From positions 17,607-81,606 of the forward strand of contig JAHIDZ010000020.1 in assembly GCA_018901755.1 (NCBI GenBank): DNA of 64,000 nucleotides. Direction: 5' to 3'. Shown one piece after another: positions 1 to 64,000 of the stretch. The notes under the pieces were generated by a model. It did no database searches. It saw nothing but the letters and a program-made list of their open reading frames with translations, and was not told the DNA's origin. How positions within the stretch are numbered: the stretch's first letter is position 1; each line of letters opens with the position of its first letter. This DNA is from Nanobdellota archaeon (GTDB taxonomy: Archaea; Aenigmatarchaeota; Aenigmatarchaeia; Aenigmatarchaeales; Aenigmatarchaeaceae). The translations under genes and the position numbers were made by a program.

Positions 1-498
1 CTAAGAGATGAAATTCAAGCAAAATTAAAGGAAATAAATGTCAAATGCAGATGCATTCGTTGCAGGGAAATTGGATATTTCCTTAACAAAGGCGGAGAAG
101 TTGACATAAATAATATTAAATTAAATCGAATAAATTATGACGCATCTGGTGGCAAAGAGATATTTCTGAGCTATGAAGATGTTAAGAATGATACGATTGT
201 TAGTTTATTGAGATTGAGAATTCTGCACGAATCTTTCAGAAAAGAAATTACAAATAAAACTACTATAATAAGAGAAGTCCATACTTACGGCCGGCTGACT
301 CCGATAAACAATTTACCTGATAAAAACCAATTGCAACACCGAGGATTCGGAAAGATGTTAATTAAAGAAGCCGAACGAATCTCCAGAGAGGAATTCGGTT
401 GCAACAAAATGATTGTTATAAGCGGAGTTGGAGTTAGAGAATATTTCTATAAATTAGGATACAAATTAGACGGACCTTATGTTTCTAAGAAACTTTAA
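1..498 (+). CDS. elp3: Elp3 family tRNA uridine(34) acetyltransferase, C-terminal part
   Basis: The reading frame is already open at base 1, so only the last 165 residues are in the window. Elp3 makes the carboxymethyl group on wobble uridine of tRNA, using a radical SAM domain (outside the window) and a GNAT acetyltransferase domain (inside it). Visible hallmarks are the cysteine motif CRCIRCREIG at about residues 17-26 of the fragment and the GNAT core with LQHRGFGKMLIKEAE and the closing YFYKLGYKLDGPYV. It converges with the next gene, overlapping it by 4 bases. The family assignment is secure; the N-terminal half cannot be judged. Confidence 0.93.
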   Translation, partial: LRDEIQAKLKEINVKCRCIRCREIGYFLNKGGEVDINNIKLNRINYDASGGKEIFLSYEDVKNDTIVSLLRLRILHESFRKEITNKTTIIREVHTYGRLTPINNLPDKNQLQHRGFGKMLIKEAERISREEFGCNKMIVISGVGVREYFYKLGYKLDGPYVSKKL

Positions 499-851
499 CC
501 AATATATGCATTCGGTCTCTGTACCTGAACAGGTGATGGATTTGACGTCTTGTCTGGTTTCATTTTTTTAAGATATTCTTTATATTTCTTCCACATTTCT
601 TTTCCTTTATTTCCTTTTAGAATTTTAACTATTTCATGTTTTGGAAGTGATAATTTGTCAGATTTCGGAGAATAATCTACTATAGCTATATCATTGTTCT
701 TAACGGTCTTTCCAAGCTTTGAAGAAATATCAAATGTAAGAATATTTTCGTCCCACATCTCCAATGTAATTTGTATAGATGTATTAACAGATTTAATAGA
801 TTTATCTCCCGATGAAAACACTTCAATAACTTTTCCTGGATGGAATATCAT
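495..851 (-). CDS. Small conserved protein downstream of L21e, unknown function
   Basis: 118 residues. The first ~60 residues are rich in alternating hydrophobic and polar residues and look like a small beta-barrel (starts MIFHPGKVIEVFSSGDKS, later IAIVDYSP); the rest is a lysine-rich helix (KGKEMWKKYKEYLKKMK) and a proline-rich tail ending PNAYIG. The start codon overlaps the L21e stop as ATGA, so it is translationally coupled to a ribosomal protein. In many archaea RpoF follows L21e; this protein does not look like RpoF. I do not recognise the family with certainty. A role near translation is only inferred from position. Confidence 0.75.
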   Translation of the reverse strand: MIFHPGKVIEVFSSGDKSIKSVNTSIQITLEMWDENILTFDISSKLGKTVKNNDIAIVDYSPKSDKLSLPKHEIVKILKGNKGKEMWKKYKEYLKKMKPDKTSNPSPVQVQRPNAYIG

Positions 852-1141
852 TGTACCGCCTTAAGATGTTCTGAAGGTGTTATCACTGTTTTAAATTTAT
901 TACCGTCTCTTAATTTTATTATATATGCTCTTCCTCTTTTGCCAGTAATTTCACCTGTTAAACCCTTGAATCTTCTACATGGCATTGACTCAGCTGAAGC
1001 TGATTCTATAACTATAGCAACACGTTGGCCTGTTTCGAAGTTTTTAAAATATTGATTAACAGTAACTCTTGTTGATTTTCTCAACTTTTTTCTTGTGCTT
1101 CGATGTTTACCATGCGACTTTCCATGTGTCATATTAATCAA
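848..1141 (-). CDS. rpl21e: Large-subunit ribosomal protein L21e
   Basis: 97 residues, the usual archaeal L21e length. The basic N-terminus (THGKSHGKHRSTRKKLRKS), the middle GQRVAIVIESA and the segment FKGLTGEITGKRGRAYIIKL match the L21e SH3-like barrel that binds 23S rRNA. Two starts are possible: the ATG at 1139-1141 or the one at 1130-1132 (MTHGKS), and the second is more like the family. It is divergent from the UPF0200 gene, with under 60 bases between the two starts, and coupled to the downstream small gene by an ATGA overlap. Confidence 0.93.
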   Translation of the reverse strand: MINMTHGKSHGKHRSTRKKLRKSTRVTVNQYFKNFETGQRVAIVIESASAESMPCRRFKGLTGEITGKRGRAYIIKLRDGNKFKTVITPSEHLKAVQ

Positions 1142-1189
1142 ATCAAATTATATTTGAATGTTTATAAATGTATAAGTACTTATAAAATT

Positions 1190-1738
1190 ATGCTAATTTT
1201 TGGGCTGACCGGTCTTGCGAGTTCTGGTAAAGGTGAGGCTTCTAACTATCTTAAATCCAAAGGATTTGAAAAATTCGTTTTCTCAGACATACTTAAAATA
1301 GAAGCACAAAAACGCGGAATTTTAACTGGAAACTACGAAGAACAGAAAAACATACTTTCTAAACTAGGCGATGAACTTAGAAAAGAAACTGGTAAGATGG
1401 AAGTGTTGGCAATAATGCTTGTTGGTGAAATTAAAAAAAGAAATTTAGATAAAGTTATTGTTGATGGGTTTAGAGCGCTAGAAGAAGCTGAAACGTTTAG
1501 AAACAATTTTTCAAATTTTAAATTAATTTTTGTAGATACGCCTGAAAAAATAAGATTCGAACGAAGGAAATTAGAAGATCCAACAATTAAATTTGAAGAG
1601 TTTTTAGAACGAGATAAAAGAGATATAGAAAAGAAAGGTCTTGGAAAAGTTATAAAAACCTGTAATATAACTATAGAAAACACTGGAAGTAAAGAAGAAT
1701 TATATAAAAAATTAGATAAAATAATTAATCAAGTTTAA
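1190..1738 (+). CDS. UPF0200-type nucleoside/nucleotide kinase-like ATPase
   Basis: 182 residues from the ATG at 1190. An upstream in-frame ATG at 1103 would add 29 residues unlike the family and would run antisense through the L21e start. The P-loop GLTGLASSGKGEASNYL lies at residues 5-21, followed by the pattern of archaeal dephospho-CoA-kinase-like P-loop proteins (UPF0200): DILKIEAQKRG, then VIVDGFRALEEAETFR in the middle and a C-terminal acidic/lysine-rich helix. The exact substrate is not known for the family. The 3' end overlaps the dCMP deaminase gene by 14 bases tail to tail. Confidence 0.85.
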   Translation: MLIFGLTGLASSGKGEASNYLKSKGFEKFVFSDILKIEAQKRGILTGNYEEQKNILSKLGDELRKETGKMEVLAIMLVGEIKKRNLDKVIVDGFRALEEAETFRNNFSNFKLIFVDTPEKIRFERRKLEDPTIKFEEFLERDKRDIEKKGLGKVIKTCNITIENTGSKEELYKKLDKIINQV

Positions 1739-2198
1739 ATATATTTAGATTTGGTTCTGATATCTTTTCAAAAACAACTCCTGCCTCTTTGAATAATTCT
1801 TGAGAATCTTTAGAAGGATAATTTCCTGAACAAACAACTCTTTTTATTTTAGCATTAACAATCATCTTAGCACATAAAATACATGTATCATGTGTACAGA
1901 ACAATGTACCACCGCTTATATTGACTCCGTGTAAACCGGCCTGTATTATTGTATTTTGTTCTGCATGTATTGCTCTACATATTTCGTGTTTCTCTCCAGA
2001 TTTAATATTATTTTGATCTCTCAAACATCCTAATTCTAAACAGTCTTTTATTCCAGAAGCTGCTCCATTATATCCAGTAGATAAGATTCTTTTATCTTTT
2101 ACAATTATAGAACTAACATGATGTCTTTTGCAAGTCGATCTTTCAGCTACCAAAAAAGCTATCTTAATAAAATATTCATCCCAATTAGGTCTTATCAT
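1725..2198 (-). CDS. dCMP deaminase family protein
   Basis: 157 residues, normal for ComEB/dCMP deaminase. It would convert dCMP to dUMP for dTTP synthesis. Zinc ligands are visible: the HAEQN motif at about residues 78-82 gives the catalytic His and Glu, and CILCAKMI at about 106-113 gives the two cysteines. A second zinc site typical of the family may be formed by the Cys/His residues around RHHVSS, CLELGCLR and HEIC. Convergent with the UPF0200 gene. Confidence is high for the deaminase fold and slightly lower for the dCMP substrate. Confidence 0.88.
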   Translation of the reverse strand: MIRPNWDEYFIKIAFLVAERSTCKRHHVSSIIVKDKRILSTGYNGAASGIKDCLELGCLRDQNNIKSGEKHEICRAIHAEQNTIIQAGLHGVNISGGTLFCTHDTCILCAKMIVNAKIKRVVCSGNYPSKDSQELFKEAGVVFEKISEPNLNIFKLD

Positions 2199-2229
2199 AA
2201 AATTAAAATGAGCATTAAAGCATTTAAAA

Positions 2230-2730
2230 TTATGTATATTTCATTTTTTCCAAAGATCTTAGATTCATACATTGAAGTCCTCCATTTCCAGGAACAGCTT
2301 GTGTATATACCATAACACGACACATATCACCGTCTCTATATGTCGATATTCTCGTTTCTCCCTCTTCTATATGAAGGGTTCTAGTATCTTGATATTCCCA
2401 GCCTTCAGACGGTATTAAACTTGTATTAAATGCATATGTGTGAACATCAGACACTATTCGTCTAATTCTCTCATTACCTTCTTTACCCTTCTCTGTAATA
2501 CATACTCTTACATCTGATATCGTTCTCTCATCTTTAAGATTACCAAAACAATATGAATTTTCTTTAATGATTTTATCTGCTTTACAATTATCAGTTCCAC
2601 AATTTTTTTGATCACATTTAAAAGAAATATCTAACCTTGTTTTTCTTGGTTCTGGTTTTTCAAACCATGTTGCTTCTAACAATTCTTTTAAAAGATTGTC
2701 TACATCTTCTCGTTTTCTCTCAAAACTCAT
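2230..2730 (-). CDS. Conserved hypothetical protein with Cys-rich segment
   Basis: 166 residues, not recognised. A charged N-terminal helix (FERKREDVDNLLKELLE) is followed by a segment with four cysteines spaced like a metal site (FKCDQKNCGTDNCKADK, then SYCFG), a beta-rich middle and a C-terminus near QAVPGNGGLQCMNLRSLE. No signal peptide or membrane segment. It is a lone minus-strand gene; about 80 bases separate its start from the SRP54 stop on the same strand. A zinc-binding role is only inferred from the cysteines. Confidence 0.7.
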   Translation of the reverse strand: MSFERKREDVDNLLKELLEATWFEKPEPRKTRLDISFKCDQKNCGTDNCKADKIIKENSYCFGNLKDERTISDVRVCITEKGKEGNERIRRIVSDVHTYAFNTSLIPSEGWEYQDTRTLHIEEGETRISTYRDGDMCRVMVYTQAVPGNGGLQCMNLRSLEKMKYT

Positions 2731-2812
2731 TCCAATTGACCCCCATTTGGCATAACAAAAGAATTGTATAAGGTACTATATAAAAGTGATGTGGCATTCG
2801 ACAAAAAACGTT

Positions 2813-4147
2813 CTACATACCTTTAAACTTTCTAGCAAAACGAGACATCATTCCTCGTTTCATGCTCCCACCAGAAAACATTTTCATCATTTTCTTAGAT
2901 TGACTATAATTCTTTAGAAGCTCTCGGACATCAGACTCTTGTGTTCCAGAACCTTTAGCTATTCTAGTTATTCTTGAAGAATCTATAATATCAGGATCTG
3001 CTCTCTCTTTCTTAGTCATTGATTCAATTATATATTTCCATTTTTTCATCTTGTCTTCTTGTTTTCCAAGATCAAGATTTTTAGGTAATTTCATACCACC
3101 CATACCAGGAATCATGTCCATAACTGATTTTAATGAACCCATTTTACCCATACTCTTTAATTGTTCATAAAAATCATCCATTGAGAATTTACCAGATGTA
3201 AACTTTTCAGCCATTTCTTGAGCTTTACCTGGTTCTATGGCTTCTTGAGCTTTCTCTATTAATGACTGTAAATCTCCAAATCCGATTAATCTTGATACGA
3301 ATCTTTCAGGATCAAAAACTTCTAATGCTTCCATTTTTTCTCCAACCCCAATAAATTTTATAGGAGCATCAGTTACTGCACATGCGGTTATTGCTCCACC
3401 ACCTCGCGCAGTTCCATCCATTTTAGTTAAAAATATTCCAGTGATTCCAACCAACTTATTAAATTCAGTTGCCTGTTCTCCAGTAGCTTGACCCAAATCA
3501 GCTGGTATAGCAAGTATCACTTCATCTGGTTTAATCACTTCGCCAAGCTTCCTTAATTCTCTAGCAAGTTCTTCGTCAAGAGCGTCTCTACCAGAAGAAT
3601 CAAATATTAATACATCATTATTTTTCAATTCCTTTAATCCGACCTCTGCTATCTTAACTGCATCTTTAATTTCTTTATCGATATAATATGGAACATTAAG
3701 CTGTTCTGCTATTTGTTTTAACTGATCCATAGCAGCTGGTCTGTGAACATCACATCCAATTAAAGCTGGTTTCAAACCTTTCTTCTGATAGAATTTAGCT
3801 AACTTACCAATAGATGTTGTTTTACCAGAACCAAATAATCCTACAAATAATATTCTACCTGGCTTAAGCATAATTTCAGGTTTCTTACCTACAAATTTAA
3901 CAAGTTCTTCGTAAACAATATTTACTATATGTTCTCTAGCAGTCATTCCGCTACTTGGCTTTTCATCTAAAGCTCTTTTCTTAATAGATTCAGTTAATTT
4001 GAATACTAATTTAACATCAACATCTGTAGCTAGAAGTGTTCGTTGTATATCTCTTACTAATTCATTAACAGTATTATTATCAATGTAGCCAGCCTTAGCT
4101 ATCTTTCTTAATGCGTCTTTAAGCCCAGAACTTAGTTTCTCAAGCAT
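2813..4147 (-). CDS. srp54: Signal recognition particle GTPase SRP54 (Ffh)
   Basis: 444 residues, full length. SRP54 binds SRP RNA and signal sequences and docks with FtsY at the membrane. The N domain is followed by the G domain: G1 GLFGSGKTT near residue 105, G3-like DSSGRDALDEEL (most homologues have DTAGR), G4 TKMDGTARGGGA. The C-terminal M domain is methionine-rich (MGKMGSLKSVMDMIPGMGG) and carries the RNA-binding SRITRIAKGSG stretch. It closes the block that begins with FtsY. The T-to-S and A-to-S change in the G3 motif is worth noting but not disabling. Confidence 0.97.
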   Translation of the reverse strand: MLEKLSSGLKDALRKIAKAGYIDNNTVNELVRDIQRTLLATDVDVKLVFKLTESIKKRALDEKPSSGMTAREHIVNIVYEELVKFVGKKPEIMLKPGRILFVGLFGSGKTTSIGKLAKFYQKKGLKPALIGCDVHRPAAMDQLKQIAEQLNVPYYIDKEIKDAVKIAEVGLKELKNNDVLIFDSSGRDALDEELARELRKLGEVIKPDEVILAIPADLGQATGEQATEFNKLVGITGIFLTKMDGTARGGGAITACAVTDAPIKFIGVGEKMEALEVFDPERFVSRLIGFGDLQSLIEKAQEAIEPGKAQEMAEKFTSGKFSMDDFYEQLKSMGKMGSLKSVMDMIPGMGGMKLPKNLDLGKQEDKMKKWKYIIESMTKKERADPDIIDSSRITRIAKGSGTQESDVRELLKNYSQSKKMMKMFSGGSMKRGMMSRFARKFKGM

Positions 4148-4178
4148 AACTAACTTTTAGTTTGAGTCTTTAAATGTT

Positions 4179-4517
4179 TTATCTTTTAGCTATTGTGTGC
4201 CATGCATATCTTGGACATTTTGTCCCAATATCACAATCTTGACAATATTTAGGATCAAAAGAAACCTGTATAGCATGATGTTCAAATTCCACCGTTATTT
4301 TATTATCTTTATAGAAAACGAAAACATTTGGTGCTTCACAATTCATGCTATGAAGCTCGTTTTTTAGTTCTTCTGCAGTGTATATCGGTGATAATTCATA
4401 CTCGATGCCGTGTCCTTTTTTCTGACCAAGATTTTCACACATTATATTGGGATTTTTTAATATTTCTCTGATTATTGGATCTTTTGCTATTTTAGGCACC
4501 ACTATTCTCTCCTCCAA
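4179..4517 (-). CDS. Conserved hypothetical protein, FtsY-SRP54 interval (112 aa)
   Basis: 112 residues, not recognised. The N-terminal half is mixed alpha/beta. The C-terminal half contains FDPKYCQDCDIGTKCPRYAWH, with three cysteines and two histidines nearby (HHAIQVSF upstream) that could bind zinc. It overlaps the preceding 86-residue gene by 16 bases, so the two are probably translated together between FtsY and SRP54. A role in protein targeting is a guess from the neighbours only. Confidence 0.72.
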   Translation of the reverse strand: MEERIVVPKIAKDPIIREILKNPNIMCENLGQKKGHGIEYELSPIYTAEELKNELHSMNCEAPNVFVFYKDNKITVEFEHHAIQVSFDPKYCQDCDIGTKCPRYAWHTIAKR

Positions 4518-4762
4518 GCAAAATCTTGTACTGCATCTGTTATATCATTTGCAATTTTTGGAGCGACATTTCTATAAACCTGTCTCTTAACAGTAGTTTC
4601 AATGGTGGTAAGTGTCTTTTCAACATCAATTTCTATTTTTTGATTTAAAAATTCAGATTCTTCATATTTTGAAACATAATCATCTCTAGGTGTCTGTATC
4701 CAATCTAAAGTAATTCTCTTTCCATTTATTCTATAAAATTTTCCAAAACTCATATTTATCAC
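4502..4762 (-). CDS. Conserved hypothetical protein, FtsY-SRP54 interval (86 aa)
   Basis: 86 residues. It contains a short beta segment (GKFYRINGKRITLDW) and an amphipathic helix rich in Glu/Thr/Lys, then VAPKIANDITDAVQDFAWRR. No cysteines, signal peptide or membrane helix. A start at MSFGKFY (three codons later) is equally plausible. It overlaps the downstream 112-residue gene and follows FtsY by 33 bases. Function unknown. Confidence 0.68.
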   Translation of the reverse strand: MINMSFGKFYRINGKRITLDWIQTPRDDYVSKYEESEFLNQKIEIDVEKTLTTIETTVKRQVYRNVAPKIANDITDAVQDFAWRRE

Positions 4763-4795
4763 TGACTAATAATAGTAAATTAAACTATTTAAATC

Positions 4796-6085
4796 TTATT
4801 CTATTAGATTTTTAATAATTTCTTCAGGATCAAATTTCTTAAGATCCTTATAGTCCTGCCCAACTCCTAAATATAGAATAGATTTCTTTATGTTGTGAAC
4901 AGAAGAAAGAATAGCTCCGCCTTTTTCATAAACATCTGTCTTAGTCAGTATCAAAGCGTCAACCCCAACAGTATCATTAAAAGTAGATGTTTGTTCTACA
5001 ACATCATTTCCAGTCAATGCATCAATAACAAGTATTTTCATATCTGGCATATTTACTCTACATATTTTCTTAAGTTCTTCAATTAAATTCAAATTAGCAT
5101 GACTCCTTCCGGCGGTGTCTGCTAGAACAACATCAATATCATTTGCCTTAGCGTGTTTAACTGCATCAAATATTACAGCTGCTGGGTCAGAACCATATTT
5201 TTGTTTTATTACATTTATTCCAAGCTTCTTTCCATGTTCTTCTAACTGTTCTATAGACGCCGCACGCCATGTATCAGCTGCAGCCATTACAACACTAAAT
5301 CCTTTTTCTTTAAACAAATGCCCAACTCGAGCTATTGTAGTTGTTTTACCAGAACCATTAAATCCTAAAAATATAATCACATATGGTTTCTTTTTCTTTA
5401 CAATTTCCATCAAATCAATGTTTTCAACATTAAGTATATCTTTTACAGATTTTTTCAAACTTTCTTTAACAATATCATCAATTTTCTTCCTATCGATAGA
5501 TTGACCAATCAAACTACTTCGCAAATCATTAATTATTTTTTCAGCAACTTCAACCGCTACGTCAGATTGAACTAATGATATTTGTAAGTCCCACAAAATA
5601 TCTCTAATATCTTCTTCTTTCAATTCTTTTTCAGTAATTGCTTTCTTTATCTTTATTAAAAATCCTTCTTTCTTTTTCGTTTGAATCTTTTTTATTTCTT
5701 CTTGTTTCTTCTCAATTGATGGTTCCATTTTCACAGATTTACTTTCTTGTTTCATTTCAGGTTCTAGAGTAATTTGTTCTTCAACTTTGATATCTTCATC
5801 AACAAATTCTTCAACTTGTTTACTTACTGTTATTATTGGAGTTTCTTCAACTTCTTCTATTTCAACTTTTTCTACAATCGGTTCTTCTAATTTCTTCTGT
5901 AGTTCTGCAATTTCTGCATCCAATTCTGCTAATTTCTTTTCTCTTTCTTCTTTAATATCATCCTTAATAACGTCATCAATTTTTTCAGAAATATCTTCTA
6001 TTTGAGGTTCATCCTCTTTAGTCTTAACAATATTAGAAATTTTATCAACGCTTTCTTTCAGCTTTTTCTTTAAAAAACCGAACAT
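4796..6085 (-). CDS. ftsY: Signal recognition particle receptor FtsY
   Basis: 429 residues. The first ~130 residues are a highly charged, Glu/Lys-rich A region (begins MFGFLKKKLKESVDK) that usually mediates membrane contact. The NG domain follows: P-loop FLGFNGSGKTTT near residue 240, the AADTWRAASIEQLE insertion-box motif characteristic of FtsY, G3 ADTAGRSHANLNLIEEL, G4 LTKTDVYEKGGA and the closing YLGVGQDYKDLKKFDP. It is the receptor for the SRP54 encoded three genes downstream. Prefoldin alpha lies 2 bases upstream. Confidence 0.97.
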   Translation of the reverse strand: MFGFLKKKLKESVDKISNIVKTKEDEPQIEDISEKIDDVIKDDIKEEREKKLAELDAEIAELQKKLEEPIVEKVEIEEVEETPIITVSKQVEEFVDEDIKVEEQITLEPEMKQESKSVKMEPSIEKKQEEIKKIQTKKKEGFLIKIKKAITEKELKEEDIRDILWDLQISLVQSDVAVEVAEKIINDLRSSLIGQSIDRKKIDDIVKESLKKSVKDILNVENIDLMEIVKKKKPYVIIFLGFNGSGKTTTIARVGHLFKEKGFSVVMAAADTWRAASIEQLEEHGKKLGINVIKQKYGSDPAAVIFDAVKHAKANDIDVVLADTAGRSHANLNLIEELKKICRVNMPDMKILVIDALTGNDVVEQTSTFNDTVGVDALILTKTDVYEKGGAILSSVHNIKKSILYLGVGQDYKDLKKFDPEEIIKNLIE

Positions 6086-6087
6086 AT

Positions 6088-6471
6088 TTATTCTAACTCA
6101 TTTTGAATTTTTAGCAACTGTGTTTCGATTTTATTCATTTCAGACATTACTTTTTTAGATGCTTTTTCAAATTCGGTCATTTTTTCTAAAACCATCTTAA
6201 TAGCTTCATTTCTTTTCTTTTTTACAGCCATTCCTGCACCAATTGAAACTAATATTTCCTCATTATTTTCCACTTTTCCAAGAACAAAATATGATGATCC
6301 TAATGGTATGTAAGCTTCGCCCTTATTATTACCGATTTCTTCCAATGCAAGCTTTGTTCTTTCAAACTCTTCCATTGAACTATTTATTAGTTTAAGTCTA
6401 TCATCAAGCATTTTAAAATTATTCTGTAATACTTGAAACTGCATCATTTTTTCTTGTTTTTCATCTGTCAT
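6088..6471 (-). CDS. pfdA: Prefoldin subunit alpha
   Basis: 127 residues. Two long coiled-coil helices at the ends flank a central beta-hairpin segment (YIPLGSSYFVLGKVENNEEILVSIGAGMAVKKKRNEAI), which is the signature of archaeal prefoldin alpha, the chaperone that passes unfolded proteins to the thermosome. Its ATG overlaps the stop of the upstream homing endonuclease gene as ATGA. In most archaea the gene follows aIF6 and L18a; here the endonuclease sits in that slot. Confidence 0.93.
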   Translation of the reverse strand: MTDEKQEKMMQFQVLQNNFKMLDDRLKLINSSMEEFERTKLALEEIGNNKGEAYIPLGSSYFVLGKVENNEEILVSIGAGMAVKKKRNEAIKMVLEKMTEFEKASKKVMSEMNKIETQLLKIQNELE

Positions 6472-7769
6472 TCAAACACCTCAATATAATTTTCTACTAT
6501 TTTTTTTTTTGACGCATCTATTATAATTTTTCTAGCATTAGTTGTAGTCTTATAAATATAAGCTTTAGTATTTAAACTATTTTGATTTACTATTTTTAAC
6601 ATGCCCATGTCCTTAAATTGATTTAATCTTAAACATATTGTGGCATCTGAACGATTGAAATTCTCCTTAATAATTGGTGAAGACAAATAACCATATTTTT
6701 CTTCTATTTCACAAAATATTTTTAAAGTTTTTATTAGAGCTTCTGTTGGTAAAAATTTAGTTTTTTCGTATCTTGTATATTTTTCAATCAGTTTTCTAAG
6801 TCTTATTTTCTTATAATCTATGTCGAAATTTATCTTGCTAAAAAATATTTCTAGATTTTTCTTAGTGGTTATGCACAGTTTCCATCGATGTCTTAAATGT
6901 AATTTATTATCTTTAATAAAACTTGTCTGGTCTACTACTATATTATTAATGGAGATGCCAAAACTTTCTAATAATTTTTTATCGCCCTTAAATATTTCTG
7001 ATGAATACTTTAATAATTTGTTCTTAAGTATTTTTTTCCTAAACATTTTTGATATGCAAGTTACATTCGCAGATAAACTCAAATATATTTCATTTCGCGA
7101 TATACAACCCTCGTCGTCAAATGCCTGCTTTAAAAATGCACCTCTTATAATTTCATCGGCATCCATGATAAAATGTGGTATTTCAAGATTAGTAACTACT
7201 TTATTTCCCGATTTTAATCCGATGCAATTAACCAAAACTATACCGATTATTTTTGGAAAAAGCAGTCTCTCCTTTTTTGGATTAGCGGCTGAATATATAT
7301 CTCCAAAAACATTAGACATAGCATTATAAACTTTTCTTCTAATCTTTTTATCTGAATTAAAATAGTATGGATTTAGCGTAGTGGCTATGCCGCCATCATG
7401 TAATATGGAACTAATAATTATAGCGCCATCAACAGAATTAAGATTAAATGGTAACTTGGGGTTCACCAGACCTTTACCACCGCTCTTTACACCAATTTTA
7501 AATATATTTTGTTCGGTTTCTTTTAATAAATTTTTATCTAAAGTTAAAATAATTTTTCTGAGATCTCTTAGTGATATAGCTCGAATTCCGTAAATAAATT
7601 TTTTAACTATGGAATAAGATAAATTAGAAACTCTGCAAAACTCAGCTTTATTTTTTATCATACTAGAAATTTTCTTATGGAAATCTTTTCTGAGTTCAAC
7701 ATATACCTTATCTGATGGCAAATTCCAAAGATAAACAACTCCACTATCTTTAATAGAATTTTTATTCAT
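6468..7769 (-). CDS. LAGLIDADG-type homing endonuclease, free-standing
   Basis: Degenerate but recognisable LAGLIDADG pair: DGAIIISSILHDGGI and RGAFLKQAFDDEGCIS, each with an acidic residue followed by Gly and a beta strand. N-terminal HTH-like region (RVSNLSYSIVKKFIYG) and C-terminal winged-helix-like region (SSPIIKENFNRSDATICLRL). The ATG at 7767-7769 (MNKNSIKDSG) is preferred; the frame extends to a TTG at 7793 that directly abuts the aIF6 stop. The gene sits between aIF6 and prefoldin alpha and is stitched into the operon by an ATGA overlap. No intron or intein boundary is apparent, so it looks like a free-standing homing gene. Confidence 0.82.
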   Translation of the reverse strand: MNKNSIKDSGVVYLWNLPSDKVYVELRKDFHKKISSMIKNKAEFCRVSNLSYSIVKKFIYGIRAISLRDLRKIILTLDKNLLKETEQNIFKIGVKSGGKGLVNPKLPFNLNSVDGAIIISSILHDGGIATTLNPYYFNSDKKIRRKVYNAMSNVFGDIYSAANPKKERLLFPKIIGIVLVNCIGLKSGNKVVTNLEIPHFIMDADEIIRGAFLKQAFDDEGCISRNEIYLSLSANVTCISKMFRKKILKNKLLKYSSEIFKGDKKLLESFGISINNIVVDQTSFIKDNKLHLRHRWKLCITTKKNLEIFFSKINFDIDYKKIRLRKLIEKYTRYEKTKFLPTEALIKTLKIFCEIEEKYGYLSSPIIKENFNRSDATICLRLNQFKDMGMLKIVNQNSLNTKAYIYKTTTNARKIIIDASKKKIVENYIEVFE

Positions 7770-7793
7770 ATAAGATATTTTAGTACTATACAA

Positions 7794-8447
7794 TTATATA
7801 AAGACTTCCATCGCTCTATCTAATTCAGGACCAGTTGATTTTTCAGATACAACCATGCCTTTACTATTTACTATGATTCCAGCTTTTATAAATGGTGTAC
7901 CGAAATTAATAGTTCCAACATCAGCTTTAACTTTTAATATATTTTCTATTTCTTTAATTTCGATCTCTTTACTATCTCTATGGCATAAACAACCATTATT
8001 TGTAGCGCGCCCGGCTGAGCCAACTATGGTTTCTTTTGCTAAATGTCCAACTTGAACATCTACACCCAAACAATCAGAAATTTCTTTCTTATATTTTCGA
8101 AGCAAATTTGATATAATACAACCATTATCATTACATAATACAAGATTGCCCAATGCTGTATGATCTGTTTCAATTACTTGAACATTTACACCGAGTAGTT
8201 CTTTCAATCGCTTAATTTCATAACCTTCCGTAGTCTTAGGAACAATAATACCATTACTATTACCAGCTGCAAATATGCCAGCAAATACTGTTTCAGATAT
8301 AGAAACCGGTACAACCTTAACACCGAGCACATCACTTATCTTTTTTACTGAATTTGGCTCAAATCCAAGCAAACAATAAGATTCAGTGGCAAAGCCATAT
8401 AGGCCTATATTCCGATCACCATTAAAACTAGTCTTAAGGAATTGCAT
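7794..8447 (-). CDS. eif6: Translation initiation factor aIF6
   Basis: 217 residues, full length. aIF6 binds the large ribosomal subunit and blocks premature joining. The five-fold repeated pentein pattern is clear, e.g. GLYGFATESYCLLG, VFAGIFAAGNSNGIIVP, ALGNLVLCNDNGCIIS, TIVGSAGRATNNGCLCH and FIKAGIIVNSKGMVVSE. It precedes the homing endonuclease gene without a spacer and follows L31e by 76 bases. Confidence 0.97.
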   Translation of the reverse strand: MQFLKTSFNGDRNIGLYGFATESYCLLGFEPNSVKKISDVLGVKVVPVSISETVFAGIFAAGNSNGIIVPKTTEGYEIKRLKELLGVNVQVIETDHTALGNLVLCNDNGCIISNLLRKYKKEISDCLGVDVQVGHLAKETIVGSAGRATNNGCLCHRDSKEIEIKEIENILKVKADVGTINFGTPFIKAGIIVNSKGMVVSEKSTGPELDRAMEVFI

Positions 8448-8523
8448 GAAGTGATTTACGAGATAGAAATATTTAAGCTTTCGCTAATGATACATTTAAC
8501 CGTAAATTAGAAAAAAATGTCAA

Positions 8524-8970
8524 TTATTCTTTTAGAGGTTCAGAAATTTCTGGTTTAGTCGGTGCTTCAGGTTTTCCAGATTCTTCTTTTATTTCTTCCT
8601 GTATTGTCTGTTTCTTTCTTTCTTTTCTCTCTTCTTTTATTTTTTCTTTCTTACCTTCCTTCTTTTTTGCTTTTTCTTTAGCCTCTTCAGCAGTAAGTGT
8701 TTTTATATCTACACCAACTAATTCTGCTAAAACAGCATTACTATCTAATTTGGCATGAATTCTTATTTTTCTCGGTGGTTTTTGTATTCCTCGTGCCCAA
8801 ACAGAATTATTTATTGAAAATCCTATTTTAACATTTTCACATTTCATATGTCTCTGTAAGTAAGCTCTAATTATATCTATTGCTTTTCTAGCTCGAGCAT
8901 TTCTTGCTACCGTTCTATATGCTTTCCTTAAAGGTATTGTGAAAATCTTTTCTTCTGCCATAAAAATCAT
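8524..8970 (-). CDS. rpl31e: Large-subunit ribosomal protein L31e with long charged tail
   Basis: 148 residues; the L31e core (EEKIFTIPLRKAYRTVARNA, later NSVWARGIQKPPRKIRIHA) ends near residue 90, as in the family. The remaining ~58 residues are an unusual Lys/Glu-rich, probably disordered tail ending in Pro/Glu repeats. The ATG at 8968-8970 overlaps the L39e stop as ATGA; an internal Met three codons later (MAEEKIF) is closer to homologues. Same operon as L39e, PDCD5 and S19e. Confidence 0.93.
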   Translation of the reverse strand: MIFMAEEKIFTIPLRKAYRTVARNARARKAIDIIRAYLQRHMKCENVKIGFSINNSVWARGIQKPPRKIRIHAKLDSNAVLAELVGVDIKTLTAEEAKEKAKKKEGKKEKIKEERKERKKQTIQEEIKEESGKPEAPTKPEISEPLKE

Positions 8971-9134
8971 ATCTTTAATCTACTTCTTCTCCAGTGTTTG
9001 TGTTTATGCACACGTATTTTTCTTGTTCTAGCACGTTTTCCATATTTCTTAAGATCGCACCATCTAGGCGCAGCTCCTCTTTTTCTTGCTGCTATTAATC
9101 TTAATTTTCTTCCCAAATTTTGTATTGCTCCCAT
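8967..9134 (-). CDS. rpl39e: Large-subunit ribosomal protein L39e
   Basis: 55 residues, very basic. MGAIQNLGRKLRLIAARKRG at the start corresponds to the L39e helix (NKPLAKKLRLAKA in typical members), and KIRVHKHKHWRRSRLKI at the end to the conserved C-terminal HWRR motif. The protein lines the peptide exit tunnel. It starts 2 bases after PDCD5 ends, and its stop overlaps the L31e start, which supports a real coupled gene despite its size. Confidence 0.9.
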   Translation of the reverse strand: MGAIQNLGRKLRLIAARKRGAAPRWCDLKKYGKRARTRKIRVHKHKHWRRSRLKI

Positions 9135-9136
9135 TC

Positions 9137-9400
9137 TTATTTCCTCTTTTTCTTTATTTTGGTTTTCTTCTTTTCTCCTATTAATACTTCCAATATTTGC
9201 TTTAATTTATTATCATCAATTTTCTCGTTTAACTGTCCTGTTTGATAGACTTGAAGTAAATACGCTTCTAGTTGTGAAGCAACTGTCTGATTCCCAAGTC
9301 TGACTCGAGATAAACGCTCAAATGCTTCACGAGTCATCATTTTCTTTAAAATCTCACTTTTAACTTCTTCCATTCTTTGCATGCTTTCTTTATCTAACAT
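9137..9400 (-). CDS. PDCD5-family DNA-binding protein
   Basis: 87 residues, nearly all helical and charged. MQRMEEVKSEILKKMMTREA, ERLSRVRLGNQTVASQLEAY and NEKIDDNKLKQILEVL match archaeal PDCD5 homologues, which are commonly encoded beside S19e and L39e as here. It overlaps the end of S19e by 11 bases. The function in archaea is uncertain (nucleic acid binding, possibly translation-linked). Confidence 0.9.
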   Translation of the reverse strand: MLDKESMQRMEEVKSEILKKMMTREAFERLSRVRLGNQTVASQLEAYLLQVYQTGQLNEKIDDNKLKQILEVLIGEKKKTKIKKKRK

Positions 9401-9785
9401 GCCTATCTACCAAAGACTGTCCTTTACTTGTTACAATTCTTCCTTTCTTAGGTTTATCAACTTGTTTTATTAAATCAGATTGTTCAAGTTGTTGAAGCAT
9501 TAATCTTATAATTTTACCGCCAGCTTTCATTGCATGTGGTGGTTTGTGTCCTCTACGTTTTCTTGCGCCATATACTGTTCTTAATCGTGATACACCTACC
9601 GGTCCATGTAAATAAACTTGTCTTAAAACTGCTGCTGCTCTTATGTACCACCAATCTTCTTGCTGTGGTGGTCTGTATGCACATACTCCAGTCTTTATGT
9701 AAGCTGCCCATTCTGGAGGCTTTATTTTACTGTTTTTCTTAAGTGTTTCTTTAATTCCACTTATTGTTTGTGCTGGTGTTTTCAT
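9390..9785 (-). CDS. rps19e: Small-subunit ribosomal protein S19e
   Basis: 131 residues. The winged-helix S19e core is clear: PEWAAYIKTGVCAYRPPQQE, DWWYIRAAAVLRQVYLHGPVGVSRL with the strongly conserved WWYIRAA and GP-G motifs, then YGARKRRGHKPPHAMKAGGK. Slightly shorter than typical at the N-terminus. First clearly translated large gene of the cluster, following the short Rnp4-like gene by 33 bases. Confidence 0.96.
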   Translation of the reverse strand: MKTPAQTISGIKETLKKNSKIKPPEWAAYIKTGVCAYRPPQQEDWWYIRAAAVLRQVYLHGPVGVSRLRTVYGARKRRGHKPPHAMKAGGKIIRLMLQQLEQSDLIKQVDKPKKGRIVTSKGQSLVDRHVR

Positions 9786-9818
9786 TTAAATCACTTCTTT
9801 TATATCTGTTATCAAGGT

Positions 9819-9977
9819 TTAAAAGTCTTTTGGTACTTTATATTTCTTAGATAATTTGTTTATTAAATTATCATATCTGGTTGCAAAGTCTGGAAACTTC
9901 TTTTTCATCTCTCGCAATATCTGTATACGTTCTCTAGCTATTCCTTGATTTTCTTTGCGCTTATCATTATAGTTCAT
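9819..9977 (-). CDS. Short RNase P protein component 4-like (Rpr2/Rpp21 N-terminus only)
   Basis: 52 residues. The helices ARERIQILREMKKKFPDFA and RYDNLINKLSKKYKVPKDF resemble the N-terminal helical half of archaeal RNase P protein 4, including the ERI-L, PxFAxRY and KKYKVP pattern, and that gene is normally found just upstream of S19e as here. The zinc ribbon that should follow is absent: a TAA stop comes directly after KVPKDF and no Cys-X2-Cys coding appears in any frame before S19e. So it is either a minimised subunit or a truncated one. The identification rests on a short match plus context. Confidence 0.6.
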   Translation of the reverse strand: MNYNDKRKENQGIARERIQILREMKKKFPDFATRYDNLINKLSKKYKVPKDF

Positions 9978-10075
9978 ATTAAGAATTAGTCTATATATAG
10001 TTTAAAAATGGTACACTCGGGGAGCATGAGTGGTTCTCTTACGTTTAGTAAAAATAATACATTAATTTATTTTCT
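9978..10075. other. Short intergenic stretch with promoter-like AT-rich sequence
   Basis: 98 bases between the Rnp4-like start and the stop of the next minus-strand gene. It holds an AT-rich stretch (TCTATATATAGTTTAAAAATG) just upstream of the Rnp4-like start that can serve as the TATA element of the S19e operon. Nothing else seen. Confidence 0.4.
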
Positions 10076-10780
10076 TCATTTAGAACTAACTTTTCTCTTA
10101 GTCGTTTTCATAGGAACATATCTAATAACTTCTTTTCCCATTCCATGAGTTCTAACCAAAACAAATAAAAGAATTATAACAATTAGTGCAATTCCGCCAA
10201 TCAAAACATTTCCATCAGAAACACATGTTGCATAGCCAGCTGTCACACTTCCTTGTAAACTAAGTAGATACATTCCAAACAGAGCTAGTATAGATATCGC
10301 CGTTATAATAGTTTTTTTATTTTTCTTCATATCAGAGCGCCCACCTTTTTCCCACAGTGTGTTTGCTTTTTCCTGATCACCAAGTGCTTCATACACACGT
10401 GCTGCAGAATAATAACTTTTATCATTTTCTAATACCCTCGCTAATCTAATAGCATCTTGATCTTTTCCGCCCATGTGATATAGTGCTGCAGCAGCTTCAA
10501 AGTTTCTATGCGTACCATTATTTTCTTGCTCAACTTTTTCAGCAACTGATAATATCCCCTTAGTATCACCAATTTCTTTAAAAATTGATGTAGCACGATT
10601 TATGTCTCCAGAATCTAAATATCCAGTTGCAACCCTTTTCAAACCACGTTTGTTATCAGTATCTCTATATATTGCTTCTGCTTCAGTACGAAACGCTGGA
10701 AAATTTTCATAGCTTTTTGCAGTACTAGTAGTTTTAATATTACTGATTTTTCTCTTTACTTTATCTAAATATTTTCCCAT
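10076..10780 (-). CDS. TPR-like repeat protein with two C-terminal membrane helices
   Basis: 234 residues. The first ~150 residues contain tandem helical repeats of TPR character (e.g. GYLDSGDINRATSIFKEIGD and YSAARVYEALGDQEKANTLW). Two hydrophobic helices follow (IITAISILALFGMYLLSL and VLIGGIALIVIILLFVLV), with a basic tail ending KRKVSSK. Probably a membrane-anchored cytoplasmic scaffold. No family recognised. It stands alone between the ribosomal block and tRNA-Gly. Confidence 0.75.
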   Translation of the reverse strand: MGKYLDKVKRKISNIKTTSTAKSYENFPAFRTEAEAIYRDTDNKRGLKRVATGYLDSGDINRATSIFKEIGDTKGILSVAEKVEQENNGTHRNFEAAAALYHMGGKDQDAIRLARVLENDKSYYSAARVYEALGDQEKANTLWEKGGRSDMKKNKKTIITAISILALFGMYLLSLQGSVTAGYATCVSDGNVLIGGIALIVIILLFVLVRTHGMGKEVIRYVPMKTTKRKVSSK

Positions 10781-10897
10781 AAATAATATATAACTGAATA
10801 TCTATAAAAAGGTGTTTCTATTTGGCCGAAGAAACAATTTCTATAACATCAAAATTAAGAAAATATAACTCTATTCAAAACATAAAAGAATCATTGG

Positions 10898-11018
10898 TGC
10901 ATCTGGGGGGATTTGAACCCCCGTCAACAGCTATCTTCGAAGTCTTGGAAGGCCTATCGACAACTATTTTAATTATTAAAACAGTCGCTTGCGATCCTAA
11001 CCACTAGACTACAGATGC
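10898..11018 (-). tRNA. tRNA-Gly(TCC) with two BHB introns
   Basis: Acceptor GCATCTG pairs with CAGATGC, discriminator A and an encoded CCA (10895-10897); T-arm GGGGG-TTCAAAT-CCCCC. Intron 1 is 36 nt (10954-10989), at position 29/30 in the anticodon stem. Its BHB has central helix AUCG/CGAU, bulges CA|A and AG|G, and a long inner helix. Intron 2 is 13 nt (10933-10945), at the canonical 37/38 site, with central helix CUUC/GAAG. Removing both gives anticodon stem GCAGC/GCTGT around the loop CTTCCAA (TCC). The homing endonuclease gene at 11053-11925 lies 34 nt upstream. Confidence 0.93.
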
Positions 11019-11052
11019 ATGTATTCTGATTTCTTATTTATCTTCTAACCTT

Positions 11053-11925
11053 TTAAATATTACTAACCATTAAACTAACGGCACATCCATCGAATAGTTC
11101 TATTATTTTGTTTATTTGTTCTCTTTTGAATATATTTATACTCCACGAATTCATCGTTCTGTCTTGGTAAATTTTGGCTTTGATATTTAAAGAATCTAAC
11201 ATTATTGAAATATCTTCTAAAATTGCTCTTGTACTTTGTTTAATCGCAAATGTCATTCTTCCATCTTTTCTTACACTTAAAGAACCATCGCTGTTAAAAA
11301 ATCCATATATAAATGCAATTTTATTTTCGTTGTTGGATTTAAATATTAATTTTGGCACTCTTATTCTATCTTTCTTTTTTCCTAAGGGAATATCAAAAAC
11401 TCTATTAAGAAATTCTTTTAATGGAACAGAAGTAATTTCAAGCAAATAATAATTATCAATCGATTTGAATTTACAATTGATATTAAAAATATCCATTAAT
11501 ATCTTTTTAGCTCGTTTTACTTCTAAATGAGATGAAGATATAAGTAAAGTGCCTTTCTTGAAAGTTATGCATCCATCACCTAAAATTAGCCCCACCAAAT
11601 AACTTAAGGGTACTGTTAATTTTATTGGCAAATTGATTGGTTTACTGTTTCTTGAAGAAAAGCCATTATTATTGCCATATATCTTATCAAAATAAGAAAA
11701 GTCTCTAATTTGGTCACAAAGACGATATAGATTTTTTATAGAAATTGGAGTATCTTTTTTCCATTTGTATATTAATGATTTATGAACGTTTAATTTTTCA
11801 GCCAATTTACTAAAACTAATTCTTGGTTTTATCCTTAGAAGTATCTCATTAATAATATGCCCAATGCCATGAATATATATTTCTGAATTAGATTCTTTTA
11901 ATTGAACCAAATAATTTTCTATCAT
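11053..11925 (-). CDS. LAGLIDADG homing endonuclease upstream of tRNA-Gly
   Basis: 290 residues. Two LAGLIDADG motifs: LSYLVGLILGDGCI near residue 108 and AFIYGFFNSDGSLS near residue 209, the arrangement of a monomeric enzyme. An N-terminal HTH (ISFSKLAEKLNVHKSLIYKW) may aid DNA recognition. The ATG lies just inside a tRNA-like 5' fragment (11926-11949). The 3' coding end spells another D-arm-like sequence (about 11060-11086, GTTAGTTTAATGGTTAG). The gene therefore lies between tRNA-derived sequences and 34 nt 5' of intact tRNA-Gly, which suggests homing into a tRNA gene. Confidence 0.9.
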   Translation of the reverse strand: MIENYLVQLKESNSEIYIHGIGHIINEILLRIKPRISFSKLAEKLNVHKSLIYKWKKDTPISIKNLYRLCDQIRDFSYFDKIYGNNNGFSSRNSKPINLPIKLTVPLSYLVGLILGDGCITFKKGTLLISSSHLEVKRAKKILMDIFNINCKFKSIDNYYLLEITSVPLKEFLNRVFDIPLGKKKDRIRVPKLIFKSNNENKIAFIYGFFNSDGSLSVRKDGRMTFAIKQSTRAILEDISIMLDSLNIKAKIYQDRTMNSWSINIFKREQINKIIELFDGCAVSLMVSNI

Positions 11926-11949
11926 TTCTAACCACTAGATTACGAGTGC
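11926..11949 (-). pseudogene. tRNA 5'-half-like fragment flanking the homing endonuclease
   Basis: Directly after the HIT stop codon the minus strand reads GCACTCG, TA, then ATCTAGTGGTTAGAA. This corresponds to a 7-nt acceptor strand, positions 8-9 and a D-arm. It matches the 5' exon of the nearby tRNA-Gly at 19 of 25 positions. No matching acceptor CGAGTGC or T-arm was seen downstream, so it is a remnant, or less likely a 5' half for trans-splicing. The adjacent endonuclease ATG follows the fragment directly. Confidence 0.55.
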
Positions 11950-12357
11950 TTACAAACTTTTCTTTATTTCTTCTACTACTTTCTTCATATCTTCTTCTTT
12001 AAATTCTTTTGTTTTTGTATTAGGTATCGGTATTTCTCCGTGTCCATCATCATCATATCTAGGAAGAATATGGACATGCGTATGTTGTACTCCCATGCCA
12101 GCTACAACCATTTCAACCCAATCTATTTTAAGAGAATCTCTCATTGCATTTGCAATTTTCTTAGCAGTGTGCATTATTTTAGTATATTCCTCATCTTCAT
12201 GATGCCAAAGCCATCGCTTATGATTTTTTGGTATTACCATTGAATGTCCTAGTGTTAATTGTGATCTATCCAATATAACAATTACTTCATTATCTTCATA
12301 TATTTTATGACAAGGCACTTCTCCTTTCGCAATCTTACAAAATATACAATCTGTCAT
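11950..12357 (-). CDS. HIT family hydrolase
   Basis: 135 residues from the ATG at 12355-12357 (MTDCIFCKIAKGEVPCHKIY). The open frame continues to 12480 but that extension runs through tRNA-Trp and is not coding. HIT proteins hydrolyse nucleotide phosphates; the catalytic triad HTHVHIL (H-x-H-x-H) is near the C-terminus and the N-terminal CIFCKI motif is typical. It ends immediately before the tRNA-like fragment and starts 14 nt after the CCA of tRNA-Trp, so all may share a transcript. Confidence 0.93.
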   Translation of the reverse strand: MTDCIFCKIAKGEVPCHKIYEDNEVIVILDRSQLTLGHSMVIPKNHKRWLWHHEDEEYTKIMHTAKKIANAMRDSLKIDWVEMVVAGMGVQHTHVHILPRYDDDGHGEIPIPNTKTKEFKEEDMKKVVEEIKKSL

Positions 12358-12373
12358 AATATCATCATTATGG

Positions 12374-12536
12374 TGGGGTTGGAGGGATGTGTTCGAAACA
12401 ATCCCTAAACTTTGGGAAAATTTCTTTGAACCCCCATCGACGGTTTTCTCAGTCATCGAAAAACTCATTTCTCCAAACAAATTTGGAGACCGTTATCTTA
12501 GCCAGGTTGGACCACAATTCTGGTCGTTAAATCCCC
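12374..12536 (-). tRNA. tRNA-Trp(CCA) interrupted by three BHB introns
   Basis: The mature 74-nt tRNA is assembled from exons of 4, 35, 20 and 15 nt. Intron 1 (12518-12532, 15 nt) lies between positions 4 and 5: central helix CUGG/CCAG, bulges GG|A and AA|U. Intron 2 (12446-12482, 37 nt) is at 37/38; it contains C/D-box-like GATGA and CTGA. Intron 3 (12389-12425, 37 nt) splits the T-loop at 58/59: central helix GUUC/GAAC, bulges AA|A and AC|A. After splicing the acceptor is GGGGTTG/CAACCCC, the anticodon stem ACGGT/ACCGT with loop CTCCAAA, and the T-arm GGGGG-TTCAAAT-CCCTC; an encoded CCA follows (12371-12373). Introns make up over half of the gene. Confidence 0.88.
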
Positions 12537-12587
12537 AGTGCAGCCACCCTAATGACCCCAACTCTCTAATCTATTTATCTAATGAAT

Positions 12588-12599
12588 AGTTTAAATATT
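12588..12599. promoter_or_regulatory. Shared divergent TATA element (tRNA-Trp and PHP gene)
   Basis: The sequence around TAGTTTAAATATTTG contains a TTTAAATA box readable on both strands. On the plus strand it lies about 25 nt before the PHP start at 12619, which implies a leaderless transcript. On the minus strand it would start RNA near 12565, about 30 nt before mature tRNA-Trp. Confidence 0.5.
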
Positions 12600-12618
12600 T
12601 GCCTAATAACTATTATAC

Positions 12619-13245
12619 ATGTTAAAAGCAGACTTTCATATACATACCGAATATTCACGATGTTCTAATCTTAAACCAAAGGACATAATTTCACAAGCTA
12701 AAATTAAAGGTTTAGATGTCATTGGTGTAGTTGATCACGGTAACATAAAAGGTGGGTTACTTGTAAAAAAAATTGCTGGTAGAAAATTAACTGTAATACC
12801 GGGCGAAGAAATTAAAACAAATTGCGGTGATTTAATAATATTTAATTCTGATGGCAAATATTCACGAGATTTAATAGAGATATGCGAACGAGCTAAGCAA
12901 TTAAATCATTTTATCTATACACCACACCCTTTCGATATAACTAGACACTCTCTAGATAAAAATTTAAAAACAATAAAAAAATATATTAACGCAGTAGAAA
13001 TATTCAATTCCAGATGTTACGTGAACAAATTCAATGAAAAAGCTAAAATGTTTGCAGCAAAAAATAAATTAGTTGGTCTATGCGGATCTGATGCACATTT
13101 CAAAAATGAAATAGGAAAATCTATTAATTATATATATTCTACCAAATTCAATTTAAATAAAATAAAAATTTCTGGAACAAATTGTAAATATAGCCCAATT
13201 CATGTTCATTTGAAATCTTCCATAGAAAGATTCTTCAAGTCTTGA
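12619..13245 (+). CDS. PHP-domain phosphoesterase
   Basis: 208 residues. PHP metal-binding motifs appear in order: DFHIHTEYS at residues 5-13, VDHGN at ~39-43, PGEEI at ~61-65, TPHPFD near residue 95 and GSDAHF near 154. These coordinate the multi-metal centre of PHP phosphoesterases. The substrate is unknown. The 3' end overlaps the prenyltransferase gene by 40 bases tail to tail. Confidence 0.9.
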   Translation: MLKADFHIHTEYSRCSNLKPKDIISQAKIKGLDVIGVVDHGNIKGGLLVKKIAGRKLTVIPGEEIKTNCGDLIIFNSDGKYSRDLIEICERAKQLNHFIYTPHPFDITRHSLDKNLKTIKKYINAVEIFNSRCYVNKFNEKAKMFAAKNKLVGLCGSDAHFKNEIGKSINYIYSTKFNLNKIKISGTNCKYSPIHVHLKSSIERFFKS

Positions 13246-14321
13246 ATAGCCGATGGTTCTGTAACTTCAGTGATGTCTTTAATCTTATAATCATTTAGAT
13301 TATCAAAAGCTTTTATCATTGGTTGTGGCATACAACTCGTTATATTTTCCCTAAGTTGTTCAAATGGTTTACATACCATATCATTTATTTCCTGAGTTGC
13401 TGGATTTAACATTAAAACTAACATAAGCATTAAAGACACTATAGCAAAAAATCCGATAATATTTCCTATTTTTGCTGTTTTTGCATCTTGCTTGGCATAT
13501 CGTTTCTTTACAAATTCAAACGCCCCTAGAGCGCATAGACTTATTGCTAAAAATACGATAATTGGAAGTGTAAATTTATACAATAAGAAAGAAGCTAAAA
13601 ATGAACCAAATATAGCTGTTAAAAAAAGTATATTTATTTTCTTAGAAAGAGATTCTTTCAATTTAACGATATTTGTCTTCTTAGAAATATTTAAAAACTG
13701 ATCTTGATTTTTCCAAAAATGGTAAGAGAACGTATAACCGAAAGATATTGCAAGTATAATAAAAAATGGATAATTTATCATAGTAGTAGTAAATGCAAAC
13801 CACCCGGTTGAAAATTTAATAATTTGAATAAATACCATATTTCCATAGGAAAAAAGAGTACCTATTTTCTTGAAAAATGTAGTATGTAAATAACAGAGCA
13901 ATATCAGAAACATTACTAGTATACCATATGAAAAACTGATATAAAATGATAATGAAATACCAATTATAAGACACAATACTAAATTCATTACAGCTGTCTC
14001 AAATGAAAATTTTCCTGTAATTAATGGTTTTATCTTTCTTCTAAATTTATCAGCTTTATCTTTATTATAATCTATCAAATCGTTAAAAAAATATATTGAA
14101 TTATAAGCCAATACAAACCCAAACATTCCAATGAAAAAATTGAAAAATGAGAAGTTTCTATATATTAAAAAATAAAATATAACACCAATTAAATAGAAGG
14201 CTATATTTCGTGTGAATGTTGTTTTATTATATAATATCTTCATAAAAATCTTTAATGGAGCCGCGAGAGTCTCCCGCAACTCAAGTACTGGTTCCGTAGT
14301 TTTGCCAAATTTTACTATCAC
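13206..14321 (-). CDS. UbiA-family prenyltransferase
   Basis: 371 residues with about eight hydrophobic helices. The first aspartate motif NDLIDYNKDKAD (NDxxDxxxD) defines the UbiA superfamily. In archaea such enzymes include digeranylgeranylglyceryl phosphate synthase and other prenyl transfer enzymes. The usual second aspartate motif is not obvious (nearest is WKNQDQ), and the soluble ~60-residue C-terminal extension is unusual. So the class is clear but the substrate is not. It could act on the isoprenoids made by the pathway at 36-47 kb. Confidence 0.82.
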   Translation of the reverse strand: MIVKFGKTTEPVLELRETLAAPLKIFMKILYNKTTFTRNIAFYLIGVIFYFLIYRNFSFFNFFIGMFGFVLAYNSIYFFNDLIDYNKDKADKFRRKIKPLITGKFSFETAVMNLVLCLIIGISLSFYISFSYGILVMFLILLCYLHTTFFKKIGTLFSYGNMVFIQIIKFSTGWFAFTTTMINYPFFIILAISFGYTFSYHFWKNQDQFLNISKKTNIVKLKESLSKKINILFLTAIFGSFLASFLLYKFTLPIIVFLAISLCALGAFEFVKKRYAKQDAKTAKIGNIIGFFAIVSLMLMLVLMLNPATQEINDMVCKPFEQLRENITSCMPQPMIKAFDNLNDYKIKDITEVTEPSAIQDLKNLSMEDFK

Positions 14322-14448
14322 TAGTTATTACTACTTTTTTTACTAGTTACTACTAATTATCATCACTGATATTTATTGATATGTATTTTAAAGATATTCT
14401 ATTGATTCTTGAAAATAATATAAAATAAATATATGAATATATGCCAAA
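14322..14448. other. AT-rich intergenic stretch, no gene seen
   Basis: Contains direct ACTAGTTA/CTAGTTACTA repeats just upstream of the prenyltransferase start and TATA-like AT runs. No tRNA, ORF or long hairpin recognised. Confidence 0.4.
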
Positions 14449-14604
14449 TCACTTATATTCTGTCTTCTTGTTTTTTCTGAACGATTCATCTTCTGCTGAA
14501 AAAACCGGTTGGCCCCCAGAAACACCAACACTCTTACAAACTATGTTTTCACTAACCATTACACTTTGGATTGGTTTCTCTTTTCTTTTTTGTTCATCAG
14601 TCAT
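14449..14604 (-). CDS. Small hydrophilic protein coupled to a 4-TM protein
   Basis: 51 residues, from ATG at 14602-14604 to TGA at 14449-14451. Sequence begins MTDEQKRKEKPIQSVMVSEN and ends in a lysine-rich stretch. The start overlaps the stop of the upstream membrane protein gene as ATGA, which argues for real translation. It has one cysteine and no membrane helix. No family recognised; it may partner the membrane protein. Confidence 0.55.
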   Translation of the reverse strand: MTDEQKRKEKPIQSVMVSENIVCKSVGVSGGQPVFSAEDESFRKNKKTEYK

Positions 14605-15221
14605 ATAAATATCTCCTTCCTATACAATATGTCTATAATATTAATTAATAATAGGAATACTGTGAATATAAACAGATAGATGATATTTGATAATCCCATA
14701 CTGTTTAGAAATAATAAGATAAATGGTAATAACAAAAAGGTTATTCCAATAAGTAGGCATCTACAGGATATGGTTAAAAATTTATGTCTCATTTTTGTCA
14801 ATCTATCTAACATCTTTATACCTTTTGCGTAAACTTCAGAAATAGTAATTAATTCATTTTTTGAACTTTTGACATTTCTTATTTTATCTTTATCTATGTA
14901 AGGTAAATCTATACCAATTTTGTATAAATCTAAAGATAGTATTATTGAAATTATGATAAAAATAGTTCCTAAAAATAGAAAATCTGAAAAGTCAAAAACA
15001 TATTTACATAATGTAAAAACTTTGGTGGAAAGAATTACAGAAATACTTAAATAGCCTAAATTTGAACAAATTGTAAAGAAGACGCCTATAAACCCCAATA
15101 TAGCTATACACAGTGTTGTATTATTTGTTGCTTTTTTATATAATATTGTATCCATGTCCCAATATTTATCATAAAGTTCCTTCGTCATTTTATATATCTG
15201 TTTAGCATCTTCGTGTTTCAT
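14601..15221 (-). CDS. Four-helix membrane protein of unknown function
   Basis: 206 residues. Two hydrophobic hairpins (helices ~35-55, 70-100, 155-175, 180-200) are separated by a cytoplasmic charged segment ending KGIKMLDRLTKMRHKF. The pattern of N-terminal amphipathic helix plus two transmembrane pairs recalls the SLATT/S-4TM type of membrane effector domains. I cannot confirm that by sequence. It abuts the cupin gene without a gap and is coupled to the 51-residue gene. Confidence 0.65.
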   Translation of the reverse strand: MKHEDAKQIYKMTKELYDKYWDMDTILYKKATNNTTLCIAILGFIGVFFTICSNLGYLSISVILSTKVFTLCKYVFDFSDFLFLGTIFIIISIILSLDLYKIGIDLPYIDKDKIRNVKSSKNELITISEVYAKGIKMLDRLTKMRHKFLTISCRCLLIGITFLLLPFILLFLNSMGLSNIIYLFIFTVFLLLINIIDILYRKEIFI

Positions 15222-15575
15222 TCATTCCACCAATATTTCATCTTCTTCTGTCCACGGAGGACAGCAAACAACTAATATTTCTGCGTTTTCTTTACTTGTT
15301 TTCCATGCTTTATGATTTGTATTTGGAAATATCATTATCATATCTCCCACTTCTAAATGTTTAATTTCATCATCAAGTTCTACTATTATTGTTCCTTTCA
15401 GAACAAAATAAACTTCTGTAAGTTTCTTATGATAATGTTTTTTAGTAGGGCCTGTAATTGTAACATGTATAAAATCAAAATCTTTTGAATCTTTTTCAGT
15501 TGTTAAGTTTCTCATGGTTCCGCATGTTATCTCTTTTGGATCTGCATCTTTTACTCTTCTTATTATATGTGTCAT
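15222..15575 (-). CDS. Cupin-fold protein
   Basis: 117 residues. The cupin motifs are present: KHYHKKLTEVYFVLKGTIIVEL (motif 1, His-x-His and Glu) and GDMIMIFPNTNHKAW (motif 2 with its His). Such small single-domain cupins bind a metal and a small molecule; the substrate is unknown. The stop is adjacent to the next start, suggesting one transcript. Confidence 0.87.
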   Translation of the reverse strand: MTHIIRRVKDADPKEITCGTMRNLTTEKDSKDFDFIHVTITGPTKKHYHKKLTEVYFVLKGTIIVELDDEIKHLEVGDMIMIFPNTNHKAWKTSKENAEILVVCCPPWTEEDEILVE

Positions 15576-15594
15576 TTATTTCACCTTATCCGTT

Positions 15595-16221
15595 TTAAAA
15601 CCTTATTGTATATTTATTTAATTCTTTATTTAATTTAACAAAGGTTTTTTTGATATATGCAGTTCTTTCCTTGCCAAGTTTCTTGCCACTTCTAGTAAAA
15701 AAGATTGAGTTGTCTTTTTCATTCTTCTTAAACCATTTGAGTGTAACATTTCCTATTTCTGTGAACCGTATCCCTTTGTTTATTCTATCAAGTGCGTGTC
15801 TAAACACGCCAACTGAACCAATTGCATCCATCTTATCTGCATCAAATAAAACATTACCTTCAAGCGTCCTTTCTCTGTTTATATCGTCTGTACTATGTAA
15901 TCTTACTATCTTACCCACCTTCTCTATTTCTCCTGGATTATAATCAGTCCTTCTTAAAAATGATTTGCAAAAAATCTCGCCTTTTCTTGCATGAAGTTCA
16001 TCTCCACACTTCGCCAATGCTATATCATGAACAATTGCAGCTGGTATCATTATAGAAAGATTGGCTTTCTCTTCTTTAGATATAATAATCGTCCAAAATA
16101 GAACTCTTTCTATATGATCGATTTGATGTATGGGGTCGAATTTATTTTTCTTATAATAATCCTTAACTAGTTTAAACAGTCTTTCTTGCCGCTTCTCTGT
16201 AAATAGTTTCATTTTTACCAC
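15595..16221 (-). CDS. HD-domain phosphohydrolase
   Basis: 208 residues. Metal ligands of the HD superfamily are visible: HQIDHIERV near residue 30, IVHDIAL near 67 and a later VLFDADKMDAIG. Likely a nucleotide or phosphate-ester hydrolase of the YedJ-like type. It overlaps the nitroreductase gene by 7 bases. Confidence 0.88.
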   Translation of the reverse strand: MVKMKLFTEKRQERLFKLVKDYYKKNKFDPIHQIDHIERVLFWTIIISKEEKANLSIMIPAAIVHDIALAKCGDELHARKGEIFCKSFLRRTDYNPGEIEKVGKIVRLHSTDDINRERTLEGNVLFDADKMDAIGSVGVFRHALDRINKGIRFTEIGNVTLKWFKKNEKDNSIFFTRSGKKLGKERTAYIKKTFVKLNKELNKYTIRF

Positions 16222-16739
16222 TTTTCAAAATGCATTATTTCACTTAATTTTTTTCTGTTCGTTGGACTTGGATTTTCAGCAGGATAACCCATGACAATAA
16301 CATACGGAACAATGACTTCTTTAGGGATATTGAGCAGTTTCTTTATCTTCTCTTTATTGCACCACGCAACATAACAGGTTCCTAACCCAAGTTCTGTTGC
16401 TCTTAGAACAAGAAACGCACTTGCCAGAGACAAATTAATAAAATTCATAGCGATTTCAAGCTTTCTATTTGAGTGTTTTGAGTAGGGATTATCATCAACA
16501 CAGCATACGATAATAACAGGTGTCTTATACATCTCCTTCTGGATAAAAATATCATTTTCTTCGAATTCTAATATTTTCTTCTTATCTTTAACAACCACAA
16601 AGTTCCATGGCTGAAGATTGTGGCTGGACGGTGCTTTCCTCGCCGCATCAATGACTTCTTTTATTAAACTGTTTGAGATAGATTTTTCTTTGAATTTTCG
16701 GATTGATTTTCTCTCTTTGATCGCATTCTTAACATTCAT
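16215..16739 (-). CDS. Nitroreductase-family FMN oxidoreductase
   Basis: 174 residues, usual length. MNVKNAIKERKSIRKFKEKS at the start and AARKAPSSHNLQPWNFVVVKD give the FMN-binding signature; TELGLGTCYVAWCNKEKI and the C-terminal GYPAENPSPTNRKKL complete the fold. Physiological substrate unknown. Coupled to the HD gene by a short overlap. Confidence 0.92.
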   Translation of the reverse strand: MNVKNAIKERKSIRKFKEKSISNSLIKEVIDAARKAPSSHNLQPWNFVVVKDKKKILEFEENDIFIQKEMYKTPVIIVCCVDDNPYSKHSNRKLEIAMNFINLSLASAFLVLRATELGLGTCYVAWCNKEKIKKLLNIPKEVIVPYVIVMGYPAENPSPTNRKKLSEIMHFEKW

Positions 16740-16800
16740 TCAATCTACCTAACAATCATTTGGTGTCAATTCTTATAAATCTGCTATAATAATTAGTTAT

Positions 16801-17487
16801 ATGCCAAAGGTAAGATTTCATAACATGAATTTTAAAGATGATATAAAGGTACTGCAAAAATCATTGACACGAATCCAAAAGAACATGCCAAATTTCAAGA
16901 AAATGGCAAATATGTATTTTAAGAATCCGGATAATAAAAATCTTATTGAATTTATAGCAGAAAATAAGCAGCATTTCATTGGCATGAGAGACTCTAATTC
17001 TAAGAGAATTATTAAAAACTGGAGAAAAATAGAGAAAAGATATTTTTCAGAGGTTGAAAAGATTACATGTTATAAATGGAAATTTAAGACATATGAATGT
17101 TATTTATCTTCAACTTTCTTTATTGGTGGGAATTATACAGTTGATGAAAAACACCTGAAACCGCACAATACTATAATGGTCTGTCCTTACACTAAGCATG
17201 TAGATCCTATTTATGTTATAGCTCATGAACTTTTCCACGCCCACACTCAAGGCGTTATCTCATGTACAAATATTAAATTAGATAAGAACTATTTGAAAAT
17301 CTCAGGCCCTATGGCTGAAATTATTCTGAAGGTCGTTTTCTCCGAAATCCCAATAACAGGATTCAATAGGAATGTCTACCCACAATATGATAAAATATGT
17401 CAAACCCTAAAGAAAAGATGGATTAAAGACAAAGATTTCAAGAAGCTGATTTTAGATACGTATGATCTTTTGGAAAAAGGTGCGTAA
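16801..17487 (+). CDS. Putative zinc metalloprotease-like protein (HExxH)
   Basis: 228 residues, no signal peptide or membrane helix. A single HExxH motif occurs in YVIAHELFHAHTQG at about residues 138-151, the usual zincin active-site helix, with another His two residues on. The N-terminal third is basic and helical. No specific peptidase family recognised. It is a single plus-strand gene with a short leader (ATAATAATTAGTTAT just upstream). Confidence 0.7.
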   Translation: MPKVRFHNMNFKDDIKVLQKSLTRIQKNMPNFKKMANMYFKNPDNKNLIEFIAENKQHFIGMRDSNSKRIIKNWRKIEKRYFSEVEKITCYKWKFKTYECYLSSTFFIGGNYTVDEKHLKPHNTIMVCPYTKHVDPIYVIAHELFHAHTQGVISCTNIKLDKNYLKISGPMAEIILKVVFSEIPITGFNRNVYPQYDKICQTLKKRWIKDKDFKKLILDTYDLLEKGA

Positions 17488-17525
17488 ATTCCATTATTCT
17501 ATAATATGTAAAATTTGTATTGTCT

Positions 17526-18095
17526 TTATGCCAGTCTTTCCAAATCCTTTCTAACAGCTTCAATGAACTTGGTGTCAAGATTATCGACAAGTATTTTTGC
17601 ATTTTCAACAAATTCGATGCTGTTTTTTATCACATTCTCGACATTAACAGACACTCTTGTTTCAACATCATATTGGATATTTTCTCTCCTATCTCTGATA
17701 TCTTTCAACGCATCCAATAATTTCTGCTCTATCTTGACTTTTTCTATTTTTTCAAGAACATCTGACAAATTTTTATAATGATCCATTGATTTCTTATCAA
17801 GTTTTCCTGTCCTGACAAAATACTTTTCAATTATAGCGACTGTGCATGTGTGATCTTTGCTCTGCAAACCGATTCTAGTTAAGATAGACAAACAAGCCTG
17901 ATACATTGAATAATAAGCTGTTATCACAGTCCATTCTTCATAATTTCCTTTTTTCAGATAATTCATAACTTCTATATTTCTTAATGCTTTTTTGTAATGC
18001 ATCTCGCTAAGTTTTGCATTCTGATTGATTATGATTATTCCTCTGCCATCCCTGCCTCTTTCCAGACATTGCTTTATTGTTTCTTCTCTAACCAT
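17526..18095 (-). CDS. HEPN-domain protein, partner of MNT nucleotidyltransferase
   Basis: 189 residues, all-helical. It has the HEPN layout: TAYYSMYQACLSIL helix near residue 60 and the C-terminal region DIRDRRENIQYDVETRV. Typical RNase HEPN proteins carry R-x4-6-H; here the histidine position is a tyrosine (RRENIQY). So toxicity by RNA cleavage is doubtful, although Tyr can be the AMPylation target in such pairs. The gene overlaps the MNT gene by 22 bases, the usual layout of a two-gene HEPN/MNT module. Confidence 0.82.
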   Translation of the reverse strand: MVREETIKQCLERGRDGRGIIIINQNAKLSEMHYKKALRNIEVMNYLKKGNYEEWTVITAYYSMYQACLSILTRIGLQSKDHTCTVAIIEKYFVRTGKLDKKSMDHYKNLSDVLEKIEKVKIEQKLLDALKDIRDRRENIQYDVETRVSVNVENVIKNSIEFVENAKILVDNLDTKFIEAVRKDLERLA

Positions 18096-18724
18096 TTCAA
18101 CACCTCTCTGATATAGAACTCTGTTCCAAATAGAATAATATGATTATTGTATATCTCATAGATTAATGTTTGCTTTTTGCTTAAACCTTCTTTAAAGTCA
18201 GTTATTGTTAAAATAAAAGGAGATATTTTCTTGCTGTGTGTTTCGCTTATTCCTCTGCAGACGCTTCTTATAGTGTAATCCCATTTTTCATATTCGGCTT
18301 TTGTTCCGGATCTAATGATAAACAGAGTATCAATATCGCTTTTTTCTGTTTGGTTTCCTTTGACAAATGAACCAAATATTGTTATTGAAATCATAACATC
18401 GTTAAGCATGCCTGAAAATTCATTTAAAATATCTTCTGCAATGATTTTTAAGACCTGATTATTTTTCAATAGTTGCTCTTTTTTTTGATTTTCAATCAGC
18501 TCCCCGAATTTTTCAACAGATGAACTAGCATAATTTAGATGGTATAACCCAGTCTTTCCTCTTATTTTCTTGCCTAATATTTTTTCTTCAGTCAGTTTTT
18601 CAAGGACTTTGAATGCGGAAATATACGGCAATTCGCCTGATTTTGATATCTCAGTTGAGGTAAACTCCTTCTCAGGGCTTTTGAAAAATATGTTCAGTGC
18701 CTTTAACTGATTTTTTGGTATCAT
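18074..18724 (-). CDS. Winged-helix plus MNT nucleotidyltransferase protein
   Basis: 216 residues from ATG 18722-18724 (MIPKNQLKALN); the open frame extends to 18787, but that extension covers the promoter repeats. A winged-helix domain at the N-terminus (FTSTEISKSGELPYISAFKV) is followed by the minimal nucleotidyltransferase core IFGSFVKGNQTEKSDIDTLF, i.e. GS-x10-DxD near residue 115. Such proteins act as antitoxins to HEPN partners, and the wHTH probably autoregulates. An inverted repeat sits just before the start. Confidence 0.82.
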   Translation of the reverse strand: MIPKNQLKALNIFFKSPEKEFTSTEISKSGELPYISAFKVLEKLTEEKILGKKIRGKTGLYHLNYASSSVEKFGELIENQKKEQLLKNNQVLKIIAEDILNEFSGMLNDVMISITIFGSFVKGNQTEKSDIDTLFIIRSGTKAEYEKWDYTIRSVCRGISETHSKKISPFILTITDFKEGLSKKQTLIYEIYNNHIILFGTEFYIREVLKWLEKKQ

Positions 18725-18731
18725 TAAATCA

Positions 18732-18749
18732 TCTATATTTTTATATAGA
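18732..18749. promoter_or_regulatory. Inverted repeat at promoter of MNT/HEPN pair
   Basis: TCTATATTTTTATATAGA is an inverted repeat with 6-bp TCTATA/TATAGA arms, followed by a second similar ATCTATATTTATATATA copy. It lies just upstream of the MNT start where a wHTH antitoxin would bind. It overlaps the TATA box, so the base composition makes this tentative. Confidence 0.45.
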
Positions 18750-18787
18750 TATCTATATTTATATATATATAAAGTTAATGACGCCAA

Positions 18788-19066
18788 TGACTTTGCATAA
18801 TAACTTAATTTTATTCCTAAAACTAAAGATTCGTATTATCTTGACTGTGATGATGAAAAGTTTAAATGAAAAAATCATTCTATTGACTCAAATTGAGTCA
18901 ATACAACCTTATCTAGCTCTTCTAAAGATAGTAACGAAGAAGAAGTTACTACTGAATATAGCAAGTGTGGCAAAATAAAAGTGTAGCAGTTGTAAATGAC
19001 GATTATAATAATAAATATAATTCCACAGGAAACACAGGTAAAAAATATAAAAATTTAAAAAACGGA
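18788..19066. other. Intergenic stretch with a 10-bp-arm palindrome
   Basis: About 280 bases without a convincing gene. The clearest element is the inverted repeat TATTGACTCAAATTGAGTCAATA at 18881-18903 (arms of 11 with a central A), which looks like an operator or a remnant end. Translations on the plus strand give short interrupted charged stretches (SSKDSNEEEVTTEYSKCGK), possibly a decayed gene. Confidence 0.45.
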
Positions 19067-19153
19067 TTACTTTTGAGATTTTCTTAGTTCTTCCTGAACT
19101 TCCCCGATTATCTTATCCCACTCCTCTATCCAATCGGAATTTATCTTTTTCAT
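19067..19153 (-). CDS. Very short ORF, possible small protein
   Basis: 28 residues, MKKINSDWIEEWDKIIGEVQ then EELRKSQK; an amphipathic acidic helix. The sequence has protein-like composition but no relatives I recognise, and no clear ribosome-binding site. It may be a small protein or a fragment of a longer one. Confidence 0.3.
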   Translation of the reverse strand: MKKINSDWIEEWDKIIGEVQEELRKSQK

Positions 19154-19272
19154 GAAAGAACATGATTAATTTATAATTTAATTCTATTGCTCATCTTAAG
19201 AAGGGGTATATCCAATATTTGACACCTGTTTTTAGTGTCACAAAAAGTAGGGACTACATTAACATGAAAAAG

Positions 19273-19367
19273 AGCCGCGAGAGGGATTTGAACCCCCGAC
19301 TTGCTGCTTTCTGTAAGGCATACACCTTATACAAGGCAGCCGCTCTACCGACCTGAGCCATCGCGGC
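19273..19367 (-). tRNA. tRNA-Thr(TGT) with anticodon-loop intron
   Basis: Acceptor GCCGCGA/TCGCGGC with U73 discriminator, as in many archaeal tRNA-Thr; D-stem GCTC/GAGC; T-arm GGGGG-TTCAAAT-CCCTC. The intron (about 19309-19329, 21 nt) follows position 37 and contains the hairpin TAAGG-TGTATG-CCTTA. After removal the anticodon loop is CTTGTAA in a GCTGC/GCAGC stem. The splice structure is a relaxed bulge-helix-loop rather than a strict BHB. This is the only tRNA here without an encoded CCA. Confidence 0.9.
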
Positions 19368-19447
19368 ATGAATTTACTATATTCTAATCTATTATTTAGA
19401 TATTTAAAATAATTGTATAGAGTATATTTTAAGCATTTTTACCAACA

Positions 19448-20536
19448 TTAATTATTCTCTATAAGTTTTTTATATAAATTTTCTATCTTATCTATAGTAT
19501 TTTCCATCGAATATTCTTTAACAGTCTCGTAGCCATTCTTTATAATCTTTTTTCTAAATTTACTATTCAAAACCATATCTATTTTTGATGGTATTTCTGC
19601 ATCTTTATTAAACAAAATACCATTTACATTATTTTTCACAATATCGTTAAATCCTCTAGCATTTCTAACAATAACAGGACATCCATAGGACATTGCTTCC
19701 AAGACAACTAAACCTTGCGTTTCAGACGACGATGCCGAAATAAACATATCTGCTTTCTTATACAAAATATCTCGATGTTTGTCAGAAATATAGCCAGTAA
19801 ACTTAACTCTTTTAGTCAATTCTAATTTTTTAACAATGGATTTCAAACGTTCTTCATCTGGTCCTTTAGAAGTTATTATTAGATTACCTTTCTCTATTTT
19901 CTTCAAAACTTTTATTATCACATCGACTTCTTTTTCCTTACATAATCGTCCAACATGAAGAATAATAGGTATTTTATTAATATTTTGCTTTCTATTCTTA
20001 ATTTTAAAATCAACTCCAGTGGATATGACACGAATAGGCTTCTTTACACCATATATTCTAAGTTCTTTTTCAATAGATTTAGACGGTGATATAACAATAT
20101 CTGCTCTATTATGAAACCATTTGACATATTTTGCAGCAATTTTCTTTGTTATATTCTTACCATATTTAGACAAATATTGAGTGTATTCGGTTATGTGCGT
20201 ATGATAAGTGATTACAGTAGGTATATTGAATATCTTACCAACTGTTAAACCGATCATAGCAGATGTAAATGGGCCGTGTAAATGTATTACATCAGGTCTT
20301 ATTTCTCTCATTCTTTTTACTATTCCTCTTCCTGGTAAAGATATCATATATTCGGGATATGGTTTAAATTTAGTAGATTTAAATCTAAAAACATCTTTTT
20401 CTTTTTTTCCAGGTTTTGGAGCAAAAATATAGACTTTATGCCCACGAGCTTCAAGCTCTTTCTTATATGCATCTATTACAGTAACCACACCATTTACTTG
20501 CGGGTGATATGTCTCTGTAAAGAAAGCTATCTTCAT
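19448..20536 (-). CDS. GT4-family glycosyltransferase
   Basis: 362 residues. The N-terminal MKIAFFTETYHPQVNGVVTV is the donor/acceptor binding loop of GT-B, GT4-family enzymes of the type that glycosylate lipids (diacylglycerol or polyprenol linked). The C-terminal domain has VGRLCKEKEVD and the E-x7-E donor motif SSSETQGLVVLEAM. No transmembrane helix, as expected for a peripheral enzyme. Probably builds membrane glycolipids or glycans; substrate unknown. Confidence 0.92.
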   Translation of the reverse strand: MKIAFFTETYHPQVNGVVTVIDAYKKELEARGHKVYIFAPKPGKKEKDVFRFKSTKFKPYPEYMISLPGRGIVKRMREIRPDVIHLHGPFTSAMIGLTVGKIFNIPTVITYHTHITEYTQYLSKYGKNITKKIAAKYVKWFHNRADIVISPSKSIEKELRIYGVKKPIRVISTGVDFKIKNRKQNINKIPIILHVGRLCKEKEVDVIIKVLKKIEKGNLIITSKGPDEERLKSIVKKLELTKRVKFTGYISDKHRDILYKKADMFISASSSETQGLVVLEAMSYGCPVIVRNARGFNDIVKNNVNGILFNKDAEIPSKIDMVLNSKFRKKIIKNGYETVKEYSMENTIDKIENLYKKLIENN

Positions 20537-20589
20537 AAAAACAATTAGTCACATTTTACTTATAATGGTTACTGATGATATAATAAAAT

Positions 20590-21126
20590 TCATTTTCTAC
20601 TCGCTTCTTTAATATATCTTGCTAATCTTTTTTCCAATTTTACCCAAGATTTTTTCTCAAGAATATAGCCAACACAATTTGCCGAGCCGCACTTACACGC
20701 ATACTTTGAATAATTTCTTGAATCCCATCCAAATCCATAATTATAAGTGATTTCCTCGCCCCGAGCAATATCTCTTACAGAATATATCCATATTTGTTTT
20801 TTTATTATTTTATATTTACAATTTGGATTACAAGAATGGTTAATATATTTCGCAGGATTATTTCTAATACTTCCACCATCCAAATCATGTTTTTTATCGA
20901 TTTCAAAAATGTATGTTGCGCCTTTAGATGGGTTTCTTTTTGATAATTTAACAGTTGTATCTGCCCTTCGCGTTCCTTCTCTTTTAGTTATTATTTCCCC
21001 AGTATATTCTATTATTCTAGTTCCAACAGGTATTTTTTTTAGAGCAAATAATCCTTTACTGTGAATTTTTGATTTCTTAAGATAAACATATTTATTCACT
21101 TTAGAAATAGTTTTATGTGATATCAT
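20590..21126 (-). CDS. SET-domain protein lysine methyltransferase with post-SET motif
   Basis: 178 residues. SET motifs are complete: KSKIHSKGLFALKKIPVGT near residue 18, EYTGEIIT, the NHSCNPNCKYKI motif near 100 and the GEEITYNYGF motif near 125. A post-SET zinc motif follows: CKCGSANCVGYI. These are hallmarks of active eukaryote-like lysine methyltransferases. In archaea possible targets are chromatin proteins or ribosomal proteins. The presence of post-SET cysteines is notable for archaea. It is followed by a second SET gene. Confidence 0.9.
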   Translation of the reverse strand: MISHKTISKVNKYVYLKKSKIHSKGLFALKKIPVGTRIIEYTGEIITKREGTRRADTTVKLSKRNPSKGATYIFEIDKKHDLDGGSIRNNPAKYINHSCNPNCKYKIIKKQIWIYSVRDIARGEEITYNYGFGWDSRNYSKYACKCGSANCVGYILEKKSWVKLEKRLARYIKEASRK

Positions 21127-21137
21127 AAAATCATTTT

Positions 21138-21536
21138 TTATCCGTAAGTAACATAATCAACAGTTAGTTCTTCATTCTTCTTTATATCTCTTAATGCAAT
21201 GAAATTTCCATTCTCATCATTACGTTTCAAATTTGGTTTTTTAGAATGATTCAAATAAAATGAAAGTCCCATGGCATAAAATCCTCTTTCCGGAATCCAA
21301 CCATTTCCTTTCTTATCAAACCAGTAAAAATCATCTATTATCTTAAATATCTCTGGATCAGAACATTTAAACACATTTTTATTAACCTTAATCCATTTCT
21401 GTTTTGGTTCAGATTTAAATGGATTTTCTCCTTTAGGAATATTTCTTATTGCAAAAAGTCCTATTCCATGTATTTTCGAAGGTTTCAATCTACAGAAAAT
21501 CTCCTTTATTCGGCTTATTACTTTTTTATTATTCAT
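21138..21536 (-). CDS. Second SET-domain protein, short
   Basis: 132 residues. LKPSKIHGIGLFAIRNIPKG at residues ~17-36, FYLNHSKKPNLKRND near 95 and LRDIKKNEELTVDYVTYG at the end correspond to the SET start, the NH-motif and the catalytic Tyr region. No post-SET cysteines, and the first part of the insert differs from its neighbour. Resembles the small SET proteins with a free C-terminus. It lies 11 bases from the neighbouring SET gene, so the two are probably co-expressed. Confidence 0.85.
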   Translation of the reverse strand: MNNKKVISRIKEIFCRLKPSKIHGIGLFAIRNIPKGENPFKSEPKQKWIKVNKNVFKCSDPEIFKIIDDFYWFDKKGNGWIPERGFYAMGLSFYLNHSKKPNLKRNDENGNFIALRDIKKNEELTVDYVTYG

Positions 21537-21553
21537 TTGATATGCACCAGCAT

Positions 21554-22936
21554 TTAGCCGCCGTATAAATAACCTTCAGTATGAAGTTTATCAGAATCAC
21601 TGTTCCATTTTAAACCAATATCAGTTCTATAAAACATATTCTGTATCATGATATTTCTTACTCTTGCATAAGTTTGTCTTCTCGCCTCTTCAACAGTATT
21701 TCCTGAACCAGTAACTACTAAAACATAACCAGAATCGCCAGCTATTGTCCATATGTCATTCAAGAATTTTATATCTCCAAGATGCACTCCTTCATAATTT
21801 GGTTTCTTAAATAAAATTGATAAATCTCTATAAATAAATGCTTCTTTCGGATCATCGAATGGAAACGGTGGAACAGCAACTACTACTCCTAACTGAAATC
21901 CTTTTTTTGTTTTAATTTCAAAATCTTCTCCTTTAGCCATTTTATATAATGTTTCTCCCAGATTACTCAATATTCCTTCCATTTGTATACTTATGATTGG
22001 ATAACCGAATCTACAGGTAAATTCTAATGGAAATATTCCTTTTGCATTTGCTATACAATTAATATCAACATAACCCACATAACCACTTTTTACCAAATCT
22101 TCCTTCATTTTTAATAAGGTATTATTGAATAATGTATTTGGTTTTGACCAGAATATTAGAGTTCCCATCTCTCCTGTATATGGTCCTAAATCTCCTGGAA
22201 ATAATTTTTTATGTTCAAAATTAATATTTATCGGTAAAATAAAATCTTTTCCATTGAAAAATGCCCCAACTGCAACTTCAACACCCACAGCCATTTTTTG
22301 CAATTGAAATCTTTTTATTTTCTTTGCCCAAATTTCTTTATTCTGTTCAAGTATCTGTATCAGATCTTTACCATCTTCATCTTGTCCTAAAAACAATATT
22401 CCTTTTTGTTCTGAAGCAATAGTTCCAGATGGTTTGAAAACATATCTTCCAGGATTTGTTTTAATAAATTCTAATGCCATATCAAAACTATTAAAATCCC
22501 AATGTGGTAGAACACTCATTCCAACCCTATTCATTTCATTTTGTCCATATTCTCTATCATCTTCTAATTTATCAGTATATTTACTTCCACCAACAACTAA
22601 TTTTCCTTTCGCTCTTAACTCATCTGCTTTTTCTCCAAATCCAGTATCATCAAATACTATAACATCTGCCCAATCGATAAAATTTTCCCATTTATCAATT
22701 TTTTCAAGTATACCATCATAAACATCTGCATCTTCTTTTCTTTCTATAAAAACTTTTACTTCATGACCTTCTTTTGTTAAATGCCAAGCAACATCTCCGC
22801 TAAGACTTTCCCAAGAAACAAATAAGAATTTTTTAACATTTCTATCAATTTCTATTTTCTGAACTTTCTGAGAACCATTTCCATTCGTATGGTTTTCATT
22901 TTTTTGTGAAACGTTTTTATTTAACATTAGTATCAT
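21554..22936 (-). CDS. ATP-grasp protein related to phosphoribosylamine-glycine ligase (PurD-like)
   Basis: 460 residues. After a polar ~30-residue N-terminal extension come a Rossmann-like N domain (KKFLFVSWESLSGDVAWHL) and the ATP-grasp domain (GRYVFKPSGTIASEQKGILF, later YVGYVDINCIANAKGIFPLEFTCRFGYP). The C domain ends with VVTGSGNTVEEARRQTYAR, typical of PurD. The glycine-rich N-terminal loop differs from canonical PurD, and no other purine genes are in the window, so a related ligase activity is possible. Confidence 0.75.
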   Translation of the reverse strand: MILMLNKNVSQKNENHTNGNGSQKVQKIEIDRNVKKFLFVSWESLSGDVAWHLTKEGHEVKVFIERKEDADVYDGILEKIDKWENFIDWADVIVFDDTGFGEKADELRAKGKLVVGGSKYTDKLEDDREYGQNEMNRVGMSVLPHWDFNSFDMALEFIKTNPGRYVFKPSGTIASEQKGILFLGQDEDGKDLIQILEQNKEIWAKKIKRFQLQKMAVGVEVAVGAFFNGKDFILPININFEHKKLFPGDLGPYTGEMGTLIFWSKPNTLFNNTLLKMKEDLVKSGYVGYVDINCIANAKGIFPLEFTCRFGYPIISIQMEGILSNLGETLYKMAKGEDFEIKTKKGFQLGVVVAVPPFPFDDPKEAFIYRDLSILFKKPNYEGVHLGDIKFLNDIWTIAGDSGYVLVVTGSGNTVEEARRQTYARVRNIMIQNMFYRTDIGLKWNSDSDKLHTEGYLYGG

Positions 22937-23032
22937 TAATTTATTTTTTATGATGAATTATTTACAATTAATAATTGTAGCAATTGATATTTAAAATAAA
23001 CTATTGTTAGAAACAAAATAATTTTTACAATA
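22937..23032. other. Short intergenic stretch
   Basis: AT-rich; likely holds the promoter for the ATP-grasp gene (GATATTTAAAATAAAC is a TATA-like stretch about 60 bases upstream). Nothing else seen. Confidence 0.3.
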
Positions 23033-23626
23033 TTATTTACTTTCACACAGAATTCCTGTCATATGTATATCAGATATTGTTCCTATAGTCCTCAATCCAG
23101 ATTTTTCTACTTCTTTTTTTAGTTCATCTGAGGTAAATTTCTTCTCATATCCTCCTTTCATTGAAAGAAATGTTTTTACAAACCAACTATCTTTAGGTAC
23201 AAAAATCACACACAACCCATTATCTTTCATAAGTTTCTTATGCACAGAAATAGCTTTTTGTCTTTTTATTTTTTGAAAATGTTCTATAACGCCATCGCTC
23301 ATTACAATATCATATTTTTTCTTGTAATTGAATAAATCCTCTTTAACATATTTAACACCGAATTTTATACCACTTTTTTTATATGTTTGATATGCTTCTT
23401 CACTATTATCAACAACGAACGCCTTAGTATTCTTCTGCAATGAAATTAAACCGAGAAGATAGCCTGATCCACCACCAAGCTCTACCATTGTTTTATTATC
23501 TAAATTTATATTTTTCAATAATTTGATATAGGCTTTAGATCTATATCTTTCATAAAATTTCCACACAAACATTTTTAGTGAAGAATTTACAAACCAAAAA
23601 TTATTCCAATCTATTCCACTATTCAT
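23033..23626 (-). CDS. Class I SAM-dependent methyltransferase
   Basis: 197 residues. Motif I MVELGGGSGYLLGLI near residue 50, acidic loop FVVDNSEEAYQ and motif IV YDIVMSDGVIEHF define a Rossmann-fold methyltransferase of the type 11 kind. Substrate unknown. Transcribed toward lower coordinates, with tRNA-Met starting 37 bases upstream of its start. Confidence 0.85.
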   Translation of the reverse strand: MNSGIDWNNFWFVNSSLKMFVWKFYERYRSKAYIKLLKNINLDNKTMVELGGGSGYLLGLISLQKNTKAFVVDNSEEAYQTYKKSGIKFGVKYVKEDLFNYKKKYDIVMSDGVIEHFQKIKRQKAISVHKKLMKDNGLCVIFVPKDSWFVKTFLSMKGGYEKKFTSDELKKEVEKSGLRTIGTISDIHMTGILCESK

Positions 23627-23662
23627 AGTTATACACAGCCTATTCGATATATAAATACTTGG

Positions 23663-23802
23663 TGTCGGTGGTGAGATTTGAACTCACGGCCTCAAGATTT
23701 CTCTCATCCCTATGGTCGATACTCATAACAGAAGTTATGAGTCTTGCGTTCTACCAGGCTGAACCACACCTTAACGACTAACCACAGGCGTGATTAGTTG
23801 AC
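23663..23802 (-). tRNA. Elongator tRNA-Met(CAT) with introns in acceptor stem and anticodon loop
   Basis: Mature tRNA: acceptor GTCGGTG/CACCGAC, A73, encoded CCA (23660-23662), D-stem GTTC/GAAC, anticodon stem CAAGA/TCTTG with loop CTCATAA, T-arm GTGAG-TTCAAAT-CTCAC. A 29-nt intron (23771-23799) separates positions 3 and 4. Its BHB has a 9-bp inner helix ACUAAUCAC/GUGGUUAGU, central helix GACG/CGUU and bulges UC|A and AA|G. The second intron (23699-23735, 37 nt) is at 37/38. The stop codon of the upstream homing endonuclease gene lies inside the first intron, so the two genes overlap. Confidence 0.88.
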
Positions 23803-24335
23803 GTCGTAGTCACCGACATTGATTTCACTATATTAGTTTTCTCTTTGACCTTTTTAAATGACGTGCGATAGTAATAACAATTTCTATAAATAGCATTACG
23901 CCATGGTTTAATACCTTTTTGTTTTAGATATTTAAAAATATACGGCCCTATCCATTTAACTATTGTTTGTGAGAATCCTATCGTATTTCCACTGACATAA
24001 CCATCTCCATCTAAAAACCCAGCAATAAACGCATCAGCATTGCTAGGAAAATATTTTATCTGTTTCATTGGCATTAGAAGAAAGAAATTTTTACAGGTTG
24101 CTTTTATTTCCATCGCTCCTTTACTAATTCGAGTATGAAACCTAACATTCATTTTTGTGAGAATATTCTTAACTTTGTCAATTACTTCCATATCTTTCTT
24201 AGGATTCAAATAAAATACAGTTCTGTATGTTCTTTTGTCAATATATTTAGAACCATCGGCATAAAACAAACCTATCAACCAATCTAACTCGATCTTAGTT
24301 ATAGCATTCACATTAATTTTCTTTATATAAATCAT
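23778..24335 (-). CDS. LAGLIDADG homing endonuclease overlapping tRNA-Met 5' end
   Basis: 185 residues, two motifs: LDWLIGLFYADGSK near residue 19 and AFIAGFLDGDGYVS near 107. The last residues (SVTTTSTNHACG) are encoded by sequence that is also the tRNA-Met leader, first exon and start of its acceptor-stem intron. A 7-base copy of the acceptor, GTCGGTG, lies in the coding sequence at 23811-23817, a few bases upstream of the real one. The gene ends where the tRNA begins, so it is co-oriented and probably co-transcribed. Confidence 0.88.
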   Translation of the reverse strand: MIYIKKINVNAITKIELDWLIGLFYADGSKYIDKRTYRTVFYLNPKKDMEVIDKVKNILTKMNVRFHTRISKGAMEIKATCKNFFLLMPMKQIKYFPSNADAFIAGFLDGDGYVSGNTIGFSQTIVKWIGPYIFKYLKQKGIKPWRNAIYRNCYYYRTSFKKVKEKTNIVKSMSVTTTSTNHACG

Positions 24336-24395
24336 GTTCGTTATTACGATAGTTTCTTTTATTTAAAGATTGTAGACACTTTGTAAAAATCATGG

Positions 24396-24505
24396 TGGGC
24401 TCGACGGGATTTGAACCCGCGACTCTCAGCTATCATCGCATTTGCTCTATCCTTTTAAGCAAAAACTTAAAAGGCTGATACTCTGCCAGACTGAGTTACG
24501 AACCC
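24396..24505 (-). tRNA. tRNA-Lys(TTT) with 36-nt anticodon intron
   Basis: Acceptor GGGTTCG/CGAGCCC, A73, encoded CCA (24393-24395); D-stem ACTC/GAGT; T-arm GCGGG-TTCAAAT-CCCGT. Intron at 37/38 (24432-24467). After removal the loop is CTTTTAA in stem TCAGC/GCTGA. The anticodon strand CCTTTTAAG can pair with CTTAAAAGG inside the intron, a 9-bp hairpin competing with the splice structure, so the BHB is relaxed. Confidence 0.9.
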
Positions 24506-24512
24506 TTGTTGG

Positions 24513-24631
24513 CGCCCCGGCGGGGATTTGAACCCCGGTCAATGACTTTCAGTGCGTTTTAATGCAATCTTATTATATGCATTAAAAATACTCGACAGGC
24601 CATTATACTGACCAGACTATACTACCGGGAC
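24513..24631 (-). tRNA. tRNA-Asp(GTC) with 45-nt anticodon intron
   Basis: Acceptor GTCCCGG/CCGGGGC, G73 as expected for Asp, encoded CCA (24510-24512); D-stem GTAT/GTAT-type with loop AGTCTGGTCA; T-arm CGGGG-TTCAAAT-CCCCG. Intron at about 37/38 (24548-24592) with a 10-bp inner helix TTTTAATGCA/TGCATTAAAA. After removal the loop is CTGTCGA in stem ATGGC/GTCAT. The upstream homing endonuclease stop codon directly abuts the first tRNA base; tRNA-Lys follows 4 bases after the CCA. Confidence 0.9.
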
Positions 24632-25288
24632 CTAATTTAGTTTCTGTTGTACACCTTTATTAATTAATTCCTTTTTATAGTTTATTGTCATAAATGGTAA
24701 AACATGCTTATTAATAAATATCGCATTTTTTCTAGAAATACATATATCATAATCGTACCATCTTCCATATGTTGTTCGGCCATCTCTAAAAACAGAAAAT
24801 CTACAATTTTTAGATGTGGTTACTTTGCACTTCATAAATTCATTTATTAGTTTTAACAAATCTTCATTAAATTTGCCATCGCTTATTCGTATCATATGTT
24901 GCGGGTATTTTGGCCTTTTAACACGAACATTTCCATCACCATCTATAACACCGGCTAAATGGGCACCGAAATTAGATTCGGATTGTTTTATCCAATCTGG
25001 GATTCCTATCTTTCCAATTCCCTGTTCTTTAAATGTTTCTAATAATTTATTTACTGATGTATGAATATCGAAAAATCCATCTTTTGATTCATGAATATTA
25101 ATATCTCTTCCATAAAGTTCTTTTAAACTTCTTTGAAACTGTTTTAACATTTGAAAAGATTTCTTACCTACTTTAAGACCAATGTCTGTTCTTCTATAAA
25201 CTTTATTTCTTTTAATTGTATTATACGTTGTAAGTTTTCCATCTGTTTGCAACACTCCTAAAAAATATGCTAATTTTTCTTGGTTCAT
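24632..25288 (-). CDS. LAGLIDADG homing endonuclease abutting tRNA-Asp
   Basis: 218 residues. Motif 1 LAYFLGVLQTDGKL near residue 6 and motif 2 GAHLAGVIDGDGNVR near residue 107. The TAG stop at 24632-24634 is immediately followed by the first base of tRNA-Asp, so both genes occupy one transcript with no spacer. It is the third homing gene in this window set against a tRNA 5' end. The tRNA intron itself has no ORF. Confidence 0.88.
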   Translation of the reverse strand: MNQEKLAYFLGVLQTDGKLTTYNTIKRNKVYRRTDIGLKVGKKSFQMLKQFQRSLKELYGRDINIHESKDGFFDIHTSVNKLLETFKEQGIGKIGIPDWIKQSESNFGAHLAGVIDGDGNVRVKRPKYPQHMIRISDGKFNEDLLKLINEFMKCKVTTSKNCRFSVFRDGRTTYGRWYDYDICISRKNAIFINKHVLPFMTINYKKELINKGVQQKLN

Positions 25289-25331
25289 ATCCTTATTTTA
25301 TCGCTGTCAATATTTAAATAGATTTAGAAAT

Positions 25332-25448
25332 GGGTCGCCAGCGTCTTCAGGTTCCCGTCTTTTCGACAGTACAATTGAAATCGATGGAGCGATTCACTAC
25401 CGAGTTCGAAATGGGATCGGGTCTTGCCACTCCTCTTTGACCGGCAAC
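25332..25448 (-). rRNA. rrf: 5S ribosomal RNA
   Basis: About 117 nt. Conserved internal sequence GATCCCATTTCGAACTCGG and the following GTAGTGAA, the later GTACTG and GGGAACCT blocks, and terminal pairing GTTGCC/GGCGAC mark archaeal 5S rRNA. A TTTAAATA box about 25 nt upstream (near 25471-25478) fits its own promoter. No 16S or 23S gene is adjacent, so the rRNA genes are unlinked here. Confidence 0.92.
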
Positions 25449-25606
25449 AATTATTGTTAATGTATGAAAGTATTTAAAGGTTGCGGTGTGGTTCTGTTAA
25501 TTTTTTTAGGTACTTGAGTGATTGACCGGTGAGTGGTCGCTATATGTTTCATGGCGGAAGGATCTGCTTATGTTGTATATAAAGATTGCTCTTCTAATTA
25601 TTTATT
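25449..25606. promoter_or_regulatory. Divergent promoter region of 5S rRNA and a methyltransferase gene
   Basis: Holds the 5S TATA element (TATTTAAAGG on the plus strand near 25470) and a TATATAAAG box near 25577-25585, about 25-30 nt before the methyltransferase start at 25607. The middle ~70 bases are relatively GC-rich (CGGTGTGGTTCTG, CCGGTGAGTGGTCGC) without a recognised gene. Confidence 0.5.
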
Positions 25607-26338
25607 ATGAAATATGTAAATGATTTATTTGGTGTTTTATGTAGAGAATACTTTGATACGGGCATATCGGCAGAATTAAAATTGGAACTTGATAATGGAA
25701 TAATAATGAATGATTTTCCTGTAAAATTCTATGTTGATACAAAGGAACTGCGTCCGCTTGAGAATAAATTTCTTAATAAAACAAGGGGAAGAATATTAGA
25801 TGTTGGTTGCGGACCTGGAAGAATTGGATTAATATTGAAAGATAGAGGATTTGATGTTACTGGTATAGATTGTTCAGAACATATGGCATATGTAGCGCAA
25901 AAACGCGGTTTGGATGTGTATGAAATGGATATTAACAAGAATCTTCCTCAAGACAAATTTGATTCGTTCATATTGTATGGCAATGGTTTCGGCATGCCAG
26001 GTTCTATCAGCAATATAAAAAGTCTTCTTCATAGATTGCATAAAATATCTAATTCAAATGCGATTATTATCGCTGAAAGCAATGATCCGAATCACATGAC
26101 AAATAAAATTGATTTAGACTATCAAGAAGCAAATCTAAAGAAAAATAGATATGTCGGATATCGTAAATGGAGAAGTATTAGCGGCGAAAAGGCTGGAGAA
26201 TGGTGCACATGGGTGCAAACAGAACCAGCATTACTTAAACAGATTTCAAAGGAAACGGGTTGGAGAATTTCAGATGGACCTGAATATGAAAAGGATTCGC
26301 AGTGGGGCGCATATTTCTTTGCATTAACAAGAAAATAA
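25607..26338 (+). CDS. Class I SAM-dependent methyltransferase
   Basis: 243 residues. Motif I ILDVGCGPGRIGLILKDRG near residue 65, then VTGIDCSEHMAYVAQKRG and YEMDINKNLPQDKFDSFILYGNG. The region after residue 150 is less typical, with W-rich segments (YRKWRSISGEKAGEWCTW). Substrate unknown. A leaderless transcript is likely given TATATAAAG ~25 bases upstream. Confidence 0.87.
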   Translation: MKYVNDLFGVLCREYFDTGISAELKLELDNGIIMNDFPVKFYVDTKELRPLENKFLNKTRGRILDVGCGPGRIGLILKDRGFDVTGIDCSEHMAYVAQKRGLDVYEMDINKNLPQDKFDSFILYGNGFGMPGSISNIKSLLHRLHKISNSNAIIIAESNDPNHMTNKIDLDYQEANLKKNRYVGYRKWRSISGEKAGEWCTWVQTEPALLKQISKETGWRISDGPEYEKDSQWGAYFFALTRK

Positions 26339-26579
26339 CAATTACTAATTATTAATCTCTTTGTCCATATCCCTATCATACTGTGTCCAATAAATCACTT
26401 AGTTTTTTTCTCAGTATAATGCTTAGATGTTATATAAAGGTAGCGCAGTTCTAAAATTGAGAAAAGGATTAGAGAAATGAAATCATGAATTAATATTTCA
26501 GTTCAAACTCAAAACATATTTTTTACTGTTTATTTCAAATATAATTTTTTCTTTTTCTGCATCATTTAAATTTTTATAT
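26339..26579. other. Intergenic stretch, no gene seen
   Basis: About 240 AT-rich bases between convergent genes. A TTATATAAAGG box near 26430 on the plus strand is followed by no ORF of note. Pyrimidine-rich runs (TTTTTTCTTTTTCTG) near 26548 could end transcription from either side. No tRNA or hairpin recognised. Confidence 0.35.
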
Positions 26580-27251
26580 TTACCCGCAAACTGCGATGCC
26601 ATCTACTGTGTTGGATGGCCCGACGATTCTCAAGTTGTGACTACCGATTAGTCCACTGCCTATCTTGCATGTGACAGACGAATCTGCTGTAATGATTCCA
26701 GCACAACCAATAGGAGAAACCTCGTTTCCATCAACATAAAACTTCAAATCAGAAATATTGATAGAACCAGTTCCAAAGCTTTTTACAATGATATTGATTT
26801 CTCCATTAGGGCAAGTCACCTTAGTCATAGCAAACATAGCAATGGTTGACACGGAGTTTGCCCCAGCTGTCGGCAATGATGCACCAGATGCGAAAATAGC
26901 GACCATAACAAAACCAACAATGACATAAACTATTGCTATTATAACTCCTGTGATGAGAAGTTTTTTTGCAAAAGCTTTGTCCTTCTCTTGTAAAAGAAGA
27001 TATGCCACTATTCCTCCCATGAACGTAAAGAATATGGGGAGCAAGTACCATAACTTGCAAGTACCATAACTTGCTTGGTTTTCAGTGTATTTTACAACTG
27101 GAATAGGTTTTTCTGATATAGCAACATTTATAGCTTCGATTATGTCTCTTTCAGACCAGTTTGCTCGCAGGAGATCGTTTTTAATTCGATCTAATGGAAC
27201 TCCTTCATTTAGGTTTGTTTTTATGTAATCAACAAGCTTCTGATTCGCCAT
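26580..27251 (-). CDS. Membrane protein with exported beta-rich C-terminal domain
   Basis: 223 residues. N-terminal cytoplasmic module VDYIKTNLNEGVPLDRIKND LLRANW (a small helical motif often seen at the start of membrane proteins in small archaea). Two membrane helices follow (LWYLLPIFFTFMGGIVAYLLL and LLITGVIIAIVYVIVGFVMV), then an exported domain with CPNGEINIIVKSFGTGSINIS and three further cysteines, resembling the beta-sandwich part of pilin-like proteins. Function unknown; surface role inferred. Confidence 0.7.
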   Translation of the reverse strand: MANQKLVDYIKTNLNEGVPLDRIKNDLLRANWSERDIIEAINVAISEKPIPVVKYTENQASYGTCKLWYLLPIFFTFMGGIVAYLLLQEKDKAFAKKLLITGVIIAIVYVIVGFVMVAIFASGASLPTAGANSVSTIAMFAMTKVTCPNGEINIIVKSFGTGSINISDLKFYVDGNEVSPIGCAGIITADSSVTCKIGSGLIGSHNLRIVGPSNTVDGIAVCG

Positions 27252-27581
27252 ATAAATAGTTTACTATTTTTTATATATAAAGATTTATTCTTGGTTAAGT
27301 TAACAATAATCTTATTATTCTCTCGATTACTATTTTCACGGTTATTTCATAATAATTTAAAAAAATAATTATTTGGTTAACTTTAATTAAAATCAACAGT
27401 TACTGTAAACAGATTTGTATCATTGAATTGTGATTTTGTAAAGCATATGCAGAAGTATGATTTGTATCCTCTATCAACGATAAGTTTATTAACTATGGTC
27501 GTCATATACTAATTGCCTGTTAGTTAAACAAGCATCTAAAAAATAACATTCTCAGACCGTATGAAACTCCTTAAAGGTTGC
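27252..27581. other. Intergenic stretch of 330 bases with weak small ORF
   Basis: Contains the promoter of the 26580-27251 gene (TTTTTATATATAAAG near 27270), GGTTAA-containing repeats at 27295-27306 and 27375-27386, and on the minus strand a 40-codon ORF described separately. No tRNA. Confidence 0.4.
27383..27505 (-). CDS. Possible small protein or gene fragment
   Basis: 40 residues beginning MTTIVNKLIVDRGYKSYFCI and ending NLFTVTVDFN. Composition is protein-like with a two-cysteine CIC segment and alternating hydrophobics, but no family is recognised and no coupling with neighbours exists. Could be a remnant of a longer beta-rich protein. Confidence 0.25.
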   Translation of the reverse strand: MTTIVNKLIVDRGYKSYFCICFTKSQFNDTNLFTVTVDFN

Positions 27582-28127
27582 CTAATAGCTAATAAACTTT
27601 ATTTCGCATTTGGTCATTTTTTCATAAAATATTAAATCTGAATTTTTCTTTTTAGATTCAAAAACTATCTGACCCAAACCTTCCCAGAACAAAAACCATC
27701 CAGCTGGTTCAAATAATGTTAAAAGAAACCTATCAGCAAGATTATGGTCAGCTTTTTCAAAGAAAAAATATGCCGCGAGAAACATTACAATAACGCCGAA
27801 TATTGTAAAACCAATGCCCGTTTTAATAACTTTATTTTTTTCTTTATGCATTATAACATGATGTCTTCTGAAATGATCTAAAAGTCTTCTTTTAATCATA
27901 ATTTCGTCTTTTTTATTTCTTTTCGATTTTGGAACCATAAGTACTAATTCAAGACCACCAGAAGCTCTATCCACCGTAGCTCTTCTTACTTCTGTTAATA
28001 AATCATGGGATAGTGCTCTTTCTTTATATTCTCTTGGATCAAAGTCAGAAAAAAGATCATTATAATCATCTAGGGCCAAACTTATCCCAGACATTTTCAT
28101 AAATTTTCCTTTTTTCATATTGACCAC
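27582..28127 (-). CDS. Membrane protein with two transmembrane helices, unknown
   Basis: 181 residues. An N-terminal cytoplasmic part (DDYNDLFSDFDPREYKERAL, then ATVDRASGGLELVLMVPKSK) is followed by two hydrophobic helices (TGIGFTIFGVIVMFLAAYFFF and a second around PAGWFLFWEGLGQIVF) and a short lysine-rich end. Several Met codons near the start make the exact N-terminus uncertain. The region resembles uncharacterised archaeal membrane proteins; function not known. Confidence 0.72.
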   Translation of the reverse strand: MVNMKKGKFMKMSGISLALDDYNDLFSDFDPREYKERALSHDLLTEVRRATVDRASGGLELVLMVPKSKRNKKDEIMIKRRLLDHFRRHHVIMHKEKNKVIKTGIGFTIFGVIVMFLAAYFFFEKADHNLADRFLLTLFEPAGWFLFWEGLGQIVFESKKKNSDLIFYEKMTKCEIKFISY

Positions 28128-28165
28128 TGTATAGAATTACAAAAGGTGATTTATAATAATGATGG

Positions 28166-28278
28166 TCCCCGCCGTGAGATTTGAACTCACAACCTCTCGA
28201 TATCTGAACGCGAACTAAACAAACACTGTTAGCCAGTATTCTACAGTCGAGCGCTCTACCAGGCTGAGCTAGGCAGGG
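28166..28278 (-). tRNA. tRNA-Tyr(GTA) with 39-nt anticodon intron
   Basis: Acceptor CCCTGCC/GGCGGGG with C1-G72 (the archaeal Tyr identity pair), A73, encoded CCA (28163-28165); D-stem GCTC/GAGC; T-arm GTGAG-TTCAAAT-CTCAC. Intron at 37/38 (28202-28240) containing the hairpin AATACTG-GCTAA-CAGTGTT. Spliced loop CTGTAGA in stem CTCGA/TCGAG. Confidence 0.92.
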
Positions 28279-28317
28279 ATATTATAGAAGTTAATGTAGA
28301 AAGTATATAAATAATAA

Positions 28318-29712
28318 TTATTTATCAATTTCTACAGCTAAACTAGACGGTTCATGTCCTTCAGAATATATGCTCACAAGATTTGAATGTCTTACTAATG
28401 TTTTATCTCCAAACTTTGCAGCTAAACTTGCTTTCTGTAAATGTTTTCTTCCTCTAAATGGTTTTATTGATTTCATTTTATAATGTAATACTCTCTGCTC
28501 ATGTGATTTTAGATCGCCTATTTTCCACACAATCTCGGTACCACCGTCTACTTTTCTTAATGTTGGTTTCATTGTTTCAAATTTAGTAACTAATGTAAAT
28601 CCATTCGGAATTACATCTTTAACAACCAAATTTGTCATATTTCTTATTTTATTCAAAACTTGTATGGATACAGTCATTTCATGCCCATATTTAACTAAAT
28701 TCTTTCCAACCACTTCTTTAGTTATTACAAGTGCTGTATAACTTCTATATATCATTATTCCAAGTATAATTATGATTAAAATTATTATGTATGTTGGCCA
28801 ATAAATTTCAGAATAACCTAACTCATGTTGTTCGCCGGGAGAAAGATTTACCGTCCATATATACTGTTCGCCTTTCATTGGTTCTGGCCCGGTATAAACA
28901 ATGTACCATGCTTCTGCAACTTTAGATTTATATTCAATATCACGTTGATAATTACCATCATTAATTCCAACTATACTTACAAATCTTCCAAATGGTGTAA
29001 CAAATGATTTTTCTTCCATAGATATACTATCAACTTTAGCTATCTCAAACTCTTTTGTATCTTCATATAGAACTTTATTTTCACTAGTTAATTTTCCTTC
29101 AACATTATACATAGAAGGATTGAAATCACCAAGTTCAAATGTTTCTGAAAATGTTTCTTCAGTTAAAATTTTTAATTCAGATATATCCATTGTTCTAACA
29201 TCATTTTCAAAAGTAAGTGTTAGTGTAACTGGCACATCTCTAGTTCCAATATTGTAAATAGAACCTGAAACTATTACTTCGCTGGCACATTTTTCACAAC
29301 TTAATTTAAAATCACTTATTATAACATCTGTAACTTGTCTAACAGTAACTAAAACTCTTTTTTCAACAAGTTCGTTTGTTGTTGTACTTTTCATTGTTAT
29401 GAAATATTCATAAGTTAAAGGAATAGCATCTTTTCCAGGATTCACTGCTATATTTACTGTAGTTGATTTTCCTGATTCTACTCTAAATAATCCAGAACTA
29501 GTATCTAAATTTAACCAAGATGAAGGTAATCCAATGATAGAAACACTAAACCAGTCTGTTGGACCACTGTTTGTTAAAGTAAGTGTCATTGATCCTTCTC
29601 TACCAGCCATGTAAGTTGTATCTGATTTAACATCAGCTGTAAAGCTGGCTGCAAATACACATTGTGCTAATATTAGAAATACAAATAAACTAGACAACAT
29701 TATTTTTTTCAT
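28318..29712 (-). CDS. Secreted, membrane-anchored protein with NEW3-like repeats
   Basis: 464 residues. Signal peptide MKKIMLSSLFVFLILAQCVF at the start; an exported beta-sandwich domain of NEW3/COG1470 type (LTLTNSGPTDWFSVSIIGLP, VNPGKDAIPLTYEYFITM); a second Ig-like domain with CEKCASEVIV; one transmembrane helix (YIIILIIIILGIMIY) near residue 310; and a C-terminal cytoplasmic domain with another beta-rich repeat (IVWKIGDLKSHEQRVLHYKM). Likely a surface or envelope protein. Promoter lies before 29712 (GCTTATATAG). Confidence 0.78.
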   Translation of the reverse strand: MKKIMLSSLFVFLILAQCVFAASFTADVKSDTTYMAGREGSMTLTLTNSGPTDWFSVSIIGLPSSWLNLDTSSGLFRVESGKSTTVNIAVNPGKDAIPLTYEYFITMKSTTTNELVEKRVLVTVRQVTDVIISDFKLSCEKCASEVIVSGSIYNIGTRDVPVTLTLTFENDVRTMDISELKILTEETFSETFELGDFNPSMYNVEGKLTSENKVLYEDTKEFEIAKVDSISMEEKSFVTPFGRFVSIVGINDGNYQRDIEYKSKVAEAWYIVYTGPEPMKGEQYIWTVNLSPGEQHELGYSEIYWPTYIIILIIIILGIMIYRSYTALVITKEVVGKNLVKYGHEMTVSIQVLNKIRNMTNLVVKDVIPNGFTLVTKFETMKPTLRKVDGGTEIVWKIGDLKSHEQRVLHYKMKSIKPFRGRKHLQKASLAAKFGDKTLVRHSNLVSIYSEGHEPSSLAVEIDK

Positions 29713-29745
29713 AAAAAAGATTAGTCGTCCCTTGCTTATATAGTT

Positions 29746-29946
29746 TTAGGTTAAAGCAATATTGTACTTTTCACAAAGATTTTCAATCCAAGAAACATCA
29801 TGACCACTGGAACTTAATTTCGGTCTCATATCGTCTAGTTTTTTTGCCAAAATATGCATATAATGAAGATTTTCTCCAGTCTCTCCATTAGATTTTTTTG
29901 GCGCATTATCTCTTTTTACCCGTGCACGAGCTAAGTCATAATGCAT
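29746..29946 (-). CDS. Small conserved hypothetical protein
   Basis: 66 residues: MHYDLARARVKRDNAPKKSN, then a helix HYMHILAKKLDDMRPK and a C-terminal HDVSWIENLCEKYNIAL. Charged, no membrane helix. It sits between the aIF2 gamma stop (52 bases upstream of its start) and the secreted protein gene. Not recognised; composition and position suggest a real gene. Confidence 0.55.
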   Translation of the reverse strand: MHYDLARARVKRDNAPKKSNGETGENLHYMHILAKKLDDMRPKLSSSGHDVSWIENLCEKYNIALT

Positions 29947-29997
29947 AATAATAATTGTAAATATATGCTTATATCATTAAACCCATTCGTCAATTGA

Positions 29998-31222
29998 CTA
30001 TATGATTTTTGCCCAACCACTAAGTCTCCAACGATCTTCTATTTTTCTAGAAATAACAACTCTATCACTTTTATCAGTGCATATTGGTGTTTTTAGAACA
30101 ACTTCACATTTGTTTCCTTTACTCATTTTTGCAGTTCCTATTGTTCTACCTGTTCCAACATTTAATAATAATATTTCACCTGCTATTATTTTCTTTTTAT
30201 CAAAAAGATTATATTCCATTGTAAATGTGCTTAATGTATTTGGTAATTGTATGCCTGCCACAGACCCATTAAGCGAATCGGCTTTTGTCAGATATGGGTC
30301 CAATTCAGTTAACACACCGAGTAATCCACCAGCGCCAGCTGTTTTCAAATCTTTACCAGCTTTCTGAAGACCAGTTACTTTTGTTTTAATTGGTTGCCAT
30401 TTATCTTTTATTTTAATACCTGGCTTTATTTCAATTTCATCCCCAACATCCAATTTACCCTGTACTATTCCACCACCAAGTATACCACCTTTTAATTTAG
30501 CTGGCTCTGTACCTGGTTTGTTTATATCAAATGATCTAACAACATACATTTTTACTGGTTTAGTTAAATCTCGTTCAGGTGTTGGTATAAACTCTTGTAT
30601 TGCATTAAGAAGAACATCAAGATTTATTTTCTGTTTTGAAGAAACCGGGATAACTGGTGCATTTTCTGCAACTGTTCCTTTAACAAATTCTTTAATTTGT
30701 TTATAATTTTCTAAAGCTTCTTCCTTAGTTACTAAATCTATTTTAGTTTGTACAATTATAATATTTTTTATTCCTACAATACCTAAAACCATTAGATGCT
30801 CTTGAGTCTGTGGTTGTGGACAACGTTCGTTTGCGGCGATAGTAAATATTACACCATCCATAAGACTAGCACCAGCTAAAACGGTAGCCATAAGTGTTTC
30901 ATGACCAGGTGCATCTACAAACGATACCGTTCGCACAACATCACATACTTCAAAACATTTACCACATTTATCAGAAGATGAGAACACACCACATTTTTTA
31001 CATTGATATAATGTTGCGTCTGCATAACCTAATTTAATTGTAATTCCTCTCTTTAATTCTTCAGAATGTAAAGCTGGCCATTTGCCTGAAATAGATTCAA
31101 CAAGCGTGCTCTTGCCATGTAGCCGGTCTATAAAATATTTCTTATAAACAATCGACGTGACCGAGCGTTCCTATGTTGACCTCTGGTATCAGCCTACTAT
31201 CAATTTCCTTTTTATCTAACAT
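29998..31222 (-). CDS. eif2g: Translation initiation factor aIF2 gamma, gene split by a 31-nt intron
   Basis: GTPase of the aIF2 complex that brings initiator tRNA to the ribosome. Exon 1 (31151-31222) encodes MLDKKEIDSRLIPEVNIGTL then GHVD. Exon 2 (29998-31119) continues HGKSTLVESISGKWPALHSE, with the zinc-knuckle segment CKKCGVFSSSDKCGKC, G3 DAPGHETLMATV, G4 TKID and the C-terminal beta-barrels. Joined, they give a normal ~397-residue protein; read unspliced, the frame stops two codons after GHVD. The 31-nt interruption (31120-31150) lies exactly inside GHVD|HGK and folds as a BHB, so I infer RNA splicing. Confidence 0.9.
31120..31150 (-). other. Bulge-helix-bulge intron in aIF2 gamma mRNA
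   Basis: On the transcribed strand the exon end GTCGAT is followed by 31 nt and then CATGGC. The structure is: outer helix GUCA/UGGC (one C-A mismatch inward), central 4-bp helix GUCG/CGGC, 3-nt bulges AU|U and UA|C, inner 8-bp helix GUUUAUAA/UUAUAGAC and an 8-nt loop. Cutting after the second bulge nucleotide on each side joins GAT to CAT and restores GHVDHGK. This is the substrate of the archaeal tRNA splicing endonuclease. Confidence 0.85.
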
Positions 31223-31260
31223 GTTAATTAATAGTTATTAACTCTTTAAATAGTTTCTAG

Positions 31261-31386
31261 ATAACTATCGTTGATTCCGACAACTACGGAATATTTTTAG
31301 AGTTCGGAACAATCAAAATGGCTCCAAGACCACATTTCAGACCAGCTTTCTACAAGTATGCTCCTGAGATTGCGGAGAGGATATGA
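31261..31386 (+). pseudogene. Phage tail-completion (HK97 gp10-like) protein remnant
   Basis: The plus strand encodes VDSDNYGIFLEFGTIKMAPR, then PHFRPAFYKYAPEIAERI before a stop at 31384-31386. The pattern YxxFxEFGTxKMxPxPFxRPA is the C-terminal hallmark of HK97 gp10-like head-tail proteins. The frame is closed by a TAG at 31258-31260 with no start, so only the C-terminus survives. A following ATG overlaps the stop as ATGA and opens a ~20-codon ORF, as in phage operons. It suggests an old provirus between aIF2 gamma and the secreted proteins. Confidence 0.6.
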
Positions 31387-31415
31387 AAAATTTTGGAGAA
31401 ATGATTAAGCTAATC

Positions 31416-31730
31416 TCAATTGTGATTTATGCCATGTATTGTTCCTAAACACGATACAAATATACTATCTTGCCTGTGATATTCTGGTGTATCTGCCGGC
31501 AACATTCCACAAGCATATTCGATTTCAACAGAGTAACCGAACAATGTTCTACTTGATTCTGTTATACCACAACCATTGCAATTAAATCCGCATCCATCCA
31601 TAACGCCTTCCCATTCTGAAGTAAATACATTTTCTACCTTTGTTTCAGCATAAGATTTTGTTATCCAAGGCGACCATGCAAATAGCAATAAGATCATTAA
31701 AGCTATACCTATTAGATATATTTTTTTCAC
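31416..31730 (-). CDS. Small exported cysteine-rich protein
   Basis: 104 residues. N-terminal hydrophobic signal anchor (MKKIYLIGIALMILLLFAW) followed by a short exported domain with cysteines arranged DGCGFNCNGCGITESS and later CGML and SCLG, probably disulphides or a metal site. It overlaps the end of the larger exported gene by 4 bases (ATGA type), so the two are likely made together. No family recognised. Confidence 0.68.
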   Translation of the reverse strand: MKKIYLIGIALMILLLFAWSPWITKSYAETKVENVFTSEWEGVMDGCGFNCNGCGITESSRTLFGYSVEIEYACGMLPADTPEYHRQDSIFVSCLGTIHGINHN

Positions 31731-33127
31731 TTTTTTCGCCTCTTAAATAATATTACTGAAATTATAATTAAAATAATGATACCAGCTGAAGCATATATCC
31801 AAGTATTTGAAACGCCAGTAGATGGTTTATATGTAAGTTCTCCAGCAGCTGTTACATAACAGGCAGCTTCCCTACATTCAAGTATTTCTCCAGTTTCCAT
31901 ATCAAGTGAGCCAAACTTACATTTATTTTCTTCAAGAGAAATTGTTTCCTGACCCTGCATTAAAATAGTTCCAAGACCATACATATTATTTGTGCTCAAT
32001 ATAATTCTAGTTTCCTCTAAATTAGGCAGACATTCTGTTTTGAGTTTATTAAAAGCCTGGTCTTCTGGCAAAAGAGTTTCAATTTCTTTTAATTGCTGAA
32101 CCTGAATTTCTGGGTTATCTACATCTATCCAAGTTCTCAATGGAAAATCATATTTGCCCACACTATAAGAAAAATCAATATAAACTTCTTCTCCGCCACC
32201 ATAATTGATACTCTCCATTTTTGGTCTGTTTACAGAGATCAATTTCATATGATTATTAAAGTAAGTTTCTGAAACATATGCTAAGAAAGCATCCTTAGAT
32301 AAATCAATATATTGCTCATCTCCCGGCTTTGCCAAAACCCACTTGTATTTGTTATTATTCCAGGTTCCTATACAATATCCACCGCCACCCTCTGCATCCC
32401 AAGTTCCAGGACCCCAAATAAATGGTTCGTCTTCTTCAAGGATATTATTATCAAGATATGCTTGATTAACTTTGTTAATGTATTCTTCTGTATTTGGTCC
32501 TGATGTTGGAAGAACTGCACCAGCACAATAACCGTAAGATGGTGCTGGATTTATTACAATAACAGAACCCCGATGATCTTCTCCAAATTCAGGAACAACA
32601 AAATCAATTTTATTAGCATTGCTTGGCAAGTCTGTATAGCTTATGAAACCGGCTAATAACATTTTCTTATCAGGACACAATAAACAAATTTTAGATTGGC
32701 ATTCAGTATCTTCTGCACATTTGCTACCAACATATTTACCAAGAATAATATGCTCCGCTTCTAAATTATAACCAATGTTGTAAGTAAATAAACCATTAAT
32801 GTTCATCCAACCAGAATTCATAACACAACTACCTACACCAGGCATATCGCATTGTGATCCGATTATAATTTTTAATCCAAATTCAGATGTTTCAGATTCT
32901 TTAAACAAATTGGTTTCTTTATCATAATAACCATTAAGAGTAATATATTTTCCATCCCATTCAGATGGACTTGTTTCTAATTGTGAAAAGGTTGTATATC
33001 CATAAGAACGTCCTGGGCTGATTTGTACAGCTTGTCCTTCTGTTTCTTGTGCAAAGGCAACTGTTGAACCAAATGAAATCAATATTGTTGCCACAATAAA
33101 GCAGATTATTAAATTCATCGCTTTCAT
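31727..33127 (-). CDS. Secreted protein with C-terminal membrane anchor
   Basis: 466 residues. Signal peptide (IICFIVATILISFGSTVAFA, cleaved near AQE), a long exported region with paired cysteines (e.g. CAEDTECQSKICLLCPDKK) and an early domain (TTFSQLETSPSEWDGKYITL) resembling small OB-like exported domains, then a single C-terminal helix (WIYASAGIIILIIISVILF) with a KRRKK stop-transfer. Likely cell-surface; function unknown. Coupled to the small cysteine-rich gene. Confidence 0.75.
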   Translation of the reverse strand: MKAMNLIICFIVATILISFGSTVAFAQETEGQAVQISPGRSYGYTTFSQLETSPSEWDGKYITLNGYYDKETNLFKESETSEFGLKIIIGSQCDMPGVGSCVMNSGWMNINGLFTYNIGYNLEAEHIILGKYVGSKCAEDTECQSKICLLCPDKKMLLAGFISYTDLPSNANKIDFVVPEFGEDHRGSVIVINPAPSYGYCAGAVLPTSGPNTEEYINKVNQAYLDNNILEEDEPFIWGPGTWDAEGGGGYCIGTWNNNKYKWVLAKPGDEQYIDLSKDAFLAYVSETYFNNHMKLISVNRPKMESINYGGGEEVYIDFSYSVGKYDFPLRTWIDVDNPEIQVQQLKEIETLLPEDQAFNKLKTECLPNLEETRIILSTNNMYGLGTILMQGQETISLEENKCKFGSLDMETGEILECREAACYVTAAGELTYKPSTGVSNTWIYASAGIIILIIISVILFKRRKK

Positions 33128-33210
33128 AATTTAATTGTTATTTCTATGTTTATATAACTTGTTATTATGTTAGGCCAAAAACTAACTAAAATAACTCTCG
33201 CTCTAAATTT

Positions 33211-33405
33211 TTATTTTCTTAACAGTGCCTTAAAAGCCTCGCATAAAGCACCGTAAAAAGATAATACTGATAATAAAATTAAATACTTATTATTGGTTTC
33301 AATATAGCCCCATAATGCAAGCAATGATAAAAGCACTAAAAAGTGCAAAAACCAGAATTGTCTTTTTGAAAGTTTGTTTATCATGATAACATATCTCTTA
33401 AACAT
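33211..33405 (-). CDS. Small two-helix membrane protein behind a structured leader
   Basis: 64 residues from ATG 33403-33405 (MFKRYVIMINKLSKRQFW), or 57 from the Met at 33384. Two hydrophobic helices (FLHFLVLLSLLALWGYI and YLILLSVLSFYGALCEAF) and a basic end. The start codon lies 2 bases after the closing stem of the structured RNA at 33407-33503, so that RNA may be its 5' leader. An upstream extension of the frame to 33426 would run into the RNA stem and is rejected. Confidence 0.6.
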   Translation of the reverse strand: MFKRYVIMINKLSKRQFWFLHFLVLLSLLALWGYIETNNKYLILLSVLSFYGALCEAFKALLRK

Positions 33406-33406
33406 G

Positions 33407-33503
33407 GTGTTCAGTTTAAGGCCCAAACATCACCTTGCCGAAGCAAAGCTGAATTTCGATCCGAAGATCTACATCCCGACATCTGGATTATCCTCCTGAA
33501 CAC
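33407..33503 (-). ncRNA. Structured RNA candidate (free ncRNA or cis-regulatory leader)
   Basis: The ends form a perfect 8-bp stem GTGTTCAG/CTGAACAC (arms 33496-33503 and 33407-33414). Inside, on the minus strand, are three hairpins: AUCC/GGAU, GAUC-UUCG-GAUC and CUUUGC-UUCG-GCAAGG. Both C(UUCG)G tetraloops are present only on the minus-strand transcript. A TATA-like GCTTTATAA near 33527-33535 predicts a start at ~33505, right at the stem. It lacks tRNA D- and T-arms. A start codon 2 bases beyond allows a riboswitch-like role. Confidence 0.6.
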
Positions 33504-33525
33504 TGATAATAATTATATTTTTCTA

Positions 33526-33536
33526 CATTATAAAGC
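33526..33536 (-). promoter_or_regulatory. TATA element for the structured RNA
   Basis: Minus-strand sequence GCTTTATAATG lies about 24-28 nt before the first base of the closing stem at 33503, the normal archaeal TATA-to-start distance. Confidence 0.5.
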
Positions 33537-33669
33537 TTGCAAATAACTGCCACTTTAAATTTATATTAAGCAACCGAGTCGCACTTCTAATCAGTGTGAG
33601 TAAACACTGAAAAACGTTCAAGTGAGAACAATGATAAATCCAGATTCATTCATACACGATACAATAGAA
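33537..33669. other. Intergenic stretch, no gene seen
   Basis: 130 bases between the RNA promoter and the S6e stop. A hairpin CAGTG/CACTG lies at about 33592-33609 and could end S6e transcription. A plus-strand TTTAAATTTATATTAAG box near 33553 is followed by no ORF. Confidence 0.35.
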
Positions 33670-34104
33670 TTACTCTTTAGTCTCTGCAGGCTTTTCCTTT
33701 GGCGGTATTCCTAATATCATTGCAACATCGCCTTCTCCTTCTACAATTTTGCAGTTGACTTGCATTATATCTTCAGAAACAGTATTTCCTCGTATATATT
33801 TTCTTTTTCTCATTCCACTAACTTTAAAGAATTTCATCTTCCCTTTAACTTTCTTCATTTTTCCTCCTCTAAAGCCAACGCCTTTGGTTAAAAGAGCTTT
33901 TATTCTAGCAGAACCATCTAAATCTTTTCTCATTGGAAATCCTTCTTTATCTGATCCACCAGTTACTTCTAAAGAAAATCCATTTAATCCAACCGTAGAA
34001 CCATCAAATTTATCTCCTATTTTCATTCCAACTAAAGAAGGTATATCTTTCTCTATCTGATATGATTTTTTAGTTTTCGGTTCGCTTATTACTATTTTAG
34101 TCAT
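33670..34104 (-). CDS. rps6e: Small-subunit ribosomal protein S6e
   Basis: 144 residues. The S6e pattern is clear: KIVISEPKTKKSYQIEKD, GMKIGDKFDGSTVGLNGFSL, VTGGSDKEGFPMRKDLDG and the basic GVGFRGGKMKKVKGKMKFFK. The C-terminal ~40 residues are a short archaeal tail. S6e lies between aIF2 gamma and aIF5B, consistent with their frequent linkage in archaea. Confidence 0.96.
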   Translation of the reverse strand: MTKIVISEPKTKKSYQIEKDIPSLVGMKIGDKFDGSTVGLNGFSLEVTGGSDKEGFPMRKDLDGSARIKALLTKGVGFRGGKMKKVKGKMKFFKVSGMRKRKYIRGNTVSEDIMQVNCKIVEGEGDVAMILGIPPKEKPAETKE

Positions 34105-34204
34105 GTTCTACACCTCAGTTTTTTGTTGCTAGGCAACCACATTTCCGAGTTTATTATAATTAAAATATAAAGTATTTAAAGGTTAATCAAACCAATTCTA
34201 TTCT

Positions 34205-34921
34205 ATGAGATTCTGGGAAATTGACTTTATGCGTGGAATAGCGATAATCTTAATGGTTATTTTCAATTGGTCCTACACACTCAAATATTTTAATATATTT
34301 ATTCCGCAGGCAGGATGGATATTTTGGTTTCTATTTCCGAGATTCATTGCAGGTTTGTTTATTTTCATAGCTGGAATATCACTTGTTCTAAGCTACAACC
34401 ATATTGGAAATATTAAACTTTTCAATCAAAAAAACATTAAACGCGGATTGAAAATATTTGGTCTTGGATTACTAGTAACATTTGTCACATGGTTGCTGTT
34501 TCCAAACGAATTCATAATATTTGGTATATTACATCTTATCGGGCTATCAATAATTCTCGCTCTTCCATTTATGAAATTCAAAAAATTAAATTTAATACTT
34601 GGAAGTGTTATATTTACAATCGGTTTAATTCTCCAGAACTTCACATTTGATTTTCCATGGCTATTGTGGTTAGGATTCTATCCAACAAATATGGTTACAT
34701 TCGATTACTTCCCTCTACTGCCTTGGTTTGGTATCATTTTAATTGGAATATATTTTGGAAAACTTTTATACAAAAATAATAAAAGAACTTTCAAAATATC
34801 AGATCTATCAAATTACCTAAATATTAAATTCGTCAGTTTTCTAGGAAAGAATTCATTATTAATTTATCTAATGCATCAACCACTACTAATCTTAATTTTA
34901 TTTCTTCTTGGTTTCTTGTAA
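34205..34921 (+). CDS. Multipass membrane protein, DUF1624/acyltransferase-like
   Basis: 238 residues, seven or so hydrophobic helices. The N-terminus RFWEIDFMRGIAIILMVIFNW with Arg-Gly after the first polar stretch, the FIFIAGISLVLSYN loop and the C-terminal YLMHQPLLILI match the heparan-glucosaminide N-acetyltransferase-like DUF1624 family. A role in sugar acylation is possible but not shown. It converges with aIF5B, overlapping by 24 bases. Confidence 0.8.
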   Translation: MRFWEIDFMRGIAIILMVIFNWSYTLKYFNIFIPQAGWIFWFLFPRFIAGLFIFIAGISLVLSYNHIGNIKLFNQKNIKRGLKIFGLGLLVTFVTWLLFPNEFIIFGILHLIGLSIILALPFMKFKKLNLILGSVIFTIGLILQNFTFDFPWLLWLGFYPTNMVTFDYFPLLPWFGIILIGIYFGKLLYKNNKRTFKISDLSNYLNIKFVSFLGKNSLLIYLMHQPLLILILFLLGFL

Positions 34922-36634
34922 CGATTTAGCTAATTCCGCTTCTGCATACATACCAAGTTCTTCAAGAATTTTAATATTATCCTTTGTTACTACCGTTGAT
35001 AGTTCATCATTTTCTTTTATTTGTCGCCCCATTGTAGGACCATCAATAGATACAGCTACTCGTTCACCACGTTTAGCTTCTGTTACAGAAACATTCTCAG
35101 ACTGTAATGCTTTGACAAATCCTATTTCTTTACCGTTTTTCTGTAATTTCGCACCAGATCTTAGTAGTCCATCAATAATTTCAACTCCTACTACTACAGG
35201 GTCGGTTGCATGGAATACCATACCTCTTAACAATTTAATTTTAGCAGGCATTGTTATTTGAGATAATTTTTCTTCTTTTATTTTTTCATATTCTTTCTTC
35301 AAAAATACATCATAATCATCAAACAGTTTGTAAATAATGTCACTTTTTATTATTTTAACGTTTCTATCTTTTGATTCCTTATCTATATCTGAATCTAAAG
35401 AAACATTAAATGCAATAATTACTTTTCTTAAAGGATCTTTAACTGATTCCACTTCAAGAATATCTCTTCTCAATATGTTACCTACTTCAGCTCTCTTGAT
35501 TGGAATATTTTTTTGTTTTAAAATATGAATTAATGCTTCAAGACTACCAAGATTATCTGCTTTAATTATAACACCATCTCCGTCTGATTCAAATTCAATA
35601 TGTTCAACAGATTCCATTAAATCTTTCTTCACAAATTCTATATCTTTCTCATCAGAAACAGCTGCTATAGGACTACCTGCTACTGCTTTTTCTAAACCAG
35701 GTGCACTTATTTTTATTCCAGCTGCGGCAGAAACATGATCTATCGGTTCAAATTGCCTTTCAACGCGCATTTCTCTTAGAGCTGGTGGTTTTAACAATGC
35801 TTTAATCTTTGTAACTATCGGTTCCTTACCACCAATAATTAACCAGTCGCCTTTGTTTATTTCACCATCAAAAAGAATAACATCAATTGTCATTCCTAAT
35901 CCTTTAACTTCTTTAACTTCTAGTATAGATCCTCGTCCGGTTCCTTCGGTTATCTCTAATTCTTTTTTCAAAAACTGCTGTGATAAACCCGTAAGAATCA
36001 TAAGTAATTCAGGCACACCCTCACCAGTTATCCCAGAAACTGGAATCATAGCCACAGTCTTTTTAAAATCTTCAACCTTGTCATAGCGTTCTGCTTCAAA
36101 ACCACGCTCTGATAATTGCCCGACTAATTTATAATGCAATTCATCGAAACGCTGTCTTACCCATTCTGGTTGTTTATTATACGATTCAACAAATGTATCA
36201 TCCTCATGTTTTGTCCAACCTTCAATTCTATCTAATTTAGTTTCAGCTACAAGAAAAGGTGTTTTAAATTGTTTCAAAAATTCCAATGATTCGTCTGTTT
36301 GAGGTTTGAATCCTTCATTAATATCAACAATAAGAATTGCTATATCTGCGCAGCTTCCGCCACGTTTACGCAACGATGTAAAAGCCGCGTGTCCCGGCGT
36401 ATCAATAATCAACAGACCGGGTATTGTAATTTCAATATGCAACTTCTCTAACAAATTTCCAACGACTTTTTTAACAGTTTCTATCGGAATCTGCGTCGCG
36501 CCGATAGCTTGAGTTATTCCGCCTGCCTCTTTATCTACGACTAACGTCTCTCTAATCTTGTCTAGCAAAGTCGTCTTTCCATGGTCAACATGACCGAGCA
36601 CGCATACTACCGGCTGTCTTATCATACCAATCAA
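34898..36634 (-). CDS. infB: Translation initiation factor aIF5B
   Basis: 578 residues. The GTPase at the N-terminus: G1 VLGHVDHGKTTLLDKIRE (uninterrupted here, unlike aIF2 gamma), switch region GGITQAIGATQIP, G3 IIDTPGHAAFTSLRKRG, G4 AETKLDRI. Domains II-IV follow; the C-terminal helix ending AELAKSLQE is shorter than in eukaryotes. It promotes subunit joining. The start could also be the third Met (MIRQPVVCVLG). Overlaps the DUF1624 gene at its 3' end. Confidence 0.97.
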   Translation of the reverse strand: MIGMIRQPVVCVLGHVDHGKTTLLDKIRETLVVDKEAGGITQAIGATQIPIETVKKVVGNLLEKLHIEITIPGLLIIDTPGHAAFTSLRKRGGSCADIAILIVDINEGFKPQTDESLEFLKQFKTPFLVAETKLDRIEGWTKHEDDTFVESYNKQPEWVRQRFDELHYKLVGQLSERGFEAERYDKVEDFKKTVAMIPVSGITGEGVPELLMILTGLSQQFLKKELEITEGTGRGSILEVKEVKGLGMTIDVILFDGEINKGDWLIIGGKEPIVTKIKALLKPPALREMRVERQFEPIDHVSAAAGIKISAPGLEKAVAGSPIAAVSDEKDIEFVKKDLMESVEHIEFESDGDGVIIKADNLGSLEALIHILKQKNIPIKRAEVGNILRRDILEVESVKDPLRKVIIAFNVSLDSDIDKESKDRNVKIIKSDIIYKLFDDYDVFLKKEYEKIKEEKLSQITMPAKIKLLRGMVFHATDPVVVGVEIIDGLLRSGAKLQKNGKEIGFVKALQSENVSVTEAKRGERVAVSIDGPTMGRQIKENDELSTVVTKDNIKILEELGMYAEAELAKSLQETKKK

Positions 36635-36690
36635 TTAGTAATAGAAGTATTTAATAATTTACATATGAAATTTCTATAAATTTTTAACTA

Positions 36691-37839
36691 TTATTCAAGC
36701 TCTACTGAGTGTACTCCGGCCTTTGAGATTTTTATTTCCACTATTTCTAAACCATGTTTTTTCCATTCCTGTTCTATTTTTTTGTTTGTATTCTGATCAA
36801 AACTTACTGCGATTGCGCAATCTCCTCCTCCTGCGCCTGAAAATTTTCCAGCAGCTCCAAATATTTGAGCAATATCTGATATTAACGCAAGTTCCTTTGT
36901 TTCAAAATTATTTCGAGATTCCAAACTCAATTGTTGTAAAGCTTTTCTATTTGCATTTAATAGTGCAACTATTTTTTCTGTTTCATTTGCCTCCATTGCT
37001 CCAATCAGTTGCTGTGTTATTTCTTTTATATCATTAATTATTTTCCAATATTTTTCCATTTGAGTTTCTTTGAAAGAATTCAGTTTTAAAACCAATTCCT
37101 TCGTTGATGCGCTATATCCGGTATAACAAACACTTAAATTAAAATTATTAGGTAAAACCAATTCTTCTACAGAAAAGGCTGGCCATTCACAATCCATTAT
37201 TTCTGATAATTTTTTTCCAGAATTTATTTCTGATATTAACCAATTCGGATCAAATCTTTTATAAACAATTACACCTCCGAATGTTGCAGATGCTATATCA
37301 AAGGCGCTTCCAATTTTTCCCTGAGCGAGATAATGTGCAGTTGAAGCAATTTTATAAATCAGTTCTTTTTGTTTTTTTTCTTCAATGCCTATTCCATGAA
37401 ATTTAAGAAGTGCGGCAACTATTGCCGAACTCACTGCAGCGCTACTACCGAAACCAATTTTTTCTCCCTTACCAGTTTTAGCTATTGCTTGAGAAGAATC
37501 AGTTTCTATAATAAAATTTCTTATTTTCTTGCCTTTTTGAATAAGATATTGAAGCGTTATTTCTATTGCCTTTTCGCTTACGCAGATTTTAGTTTTCTCT
37601 TCTTGATTTAATGTTTTCTTCCAATTTAATTTTGTTCCGTCAAACTCTGCTTCGATATTAATCAATCCAATATCTGGTGCATTGAGTATTATTTTTTGAT
37701 TTTCTTCAATACTTGCAGAACAATATCTATCAACAGCCATTACTATGCATGGACACCCTACTTCCAAAACACTCCATTCTCCAGACAACATTAATTTCCC
37801 AGGCGCAGAAATTTTCAACAAATTATCACATATCCTCAA
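36691..37839 (-). CDS. Phosphomevalonate kinase, GHMP family
   Basis: 382 residues. GHMP motifs: KISAPGKLMLSGEWSVLE at the N-terminus, KIGFGSSAAVSSAIVAALL near residue 125 (phosphate loop) and GAAGKFSGAGGGDCAIAV near the C-terminus. Best fit is the eukaryote/bacterial (ERG8-like) phosphomevalonate kinase, not the archaeal dehydratase route. The start is uncommon: TTG at 37837-37839 is the likely initiator, 14 bases inside the preceding mvaD frame. Operon order is mevalonate kinase, decarboxylase, then this gene. Confidence 0.85.
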   Translation of the reverse strand: MRICDNLLKISAPGKLMLSGEWSVLEVGCPCIVMAVDRYCSASIEENQKIILNAPDIGLINIEAEFDGTKLNWKKTLNQEEKTKICVSEKAIEITLQYLIQKGKKIRNFIIETDSSQAIAKTGKGEKIGFGSSAAVSSAIVAALLKFHGIGIEEKKQKELIYKIASTAHYLAQGKIGSAFDIASATFGGVIVYKRFDPNWLISEINSGKKLSEIMDCEWPAFSVEELVLPNNFNLSVCYTGYSASTKELVLKLNSFKETQMEKYWKIINDIKEITQQLIGAMEANETEKIVALLNANRKALQQLSLESRNNFETKELALISDIAQIFGAAGKFSGAGGGDCAIAVSFDQNTNKKIEQEWKKHGLEIVEIKISKAGVHSVELE

Positions 37840-38940
37840 CTTTTATTTTTTCGGTTTTCTCATCAAAAATAGCTTTTCTTGGTTTGCCTGTTCTGTAATC
37901 AATCAATGCTTCTTTTTCATCTGTTAAAATTTTTGGTCCATCTCCTACCCTACAAATCATTATCTTTTGAACACCTTCAATACCTTGCAACATTTTCTGT
38001 ACTCTTGCAACATTTTCTGTACTCTTGCAACATTTTCTGCTGTAGTATAGATATGTACATTCGGTCCAGCATCAAAGGTATATGCTGCGATTATCTTTCC
38101 CTCTATACTATTCAATTCATGCACTGCATAAATTATTTCTCTAGAAATATTATTTAGATACATTATCGGTGGCCATGTATCAAGCATTACTGCATGCATA
38201 TCACTACTTTCTCTCATTGTTATCTCGCCGAATTTTTGAAAATCTTTCGCAATAACAGCTTTCTTCATTTCTTCAATTACTTTTTCAATATATTGCATTC
38301 TTGCTGGATATAAAAAACTTGTTGCAATTGTCTGTTTCATGCCTGCTCTACTGCTTATTTTCTTTTTTCCAGCATCGACAATTCCTATCACATTCCTTAA
38401 TTCTGGCCAGTGCGAAGCAGGCGCAATTTGAACTGCGATTGAATCTGAACCATCATCTTTCTCACCTTTTCTCCATTCTACAAAACCACCCAAAACACTT
38501 CTTGATGCACTACCTGAACCAATTCTTGCAAAAATAGATGTCTCGCTTCCTGAAAGATTCAAATCAGCTGCCTTTAGCGTAGCAATAGCCAATGCCGCTA
38601 AACCAGCAGCACTACTTGCAAAACCAGCTGCAGTTGGAAAACAATTAATTGAAACGATAAGAGCTTTTTCATTTATTTCTGCCCTTTTTCTTATAATATC
38701 CAATTGTTTCATTCTTTCAGCAATTTCTTTTTCTTTTAGATCCATTTTTTTCCCATTAAGCCAAAATTCATCTTCCTTTAAATCCTGAAGAAACATTACT
38801 GTTGTTCTTGTTTTCAGTTGTTCGTCCATTGTGAAACTCAAACTGCTGTTCTTTGGAAGTATCAATTCATCATCTCTTTTTCCCCAATATTTTATCACAG
38901 CAATATTTGCTGTTGCCTCACAGGTTGCAATTCCTTTCAT
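37826..38940 (-). CDS. mvaD: Diphosphomevalonate decarboxylase, C-terminus frameshifted by a 20-bp tandem repeat
   Basis: The N-terminal frame (37960-38940, 326 residues) shows ANIAVIKYWGKRDDELILP, NCFPTAAGFASSAAGLAALA and DAGPNVHIYTT, all decarboxylase motifs. Then three copies of a 20-bp unit (37984-38039) shift the frame and end the protein early. Deleting one unit reads on into an intact tail: IEGVQKIMICRVGDGPKILT through VEDM at 37826, which is what homologues have. As given, that tail is a separate 44-codon ORF (37826-37960) starting ATG overlapping TAA. This is either phase variation, a recent mutation or a sequence error. Confidence 0.85.
37984..38039. repeat. 20-bp tandem repeat in mvaD
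   Basis: Minus strand: CAGAAAATGTTGCAAGAGTA, the same again, then its first 16 bases. The unit of 20 is not a multiple of three, so each copy gained or lost shifts the reading frame. Confidence 0.95.
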
Positions 38941-39936
38941 TTAATCGCCTCCAATTTTTGTTTTCTTGCAATTGAAACCGACATTTTCAAGTGAATTTGC
39001 AACATTCTGTTGTAGCTCTTCTCCCGGTGTAAGTATTAGCATTAGTCCCCCTCTACCAGTCCCTGTTAATTTAGCACCGAATGCATTTGCTTCTAATGCT
39101 ATCTTTTGCATTTTATCAAGTTCTTTACAGGAAACGGTTATTTCTTGTAATAATTCATGATTTTTATTCATCAGTTCTCCTAAGATTTTCCAGTTTCCAT
39201 TTTCTAAAGCAGGAAGCGCCGAATGAAAAACATTTTTATAATTTTCAAATACTTTTTCAACCATTTCTGGATTCTTATCCTTCAATATCTTTACATCCTT
39301 AACAACTATCTTTGTTTCTTGCGTTATTCCAGAATTTGCTAAAACAATTTCAACTGATTGTTTTATTTTCATACGCTCTATTTTATTTAATCCACCATGT
39401 AAATTTTTTTCAAAAGTTATAAGACCACCAAATACGGCACAGGTATTATCTATTCCAGATGGTGTACCCGAGCCTGCTTCTTCGGCAATATAAGCTGCTC
39501 CATTTATTTGTTCATCGGTCATATTCAAATCAAGTAGTTGATTCAAAGCTCTGGAAATACTTGCAGCAAGTGCAGCACTCGCCCCAATACCAGATGCACA
39601 AACGAGATTTCCAGAAAGTGTAATCTTTATCGGATTTATTTTAGTATCTATTTTGAAATGTTTTAACAATGCATTAAGTTGTCTTTGTATTTCATCTCTC
39701 TTTGTCTCTTTATAACCCGGAGTTTCGGGTCTATTATCAATAAATGTCAATCCTTCTGTTCCTATCTCAACAGTTGCTTTTGTATAATCTGTGAGCGCTG
39801 CTGCTATTGCTGGCAAACCATAAACAACAAAGTGTTCGCCGAATAAAATTGTTTTTCCATAACCAATTCCATTTCCATTTCCATTTCCATATGTATCTAT
39901 AGAATGTGCTTCAGACGAAACAGAACTTTCAATCAT
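38941..39936 (-). CDS. mvk: Mevalonate kinase
   Basis: 331 residues. GHMP motifs: GKTILFGEHFVVYGLPAIAA at about residues 28-47, VCASGIGASAALAASISRAL near 112 and GAKLTGTGRGGLMLIL near 290. The segment EEAGSGTPSGIDNTCAVFGG is characteristic of mevalonate kinase. A glycine/asparagine repeat (YGNGNGNGIGYG) marks the N-terminus. First gene of the mevalonate kinase/decarboxylase/phosphomevalonate kinase operon; its stop directly precedes the decarboxylase start. Confidence 0.92.
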   Translation of the reverse strand: MIESSVSSEAHSIDTYGNGNGNGIGYGKTILFGEHFVVYGLPAIAAALTDYTKATVEIGTEGLTFIDNRPETPGYKETKRDEIQRQLNALLKHFKIDTKINPIKITLSGNLVCASGIGASAALAASISRALNQLLDLNMTDEQINGAAYIAEEAGSGTPSGIDNTCAVFGGLITFEKNLHGGLNKIERMKIKQSVEIVLANSGITQETKIVVKDVKILKDKNPEMVEKVFENYKNVFHSALPALENGNWKILGELMNKNHELLQEITVSCKELDKMQKIALEANAFGAKLTGTGRGGLMLILTPGEELQQNVANSLENVGFNCKKTKIGGD

Positions 39937-40006
39937 AATTATTAATGGGCAATAGAACCTTAAATATATATCAGATTATTCTCCTTAAAATGACTATTTT
40001 TAATAA
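39937..40006. promoter_or_regulatory. Promoter region of the mevalonate operon
   Basis: CTTAAATATATATC near 39959-39972 gives a TATA box about 25 bases before the mevalonate kinase start on the minus strand. Confidence 0.4.
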
Positions 40007-40057
40007 TTAACAAAGGCTCTGCAAATCTACTTCACCGAAGAACTTAGCTTTTACGAC
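40007..40057 (-). pseudogene. Duplicated 3' end of the Pop5 gene
   Basis: Minus strand encodes VKAKFFGEVDLQSLC before a TAA. This repeats the C-terminus of the intact Pop5 gene upstream (AAKQKFFGEVDLTNFV) with many synonymous changes. It has no start of its own and is separated from Pop5 by a frame-disrupted segment. Confidence 0.6.
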
Positions 40058-40285
40058 TCATTTTCTGGAAAGAAGCATTGATTATATTTCTTACTAATTC
40101 ATTTATTTCTCTACCAGCATAATCTTCTGGAAATGCTGTAAAATGATATATTACCCCAGGAGATGCTATTCCCATATTTATAGAAACAAATATTTTTTTG
40201 TTCGTCTTTAGTAATAAAATTAATTGATAACCTACCATTTCCATATTCAGTAATTTTAAATAAATTACCAAGAAAATCTTTCTAA
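40044..40285 (-). pseudogene. Frame-disrupted small gene inserted after Pop5
   Basis: Two frames together read as one small protein: DFLGNLFKITEYGNGRLSIN continuing to FITKDEQKNICFYKYGN in one frame, then ASPGVIYHFTAFPEDYAGRE and INELVRNIINASFQKM in another. Neither half begins with a good start codon at its own N-terminus. The segment lies exactly between the intact and the duplicated Pop5 3' ends, so it looks like cargo of an insertion. No family recognised. Confidence 0.5.
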
Positions 40286-40292
40286 ATGCATT

Positions 40293-40679
40293 CTAAACAA
40301 AATTAGTTAAATCTACTTCGCCAAAGAACTTTTGCTTAGCTGCTTTTATTGTTCCAGATACGCCAAGAACTGTTATCATTGCTCTACTGTCTCCAATTCT
40401 TTGAACTAAAGCTAAAGACATTCTTATCTGCTCAACAGACGTGTGAGAACATTTAATTATTCCTATTTGTTTTTCGTCATCATAATTTTTTTTACCCAAC
40501 CAAACACTTGCTTCAGCTACACCCAGCTCGCCTAAGAAGTTTAATAGAGAATGCCATATACTGTTGAATACATCTATAGCAAATATTTTCTTTTCTGAAA
40601 CTACCTGAAATGCTATGTAACGTTTTCTACTTCTCAATGTTGGTGATAGTGGTCTTGGTCGATCATCCAATTTCAACAC
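40293..40679 (-). CDS. rnp2: RNase P protein component 2 (Pop5)
   Basis: 128 residues. PTLRSRKRYIAFQVVSEKKI at the N-terminus matches the Pop5 consensus (LRxRKRYIxFEV), followed by the RRM-like fold with GIIKCSHTSVEQIRMSLALV and FFGEVDL near the end. It binds RNase P RNA with Rpp30, whose gene overlaps it by 17 bases upstream, the usual archaeal order. Its 3' end is duplicated downstream. Confidence 0.92.
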   Translation of the reverse strand: MLKLDDRPRPLSPTLRSRKRYIAFQVVSEKKIFAIDVFNSIWHSLLNFLGELGVAEASVWLGKKNYDDEKQIGIIKCSHTSVEQIRMSLALVQRIGDSRAMITVLGVSGTIKAAKQKFFGEVDLTNFV

Positions 40680-41379
40680 CCTCTGTTATTTTTGTTCCTG
40701 TTAACTTTTTTTTATTATTTTCAATTAACTGTTGTGGGACTAATGATACACATGTAAAAGAATTTTCTAACTCTAATCCAATAACATTTGCTGTTGCCAC
40801 AAGTTTACGTGGATCTCTCATATCCCATATGCTTCTTGCTCCAGAACAAACTATTATAGGAACTTTAAGCTCCTTACATATTCTTGCATTCTTAATCATA
40901 TTTCCAATTGTAACTGATCTTGATCTTCTATATTTGTATAAAATTTCAGAAAAATTAATCTGTATTGCAACATTGTTTTTCCTTGCTTCGTTAAGGCATA
41001 CTTCATCTAAACCATTATCAAATCTGTCTGCTTCAGGATGAGCAAGGATATCTACCTTTGGATTTTCACAAGCAGCCCTATTTATGGCGTATTTTCCACC
41101 AGCAACTATGATTATCTCAACTTCCTCTCTTATCTTATCAATTATTTTCCTTAACTCGGCTGGATCTTCTACATAGATTTTTACGCCCGTATATATCTCT
41201 ACAGCTGTTTCTATCTTAGATATCTGCTCCTTTAAGTGCCGTAGCTTCTCTAATGACTCAAATTTATCACATATAGCTATTCCAGAATAACCCAAGTGTT
41301 CTGCGAACTTAGCTATTTCTGCTATAGTATTCTCTCCATCTGAAAGATTACTATGTATCTCCAGGTCATAAAATCTCAT
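40663..41379 (-). CDS. rnp3: RNase P protein component 3 (Rpp30)
   Basis: 238 residues, TIM-barrel of the PHP type without a full metal site. MRFYDLEIHSNLSDGENTIA, LGYSGIAICDKF, KVDILAHPEADRFDNGLDEV and IQINFSEILY are characteristic. Partner of Pop5, encoded next. Its start lies 24 bases downstream of the Nudix gene stop. Confidence 0.93.
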   Translation of the reverse strand: MRFYDLEIHSNLSDGENTIAEIAKFAEHLGYSGIAICDKFESLEKLRHLKEQISKIETAVEIYTGVKIYVEDPAELRKIIDKIREEVEIIIVAGGKYAINRAACENPKVDILAHPEADRFDNGLDEVCLNEARKNNVAIQINFSEILYKYRRSRSVTIGNMIKNARICKELKVPIIVCSGARSIWDMRDPRKLVATANVIGLELENSFTCVSLVPQQLIENNKKKLTGTKITEGVEIG

Positions 41380-41403
41380 AAATAGAATTTGATTTCAAAG
41401 GTT

Positions 41404-41787
41404 TTAAAGTTTAAGTTTTCTCGGGGCTTCCTTATCAATCTCAGTACTAAGTTTATTGATATCAGATTCCCAGTATACCTCAGATGCTTCTGTTGATTTG
41501 ATTTTTCCTTCAAATTTGTTAACAATAAAATAATGTAATTTTGCTTTCTCCCCATTACTTGTAGTCCAAATATCAGAATGGATGAATTTAGGATTCTTTA
41601 TAATTATTCCTAGTTCTTCTCTCATTTCTCTTATTATACATTCTTCAAGTGTCTCATTAGAATCAAGATGCCCTCCTGGGAAACACACAATTCCTGGGCC
41701 AACCTCATCATCTGATCTTCGTTTCTCAACTAAGAATTTATCTCCCTTTAAAATTATTGCTGTTGTGATATGTACACAGTCGTTCAT
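41404..41787 (-). CDS. Nudix hydrolase
   Basis: 127 residues. Nudix box GGHLDSNETLEECIIREMRE followed by ELGI (G-x5-E-x7-RE-x2-EE-x-G) near residues 38-61. Substrate unknown: a nucleotide pyrophosphatase is most likely. Its start overlaps the stop of the IDI-2-like chimera as ATGA, so it shares the isoprenoid operon. The core lacks the extra helices of type 1 isopentenyl diphosphate isomerase, so I do not call it that. Confidence 0.88.
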   Translation of the reverse strand: MNDCVHITTAIILKGDKFLVEKRRSDDEVGPGIVCFPGGHLDSNETLEECIIREMREELGIIIKNPKFIHSDIWTTSNGEKAKLHYFIVNKFEGKIKSTEASEVYWESDINKLSTEIDKEAPRKLKL

Positions 41788-42536
41788 GGAATCATCTTCT
41801 CAAATTCTTCATATTTTTTTCCATCGATATAATCAAGCGTCTCTTTTAACCATAACTCTTGCATATTATTTTTAGGTTTAAAAGAACGAATAGCTCTCTC
41901 AGGATTATCTCCATTCTTAATAACATCAAACATGTTCTTTATGATATCATCTGACCATTCTTCTCTTTTTGTTAAAGATGAAACAAAATCATTATTCCAT
42001 TTAAGTTGATAATCGACCAATTTCTGTGTATACTCTGGGTAATAGTTTTCTAAAAGTTTTTTTGATTTGGCCCTTTCGTAGTATGATAAGAATCTTTCAA
42101 TTCTAGTTAAACCAGGATATCGGTCTCCAGTTTCGCATATCCATAACGGAGCTCTAAAAGCTACATATGCTCCCATATGTTCAAAAATTTTATCCGAAAG
42201 AAATAAACCTTCGCTTACTTTACTTTTCCAATCAACAGGACCGCTGTGATCATATATTGCTTGATATATTTCATCTATCTCATTTTTATCAAACGAATTA
42301 TATCCATTCAATATCTCTCGAGATTTTTCAGCGCCACCAGTCATTGCAGTTATCATAAGCGGAATAGATAATTTTTTACCAAAGAATGTAATAGTTGTAT
42401 CAACATCATTTATACACAATTCGGAAAGAGTTTGATGAATCAGAGTAACGTCTTTGAAAAGCGGATTTGCTGTTTCGACATCTTTTTCCAAACAAACTTT
42501 TATATGTTCTGCTTTTCTTTTTTGAATATTAGTCAT
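41784..42536 (-). CDS. Chimeric ORF: IDI-2 N-terminus fused to an HD-hydrolase-like tail
   Basis: 250 residues. The first ~84 residues are the start of type 2 isopentenyl diphosphate isomerase (RKAEHIKVCLEKDVE, VTLIHQTLSELCINDVDTTI, IPLMITAMTGGAEKSR), which should be ~340 residues long. At about residue 85 the sequence switches to an unrelated domain (EIYQAIYDHSGPVDWKSKVS, LFLSDKIFEHMGAYVAFRAP) resembling the C-terminal half of an HD phosphohydrolase. Neither half is complete. The joint keeps the frame. It looks like an in-frame deletion between two genes; the FMN site is lost. Confidence 0.7.
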   Translation of the reverse strand: MTNIQKRKAEHIKVCLEKDVETANPLFKDVTLIHQTLSELCINDVDTTITFFGKKLSIPLMITAMTGGAEKSREILNGYNSFDKNEIDEIYQAIYDHSGPVDWKSKVSEGLFLSDKIFEHMGAYVAFRAPLWICETGDRYPGLTRIERFLSYYERAKSKKLLENYYPEYTQKLVDYQLKWNNDFVSSLTKREEWSDDIIKNMFDVIKNGDNPERAIRSFKPKNNMQELWLKETLDYIDGKKYEEFEKMIP

Positions 42537-42540
42537 AAAA

Positions 42541-43341
42541 TCACCCCGTAATTATTGTACCAACATTATTTCCTTTCATCGCATTAACAATATTTTCAGA
42601 TATCAGACCGCTAATAATTTGTGATTTTACTCCAATATTCATCAATTCTGAAACTTTTGTCAACATGCCACCAGATACATCTGTGTCTAAAGATCCTGTC
42701 AGCGCTTTTTTAACCTCTTCAAAGTTTTGTGAGTTTATTTCTGTAATATGTTTAGCATCATTAAATTTATTTGGATCTTTATCATATATTCCATTTACAT
42801 TTGTAATATGAATTATCTTTTCAGCGTTTAATTTTTTTGCAAGATATGGAGCTATTTGATCACCTGACAAAACAGCACATTTCTGTTTTTCATCATAAGC
42901 CGGAACACCGTATAAGACGGGTATCATTCCTATGTTTACTAAATTTTCTATTGCCGTTATATCTCCTTTCACTATTCTGCCCGCATTCAATATAATGAAA
43001 GAAGATGCCTGGCATGGAATAGCTGGTAAACCATGTTTGATTAGATGCTGTGTAGCAATACAATTTAATTCGTTCTGTAAACGTTGTACTTCTGCAAAAT
43101 CAACAAGCTGTTCATCTTTAACAATTCCAAGATGTAATCCTGTTCTCTTTGCAATCGAATGACCATAAGAACCTGCGCCATGAACGAGAATCAAACGCAT
43201 TTCTTTAGGATTATATCCTTTTGCTATTTCTGCAGAAAATTTCTCAAGATTCGCATAATCAACTTTAGGTATTTCACTTTTCTTATCAGTTATAATACTC
43301 CCGCCTAATTTTATTATTATAAGTGACTTCATAATAATCAT
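42541..43341 (-). CDS. ipk: Isopentenyl phosphate kinase
   Basis: 266 residues, amino acid kinase fold. KSLIIIKLGGSIITDKKS at the start, LILVHGAGSYGHSIAKRTGL with the catalytic-site histidine, and GSLDTDVSGGMLTKVSELM near the end are typical of IPK. It converts isopentenyl phosphate to IPP, the last step of the archaeal alternative mevalonate route. The start may be the ATG 9 bases in (MKSLIII). Directly follows the radical SAM gene. Confidence 0.92.
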   Translation of the reverse strand: MIIMKSLIIIKLGGSIITDKKSEIPKVDYANLEKFSAEIAKGYNPKEMRLILVHGAGSYGHSIAKRTGLHLGIVKDEQLVDFAEVQRLQNELNCIATQHLIKHGLPAIPCQASSFIILNAGRIVKGDITAIENLVNIGMIPVLYGVPAYDEKQKCAVLSGDQIAPYLAKKLNAEKIIHITNVNGIYDKDPNKFNDAKHITEINSQNFEEVKKALTGSLDTDVSGGMLTKVSELMNIGVKSQIISGLISENIVNAMKGNNVGTIITG

Positions 43342-44463
43342 CTATACATTTATTTTTTCTAATTTTTTACTTGTATCCTGATTTAGTTTAAAACACGTTG
43401 GATCCATACCGTTGGTCTTATGTGTATATCCATAAGCAAGTATTCTGCATCCACCCATGCACGAATTATATTTTTTACACTGTTCACATCCACGAGGTGG
43501 TTCTCTAAATAGTTTGAAACCGTTTTCCCAAATATCTTTCAAACTTCTTTCTCGTATGTTTCCTTCATAAAAAACAGGTAAATCCATACAAGGACATGGT
43601 ATTAAATTTCCATCTGCACTTATTGCACATATCCTTCTTCCGGCTTTACACCCTGCAAAATTAACTCTAATATATTTCGAATATCTCTTTAACCAATCGT
43701 ATGATTCAAATGTAGGACCCTCAATATCTATTAACCATTTTTTATCATAAGAAATAAACTCATCAATAATTTCTTTCATTTTAACTAAATATTCTGGGAT
43801 TGAAAATAATTTTTCTAAACTGCAACAACCAGTTGGTATAGGTTGAAATATACTTAATGTATCAATATTTTTATCATGACAAAATTTCATTAATTGAGAC
43901 GGCCCATCGGCATTAACTTTAGTCAATACACAACTTACAATATTATGGATATTCGTTTGATTAATAAGATTAATATTTTTAATAACTTTGTCAAATTGTT
44001 TAGGATTTGTATTTTTTATTTTAGCATAAAGATTTCTATCAAGCGTATCTAAAGGTGTTTGTATAGACATTACACCCATTTTATCAAGTTTATTTATTTT
44101 TTCCTTATTCAAAAGGGTACAGTTCGACGCTATCTTAATTTGCAAATTATAGTTTCTCATTTCCTTCAGTAGTGTCCAAATATCTTTCCTTATGAATGGT
44201 TCTCCGCCAGATATAACAAATCTTGGCACACCATAGTCTGCTGCTTCTTTTATGAAATTTAATGCTTCCTTTGTACTAAGTTCTTTATTTTTCATATTTC
44301 CACTTGATGAAAAACAGTAAAAACATCTGTTATTACATTTGTTTGTTATATTCCAAAATATACAACCCTTAAGCGCCACATCTTTATTTTTTGCAGTTTC
44401 ATCAACATGACTCTCATTAAATTTTAATTTTAATCTAAGCATATCATTACCCACTTTTTCCAA
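43342..44463 (-). CDS. Radical SAM/SPASM protein (second of pair)
   Basis: 373 residues. The radical SAM cluster motif CNNRCFYC lies near residue 41 and the SPASM region near the C-terminus has GCKAGRRICAISADGNLIPC and later CEQCKKYNSCMGGC, for auxiliary Fe-S clusters. Such proteins often modify peptides or act in heme/cofactor synthesis (AhbC/AhbD-like). The start overlaps the preceding SPASM gene by 17 bases, so they are a matched pair inside the isoprenoid operon. Substrate unknown. Confidence 0.85.
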   Translation of the reverse strand: MEKVGNDMLRLKLKFNESHVDETAKNKDVALKGCIFWNITNKCNNRCFYCFSSSGNMKNKELSTKEALNFIKEAADYGVPRFVISGGEPFIRKDIWTLLKEMRNYNLQIKIASNCTLLNKEKINKLDKMGVMSIQTPLDTLDRNLYAKIKNTNPKQFDKVIKNINLINQTNIHNIVSCVLTKVNADGPSQLMKFCHDKNIDTLSIFQPIPTGCCSLEKLFSIPEYLVKMKEIIDEFISYDKKWLIDIEGPTFESYDWLKRYSKYIRVNFAGCKAGRRICAISADGNLIPCPCMDLPVFYEGNIRERSLKDIWENGFKLFREPPRGCEQCKKYNSCMGGCRILAYGYTHKTNGMDPTCFKLNQDTSKKLEKINV

Positions 44464-45472
44464 TCCAACATTTTTGATCTACACCGTCTCTCTGTCTTAA
44501 ATAACAACCACCACGACACTGCGTAATTAATTTACAGTCTGGCTTCTTACAAGTTTTTAATAAAATATTCGATGTAAATTCTTCTGAATTTAATATGTTC
44601 TCGATTGGTTGTTTTCGCATATTACCAAAAATCTTTGAATCCATCGAGCAATAATGTATATCACCCAGTGCACTGGTATACATCATCTTCTCTCCAGCTG
44701 GGCATGCACCATGTTTTATGCTAGAATCCAAAAGACTAATTAGAGGATCAGCTGTCCTTATCATTATGTTGTCATCTTTGGAAAGTTTAATTAATTCTTC
44801 ATTTAAATTCTTATATTCATTGAATGAAAGAATCTCGTTCTGATTATTGATTGCCGTACCAGCGGGCAACATATCCCATATTCTATAAGAATCAGCATTT
44901 TTTCTTGCAAACTCAAATATCTCTGGTATCACTGTTCTATTACATTTCATTGCGATCGTAGCTATTATTATAGGAACGCCAACCTCTTTTAAATTTTCAA
45001 TTGCTTTGAGTAATAATGCGTATGACCCGTTGAAACCGCGAATTCTATCGTGTTCAGATGGTAAAATGTGATCTAAATTCATTTGTACTTGAGTAATTCC
45101 TGCTTCTTTTATTTTTCTAGCATTATCTTTTGTGATAAGTGATCCATTACTGCAAATATGAACAACAAATCCAATCTCGGCAGCATATCTCGCTATTTCA
45201 AAAAAATCTTCTCGGAGCAATGGTTCGCCACCCAATAATGAAATTTGTTTAAACCCCAACTGTTTTAATTTATTAAAATATGTCTTATATTCTTCTATTG
45301 TCAACTCATTTTTTCCTTCAGTTTTTTCGCCAGCGAAACAATAAATGCAATTGAAATTACACCTTTTTGTAAATTCTATGCAAGCCCAAATAGGAGTTTT
45401 TGAAACGATGCTATGCTTCTTTGAGAAATCTCTATCCCCTTTAAATTCAAAGGTAACTCTACACATCAACAA
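44447..45472 (-). CDS. Radical SAM/SPASM protein (first of pair)
   Basis: 341 residues. CNFNCIYC near residue 38, then LLGGEPLLREDFFEIARYAA; SPASM region GACPAGEKMMYTSALGDIHY with CSMDS, and CKKPDCKLITQCRGGCYLR. Related to but clearly distinct from its neighbour. It lies 7 bases from the prenyl synthase stop, suggesting one operon with isoprenoid genes. Possible roles: peptide maturation, heme branch, or lipid/quinone modification. Confidence 0.85.
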   Translation of the reverse strand: MLMCRVTFEFKGDRDFSKKHSIVSKTPIWACIEFTKRCNFNCIYCFAGEKTEGKNELTIEEYKTYFNKLKQLGFKQISLLGGEPLLREDFFEIARYAAEIGFVVHICSNGSLITKDNARKIKEAGITQVQMNLDHILPSEHDRIRGFNGSYALLLKAIENLKEVGVPIIIATIAMKCNRTVIPEIFEFARKNADSYRIWDMLPAGTAINNQNEILSFNEYKNLNEELIKLSKDDNIMIRTADPLISLLDSSIKHGACPAGEKMMYTSALGDIHYCSMDSKIFGNMRKQPIENILNSEEFTSNILLKTCKKPDCKLITQCRGGCYLRQRDGVDQKCWIGKSG

Positions 45473-45479
45473 TCATCAT

Positions 45480-46562
45480 TTAATTTTCTCTTTCAACGAG
45501 ATAATCTGCAAATGCCTTTATCTTTTCTTTTGCTTCTGACGCTGGAAACAATTTATCTACGTCTTTCCAAGCACTCATAATCATGTTCTTTGCATAATTT
45601 TTTGCGTAGTTGACAGAATCATATTTTTTAATAATATCAATTGCTTCTTGCTTTAAATTGAAATCCGTTGGATGCATGTTCAAAATTTCTATTAATCTTT
45701 TTTTATCTTCTACAGAAGCATTCTGAAATGTATGAATAATCATCAGTGTTCTTTTTCCTTCTGTTATATCACTTCCAATATACTCTTTTACAAATTGCGC
45801 AGAATCACTTGTAGCAGTTAAATTCAATATATCATCTTTAATCTGGAAGGCTACTCCTATTGTTTCAGACAGTTTACCAATTGCCTCTACCTGTTCAGTT
45901 GTTGCTCCTGACAAAGCTGCTGCTATTTTAGCAGACATTCTAGCCAATGTACCGGTTTTATATGCGCACATCTGAAGATACTGCTTCTCACTCAAATTGT
46001 CTGCATTTGCTAATCCTTTGTGCCAGGTTATATCATATGCTTGTCCAAATGATAAATTAATCATTTCTTGAGCGTATATCTCATAAACATTCAAAAGTAA
46101 TTCGGGCTTGAATTTGTCTTTGTTTTTAATCAATGATAAAAGCGGCAAAAAATACATTGTATTCCCAGCATTTATAGCAATATCAACGCCAAACATCTTA
46201 TGTGTGCACGGCTTTCCTCTTCTTAGATCACTGGAATCCTCAACATCATCTACCATAAGTGTTCCGTTATGAACAACTTCTGGTATTACAACAAATTCTT
46301 TTACATCTTCTGGATTCTTTCCTAAAGCTTCTGCAATAAGTAAAAACAATACTGGTCTCCATCTCTTTCCTCCGCGATTTAATAAATCCCATATTGGATC
46401 TGCAACACCTTTGTTAATTGCATTAATATCATGTTCATACCTAGCGTTCCCGCATGTGAATAATAAACTTTCCAAATCATATTTTTTTGGTATATATTTT
46501 TCAATTATTCTATCTATTTCAGGACCCTTTTCTTTAAGAACTTCCTTAATATCAACCATCAT
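45480..46562 (-). CDS. Polyprenyl diphosphate synthase (GGPP synthase type)
   Basis: 360 residues. First aspartate-rich motif LMVDDVEDSSDLRRGKP near residue 105 (DDxxD) and second FQIKDDILNLTA near residue 236. A family-typical N-terminal GGKRWRPVLFLL motif is present. It would condense IPP with allylic diphosphates to geranylgeranyl diphosphate for ether lipids. First gene of the minus-strand operon; divergent from the TrmB-type regulator with about 180 bases between the starts. Confidence 0.92.
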   Translation of the reverse strand: MMVDIKEVLKEKGPEIDRIIEKYIPKKYDLESLLFTCGNARYEHDINAINKGVADPIWDLLNRGGKRWRPVLFLLIAEALGKNPEDVKEFVVIPEVVHNGTLMVDDVEDSSDLRRGKPCTHKMFGVDIAINAGNTMYFLPLLSLIKNKDKFKPELLLNVYEIYAQEMINLSFGQAYDITWHKGLANADNLSEKQYLQMCAYKTGTLARMSAKIAAALSGATTEQVEAIGKLSETIGVAFQIKDDILNLTATSDSAQFVKEYIGSDITEGKRTLMIIHTFQNASVEDKKRLIEILNMHPTDFNLKQEAIDIIKKYDSVNYAKNYAKNMIMSAWKDVDKLFPASEAKEKIKAFADYLVEREN

Positions 46563-46692
46563 AAATCACCTCTATTTTTTATTAATGTTTTTTATTAATG
46601 CAAACATGATACAACGTATAGTAAGTTACTATAGAAAAAGGTATTTAAACCTTGGCACCCAACCGACAATAAACGTTAAACAACTACCTATA

Positions 46693-46702
46693 ACACCGGT
46701 GT
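46693..46702. promoter_or_regulatory. Putative operator 1 (ACACCGGTGT) upstream of TrmB-type gene
   Basis: Perfect 10-bp palindrome ACACCGGTGT, followed by AGGTGTAA and a TTTAAATA box starting at 46713, ~28 bases before the regulator start. The same pattern occurs at 47539. It lies between the divergent prenyl synthase and regulator genes, so it could act on both. Confidence 0.5.
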
Positions 46703-46741
46703 AGGTGTAACCTTTAAATATTTTCAAACATCATTTAGATT

Positions 46742-47527
46742 ATGCAAAATCAGATGCTAGAAAGAACATTTATGCAACTCGGTATGAGTCCTTATGAAAC
46801 AAGGGCATATGTAGCTCTAGTTACAGAAGGCAGATTGAAAGCATCTGAGATCGGCAAGGTAGCAAAAATACCACAGAGCAAAATATATTCTGTATTAGAA
46901 CTTTTGTCTATGAAGGAACTGATTGAAACTTCTCCGGGGTTCCCAAAAGAGTATCGAGCTATTTCTCCTATGAATGCTGCAGAAAAACTTATTCTTGCAA
47001 AAGAAAAGAAAATAAATGAACTAAAAAAAGATGTTAAAGATTCTCTTTCAAAAATAAGCACATCAGTTCAAAAACCAACTATGAAAGAAGGCGAAATATG
47101 GACAGTATATGGAAAAGAGGCATTCCCAATAAAAGGATTAGAATTGCTAGAAAAGGCTAAAAAAAGTTTTATTCTTTGTACAATGCACTTTACGACGAAT
47201 CCAGACTTGGAAGCTGGATTTAAAAAAGCTATCAAAAGAGGGATAGACTGCAGAGTAATAGGAACTGTTGAAAAAAACACTGTAAATAATGTACGTGGAT
47301 ATATTAAGATGGGTTTCCAAGCTAAACATTTAAAACATGAATTTCCTAGATTTGCAATCATAGACAATAGATTTGTCATTTTTAGAATATCACGCCCAGA
47401 ATACGGCGTGTATACTTCTATCTGGATTGAAAGTGTTTCTCTAGCAAAGATTTTCACAGAACTATTTGAGAGACTGTGGATTGAAAGCAAAGATGTTGAA
47501 ACTCTCGTTAAACGATACAAAAAATAG
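46742..47527 (+). CDS. TrmB-family transcription regulator
   Basis: 261 residues. N-terminal winged helix of the TrmB type: LGMSPYETRAYVALVTEGRL, ASEIGKVAKIPQSKIYSVLE, LIETSPGFPKEYRAISP; a coiled-coil linker (KEKKINELKKDVKDSLSKI); C-terminal phospholipase-D-like ligand domain (FILCTMHFTTNPDLEAGF). These usually sense sugars or other metabolites. It probably controls itself and the gene that follows, given shared ACACC-GTGT sites. Confidence 0.87.
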   Translation: MQNQMLERTFMQLGMSPYETRAYVALVTEGRLKASEIGKVAKIPQSKIYSVLELLSMKELIETSPGFPKEYRAISPMNAAEKLILAKEKKINELKKDVKDSLSKISTSVQKPTMKEGEIWTVYGKEAFPIKGLELLEKAKKSFILCTMHFTTNPDLEAGFKKAIKRGIDCRVIGTVEKNTVNNVRGYIKMGFQAKHLKHEFPRFAIIDNRFVIFRISRPEYGVYTSIWIESVSLAKIFTELFERLWIESKDVETLVKRYKK

Positions 47528-47538
47528 CCTATATACTT

Positions 47539-47548
47539 ACACCAGTGT
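47539..47548. promoter_or_regulatory. Putative operator 2 (ACACCAGTGT)
   Basis: ACACCAGTGT followed by GTTGGTAGT resembles operator 1 and precedes an ACTTAAATAC TATA box at 47563-47572, just before the 47595 gene. One base differs from the perfect palindrome. Confidence 0.45.
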
Positions 47549-47594
47549 GTTGGTAGTATAATACTTAAATACTTATTAGTAGTAATAATATATT

Positions 47595-48326
47595 ATGAGT
47601 AAACTTACAATACCGATTGAAAAACATTTAGCGTATCCAGTATTTGCACAAACTGCATACAACAATAGACACTTCGGTGAAACAAGAGAATTTGCATCAG
47701 CTTTTGTGACTGTATTTAGTGCAACATATGAACCAAATAATCTTCTTTTACCGAATGGCGGAAAGAATTATACTTCTGAACTGAAAACTCTTGGGGTTTT
47801 GAAGAAATCTTGGAAAGGATACGAAGTCACAGATAAGGGCAGAAAAGTTCTTGAAAAGGTCATACACTGGGGGGATTTAAGCTCGTGGACAAAAACAAAA
47901 GACATACTAACCGAAACACCAAATCCGACGAATATTGATGTTTTAACATATCTTAATGATAACGGATCTACCCGATTTGACAAATTAAAAAAGAATCTTT
48001 CAGAAATCTATTCAAAAAATAAGATTGTTGTGAAGATACCATTCTATAAAATGTTCGATAGTAAACCTAAAGATAACATTGTGGAAGCAGTTGAATATGG
48101 ATTTCATCGTTGGTATGTATCTGGGGATGGCAAATCGTTAGAGGATTTTCCGGATAAATATAAAATGATACCAAAAATAGAAGGAGAAAACAGCGAAAAT
48201 TATCACAATCGGATGGCAAGAACAATTCTTGCTCTCGATGACAAAAAAGAACTTGATATAACAAATTATGGAGTAAGAAAACTTAAACTTTTGCAAGAAA
48301 TTTCTGATATGGTACTAGAGTACTAA
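47595..48326 (+). CDS. Hypothetical protein, possible winged-helix regulator or effector
   Basis: 243 residues, not recognised. The segment SFVTV... is followed by a helix-turn-strand region (GKNYTSELKTLGVLKKSWKG, YEVTDKGRKVLEKVIH) that resembles a winged helix with the usual beta-hairpin wing. The second half is mixed alpha/beta with a Trp-containing WYVSGDGKSLEDFPDKY. It sits directly downstream of the TrmB-type gene behind a similar operator, so it is probably in its regulon. Confidence 0.6.
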   Translation: MSKLTIPIEKHLAYPVFAQTAYNNRHFGETREFASAFVTVFSATYEPNNLLLPNGGKNYTSELKTLGVLKKSWKGYEVTDKGRKVLEKVIHWGDLSSWTKTKDILTETPNPTNIDVLTYLNDNGSTRFDKLKKNLSEIYSKNKIVVKIPFYKMFDSKPKDNIVEAVEYGFHRWYVSGDGKSLEDFPDKYKMIPKIEGENSENYHNRMARTILALDDKKELDITNYGVRKLKLLQEISDMVLEY

Positions 48327-48336
48327 AAAACTAATT

Positions 48337-48867
48337 CTACCCAAATCCACGCCCTCTTCCAAGACCACGAGAACTTTTACCCGAAGAAGTTAAACCTCTA
48401 AATACACGTCCGCGCTGATCACGTATCCATTTAATTTGTTTATCTTTAACAATGCAAGGATGCTGTGGATCTACTAAAATAACTTCAAACCAGAAAAATT
48501 TACCAGTTTCTGCAATATAATAACTATTAAGAACTTCTAAATTAATGAATTTTTTTGCAACTCTTCCTTCGGCAATATGTTGCTTATTCATTTCAGGTGT
48601 ATATTTTCTCATACCAGCTTTCAGAGGTTTTCGTCCACCTGCTGGTTTTTCTCTTTTACTTCCACCTTTTCCAATTCTAACTCTTACCATAACAAAGCCT
48701 TGTTTTGCTTTGTAACCAAGAGTATGCGCTCTATCTAATTTAGTAGGACGATCAATTTTAACAAACACAGGCTCTTTAGCCCAAGAAATAACTCTTTCTT
48801 TCATTAAAGCTGTATACTCTTCTGTATCATAAACATTTTTCATGTATTTGTAGTATCCCATTCTCAC
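48337..48867 (-). CDS. rpl15e: Large-subunit ribosomal protein L15e
   Basis: 176 residues. MGYYKYMKNVYDTEEYTALM near the start (the second Met is the usual initiator), RLDRAHTLGYKAKQGFVMVR and the Gly/Arg-rich end GLTSSGKSSRGLGRGRG match archaeal L15e; the C-terminus is slightly shorter than in other archaea. Converges with the gene at 47595-48326 with 10 bases between stops. Confidence 0.95.
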   Translation of the reverse strand: MRMGYYKYMKNVYDTEEYTALMKERVISWAKEPVFVKIDRPTKLDRAHTLGYKAKQGFVMVRVRIGKGGSKREKPAGGRKPLKAGMRKYTPEMNKQHIAEGRVAKKFINLEVLNSYYIAETGKFFWFEVILVDPQHPCIVKDKQIKWIRDQRGRVFRGLTSSGKSSRGLGRGRGFG

Positions 48868-48923
48868 ATCGCCTCATGGCTTCAAGTTGTTAATTTATAT
48901 ACAAAGAACCTTTATAAATTAAT

Positions 48924-49118
48924 ATGGTTAACATCGGAAAAGTATTTCTGGGAATAATAGTAGTATTGGCTGGAGTTTGGATGTTAGTACCAACAAGCGT
49001 ATGTGGAAACATATATTGTCCTGGACTTTGGAAAGAGCTTTGGTTCATATTAAAAGGAATTTTACCAATAACTCTGGTAGGTTTAGGTATAATTTTAATC
49101 TGGGTTGAATCAGAGTAA
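48924..49118 (+). CDS. Small two-helix membrane protein
   Basis: 64 residues with two hydrophobic helices (VFLGIIVVLAGVWMLVP and ITLVGLGIILIWVES) and two cysteines between them (VCGNIYCPG). Start in a leaderless position, with a TTTATAAATTAAT TATA-like box about 20 bases before. Resembles uncharacterised small archaeal membrane proteins. Followed by MFS, possibly one transcript. Confidence 0.62.
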   Translation: MVNIGKVFLGIIVVLAGVWMLVPTSVCGNIYCPGLWKELWFILKGILPITLVGLGIILIWVESE

Positions 49119-49151
49119 AGCTTATTAACAAACTAACAGACAAATAATTAT

Positions 49152-50525
49152 ATGAAGAAGCCAACTAAAAAAGAAATTGAAAAATCTTTAAAAAATTCTA
49201 TAATGGATGGCGTGACTGATTCTGCTAAAAATGGTATAACTGATAATTATAAAATACCGTTCGCATTGGCAATGGGTGCGAGCAATCAAATGATTGGTCT
49301 TCTCAGTGCTTTACCTGATTTATTTGGAATTATATTTCAAGCTTTCAGTAAACAAATAATTCAAAAATTTGGAAGCAAGAAAAAAGCCTGTAATTATAAT
49401 ATATTCATAAGCAGATTGTTTTGGATTCCAATGATACTCATACCGTTTTTATTTGAAAACGGGATTTGGTGGTTTTTACTTTTCTTATGCATACAAGGCA
49501 TATTCACACAAATATCTGCAACAGCTTGGTTTTCTTGGATAGCTGATATTGTCCCAAAGAACATACGTGGAAGATATTTTGGAAAAAGAAATATGTTATC
49601 AAACTTGGCAGCATTTCTTGCATCTCTATGGGCTGGTTGGATGCTTGGAATAATGAATAGTTTTTATGGATTTGCATTAATATTTGGGGTATCAATGATA
49701 TTTGGATTTCTATCAAATTACTATCTTAGTAAAATGATAGATACGCCAATAAAAACTCACCCAAAAATATCTTTTAGTTTCAATCATTTTATCCATGGTA
49801 TAAATCACCATAGCAACTATTCGAATTTTGTATTATTCAAAACTCTAATGGCATTTGCTATACAAATCTCATCGCCGTTCTGGATAGTTTATGTTCTAAA
49901 AGATATGAACATCGGATATGAATGGTATGCTATATCTCTAGCTGTTTATGTTTTAGCAGATACACTATCTCAAAGATACTGGGGACGCATGACAGATCGT
50001 TTTGGTGATAGAAAAATAATGTTTGTCTGCGCAGTATTAATACCATTTGGAGCACTAGCAATGCTTTTCGTAAACAACATACCAATACTTATGGTTGAAA
50101 GAATATTTAGTGCATTTGTGTTTGCAGGTTTCAGTATTGCCTCATTTAATTATCTTCTTAATGTATCGCCTGAAGAAGATAGTCCTACATTCATAGCAAA
50201 TTATAGATTCTTTGCAGGCATTGGTTCTTGTATAGGACCGATAGTAGGTGGTATTCTAGCAACAATATTAGTAACAACCCCATTCCTTACTCTATCAGCA
50301 TTGCAAACATTATTCTTAATTGCTTTTGCGCTTAGAATGGTTGTAGCATTAGCCATGATAAACAGAGTGCATTCTATTGGAAAAGGAAAGCATCTAAAAT
50401 TCAGAAATGTATTCATTAAAACTGCAATATTCTATCCTATACTTGCACTAAGACATGATATAGAATTCCTATCTCATAGCATTCATAAGTGGGAAGTTAA
50501 ATTTAAAAGCCAATTGACACACTAA
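49152..50525 (+). CDS. Major facilitator superfamily transporter
   Basis: 457 residues with about twelve hydrophobic helices. It starts with a charged stretch (KKPTKKEIEKSLKNSIMDGV), and the loop motifs VPKNIRGRYFGKRN and WGRMTDRFGDRKIMF resemble MFS loops 2-3 and 8-9. Substrate unknown. The following cupredoxin starts 6 bases after the stop. Confidence 0.85.
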   Translation: MKKPTKKEIEKSLKNSIMDGVTDSAKNGITDNYKIPFALAMGASNQMIGLLSALPDLFGIIFQAFSKQIIQKFGSKKKACNYNIFISRLFWIPMILIPFLFENGIWWFLLFLCIQGIFTQISATAWFSWIADIVPKNIRGRYFGKRNMLSNLAAFLASLWAGWMLGIMNSFYGFALIFGVSMIFGFLSNYYLSKMIDTPIKTHPKISFSFNHFIHGINHHSNYSNFVLFKTLMAFAIQISSPFWIVYVLKDMNIGYEWYAISLAVYVLADTLSQRYWGRMTDRFGDRKIMFVCAVLIPFGALAMLFVNNIPILMVERIFSAFVFAGFSIASFNYLLNVSPEEDSPTFIANYRFFAGIGSCIGPIVGGILATILVTTPFLTLSALQTLFLIAFALRMVVALAMINRVHSIGKGKHLKFRNVFIKTAIFYPILALRHDIEFLSHSIHKWEVKFKSQLTH

Positions 50526-50531
50526 TTAGTT

Positions 50532-50936
50532 ATGAAATATGCTATAATTGCACTGTTGTTAATTGTATTAGTTAGTGGATGTATACAAACAACATTTAAT
50601 ACAAATGTAGAAACAAACATAAACACAAATTCTACGCAGATAACTGATAATACTACAACAGAACCTATTGTTGAAGAACCTGAAGAACTTATAGCAAATG
50701 TTGAATTATCTGATTATAATTACATACCAACCGAATTAACGGTTAAGGTCGGAACAACTGTTATATGGACAAATGTAGATACCACATTCCATACAGTAAG
50801 TTCTGCAAATTTGAAAAGAACTTCAGGAATACTACAACCTGGTGAATCGTGGAATTATACGTTTGACACACTTGGAAAATTAAATTACTATTGTGCAATA
50901 CACTTTGAAAAAGGAGCAATAATAGTAACAGAATAA
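50532..50936 (+). CDS. Cupredoxin-like lipoprotein
   Basis: 134 residues. Signal with lipobox LIVLVSGCIQ (Cys near residue 17), then an Asn/Thr-rich linker and a plastocyanin-like domain: NYIPTELTVKVGTTVIWTNV, HTVSSANL (first His ligand), YYCAIHFEKGAI (Cys and second His). The Met ligand expected three residues after the second His is Glu/Lys here, so copper binding may be altered. Electron transfer or copper binding at the cell surface is likely. Confidence 0.85.
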   Translation: MKYAIIALLLIVLVSGCIQTTFNTNVETNINTNSTQITDNTTTEPIVEEPEELIANVELSDYNYIPTELTVKVGTTVIWTNVDTTFHTVSSANLKRTSGILQPGESWNYTFDTLGKLNYYCAIHFEKGAIIVTE

Positions 50937-51200
50937 TTATCTTCTATGAACTTTTTTAACAACTATGGTATAGAATATTTCAAATAACACTATAGCCAAT
51001 AAACCAATTTGGAACCAGAAAAAAATAGCATCGTTTATCTGATATGAATATATTGCTAAACAAGAAGTTGCAACTAAATAAATTATAGCAAATTTAAGAT
51101 CAATTAAAGACTTATGTTTTCTTACAGATTCTTCAGCTTCAACGGCCCAGGCAACTAATATCAATAATACTCCTATTATACCTATTATCACGACTTTCAC
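50937..51200 (-). CDS. Small membrane protein with three helices
   Basis: 87 residues: VVIIGIIGVLLILVAWAVEA, then FAIIYLVATSCLAIYSYQ and FWFQIGLLAIVLFEIFYTI, with a basic end VKKVHRR. Convergent with the cupredoxin gene, their stops adjacent. Resembles SdpI/LPXTG-like hydrophobic small proteins; no family named with confidence. Confidence 0.6.
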   Translation of the reverse strand: MKVVIIGIIGVLLILVAWAVEAEESVRKHKSLIDLKFAIIYLVATSCLAIYSYQINDAIFFWFQIGLLAIVLFEIFYTIVVKKVHRR

Positions 51201-51235
51201 CTAAACTTTATATTCGTTTGCTCCTAATATATCTT

Positions 51236-51745
51236 ATGCAATCTTCAATCTGTGAAATGTGTTTGAATTCTGACGCACTATGCAGCATATGTAAAAGTAA
51301 ACTTGAAAGAGGAGAAACAAATCAAATTGAAATAAATATTTCTAGATTCATTAATGAATTAAGTCGAAAAGTAAGAAGTTTAGAAAATGTAAAAATAGAA
51401 AAAGCAATTGAATCTGGCACAATAGTTATAGTAACTGCTAAAGGAGATGCTGGAAAAATGGTAGGAAAAGGTGGAACAATAGTTAAAGCGCTGGCTAAAA
51501 AATTCGGAAAACCTATAAAAATAATTGAAAAAACCGAAGTTATGAGAGATTTCATGCAAAGCCTTATCTCACCAGCAATGATAACTGGTGTAAATATTAT
51601 CTATACTCCAGATGGAGAAATATACAAACTAAGAATATCATCAGAACATAAGAAAAACATGACAATAGAAAAAGAAGATATCATGAAGATAGGGTCTTCT
51701 GTATTCGATAAAAAGATAGAAATCATATTTGAAAACCAATTCTAA
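51236..51745 (+). CDS. KH-domain RNA-binding protein (NusA-like type)
   Basis: 169 residues from ATG 51236; an earlier in-frame start at 51218 is less likely. N-terminal MQSSICEMCLNSDALCSICK gives a four-cysteine zinc motif. A KH-2-like domain with the G-x-x-G loop follows (DAGKMVGKGGTIVKALAKKF) and the C-terminus is beta-rich. Related KH proteins are associated with RNA polymerase or transcription elongation. It precedes ABCE1. Confidence 0.82.
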   Translation: MQSSICEMCLNSDALCSICKSKLERGETNQIEINISRFINELSRKVRSLENVKIEKAIESGTIVIVTAKGDAGKMVGKGGTIVKALAKKFGKPIKIIEKTEVMRDFMQSLISPAMITGVNIIYTPDGEIYKLRISSEHKKNMTIEKEDIMKIGSSVFDKKIEIIFENQF

Positions 51746-51782
51746 TAATTAGCTTTTTATTGCTTGAATCCAATTCTAACTT

Positions 51783-53531
51783 ATGCGAATCGCAGGCGTT
51801 AATAAAAAAACTTGCAAATCAAATAAATGTACTCTTGAGTGTATTAATGTATGCCCAATAAATAGAACAGGTAAAAAATGTGTGCTTCTTGGCGATGATA
51901 AATTTGCTAAGATAGATGAAGAATTATGTATTGGATGTGGGATATGCCAGAAGAAATGTCCATATAAATCTATTCAAATTGTAAACACCCCAGAACAACT
52001 AAAAGAAATTCCAATGCACAGATTCGGTAAAAATGACTTTGTATTATTTAGATTACCTTTTCCAGTTAAAGGAGAAGTTATCGGTTTACTTGGACCAAAC
52101 GGTGTTGGTAAAACAACTGCTCTAAATATTTTATCTGGTAATTTAAAACCTAACCTTGGAAAAGATGAAGGTAATCTTAAAGAAGTTTTAAAATTATTCC
52201 GAGGCACAGAATTACAAAAACATTTAGAAATGTTAATGAAAGGAGAAATCAAATCCATAATAAAACCACAACAAATAGACGTAATGTCTAAAATTGATCT
52301 TACTGCTAATGAATTGCTTAACAAATATAATGAACGAGGAAATAAAGATGAACTTGTAAAAAAACTTACACTTAATGCTTGCCTAGATAGAAAACTTTCC
52401 CAGCTTTCCGGTGGTGAGCTACAACGAGTTGCCATTGCTGTTGCTGCTGAACAAAAAGCTGATATTTATTATATTGACGAACCAAGTTCTTTTCTGGATG
52501 TCTTTCAAAGACTGGAAGTAGCTAAATTAATAAGAGAACTTGCAAAAGATTCAGCTGTATTAGTTGTAGAACATGATCTTGCTACATTAGATTTCATTGC
52601 AGATAGAATTCATGTATTTTATGGTACTCCGGGTGTATATGGTATAGTTTCAAAACCATATTCAACTAAAAACGGAATCAATGCATTCTTAGATGGTTAT
52701 ATTAGAGAAGACAATGTGCGAATCAGAGAAGAGGCAATTGACTTTTCTGTTGCTAAAAGTGCAGCAGACCATGATAAAGAAATATATTTAGAATGGTCTG
52801 ACATTAAAAAGAAATTAGGTTCTTTCTCATTAACTGTAGACGCTGGATGTGTTCATAAATCTGAAATACTTGGTATCTTCGGTGCTAATGCTCTTGGTAA
52901 AACTACCTTTGCAAAAATACTAGCGGGTGAAATAAAACCAGATACTGGTGAAATGACTAAACAAGCTAAAATATCTTACAAACCACAATATATATCATCT
53001 GATTTCAAAGGAACTGTCTCAGACTTACTAAGCACGACAGCTGATGTTTATTCAGAAGAATACAAATATGATATAATCAAGCCACTTTCTCTGGAAAGAC
53101 TTATGGAAAATGATGTAAAAACACTTTCAGGCGGAGAATTGCAACGAATTGCTATTGCTTTATGTCTATCTAAAAAAGCTGATATCTATCTACTTGACGA
53201 GCCGTCAGCGTTCTTAGATTCAGAGCAAAGATTAGAAATAGGTAAAATGCTTAGAAAATTCTGTGAAAGACGCGAATGTGCTGCAATGGTAATAGATCAC
53301 GATTTATTGTTCTTAAGTTACCTATCAGATAGAGCATTGCTATATCTTGGAGAAACTGGAATAAGCGGCTATGCTACACAGAAAGAACTAAAAGAAGCAT
53401 TTAATGAATTTTTGAAAAAGGTAGATATAACGTTTAGAAAAGACCCTGAAAATGCAAGACCTAGAGCCAATAAACCAGGTTCACAGAAAGACCAAGAGCA
53501 GAAAACATCAAATATATACTTCCATGTCTGA
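51783..53531 (+). CDS. abce1: ABCE1/Rli1 ribosome-recycling ATPase
   Basis: 582 residues. The Fe-S domain (CTLECINVCPINRTG and CIGCGICQKKCP) precedes twin ABC domains: Walker A GPNGVGKTT near residue 107 and GANALGKTT near 364, signature motifs LSGGELQR in each, and EHDLATL/DHDLLFL D-loops. The second Walker A differs slightly from the usual ENGIGKTT. It splits ribosomes after termination. The C-terminus carries a short polar tail. Preceded by a gene for a KH protein. Confidence 0.96.
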   Translation: MRIAGVNKKTCKSNKCTLECINVCPINRTGKKCVLLGDDKFAKIDEELCIGCGICQKKCPYKSIQIVNTPEQLKEIPMHRFGKNDFVLFRLPFPVKGEVIGLLGPNGVGKTTALNILSGNLKPNLGKDEGNLKEVLKLFRGTELQKHLEMLMKGEIKSIIKPQQIDVMSKIDLTANELLNKYNERGNKDELVKKLTLNACLDRKLSQLSGGELQRVAIAVAAEQKADIYYIDEPSSFLDVFQRLEVAKLIRELAKDSAVLVVEHDLATLDFIADRIHVFYGTPGVYGIVSKPYSTKNGINAFLDGYIREDNVRIREEAIDFSVAKSAADHDKEIYLEWSDIKKKLGSFSLTVDAGCVHKSEILGIFGANALGKTTFAKILAGEIKPDTGEMTKQAKISYKPQYISSDFKGTVSDLLSTTADVYSEEYKYDIIKPLSLERLMENDVKTLSGGELQRIAIALCLSKKADIYLLDEPSAFLDSEQRLEIGKMLRKFCERRECAAMVIDHDLLFLSYLSDRALLYLGETGISGYATQKELKEAFNEFLKKVDITFRKDPENARPRANKPGSQKDQEQKTSNIYFHV

Positions 53532-53581
53532 TAAATTATTATTTAAATATTACCACAACCAATTAGTTATCTAGTGATTGT

Positions 53582-54733
53582 ATGAACGTAAACGACATAA
53601 TGTCAAAAAATGTCATTTCTTTGTCTTCAAACAATACTGTTCAGGATTTAATCTCTCTAGTTGAAAAAAATCATATACACGAAGTTTTCATTATAGATAA
53701 CGGTAAATTAACTGGTGTAATTAGCGCAAAAATATTAACGCAGAGTTCTATAGCTGATCCATCAAAAACAAAATTAAAATCACTTGTTGGTTCCCATTCG
53801 CCAAAATTAGATCCAACTCAAGAAATAGATGAAGCAGCTGCATATATTCTTAAAACTGGATTGCGTGCTCTGCCAGTAGTAGATAAAAATAAAGTAATTG
53901 GTGTATTATCTCTTCATGATATTGTAAATGAATTTTCTAAATCGAAGGCATTCAGACAAACTAAAGTTCCTGTCGTAATGTCTAAATCAATAACATTAAC
54001 TGATCAAGACGATTTGGGTAAAGCACGAGTTGTCATGAGAGAACATAATATTTCAAGAATTCCGATAACAGACAGTGGTGGTAAACTAATCGGTGACCTA
54101 TCTGTATTTGACATGCTTAAATCAATAAAAACAAAATATAAAATAAATCAATATTCAATGGTCGGGGAAATGGACAAAATGATGCAATTCCCTATAACAA
54201 CTATAATGAATACAAAACCTATAACATCTGACCCAACAGCAACGCTAACTGACATTGCAAATCTTATGGAAAAATACCAAACATCTGGAGTAATAATAAC
54301 AGAAGGAAAAATTCCTAAAGGTGTAATTGTACTTAAAGATCTTCTTGGATTCTATGTTAGTGGATTGAAAAAAGAAGGAGTATACTATCAGATTATTGGA
54401 ATAGATGATGAAGATGAATTTGTGTTAGACACAGTAGATAGAATGATTAAAGATACAATAGTTAAAATATCTACTGGAAATAAAATAACATTCCTATTTT
54501 TCCATGTTAAAAAACATGATACTGGAATTAAAAGTAGAGTAAAATATTCTGTACGAATTAAAATGAGAACAACAAAAGATATGTTTAGCAGCAACGCCTT
54601 CGCTTGGGATTTGAGAATGGCTACAAACCAGGCACTTGATAATTTAGAAAGAGCTGTGTTCAAAACAAAAGCAATAAACAGAGAGCAACGAAATGATTAT
54701 AGTAGAAAAGCCAAAAAAATGCTTAGAGGATAA
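53582..54733 (+). CDS. Four-CBS-domain protein with C-terminal HPF-like domain
   Basis: 383 residues. Four CBS motifs occur in sequence, e.g. DIMSKNVISLSSNNTVQDLI, YILKTGLRALPVVDKNKVIG, MREHNISRIPITDSGGKLIG and MEKYQTSGVIITEGKIPKGV. The last ~120 residues (ISTGNKITFLFFHVKKHDTG, then VRIKMRTTKDMF and ATNQALDNLERAVF) resemble ribosome hibernation/HPF-like folds. Proteins of this build are found in archaea and may link energy (ATP/AMP binding by CBS) to translation. Function not known. Followed closely by a homing endonuclease gene. Confidence 0.8.
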   Translation: MNVNDIMSKNVISLSSNNTVQDLISLVEKNHIHEVFIIDNGKLTGVISAKILTQSSIADPSKTKLKSLVGSHSPKLDPTQEIDEAAAYILKTGLRALPVVDKNKVIGVLSLHDIVNEFSKSKAFRQTKVPVVMSKSITLTDQDDLGKARVVMREHNISRIPITDSGGKLIGDLSVFDMLKSIKTKYKINQYSMVGEMDKMMQFPITTIMNTKPITSDPTATLTDIANLMEKYQTSGVIITEGKIPKGVIVLKDLLGFYVSGLKKEGVYYQIIGIDDEDEFVLDTVDRMIKDTIVKISTGNKITFLFFHVKKHDTGIKSRVKYSVRIKMRTTKDMFSSNAFAWDLRMATNQALDNLERAVFKTKAINREQRNDYSRKAKKMLRG

Positions 54734-54736
54734 AAT

Positions 54737-55762
54737 ATGCAAAGAAAATTAAGATGGAATGAAAAAGAAATAGATACAATCAAAAAATATTATGGAAAAA
54801 AGAAGGTTACTGAATTATCTAAGTTAATAAACAGAAGCAAAGAATCTATTGAAACCAAAGCTTTTAGATTAGACTTAAAATCAGATTTAACGCCTCTTAA
54901 AGAAATAAATTTAGAACTTAATGAAAACTTAGCATACATAATTGGAGTTGTTGCTGGAGATGGTTCTATAACATATTATAAAGATAAATTTGGAACAGAA
55001 CATTTTTGCGTAATTCTTTATGTTAAGGATAAAGATTTTAGGGATAATTTTGTTCGCAGTATAGAAAAGATTGGCGGTCATTGCACAGTATGTAAAAATA
55101 AAAGAAATATCTATCAAGCATCAATATCTTCAAGAAGCTTATACAAGTTTATAGAAAACTTTGAATTGGAAAATATTAAAAATTTAAATGATAAAATCAA
55201 ATGTGCATTCTTAAGAGGACTTTATGATGCAGAAGGGCATATAACAAAAAACAAGGGCACAATTAATTCTGTAGTGATCGGATTCACAAACAAAAATAAG
55301 AAAATCATACGTCTAGTAAAAGATATCTTAGTATCAATTGAAATTAGCTATAAAGAGTATGCAATAACAGGTTCGAGTTTCAATCCGATTGGCAAATATT
55401 GGTGTTTGAAAATTTTAAGAAAAACAGACGTTATGAAATATTATAAAATGATTGGATTCTCAATCCAAAGAAAACAAGAAAAACTTGAGAACTTTGTTGA
55501 AAAAGAAGAATTTTTAGATATTGTTAAATCTACGCAAGGTTTAATAAGATACAAATCAATTAACAATTGTTACTGGCATGGAGGAGAAGACCTTAACAAA
55601 GTTATTAAACTGAGAACCGAAGGAAAAACTTATAATGATATTCATAAATTAACAAATATCCCTGAAGGAACGCTTTCAAAATGGTTAAGAAACGAAAGAA
55701 GACCCTTCAGAGTTTTTGTTGAACAGAATAAAAATGGTGGTCAAAATTCAAACCCAATGTGA
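54737..55762 (+). CDS. LAGLIDADG homing endonuclease between CBS and zinc-ribbon genes
   Basis: 341 residues. AYIIGVVAGDGSI near residue 72 and AFLRGLYDAEGHI near 157 are the two motifs. An N-terminal SANT/Myb-like HTH (LRWNEKEIDTIKKYYGKKKV) and a C-terminal HTH (TEGKTYNDIHKLTNIPEG) flank the core. It begins 3 bases after the CBS stop and its last 29 bases overlap the small zinc-ribbon gene, so it sits between two genes of one transcription unit. No intein or intron boundary visible. Confidence 0.88.
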   Translation: MQRKLRWNEKEIDTIKKYYGKKKVTELSKLINRSKESIETKAFRLDLKSDLTPLKEINLELNENLAYIIGVVAGDGSITYYKDKFGTEHFCVILYVKDKDFRDNFVRSIEKIGGHCTVCKNKRNIYQASISSRSLYKFIENFELENIKNLNDKIKCAFLRGLYDAEGHITKNKGTINSVVIGFTNKNKKIIRLVKDILVSIEISYKEYAITGSSFNPIGKYWCLKILRKTDVMKYYKMIGFSIQRKQEKLENFVEKEEFLDIVKSTQGLIRYKSINNCYWHGGEDLNKVIKLRTEGKTYNDIHKLTNIPEGTLSKWLRNERRPFRVFVEQNKNGGQNSNPM

Positions 55763-55877
55763 TTCCTGTAAGAAAAAAGTAAAAGATGTAGGCAGATTAA
55801 GTAACATAAAATATAAAGGTATTTCTCAGAAACTTTGTAAAAAATGTAAAGACAAATTAAAGAAAAGATTCAGGTAA
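55734..55877 (+). CDS. Small zinc-ribbon protein
   Basis: 47 residues: MVVKIQTQCDSCKKKVKDVG then LCKKCKDKLKKRFR. Two Cys-x2-Cys pairs, 27 residues apart, form a zinc ribbon of the type found in small archaeal RNA- or DNA-binding proteins. The start overlaps the end of the homing endonuclease gene, which must have been inserted in front of it. Confidence 0.65.
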   Translation: MVVKIQTQCDSCKKKVKDVGRLSNIKYKGISQKLCKKCKDKLKKRFR

Positions 55878-55944
55878 CGGTTGCGGAACGGTTTCTTAAG
55901 CTCCTTTATACCACTTCTTAGACTAGTATATCTTAGGTGATTAA
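55878..55944. promoter_or_regulatory. Promoter region of the exported DUF5667-like gene
   Basis: Contains GGTTGCGGAACGG, CTCCTTTATACC and a TAGTATATCTTAGGTGA stretch, with a possible ribosome-binding GGTG a few bases before the ATG at 55945. No other feature. Confidence 0.35.
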
Positions 55945-56592
55945 ATGAAAAAAATACTAGCAGTATTGATTAGTTTGCTTGTATTCGCTGCACCAGTAAT
56001 GGCCGCAGTCGAAATCGAAAATTCAATACCTGACCCAGGAATATTACCTGACAGCTCATTATATGGACTGAAAAGAGGTTTTGAAAATTTCGAAGGTATA
56101 TTCAAATTCAGTGAAGCAGCACGAGCAGAATTTCAAGTAAGACTTGCTGAAAAAAGAATGTCTGAAGCAAATGCAATGGTTGGAAAAGGAAATCAAGAAA
56201 AAGCTCAAGAGATGATGCAAGAATATAATACAAATATGGAAAGAGCAAACCAAGAAATAGAAAATGCTATTGCAAACGGAAAAAACGTAACTGATGTTGT
56301 TGCAAGAATGACTCAGAAAAGAGAAAGCCACATGGCTGTATTGCAAAGAGTTTATGACAATGCACCTGAAGCAGCAAAAGCTGGTCTTTCAAACGCAATT
56401 CAGAATGCAAAACAATCAACAGAAAGAATTATGGAACATATAGAAGAAAGAGTCGCAATTGCAAATCAGAGTCAGACTCAAACACAAAACCAAGTTGATG
56501 ATGGAACTGGCGAACAAGAAATGCACACAGAACAGAATGAAGGAAATGATACACAAAACCAGGGACAAAATCAAAATCAAGCAAATAAGTAA
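55945..56592 (+). CDS. Exported DUF5667-like protein
   Basis: 215 residues. Signal peptide KKILAVLISLLVFAAPVMAA, then PDPGILPDSSLYGLKRGFEN, which is the hallmark opening of DUF5667 proteins, a long helical region of Ala/Glu repeats, and a Gln/Asn/Gly-rich disordered tail (QTQTQNQVDDGTGEQEMHTE). Probably periplasmic or surface protein. Function unknown. Confidence 0.82.
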   Translation: MKKILAVLISLLVFAAPVMAAVEIENSIPDPGILPDSSLYGLKRGFENFEGIFKFSEAARAEFQVRLAEKRMSEANAMVGKGNQEKAQEMMQEYNTNMERANQEIENAIANGKNVTDVVARMTQKRESHMAVLQRVYDNAPEAAKAGLSNAIQNAKQSTERIMEHIEERVAIANQSQTQTQNQVDDGTGEQEMHTEQNEGNDTQNQGQNQNQANK

Positions 56593-56664
56593 ATCTAAAA
56601 TCATATATTTTAAGTTGGAGGCGTTATCCTCCATCTTTTTATTATTCAAAAATAGGTTATATTT

Positions 56665-57360
56665 ATGAAAATGTTATTACTATCAGCTTTGATATTTTTA
56701 ATCGTCATATCATCCGTATCGTATGCACAAGAAAACTTTCTATATATTATAATGGATCTTTCATCAGAAAATGTTATAACCGATTCAAACTATAATGTGA
56801 AAGAATTCAGTGTAACTAACTATATCAATAAAATCGGTGAAGAATATTTATTTACATTCTCGTATAATTCCGAATATGATTTTGATGATTTTAGAATAAA
56901 AATAATATTACCAGAAGAATCTATAATAAGCAAACAAGAAGAATCATTAGTACTATCAAGACCTGTAAAGTTATCAACAGATGGAACAAGAATTTACTTA
57001 GAATGGTCTGGTGTGCTTAAGAAGAATCAAGACTTTACTGCATTTGCGCAATATAGTGCAAAGAAAAATGTAATAAATTACTACATGATATTTTGTATTA
57101 TTGCTATAATTGTTGCATTTATTGGCGGATATGGCTTCAAAAAATTTAAAAAAGAAAAATTCATTAAAACAATACTCTCAGATGATGAAAAGAAAATTGT
57201 TTCTCTGATAAAGAAAGGTGTAGAAACAACGCAAGATGACATCAAAAGACAGCTTAACTGGTCTAAAACTAAGACTTCTAAAATCATAAGAAACCTGGAA
57301 ATAAAAAGAACGATAGTTAAGATTCCGTATAAAAAAACAAACAGAATAAAGTTGAAATAA
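56665..57360 (+). CDS. Membrane-anchored winged-helix regulator
   Basis: 231 residues. Signal peptide (LLSALIFLIVISSVSYAQE), an exported beta-rich domain (~residues 20-130), one transmembrane helix (NYYMIFCIIAIIVAFIGGYG) near residue 140 and a cytoplasmic winged helix (DDEKKIVSLIKKGVETTQDD, IKRQLNWSKTKTSKIIRNLE). This is a typical archaeal one-component signal transducer: an outside sensor linked to a DNA-binding domain. It follows the DUF5667-like gene and could sense surface state. Confidence 0.8.
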   Translation: MKMLLLSALIFLIVISSVSYAQENFLYIIMDLSSENVITDSNYNVKEFSVTNYINKIGEEYLFTFSYNSEYDFDDFRIKIILPEESIISKQEESLVLSRPVKLSTDGTRIYLEWSGVLKKNQDFTAFAQYSAKKNVINYYMIFCIIAIIVAFIGGYGFKKFKKEKFIKTILSDDEKKIVSLIKKGVETTQDDIKRQLNWSKTKTSKIIRNLEIKRTIVKIPYKKTNRIKLK

Positions 57361-57361
57361 A

Positions 57362-57955
57362 TTATCTATTTTCCCATAAGTTGAAATGCTTTCTGAAAAG
57401 GTTTTCTCCAAGTTGTTTTCTATAGTATAAACCGACAGCTATTCCAAAGAACATACCAAACAAATGAGCTGCATGTGCTACCCGATCTGGTGCAACCATT
57501 CCAATCAAATCTCCACCTATCCAAACAGCAGCTGCGATTATCATAGGTAATGGAATATAGCTAACATACACTGTCATCCTCGGTCTTAATACTGTTAAGC
57601 AACCAAGTATTCCAAATATTGCACCTGACGCACCGAGCGATGCTGAATAAAACATTATACTTCCCAACGCAGCTATTAATCCTGAAACAAAATAAAGAAT
57701 AATAAACTTTTTACTTCCAATTACTTTCTCAAGTATCAAACCAAACAGACCTAGTGCAAACATATTATAAAATAAATGTTCAAAACTTCCGTGTAAAAAC
57801 ATATGAGTTATCAAAGTCCACGGATGAATTAAAACTTCAGACGAAACTAAAACTAATGAATCTGTTATTGGAAAAATACTTTGTAAAATGAAAGCAATTA
57901 CACATGCAACCAATATGTATAGCGCAACATATCTCATAATGAATATTGTTCTCAA
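57362..57955 (-). CDS. Rhomboid family intramembrane serine protease
   Basis: 197 residues, six membrane helices. HPWTLITHMFLHGSFEHLFY and NMFALGLFG (helix L1/2 with H-x3-N), catalytic GASGAIFGILG near residue 110 and HAAHLFGMFFG near 163 give the Ser-His dyad. Cuts membrane proteins within the bilayer; substrate unknown. The stop is adjacent to that of the membrane wHTH gene. Confidence 0.9.
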   Translation of the reverse strand: MRTIFIMRYVALYILVACVIAFILQSIFPITDSLVLVSSEVLIHPWTLITHMFLHGSFEHLFYNMFALGLFGLILEKVIGSKKFIILYFVSGLIAALGSIMFYSASLGASGAIFGILGCLTVLRPRMTVYVSYIPLPMIIAAAVWIGGDLIGMVAPDRVAHAAHLFGMFFGIAVGLYYRKQLGENLFRKHFNLWENR

Positions 57956-58024
57956 ACAAATAAAAAGCTTATAAAGTTTACAAAATAACTAAACCTATAG
58001 TTACGGTACAGTTAGCGGATTACA

Positions 58025-61000
58025 ATGACAGCACTTGCAAACGTATTTAATACGTTATATACTCCAGTCCATCAGCTAGCAGTATCTCGATTTAAAGAAT
58101 CAACACCTGTTCAAGAAAAAGTGATTCCGCGTATTCTGAAAGGTAAAAACATATTAGCTATCGCCGGAACTGGATTAGGCAAAACCGAGAGTGCAATGCT
58201 TCCAATATTTAGCAAAATGAAAGAGAAAGAACATCTACCAATTGCCTGTCTATACATTACCCCTATGAAAAGTTTGAATAGAGATTTACAAAATAGAATG
58301 ATATGGTGGTGTAATAAACTTGAATTAGATATTTCTATTCGTCACGGAGATACAACTCAGTATGAACGTAAAATACAATTAGAACATCCGCCACAAATTA
58401 TGGTTACTACTCCAGAACAGATTCAAGCAATGTTAATCGGTAGCAGATTTCGAGAACATCTTAGAAACATAAAATATATTGTTATTGATGAAATTCATGA
58501 AATCGTACAAAGCAAACGAGGCGTGCAACTAACAGTCGCGTTAGAACGTCTAAAAGAACTTTGCGGTGAACCTCAAGTTATTGCATTAAGCGCTACAGTT
58601 GGTTCTCCTGAATTAGTTGCTAAATTTATTTTCAATAAAAACGACTATGAGATTATACAGATACCAACAATTAAAGATTTATCTCTTGAAGTAAAGTGTC
58701 CAGTAGCTTGCGAAGAAGATAAGAAAATAGCAGAAACCGCGTTCATCGGTGAGAATGTTGCAGCTCGTCTTAGAACAATCCATGGTATAATAAAACAACA
58801 TCAATCATCTTTAACATTTACAAATACTAGAGAAGCTGCAGAAATTCTATCATCTCGTCTTAGAATATTTGATAAAGATTTAGCTCATGAAGTTCATCAC
58901 TCGTCGCTGTCGAAGGACGTCAGAATTAAAGCTGAGAAAGATTTCAAAAGCGAAAGTCTCAAATCAATGATTTGCGTAAGTGGTGATTCTAGAACTTTGA
59001 CTAAATGTGGTTCATGGAAGGAGATAAAAAATCTCGATATAAACGAAAATATAGTATCTATAGATGAAACAGATTTAAAAGGAAAAGAAAGTATCTCAAG
59101 ATTGATAACTAATAATGGCAATAGAAATATATTTGAATTAAAATCGAACCTAGGATATAAAATAAAAACTACAAATAACCACAAATTCTTAACGATAAAC
59201 GAATATTCAAAGATAGAATGGAAAGAACTGAAAAAACTAAAAGTTGGGGATCCTGTAGCTATTTTCAGAAATCCTATCAAAGGTAAACAAAAGGAATTTC
59301 TAGACATCCTTCCGGATAAAACATATGTAAAAATAAAGGAAAATAAAATCACTGCAATAAAAGATATTCTAAAATCAAAAAACATTACATATGAACAACT
59401 TGGTTCACGCATTTCATATAAAAAAAGTTTGATAAAAAGTTTTCTTGGAGAAAAGAAATACTCAAAATTGTCCATCGTAAAAGATGTTTTCAAGTTTTTA
59501 GAAATTAAACTTCGCTATGAAGATATAAAATATGTGGGTGTTCGTAATTATCATGAATTCAAAATACCAAAATATATAGACCCTACATTTTCAAGATTGT
59601 TAGGATTCCTATTATCAGATGGCACAATAACGGGAAAGGGCAGAATAAGATTTTTTAACAAAAATGTAAAGTTGTTGAAAGAATTCAAAATATATTTATT
59701 CAATAAATTCGGCATACATTCGCAATATAAATTATCTGAAGATGGCGTTACAACTTTAGAAGCGGAAGCAGTATGGTTAGGCGATACCTTAGCTGAGATA
59801 GGAATTATTAGAGGAAGAAAGGCCAGAATATTAAAAATTCCAACAGTTATATTTGAACTTCCAATAAAACATAGATATAATTTTCTTGCGGGATATTTCG
59901 ACGGAGACGGAAATCATGAAAGCAAAGAAAATAGACTAGTTTCTATAATATTCAATACATATAGTAAAAGGGCGGCAGAGGACATTCAATTAATGCTTTT
60001 AGGGCTTGGTATAATATCATCATTAAGAGACAACAGTGAAAAGGATAAAGGATATCATGTTGCAATTATAGGAGGATTGCATCTTAAAAAATTTATTAAA
60101 AACTGCAAATTCCTTAAAATCAATTATAAAGACTTCATAACAAAAGGTGGTTATTCAAACATTGATACAATATACAACTTGGGAAATTATCTTAAACATT
60201 TAAGATTAAAGAGTGGAATCAGCACCTATAAAATGCAAAAATTACACGGAATAAATCCTATTAGATATGAATACAGAGAAAGATCAATATCCAGAAAAAA
60301 TCTGGCAAAACTTTTAAATATATACTCAAAATATACAGATATCGGCGTCGAAATCACAAAACTGCACAATTCTGATATTTTCTGGGATAGGATTCACTCA
60401 ATAAAATCAAAGGGAAGTGAAGAAGTTTATGATATAGTAGATAATGAATATAATAATTTTATATCAAATGGATTTATTTTACATAATTGCACTTCGTCGT
60501 TAGAGTTAGGAATCGATATCGGTTCTATCGATGTCGTGATACAGTATATGTCACCTCGTCAAGTTACAAAGCTCATACAGCGAGTTGGAAGATCAGGTCA
60601 TGGTTTAGGACGTAAATCAATCGGATATATTATAACTGCTGAAGGAGACGATGTGTTTGAAGCGTCTGTAATTGCTAGAAAAGTTCTAAACAGTGAACTT
60701 GAGAAAGTTAAAACATTTACAAACTGTTATGATGTTTTAGCTCATCAGATAATAGGAATGCTTATGCTTGATTATGAAATCGATGTTAAGAAAGCTTACA
60801 ATATAATTAAACGCGCATATCCCTACGCGACATTAAAAAAAGAAGACTTTGAACGAGTGTTAAAACTTTTAGAAGACATAAGATTAATCTATCGAGATAA
60901 AAATCTAATTAAACGTAAGAGAAGAGTTTTCGAATATTACTTTCAAAACCTTTCAGTTATTCCAGATAGCCGATCGTATAAGATAATAGATTTGAATACG

Positions 61001-62356
61001 AATTCATTCATAGGAAGTCTTGATGAGGAATTTGTTGCTAATCATAATCAAACTGGTTCTACGTTTATTATGAAAGGAAGTTCTTGGAAAATACTTTCTA
61101 TTGAAAACGGTAAGATACTTGTCGAACCTGTTCAAAACATTGAATCAGCTATTCCTGCTTGGGAAGGAGAACTTATCCCCGTCCCGTATAGTATCGCCGA
61201 GGAGGTTGGCTCGCTTAGAGATATGATTAGAAAACTGTTAGACAAAGAACTTGACAAAAAAGATATCGTCGCTAAGATAAAAGAAAAATATCCTGTATCC
61301 AATCAGGCTGCAGAGAAGATGATAAATGTAATTAAAAAACACATTAAAGAATTTGAACTTCCTACGAACAATGAGATTCTTCTAGAGAGTTACAAGGAGT
61401 ACGTTGTAATCCATGCTATGTTTGGTACGTTAGTAAATGAAACGATATCACGATATATTTCAGCTATTCTGTCTGCTGATTACGGTGAAGCTATCTTTAG
61501 TAAATGTGATCCCTATAGAATTATAATTCGTGGTTGTAGATTAGATGACATTAAAAGAGTTCTACTCGGATATCAGTCAGGTGATGCTGAACTTATTGTA
61601 GAGAAAGCTTTACCACGATCTTCTTTGTTTAAATTTAGATTCATACGAGTAGCGAAACGTATGGGTATTATTGACCGAGGAGCTGAATTTGATAAGATAA
61701 ACTTAGAAAGATTAATTGACGTCTACTACGGTTCGCCGTTATTTGAAGAAGCAATGAAAGAAGTATTAACTGAAAAACTTGACATAGTTAAAGCAAACGA
61801 AGTAATGACTCGAATTAAAAATAAAGAAATTGGAATTCTTGAAACGCAAGGGTTGAGTCCGTTAGGTGAGACTGGATTTAAGTTTGAACTAAGCGATATC
61901 GTTAAACCTAACACACCAGAGAAAGAGATATTCAATTTATTCAAAGGACGACTCTTGAATACGAAAATGCGTCTCGTTTGTATAAACTGTGGTGAATATT
62001 CTATATCCTATCAGGTTAAAGATATTAAAAATTTGATTTGCCCTAAATGTGAATCACGGTTAATTGCTATGCTTAGAGATTATGATAAAGAATCTCAGGC
62101 TATAATTAAGAAATGGCTTGCTACTTCTGATATGACGCCGGAAGAGGAAAAGAAACTTGAATACGTTAAGAAATCAGCTGAGCTTGCTATTAGTTATGGC
62201 ACACAGGCTGCGTTTGTTCTAGCTGGTCGTGGCGTCGGACCGCAGACTGCGTTTAGAATACTTGCTAAAGCTAATCTTACTGAAGATGAATTGTTGAAAA
62301 ATATTTTAAAAGCGGAACGAGACTACGTGGCTAACAAGCGTTTCTGGACAGACTAA
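58025..62356 (+). CDS. lhr: Lhr-type superfamily 2 helicase with intein
   Basis: 1443 residues, of which 938 remain after intein removal, the right length for Lhr-related large helicases. Walker A AIAGTGLGKTESAMLP near residue 50, DEIH box YIVIDEIHEI, SAT motif ALSATVG, and motif VI IQRVGRSGHGLGR after the intein. A C-terminal zinc-like segment (LVCINCGEYSISYQVKDIKN, LICPKCESR) and a long winged-helix/DSHCT-like region follow. The intein sits just before the motif TSSLELGID. Likely acts in DNA repair or tRNA/rRNA processing. Confidence 0.9.
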   Translation: MTALANVFNTLYTPVHQLAVSRFKESTPVQEKVIPRILKGKNILAIAGTGLGKTESAMLPIFSKMKEKEHLPIACLYITPMKSLNRDLQNRMIWWCNKLELDISIRHGDTTQYERKIQLEHPPQIMVTTPEQIQAMLIGSRFREHLRNIKYIVIDEIHEIVQSKRGVQLTVALERLKELCGEPQVIALSATVGSPELVAKFIFNKNDYEIIQIPTIKDLSLEVKCPVACEEDKKIAETAFIGENVAARLRTIHGIIKQHQSSLTFTNTREAAEILSSRLRIFDKDLAHEVHHSSLSKDVRIKAEKDFKSESLKSMICVSGDSRTLTKCGSWKEIKNLDINENIVSIDETDLKGKESISRLITNNGNRNIFELKSNLGYKIKTTNNHKFLTINEYSKIEWKELKKLKVGDPVAIFRNPIKGKQKEFLDILPDKTYVKIKENKITAIKDILKSKNITYEQLGSRISYKKSLIKSFLGEKKYSKLSIVKDVFKFLEIKLRYEDIKYVGVRNYHEFKIPKYIDPTFSRLLGFLLSDGTITGKGRIRFFNKNVKLLKEFKIYLFNKFGIHSQYKLSEDGVTTLEAEAVWLGDTLAEIGIIRGRKARILKIPTVIFELPIKHRYNFLAGYFDGDGNHESKENRLVSIIFNTYSKRAAEDIQLMLLGLGIISSLRDNSEKDKGYHVAIIGGLHLKKFIKNCKFLKINYKDFITKGGYSNIDTIYNLGNYLKHLRLKSGISTYKMQKLHGINPIRYEYRERSISRKNLAKLLNIYSKYTDIGVEITKLHNSDIFWDRIHSIKSKGSEEVYDIVDNEYNNFISNGFILHNCTSSLELGIDIGSIDVVIQYMSPRQVTKLIQRVGRSGHGLGRKSIGYIITAEGDDVFEASVIARKVLNSELEKVKTFTNCYDVLAHQIIGMLMLDYEIDVKKAYNIIKRAYPYATLKKEDFERVLKLLEDIRLIYRDKNLIKRKRRVFEYYFQNLSVIPDSRSYKIIDLNTNSFIGSLDEEFVANHNQTGSTFIMKGSSWKILSIENGKILVEPVQNIESAIPAWEGELIPVPYSIAEEVGSLRDMIRKLLDKELDKKDIVAKIKEKYPVSNQAAEKMINVIKKHIKEFELPTNNEILLESYKEYVVIHAMFGTLVNETISRYISAILSADYGEAIFSKCDPYRIIIRGCRLDDIKRVLLGYQSGDAELIVEKALPRSSLFKFRFIRVAKRMGIIDRGAEFDKINLERLIDVYYGSPLFEEAMKEVLTEKLDIVKANEVMTRIKNKEIGILETQGLSPLGETGFKFELSDIVKPNTPEKEIFNLFKGRLLNTKMRLVCINCGEYSISYQVKDIKNLICPKCESRLIAMLRDYDKESQAIIKKWLATSDMTPEEEKKLEYVKKSAELAISYGTQAAFVLAGRGVGPQTAFRILAKANLTEDELLKNILKAERDYVANKRFWTD
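58973..60487 (+). mobile_element. Intein with LAGLIDADG endonuclease in Lhr helicase
   Basis: 505 residues (317-821 of the ORF). The N-terminal block A is CVSGDSRTLT, block B TTNNHKFL, the endonuclease motifs are FSRLLGFLLSDGTI and NFLAGYFDGDGNH, and the C-terminal block ends NGFILHN before the +1 cysteine. Splicing joins KSMI to CTSSLELGID, restoring the helicase motif. All residues needed for splicing (C1, block B His, terminal HN, Cys+1) are present. Confidence 0.93.
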
Positions 62357-62366
62357 CTATTAAAAA

Positions 62367-62810
62367 TTAATTTTTTATCAGTTTCTTGAAAATATTTATA
62401 CATTCTTCTGCGAATGCTAACATTTCATCTGCGTCTTTTTCAGTCGGCGTAAAATCTATATCATATTGATCATCATGCCTTATGTTTCTGAATCTATCCA
62501 GAAGATTAATTACTCGCATATCTAATTTATTTTCCTTTGCATAAAATTCTTCAATATATCTGACCAAACAGACGTGCGATTTTTCTCTGAAACCATCTCT
62601 GATTAAAACTGATCTCACCGCGTGAAACATTGACATATACGCAAGAATAACTGTTCCATCTAAAACATTCATGTCTTTATTTTTCTTAGCGTCAGATAAA
62701 AGTTTTTCAGATTTTAATATACTTCTTTTTGCCTTTTCTTCTGATGCGATTGTTCTTCTTAGAAGCCCTTTCTCTATACACTCATTATAATCAAGCTTCA
62801 AGATTTTCAC
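62367..62810 (-). CDS. HEPN-domain protein (second HEPN/MNT pair)
   Basis: 147 residues, all-helical. AYMSMFHAVRSVLIRDGFRE near residue 55 and RFRNIRHDDQYDI near residue 110 give the R-x4-6-H HEPN motif intact, plus a Tyr a few residues on. Probable toxin-type RNase or AMPylation target of its partner. It overlaps the MNT gene by 20 bases. Confidence 0.86.
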   Translation of the reverse strand: MKILKLDYNECIEKGLLRRTIASEEKAKRSILKSEKLLSDAKKNKDMNVLDGTVILAYMSMFHAVRSVLIRDGFREKSHVCLVRYIEEFYAKENKLDMRVINLLDRFRNIRHDDQYDIDFTPTEKDADEMLAFAEECINIFKKLIKN

Positions 62811-63327
62811 CGAATAAAATTATTGAACCGAAAACCAATGAGTGATAGAATTCTTTGTCATGTTTTATCTTCTCAAGACGCTCTGAATCTAGAACAAGAA
62901 TCTTGGTTTCACGATTTAATTTTTCGCTTATCATTCTTTCTACAGAAGCTATCTTTTCCTGAGGAACTGGTTTGTTTGTTTTTATCCATATGTCAATATC
63001 ACTATCTTTATTGTTCGTTCCGTTTGCATACGATCCGTATAATCCTATTGCTTCTGGTTTAAGATTAGACATGGATGTTATATCTATGCTGTTTATGTTT
63101 AATAGTATCTTTATTGCTTTAGTCATTGGAGAATACGCGATTTCAAAACCATTTTCTGTTTTTTTCATGATTCCTTCCTTTGTTAACAAGGAAAAATATC
63201 CGGAAACTAATCCTTTGCTTAAGGTTAACTCTTTAGCTGTCTGGCTGACTCTTATTTGATTTGCATTCATGATGTAATTTATCATCTTTATTCTCTCTTT
63301 GCTTGAAAATAGATTTTGTATGTTCAT
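62791..63327 (-). CDS. Winged-helix plus MNT nucleotidyltransferase (second pair)
   Basis: 178 residues from ATG 63325-63327 (MNIQNLFSSKERIKMINY); an earlier start at 63348 lies inside the operator repeat. A winged helix (QTAKELTLSKGLVSGYFSLL) precedes the nucleotidyltransferase core GLYGSYANGTNNKDSDIDIW. Antitoxin-type AMP transferase. The promoter contains three operator copies, expected for autoregulation. Confidence 0.86.
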   Translation of the reverse strand: MNIQNLFSSKERIKMINYIMNANQIRVSQTAKELTLSKGLVSGYFSLLTKEGIMKKTENGFEIAYSPMTKAIKILLNINSIDITSMSNLKPEAIGLYGSYANGTNNKDSDIDIWIKTNKPVPQEKIASVERMISEKLNRETKILVLDSERLEKIKHDKEFYHSLVFGSIILFGENLEA

Positions 63328-63381
63328 AATATATGAACTATTGTTCATGATATATAAACCTTTCGTTCATTATATATGAAC
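63322..63381. promoter_or_regulatory. Three spaced operator copies at the HEPN/MNT promoter
   Basis: Near-palindromic 17-bp units: GTTCATAATATATGAAC at 63322-63338, GTTCATGATATATAAAC at 63343-63359 and GTTCATTATATATGAAC at 63365-63381. Start-to-start spacing is 21 and 22 bases, two helical turns. The middle unit covers the TATA box (TTTATATATC on the minus strand) and the first covers the start codon. Confidence 0.75.
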
Positions 63382-63602
63382 TATATTTATATCTTTATTA
63401 TAGAAAACGTGTTAACGCAGTATAAAGTTTCTTTACCCACACAGGGAGTAATCTCCAAATTGTCTGAAATTTTTCAATATATTCAATTCATGTTGTCTCT
63501 CACTATGCCGAGTTTATTATTCAGAACAAGAGATTTTGGACGGACTGATTAAATTAAGATGTTTCTGTATGACTTTTAGAAACTAATAGAAATTTTAAGT
63601 TA
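63382..63602. other. Intergenic stretch, no gene seen
   Basis: About 220 bases between the operator array and the stop of the last gene. It contains AT-rich runs and a GC-containing stretch (CACACAGGGAGTAATCTCC). No tRNA, ORF over 30 codons or clear hairpin. Confidence 0.35.
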
Positions 63603-64000
63603 CTACACTTTCGTATCTTTTACCAAAGATTTGAATATATTTAACTTCTTTTTCAAATCTTTAGGGTTATTTCCTAACAAAGAAATCTGTTCTAATCTTT
63701 TAACACAGTTTTTTGGTTTGTATTTGAAGACTGAAATCTGTTTAGATGCCCATTTTGGTTCTCCAGCATGAAAAAAACGACCATTTGTCGTATAAAGACA
63801 ATCTAAATAATCATTTAATTTACTATTAATCATACTATTTATCCAAATATACCCCCCTCTTTTTAATGTTATAGATACTTCGGTGCCTTTTGTAAATTTC
63901 TTCACTCCTGCCCATAAAATATTTTTAACATACAATCTACTATCAGTATATTTCTTTAATCGTGTTTTGAATCGTTTAAATATTTTATTCGGGTCCCATA
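63603..64000 (-). CDS. Partial hypothetical protein at window end
   Basis: The frame is open at base 64000, so the N-terminus is missing; 131 residues are visible, including WDPNKIFKRFKTRLKKYTDS near the left edge, SITLKRGGYIWINSMINSKL in the middle, and a lysine-rich C-terminus (NNPKDLKKKLNIFKSLVKDT). Small, basic; RNA- or DNA-binding character possible. Not recognised. Confidence 0.6.
   Translation of the reverse strand, partial: WDPNKIFKRFKTRLKKYTDSRLYVKNILWAGVKKFTKGTEVSITLKRGGYIWINSMINSKLNDYLDCLYTTNGRFFHAGEPKWASKQISVFKYKPKNCVKRLEQISLLGNNPKDLKKKLNIFKSLVKDTKV

Follow-up and report, generated by a model that had tools for sequence, protein, structure and literature searches.

The locus and its tandem array

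The window (the whole 64,000-nucleotide stretch analyzed) belongs to a metagenome-assembled genome of 835,007 bases in 21 contigs, about 7,000 bases of which were masked. Several mevalonate-pathway genes lie on its minus strand, among them an mvaD gene whose reading frame is broken at a short tandem array:

34898..36634, minus strand: archaeal IF2, a synteny anchor for comparison with a sister genome
36691..37839, minus strand: phosphomevalonate kinase (PMK), open frame (TIGR01220, 226 bits)
37826..37993, minus strand: orphaned mvaD tail frame, 55 residues from an ATG within the last repeat copy, GxGP motif kept
37960..38940, minus strand: mvaD, frameshifted, an ORF of 326 residues that is native to about residue 312 and continues with 14 out-of-frame residues
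37984..38039, minus strand: perfect tandem array, 2.8 copies of the 20-bp unit CAGAAAATGTTGCAAGAGTA, the ancestral length plus one unit
38941..39936, minus strand: mevalonate kinase (MVK), open frame (TIGR00549, 225 bits)
40293..40679, minus strand: Pop5, the other synteny anchor
41784..42536, minus strand: a second lesion, an in-frame fusion of idi-2 residues 1-72 with the C-terminal portion of an HD-domain protein
42541..43341, minus strand: isopentenyl phosphate kinase (IPK), open frame (NF040647, 224.6 bits against a cut-off of 120)
45480..46562, minus strand: polyprenyl (GGPP-type) synthase, open frame (PF00348, E 8e-65)

Tandem Repeats Finder gave positions 37984-38039 a period of 20, 2.8 copies, 100% match and a score of 112, the highest in the window, and the coding (minus) strand, read directly, consists of CAGAAAATGTTGCAAGAGTA twice followed by CAGAAAATGTTGCAAG. 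Program and sequence thus agree with the three copies, the last of them partial, of the preliminary description. The array contains a 36-base exact self-match at lag 20, the second longest in the genome at lags 10-60, and as three simulated first-order Markov genomes contained no self-match of at least 16 bases, chance occurrence of the array was ruled out. A search of the whole 835-kb genome found the 20-mer unit nowhere else. A DNA hairpin was considered as a driver of slippage and rejected, the folding of the strand being unremarkable (z = -0.27).

Reading frame, product and age of the lesion

The identity of the gene is clear from the diphosphomevalonate decarboxylase profile TIGR01240, which scores 328.6 bits on mvaD against a cut-off of 171.35. 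The C-terminal domain of the assembled frame is incomplete (PF18376, MDD_C, matched at 2-137 of 186 only), and the window carries a broken allele of mvaD rather than an intact MvaD. The gene has no second copy in the genome, where MVK accounts for the one additional weak match. With two units, a 364-residue ORF runs from 38940 to 37826 on the minus strand, and with three the ORF ends at 37960 after 326 residues; one unit is likewise out of frame, and five are in frame again (3 x 20 = 60).

A scan of public genomes identified MvaD relatives in Micrarchaeota, the closest being L028 (75%), L029 (73%), L030 (70%) and L031 (67%). The two-unit frame aligns to these four with no gap at the array site and continues through the conserved tail, ML..IEGV.K...K.G.GP, which supports the earlier proposal that two copies yield an intact mvaD. 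The ancestral length was therefore two units and the contig has one extra. All mvaD matches in other genomes are open frames with no internal stops, so that the window's frame is broken relative to intact orthologues, as in a young pseudogene. Before the break, the window is 69-76% identical to the relatives (70-79% among themselves), and after it 42-49% (40-57% among themselves). This comparison with four relatives revealed no measurable decay of the tail, and the frameshift is therefore recent on the scale of these relatives. Recency had been argued earlier from the preserved tail and is borne out by these values, and that argument would have failed had relatives lacked the tail; those checked do carry it, with its conserved GxGP motif. 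Preservation of the tail had also been taken as a sign of reversibility, for which it does not speak.

The AlphaFold model of the intact L028 MvaD (mean pLDDT 89) matches solved MvaD structures and has four strands after the last helix (316-324, 329-331, 346-349 and 354-357). Based on alignment and structure prediction, the 326-residue product is without counterparts of all four, that is, of the last core strand of the C-terminal domain and the strands after it. The AlphaFold model of this short form is confident save at the C-terminus, where the last helix is kept and is followed by the 14 unrelated residues, over which pLDDT declines to about 50 or lower. The absence of these last strands and of the end of the PF18376 match makes it likely, as judged from the models, that the function of the 326-residue MvaD is lost. 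There may be a further effect on PMK, as its TTG-initiated ORF overlaps the mvaD stop codon (initiation may instead be a few codons downstream); its translation may be coupled to that of mvaD, and premature termination in mvaD could then lower PMK translation too.

It is feasible, though in our judgment improbable, that the broken gene works, either because the 326-residue MvaD is active or because the tail is supplied through termination-reinitiation or -1 ribosomal frameshifting. The arrangement of the frames would lend itself to this: they overlap by 109 nt, the stop codon TAA of the first overlaps an ATG of the tail frame in a TAATG junction, and a further ATG lies inside the last repeat copy. 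In addition, the TIGR01240 model ends before the tail and the window's mvaD matches it nearly to its end, and AlphaFold models the short form with confidence except at its C-terminus. However, the MvaD of the relatives is a single chain with the conserved GxGP tail, the missing strand is part of the C-terminal domain, and reinitiation at TAATG, possible in principle, would yield two separate chains. Programmed -1 frameshifting was rejected, as the 109-nt overlap contains no slippery heptamer of the form X_XXY_YYZ, nor any homopolymer run.

Pathway genes in the genome and the gene block in the family

The second lesion lies 3 kb upstream of mvaD, where the type 2 IPP isomerase is represented by about 72 residues only. 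Neither the rest of idi-2 nor the N-terminus of the HD-domain protein was found elsewhere in the genome, and the fusion is either a deletion or a misassembly. An IDI-1-like NUDIX protein is encoded on contig C11 and scores below the family cut-offs. Neither HMG-CoA reductase (HMGR) nor HMG-CoA synthase (HMGS) had a match in this genome, which is 91% complete and in whose missing part both could lie, or in the family genomes searched. The order-level relative G012 has a clear HMGR match and a partial HMGS match that is below the cut-off. No mvaD was found in the other genomes of the family (0/7), which are incomplete and make such absences provisional; on these incomplete genomes, the gene or pathway appears dispensable in the lineage.

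In the same-genus genome G001, whose IF2 is 86% identical to that of the window, the final 19 codons of Pop5 precede IF2 by about 30 bp (L196, 4924-5010), with no MVK-mvaD-PMK block between them. At the site where G001 joins Pop5 to IF2, the window has orf75-MVK-mvaD-PMK (36634-40300). The MVK-mvaD-PMK block is thus patchy, having recently been either acquired by this genome or lost by the others. The gene order in family member G005 is IPK - IDI-1 - HD - NUDIX - Rpp30 - Pop5.

Two minor observations concern these neighborhoods. In G005 the HD-domain gene is found in two overlapping frames of 76 and 197 residues (L184, 2684-2914 and 2872-3465), a further apparent frameshift within this gene cluster. 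Between IPK and the GGPP-type synthase of the window, two adjacent and mutually similar radical-SAM-like genes occupy 43342-45472 on the minus strand, a neighborhood kept in G005 at about 72-75% identity.

Origin and meaning of the extra unit

In the two-unit state, the 16-mer CAGAAAATGTTGCAAG is read in two different frames, once within GCA GAA AAT GTT GCA AGA (AENVAR) and once within CAG AAA ATG TTG CAA G (QKMLQ), and both peptide stretches are close to the family consensus. The core common to both, GAAAATGTTG, is one ordinary spelling of ENV and of KML in an A+T-rich genome. When codings of the peptide were simulated with the genome's codon usage, 8.7% of them had a lag-20 repeat 10 bp or longer, and 0.15% had one 16 bp or longer. 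Since the two-copy state is ancestral and its copies are read in different frames, the two "copies" need not stem from a duplication. None of the four closest relatives (L028-L031) has a repeat at the array site, their longest lag-20 match being 1-4 bases, so that no repeat tract is conserved here; the two-unit seed is lineage-specific and is explicable, from the sequence, by codon coincidence.

We consider it probable that a recent slippage event (a tandem duplication) at a chance repeat added 20 bp and created a loss-of-function mvaD allele in a dispensable, eroding pathway. The seed would have been the chance 16-bp direct repeat in an mvaD of ancestral length, at which slippage during replication displaced the nascent strand by one unit. 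The added 20 bp would move the frame by -1 and end translation after 326 residues, the truncated MvaD would be inactive or unstable, and the allele would be tolerated in a pathway that is dispensable and whose loss is already under way, isoprenoids or their precursors presumably being obtained from the host. The allele resembles known frameshift alleles of slipped-strand mispairing in its perfect head-to-tail copies, its one added unit, its short direct-repeat seed and the restoration of the frame on removal of one unit; nothing sets it apart except that its seed is composed of two conserved peptide stretches in different frames. MVK, PMK, IPK and the GGPP-type synthase, however, have open frames and appear intact, which counts against an eroding pathway, so that the pathway is not simply dead; the IDI-1-like NUDIX protein, although below the family cut-offs, and the incompleteness of the genome with regard to HMGR and HMGS weigh in the same direction.

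A less likely explanation, to which we give modest weight, is that the assembled sequence represents a mixed allele or a minority one, or that a longer array (e.g., five copies, which would put mvaD back in frame) was collapsed to three. The source is a metagenome-assembled genome in 21 contigs, and at k below 37 a three-copy array becomes a loop of undefined copy number. However, words of 17 bases or more are never repeated in a purely two-copy template, which could not give rise to the three-copy-specific 18- to 36-mers of the contig, so that a de Bruijn assembler run at a k of at least 18 must have been supplied with molecules of three or more units. Nor is the assembly generally frame-noisy, within a small sample: with 650 ORFs from relatives as queries, about 50 places in the genome were covered, and mvaD was the sole frame transition found, leading us to reject general frameshift noise. 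The assembly artefact allowed for in the preliminary description is consequently unlikely in its pure form, arising from two-copy molecules alone, at a k of 18 or more; a mixed population or a collapsed array may instead lie behind the contig.

The preliminary description had further proposed that slippage in the repeat could act as a switch on an isoprenoid enzyme. Changes in copy number would then turn MvaD on (two or five copies) or off (three or four) and create two lipid-synthesis states. The array is perfect and ranks high genome-wide, and it resembles contingency loci in that the unit is not a multiple of three, the repeat is inside an ORF, copy number sets the frame and the downstream sequence, here the tail, is intact. 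It is unlike them in having few copies (only 2.8) of a long unit, in being located in the gene of a housekeeping enzyme (MvaD is cytosolic and an atypical target of phase variation), and in that the repeat is not kept in the related genomes L028-L031. Moreover, G001 is without the gene block at this site, and with no HMGS or HMGR found and idi-2 truncated there would be little flux to switch. These observations tell against the proposal, which we regard as very improbable. We give slightly less credence still to its population-level form, in which copy number would be reversible and the members of a single Micrarchaeota clone would by turns synthesize isopentenyl diphosphate from salvaged mevalonate and depend on the host. 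If switching were true, this archaeon would carry a contingency locus of a rare, metabolic kind; literature searches found, among the titles listed, nothing directly comparable on slippage-type phase variation in archaea.

Ordered from the most likely, the readings are therefore a slippage frameshift, a population or assembly effect, a working short or split enzyme, and lastly a phase switch. Rather than a built-in switch, the event looks like an ordinary, recent loss-of-function mutation in a pathway that is already disappearing from the lineage. A 2025 survey described how mevalonate-pathway genes were gained and lost in divergent ways across the orders of Micrarchaeota (PMC12892359), and Ca. 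Micrarchaeum harzensis has no HMGR and an incomplete mevalonate pathway, its lipids or their precursors being thought to derive from the host (PMC8975820). By analogy, a freshly broken mvaD would fit the host-dependent pathway loss of that organism, a case of reductive loss in DPANN. The two are alike in that HMGR was not found, the mevalonate pathway is incomplete and the genome is small. Ca. Micrarchaeum harzensis has Thermoplasma-type enzymes, whereas the genome studied here has the classical MVK-PMK-MvaD variant and, unlike the former, a fresh mvaD frameshift and a truncated, fused idi-2. As an ordinary case, the locus offers a snapshot of how a host-dependent archaeon may shed a membrane-lipid pathway stepwise: no upstream genes were found, idi-2 is a truncated fusion, mvaD has a fresh frameshift and the remaining genes are open. 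It also cautions against concluding from a count of homologues that this genome is isoprenoid-competent.

Other tandem arrays were noted in the course of this work. In the window, a perfect 16-bp direct repeat of 2.1 copies (27041-27074), not a multiple of three, sits in an open 223-residue ORF (26580-27251) and resembles the presumed two-copy seed in mvaD, and an imperfect 21-22-bp array lies at 63321-63384, its unit itself palindromic (GTTCATAATATATGAAC). The top-scoring array of the genome, 3.4 copies of 69 bp with 94% matches (L173, 1580-1809), is outside every ORF of at least 90 residues. Perfect arrays of 11 bp x 5.1 (L156, 1292-1347), 12 bp x 3.8 (L157, 2379-2424) and 12 bp x 3.5 (L116, 7837-7878) lie near the 3′ ends of three SLFN_AlbA_2 / HATPase_c_4 regulator genes of this genome; the 11-bp array, whose unit is not a multiple of three, is a better candidate for phase variation than that of mvaD.
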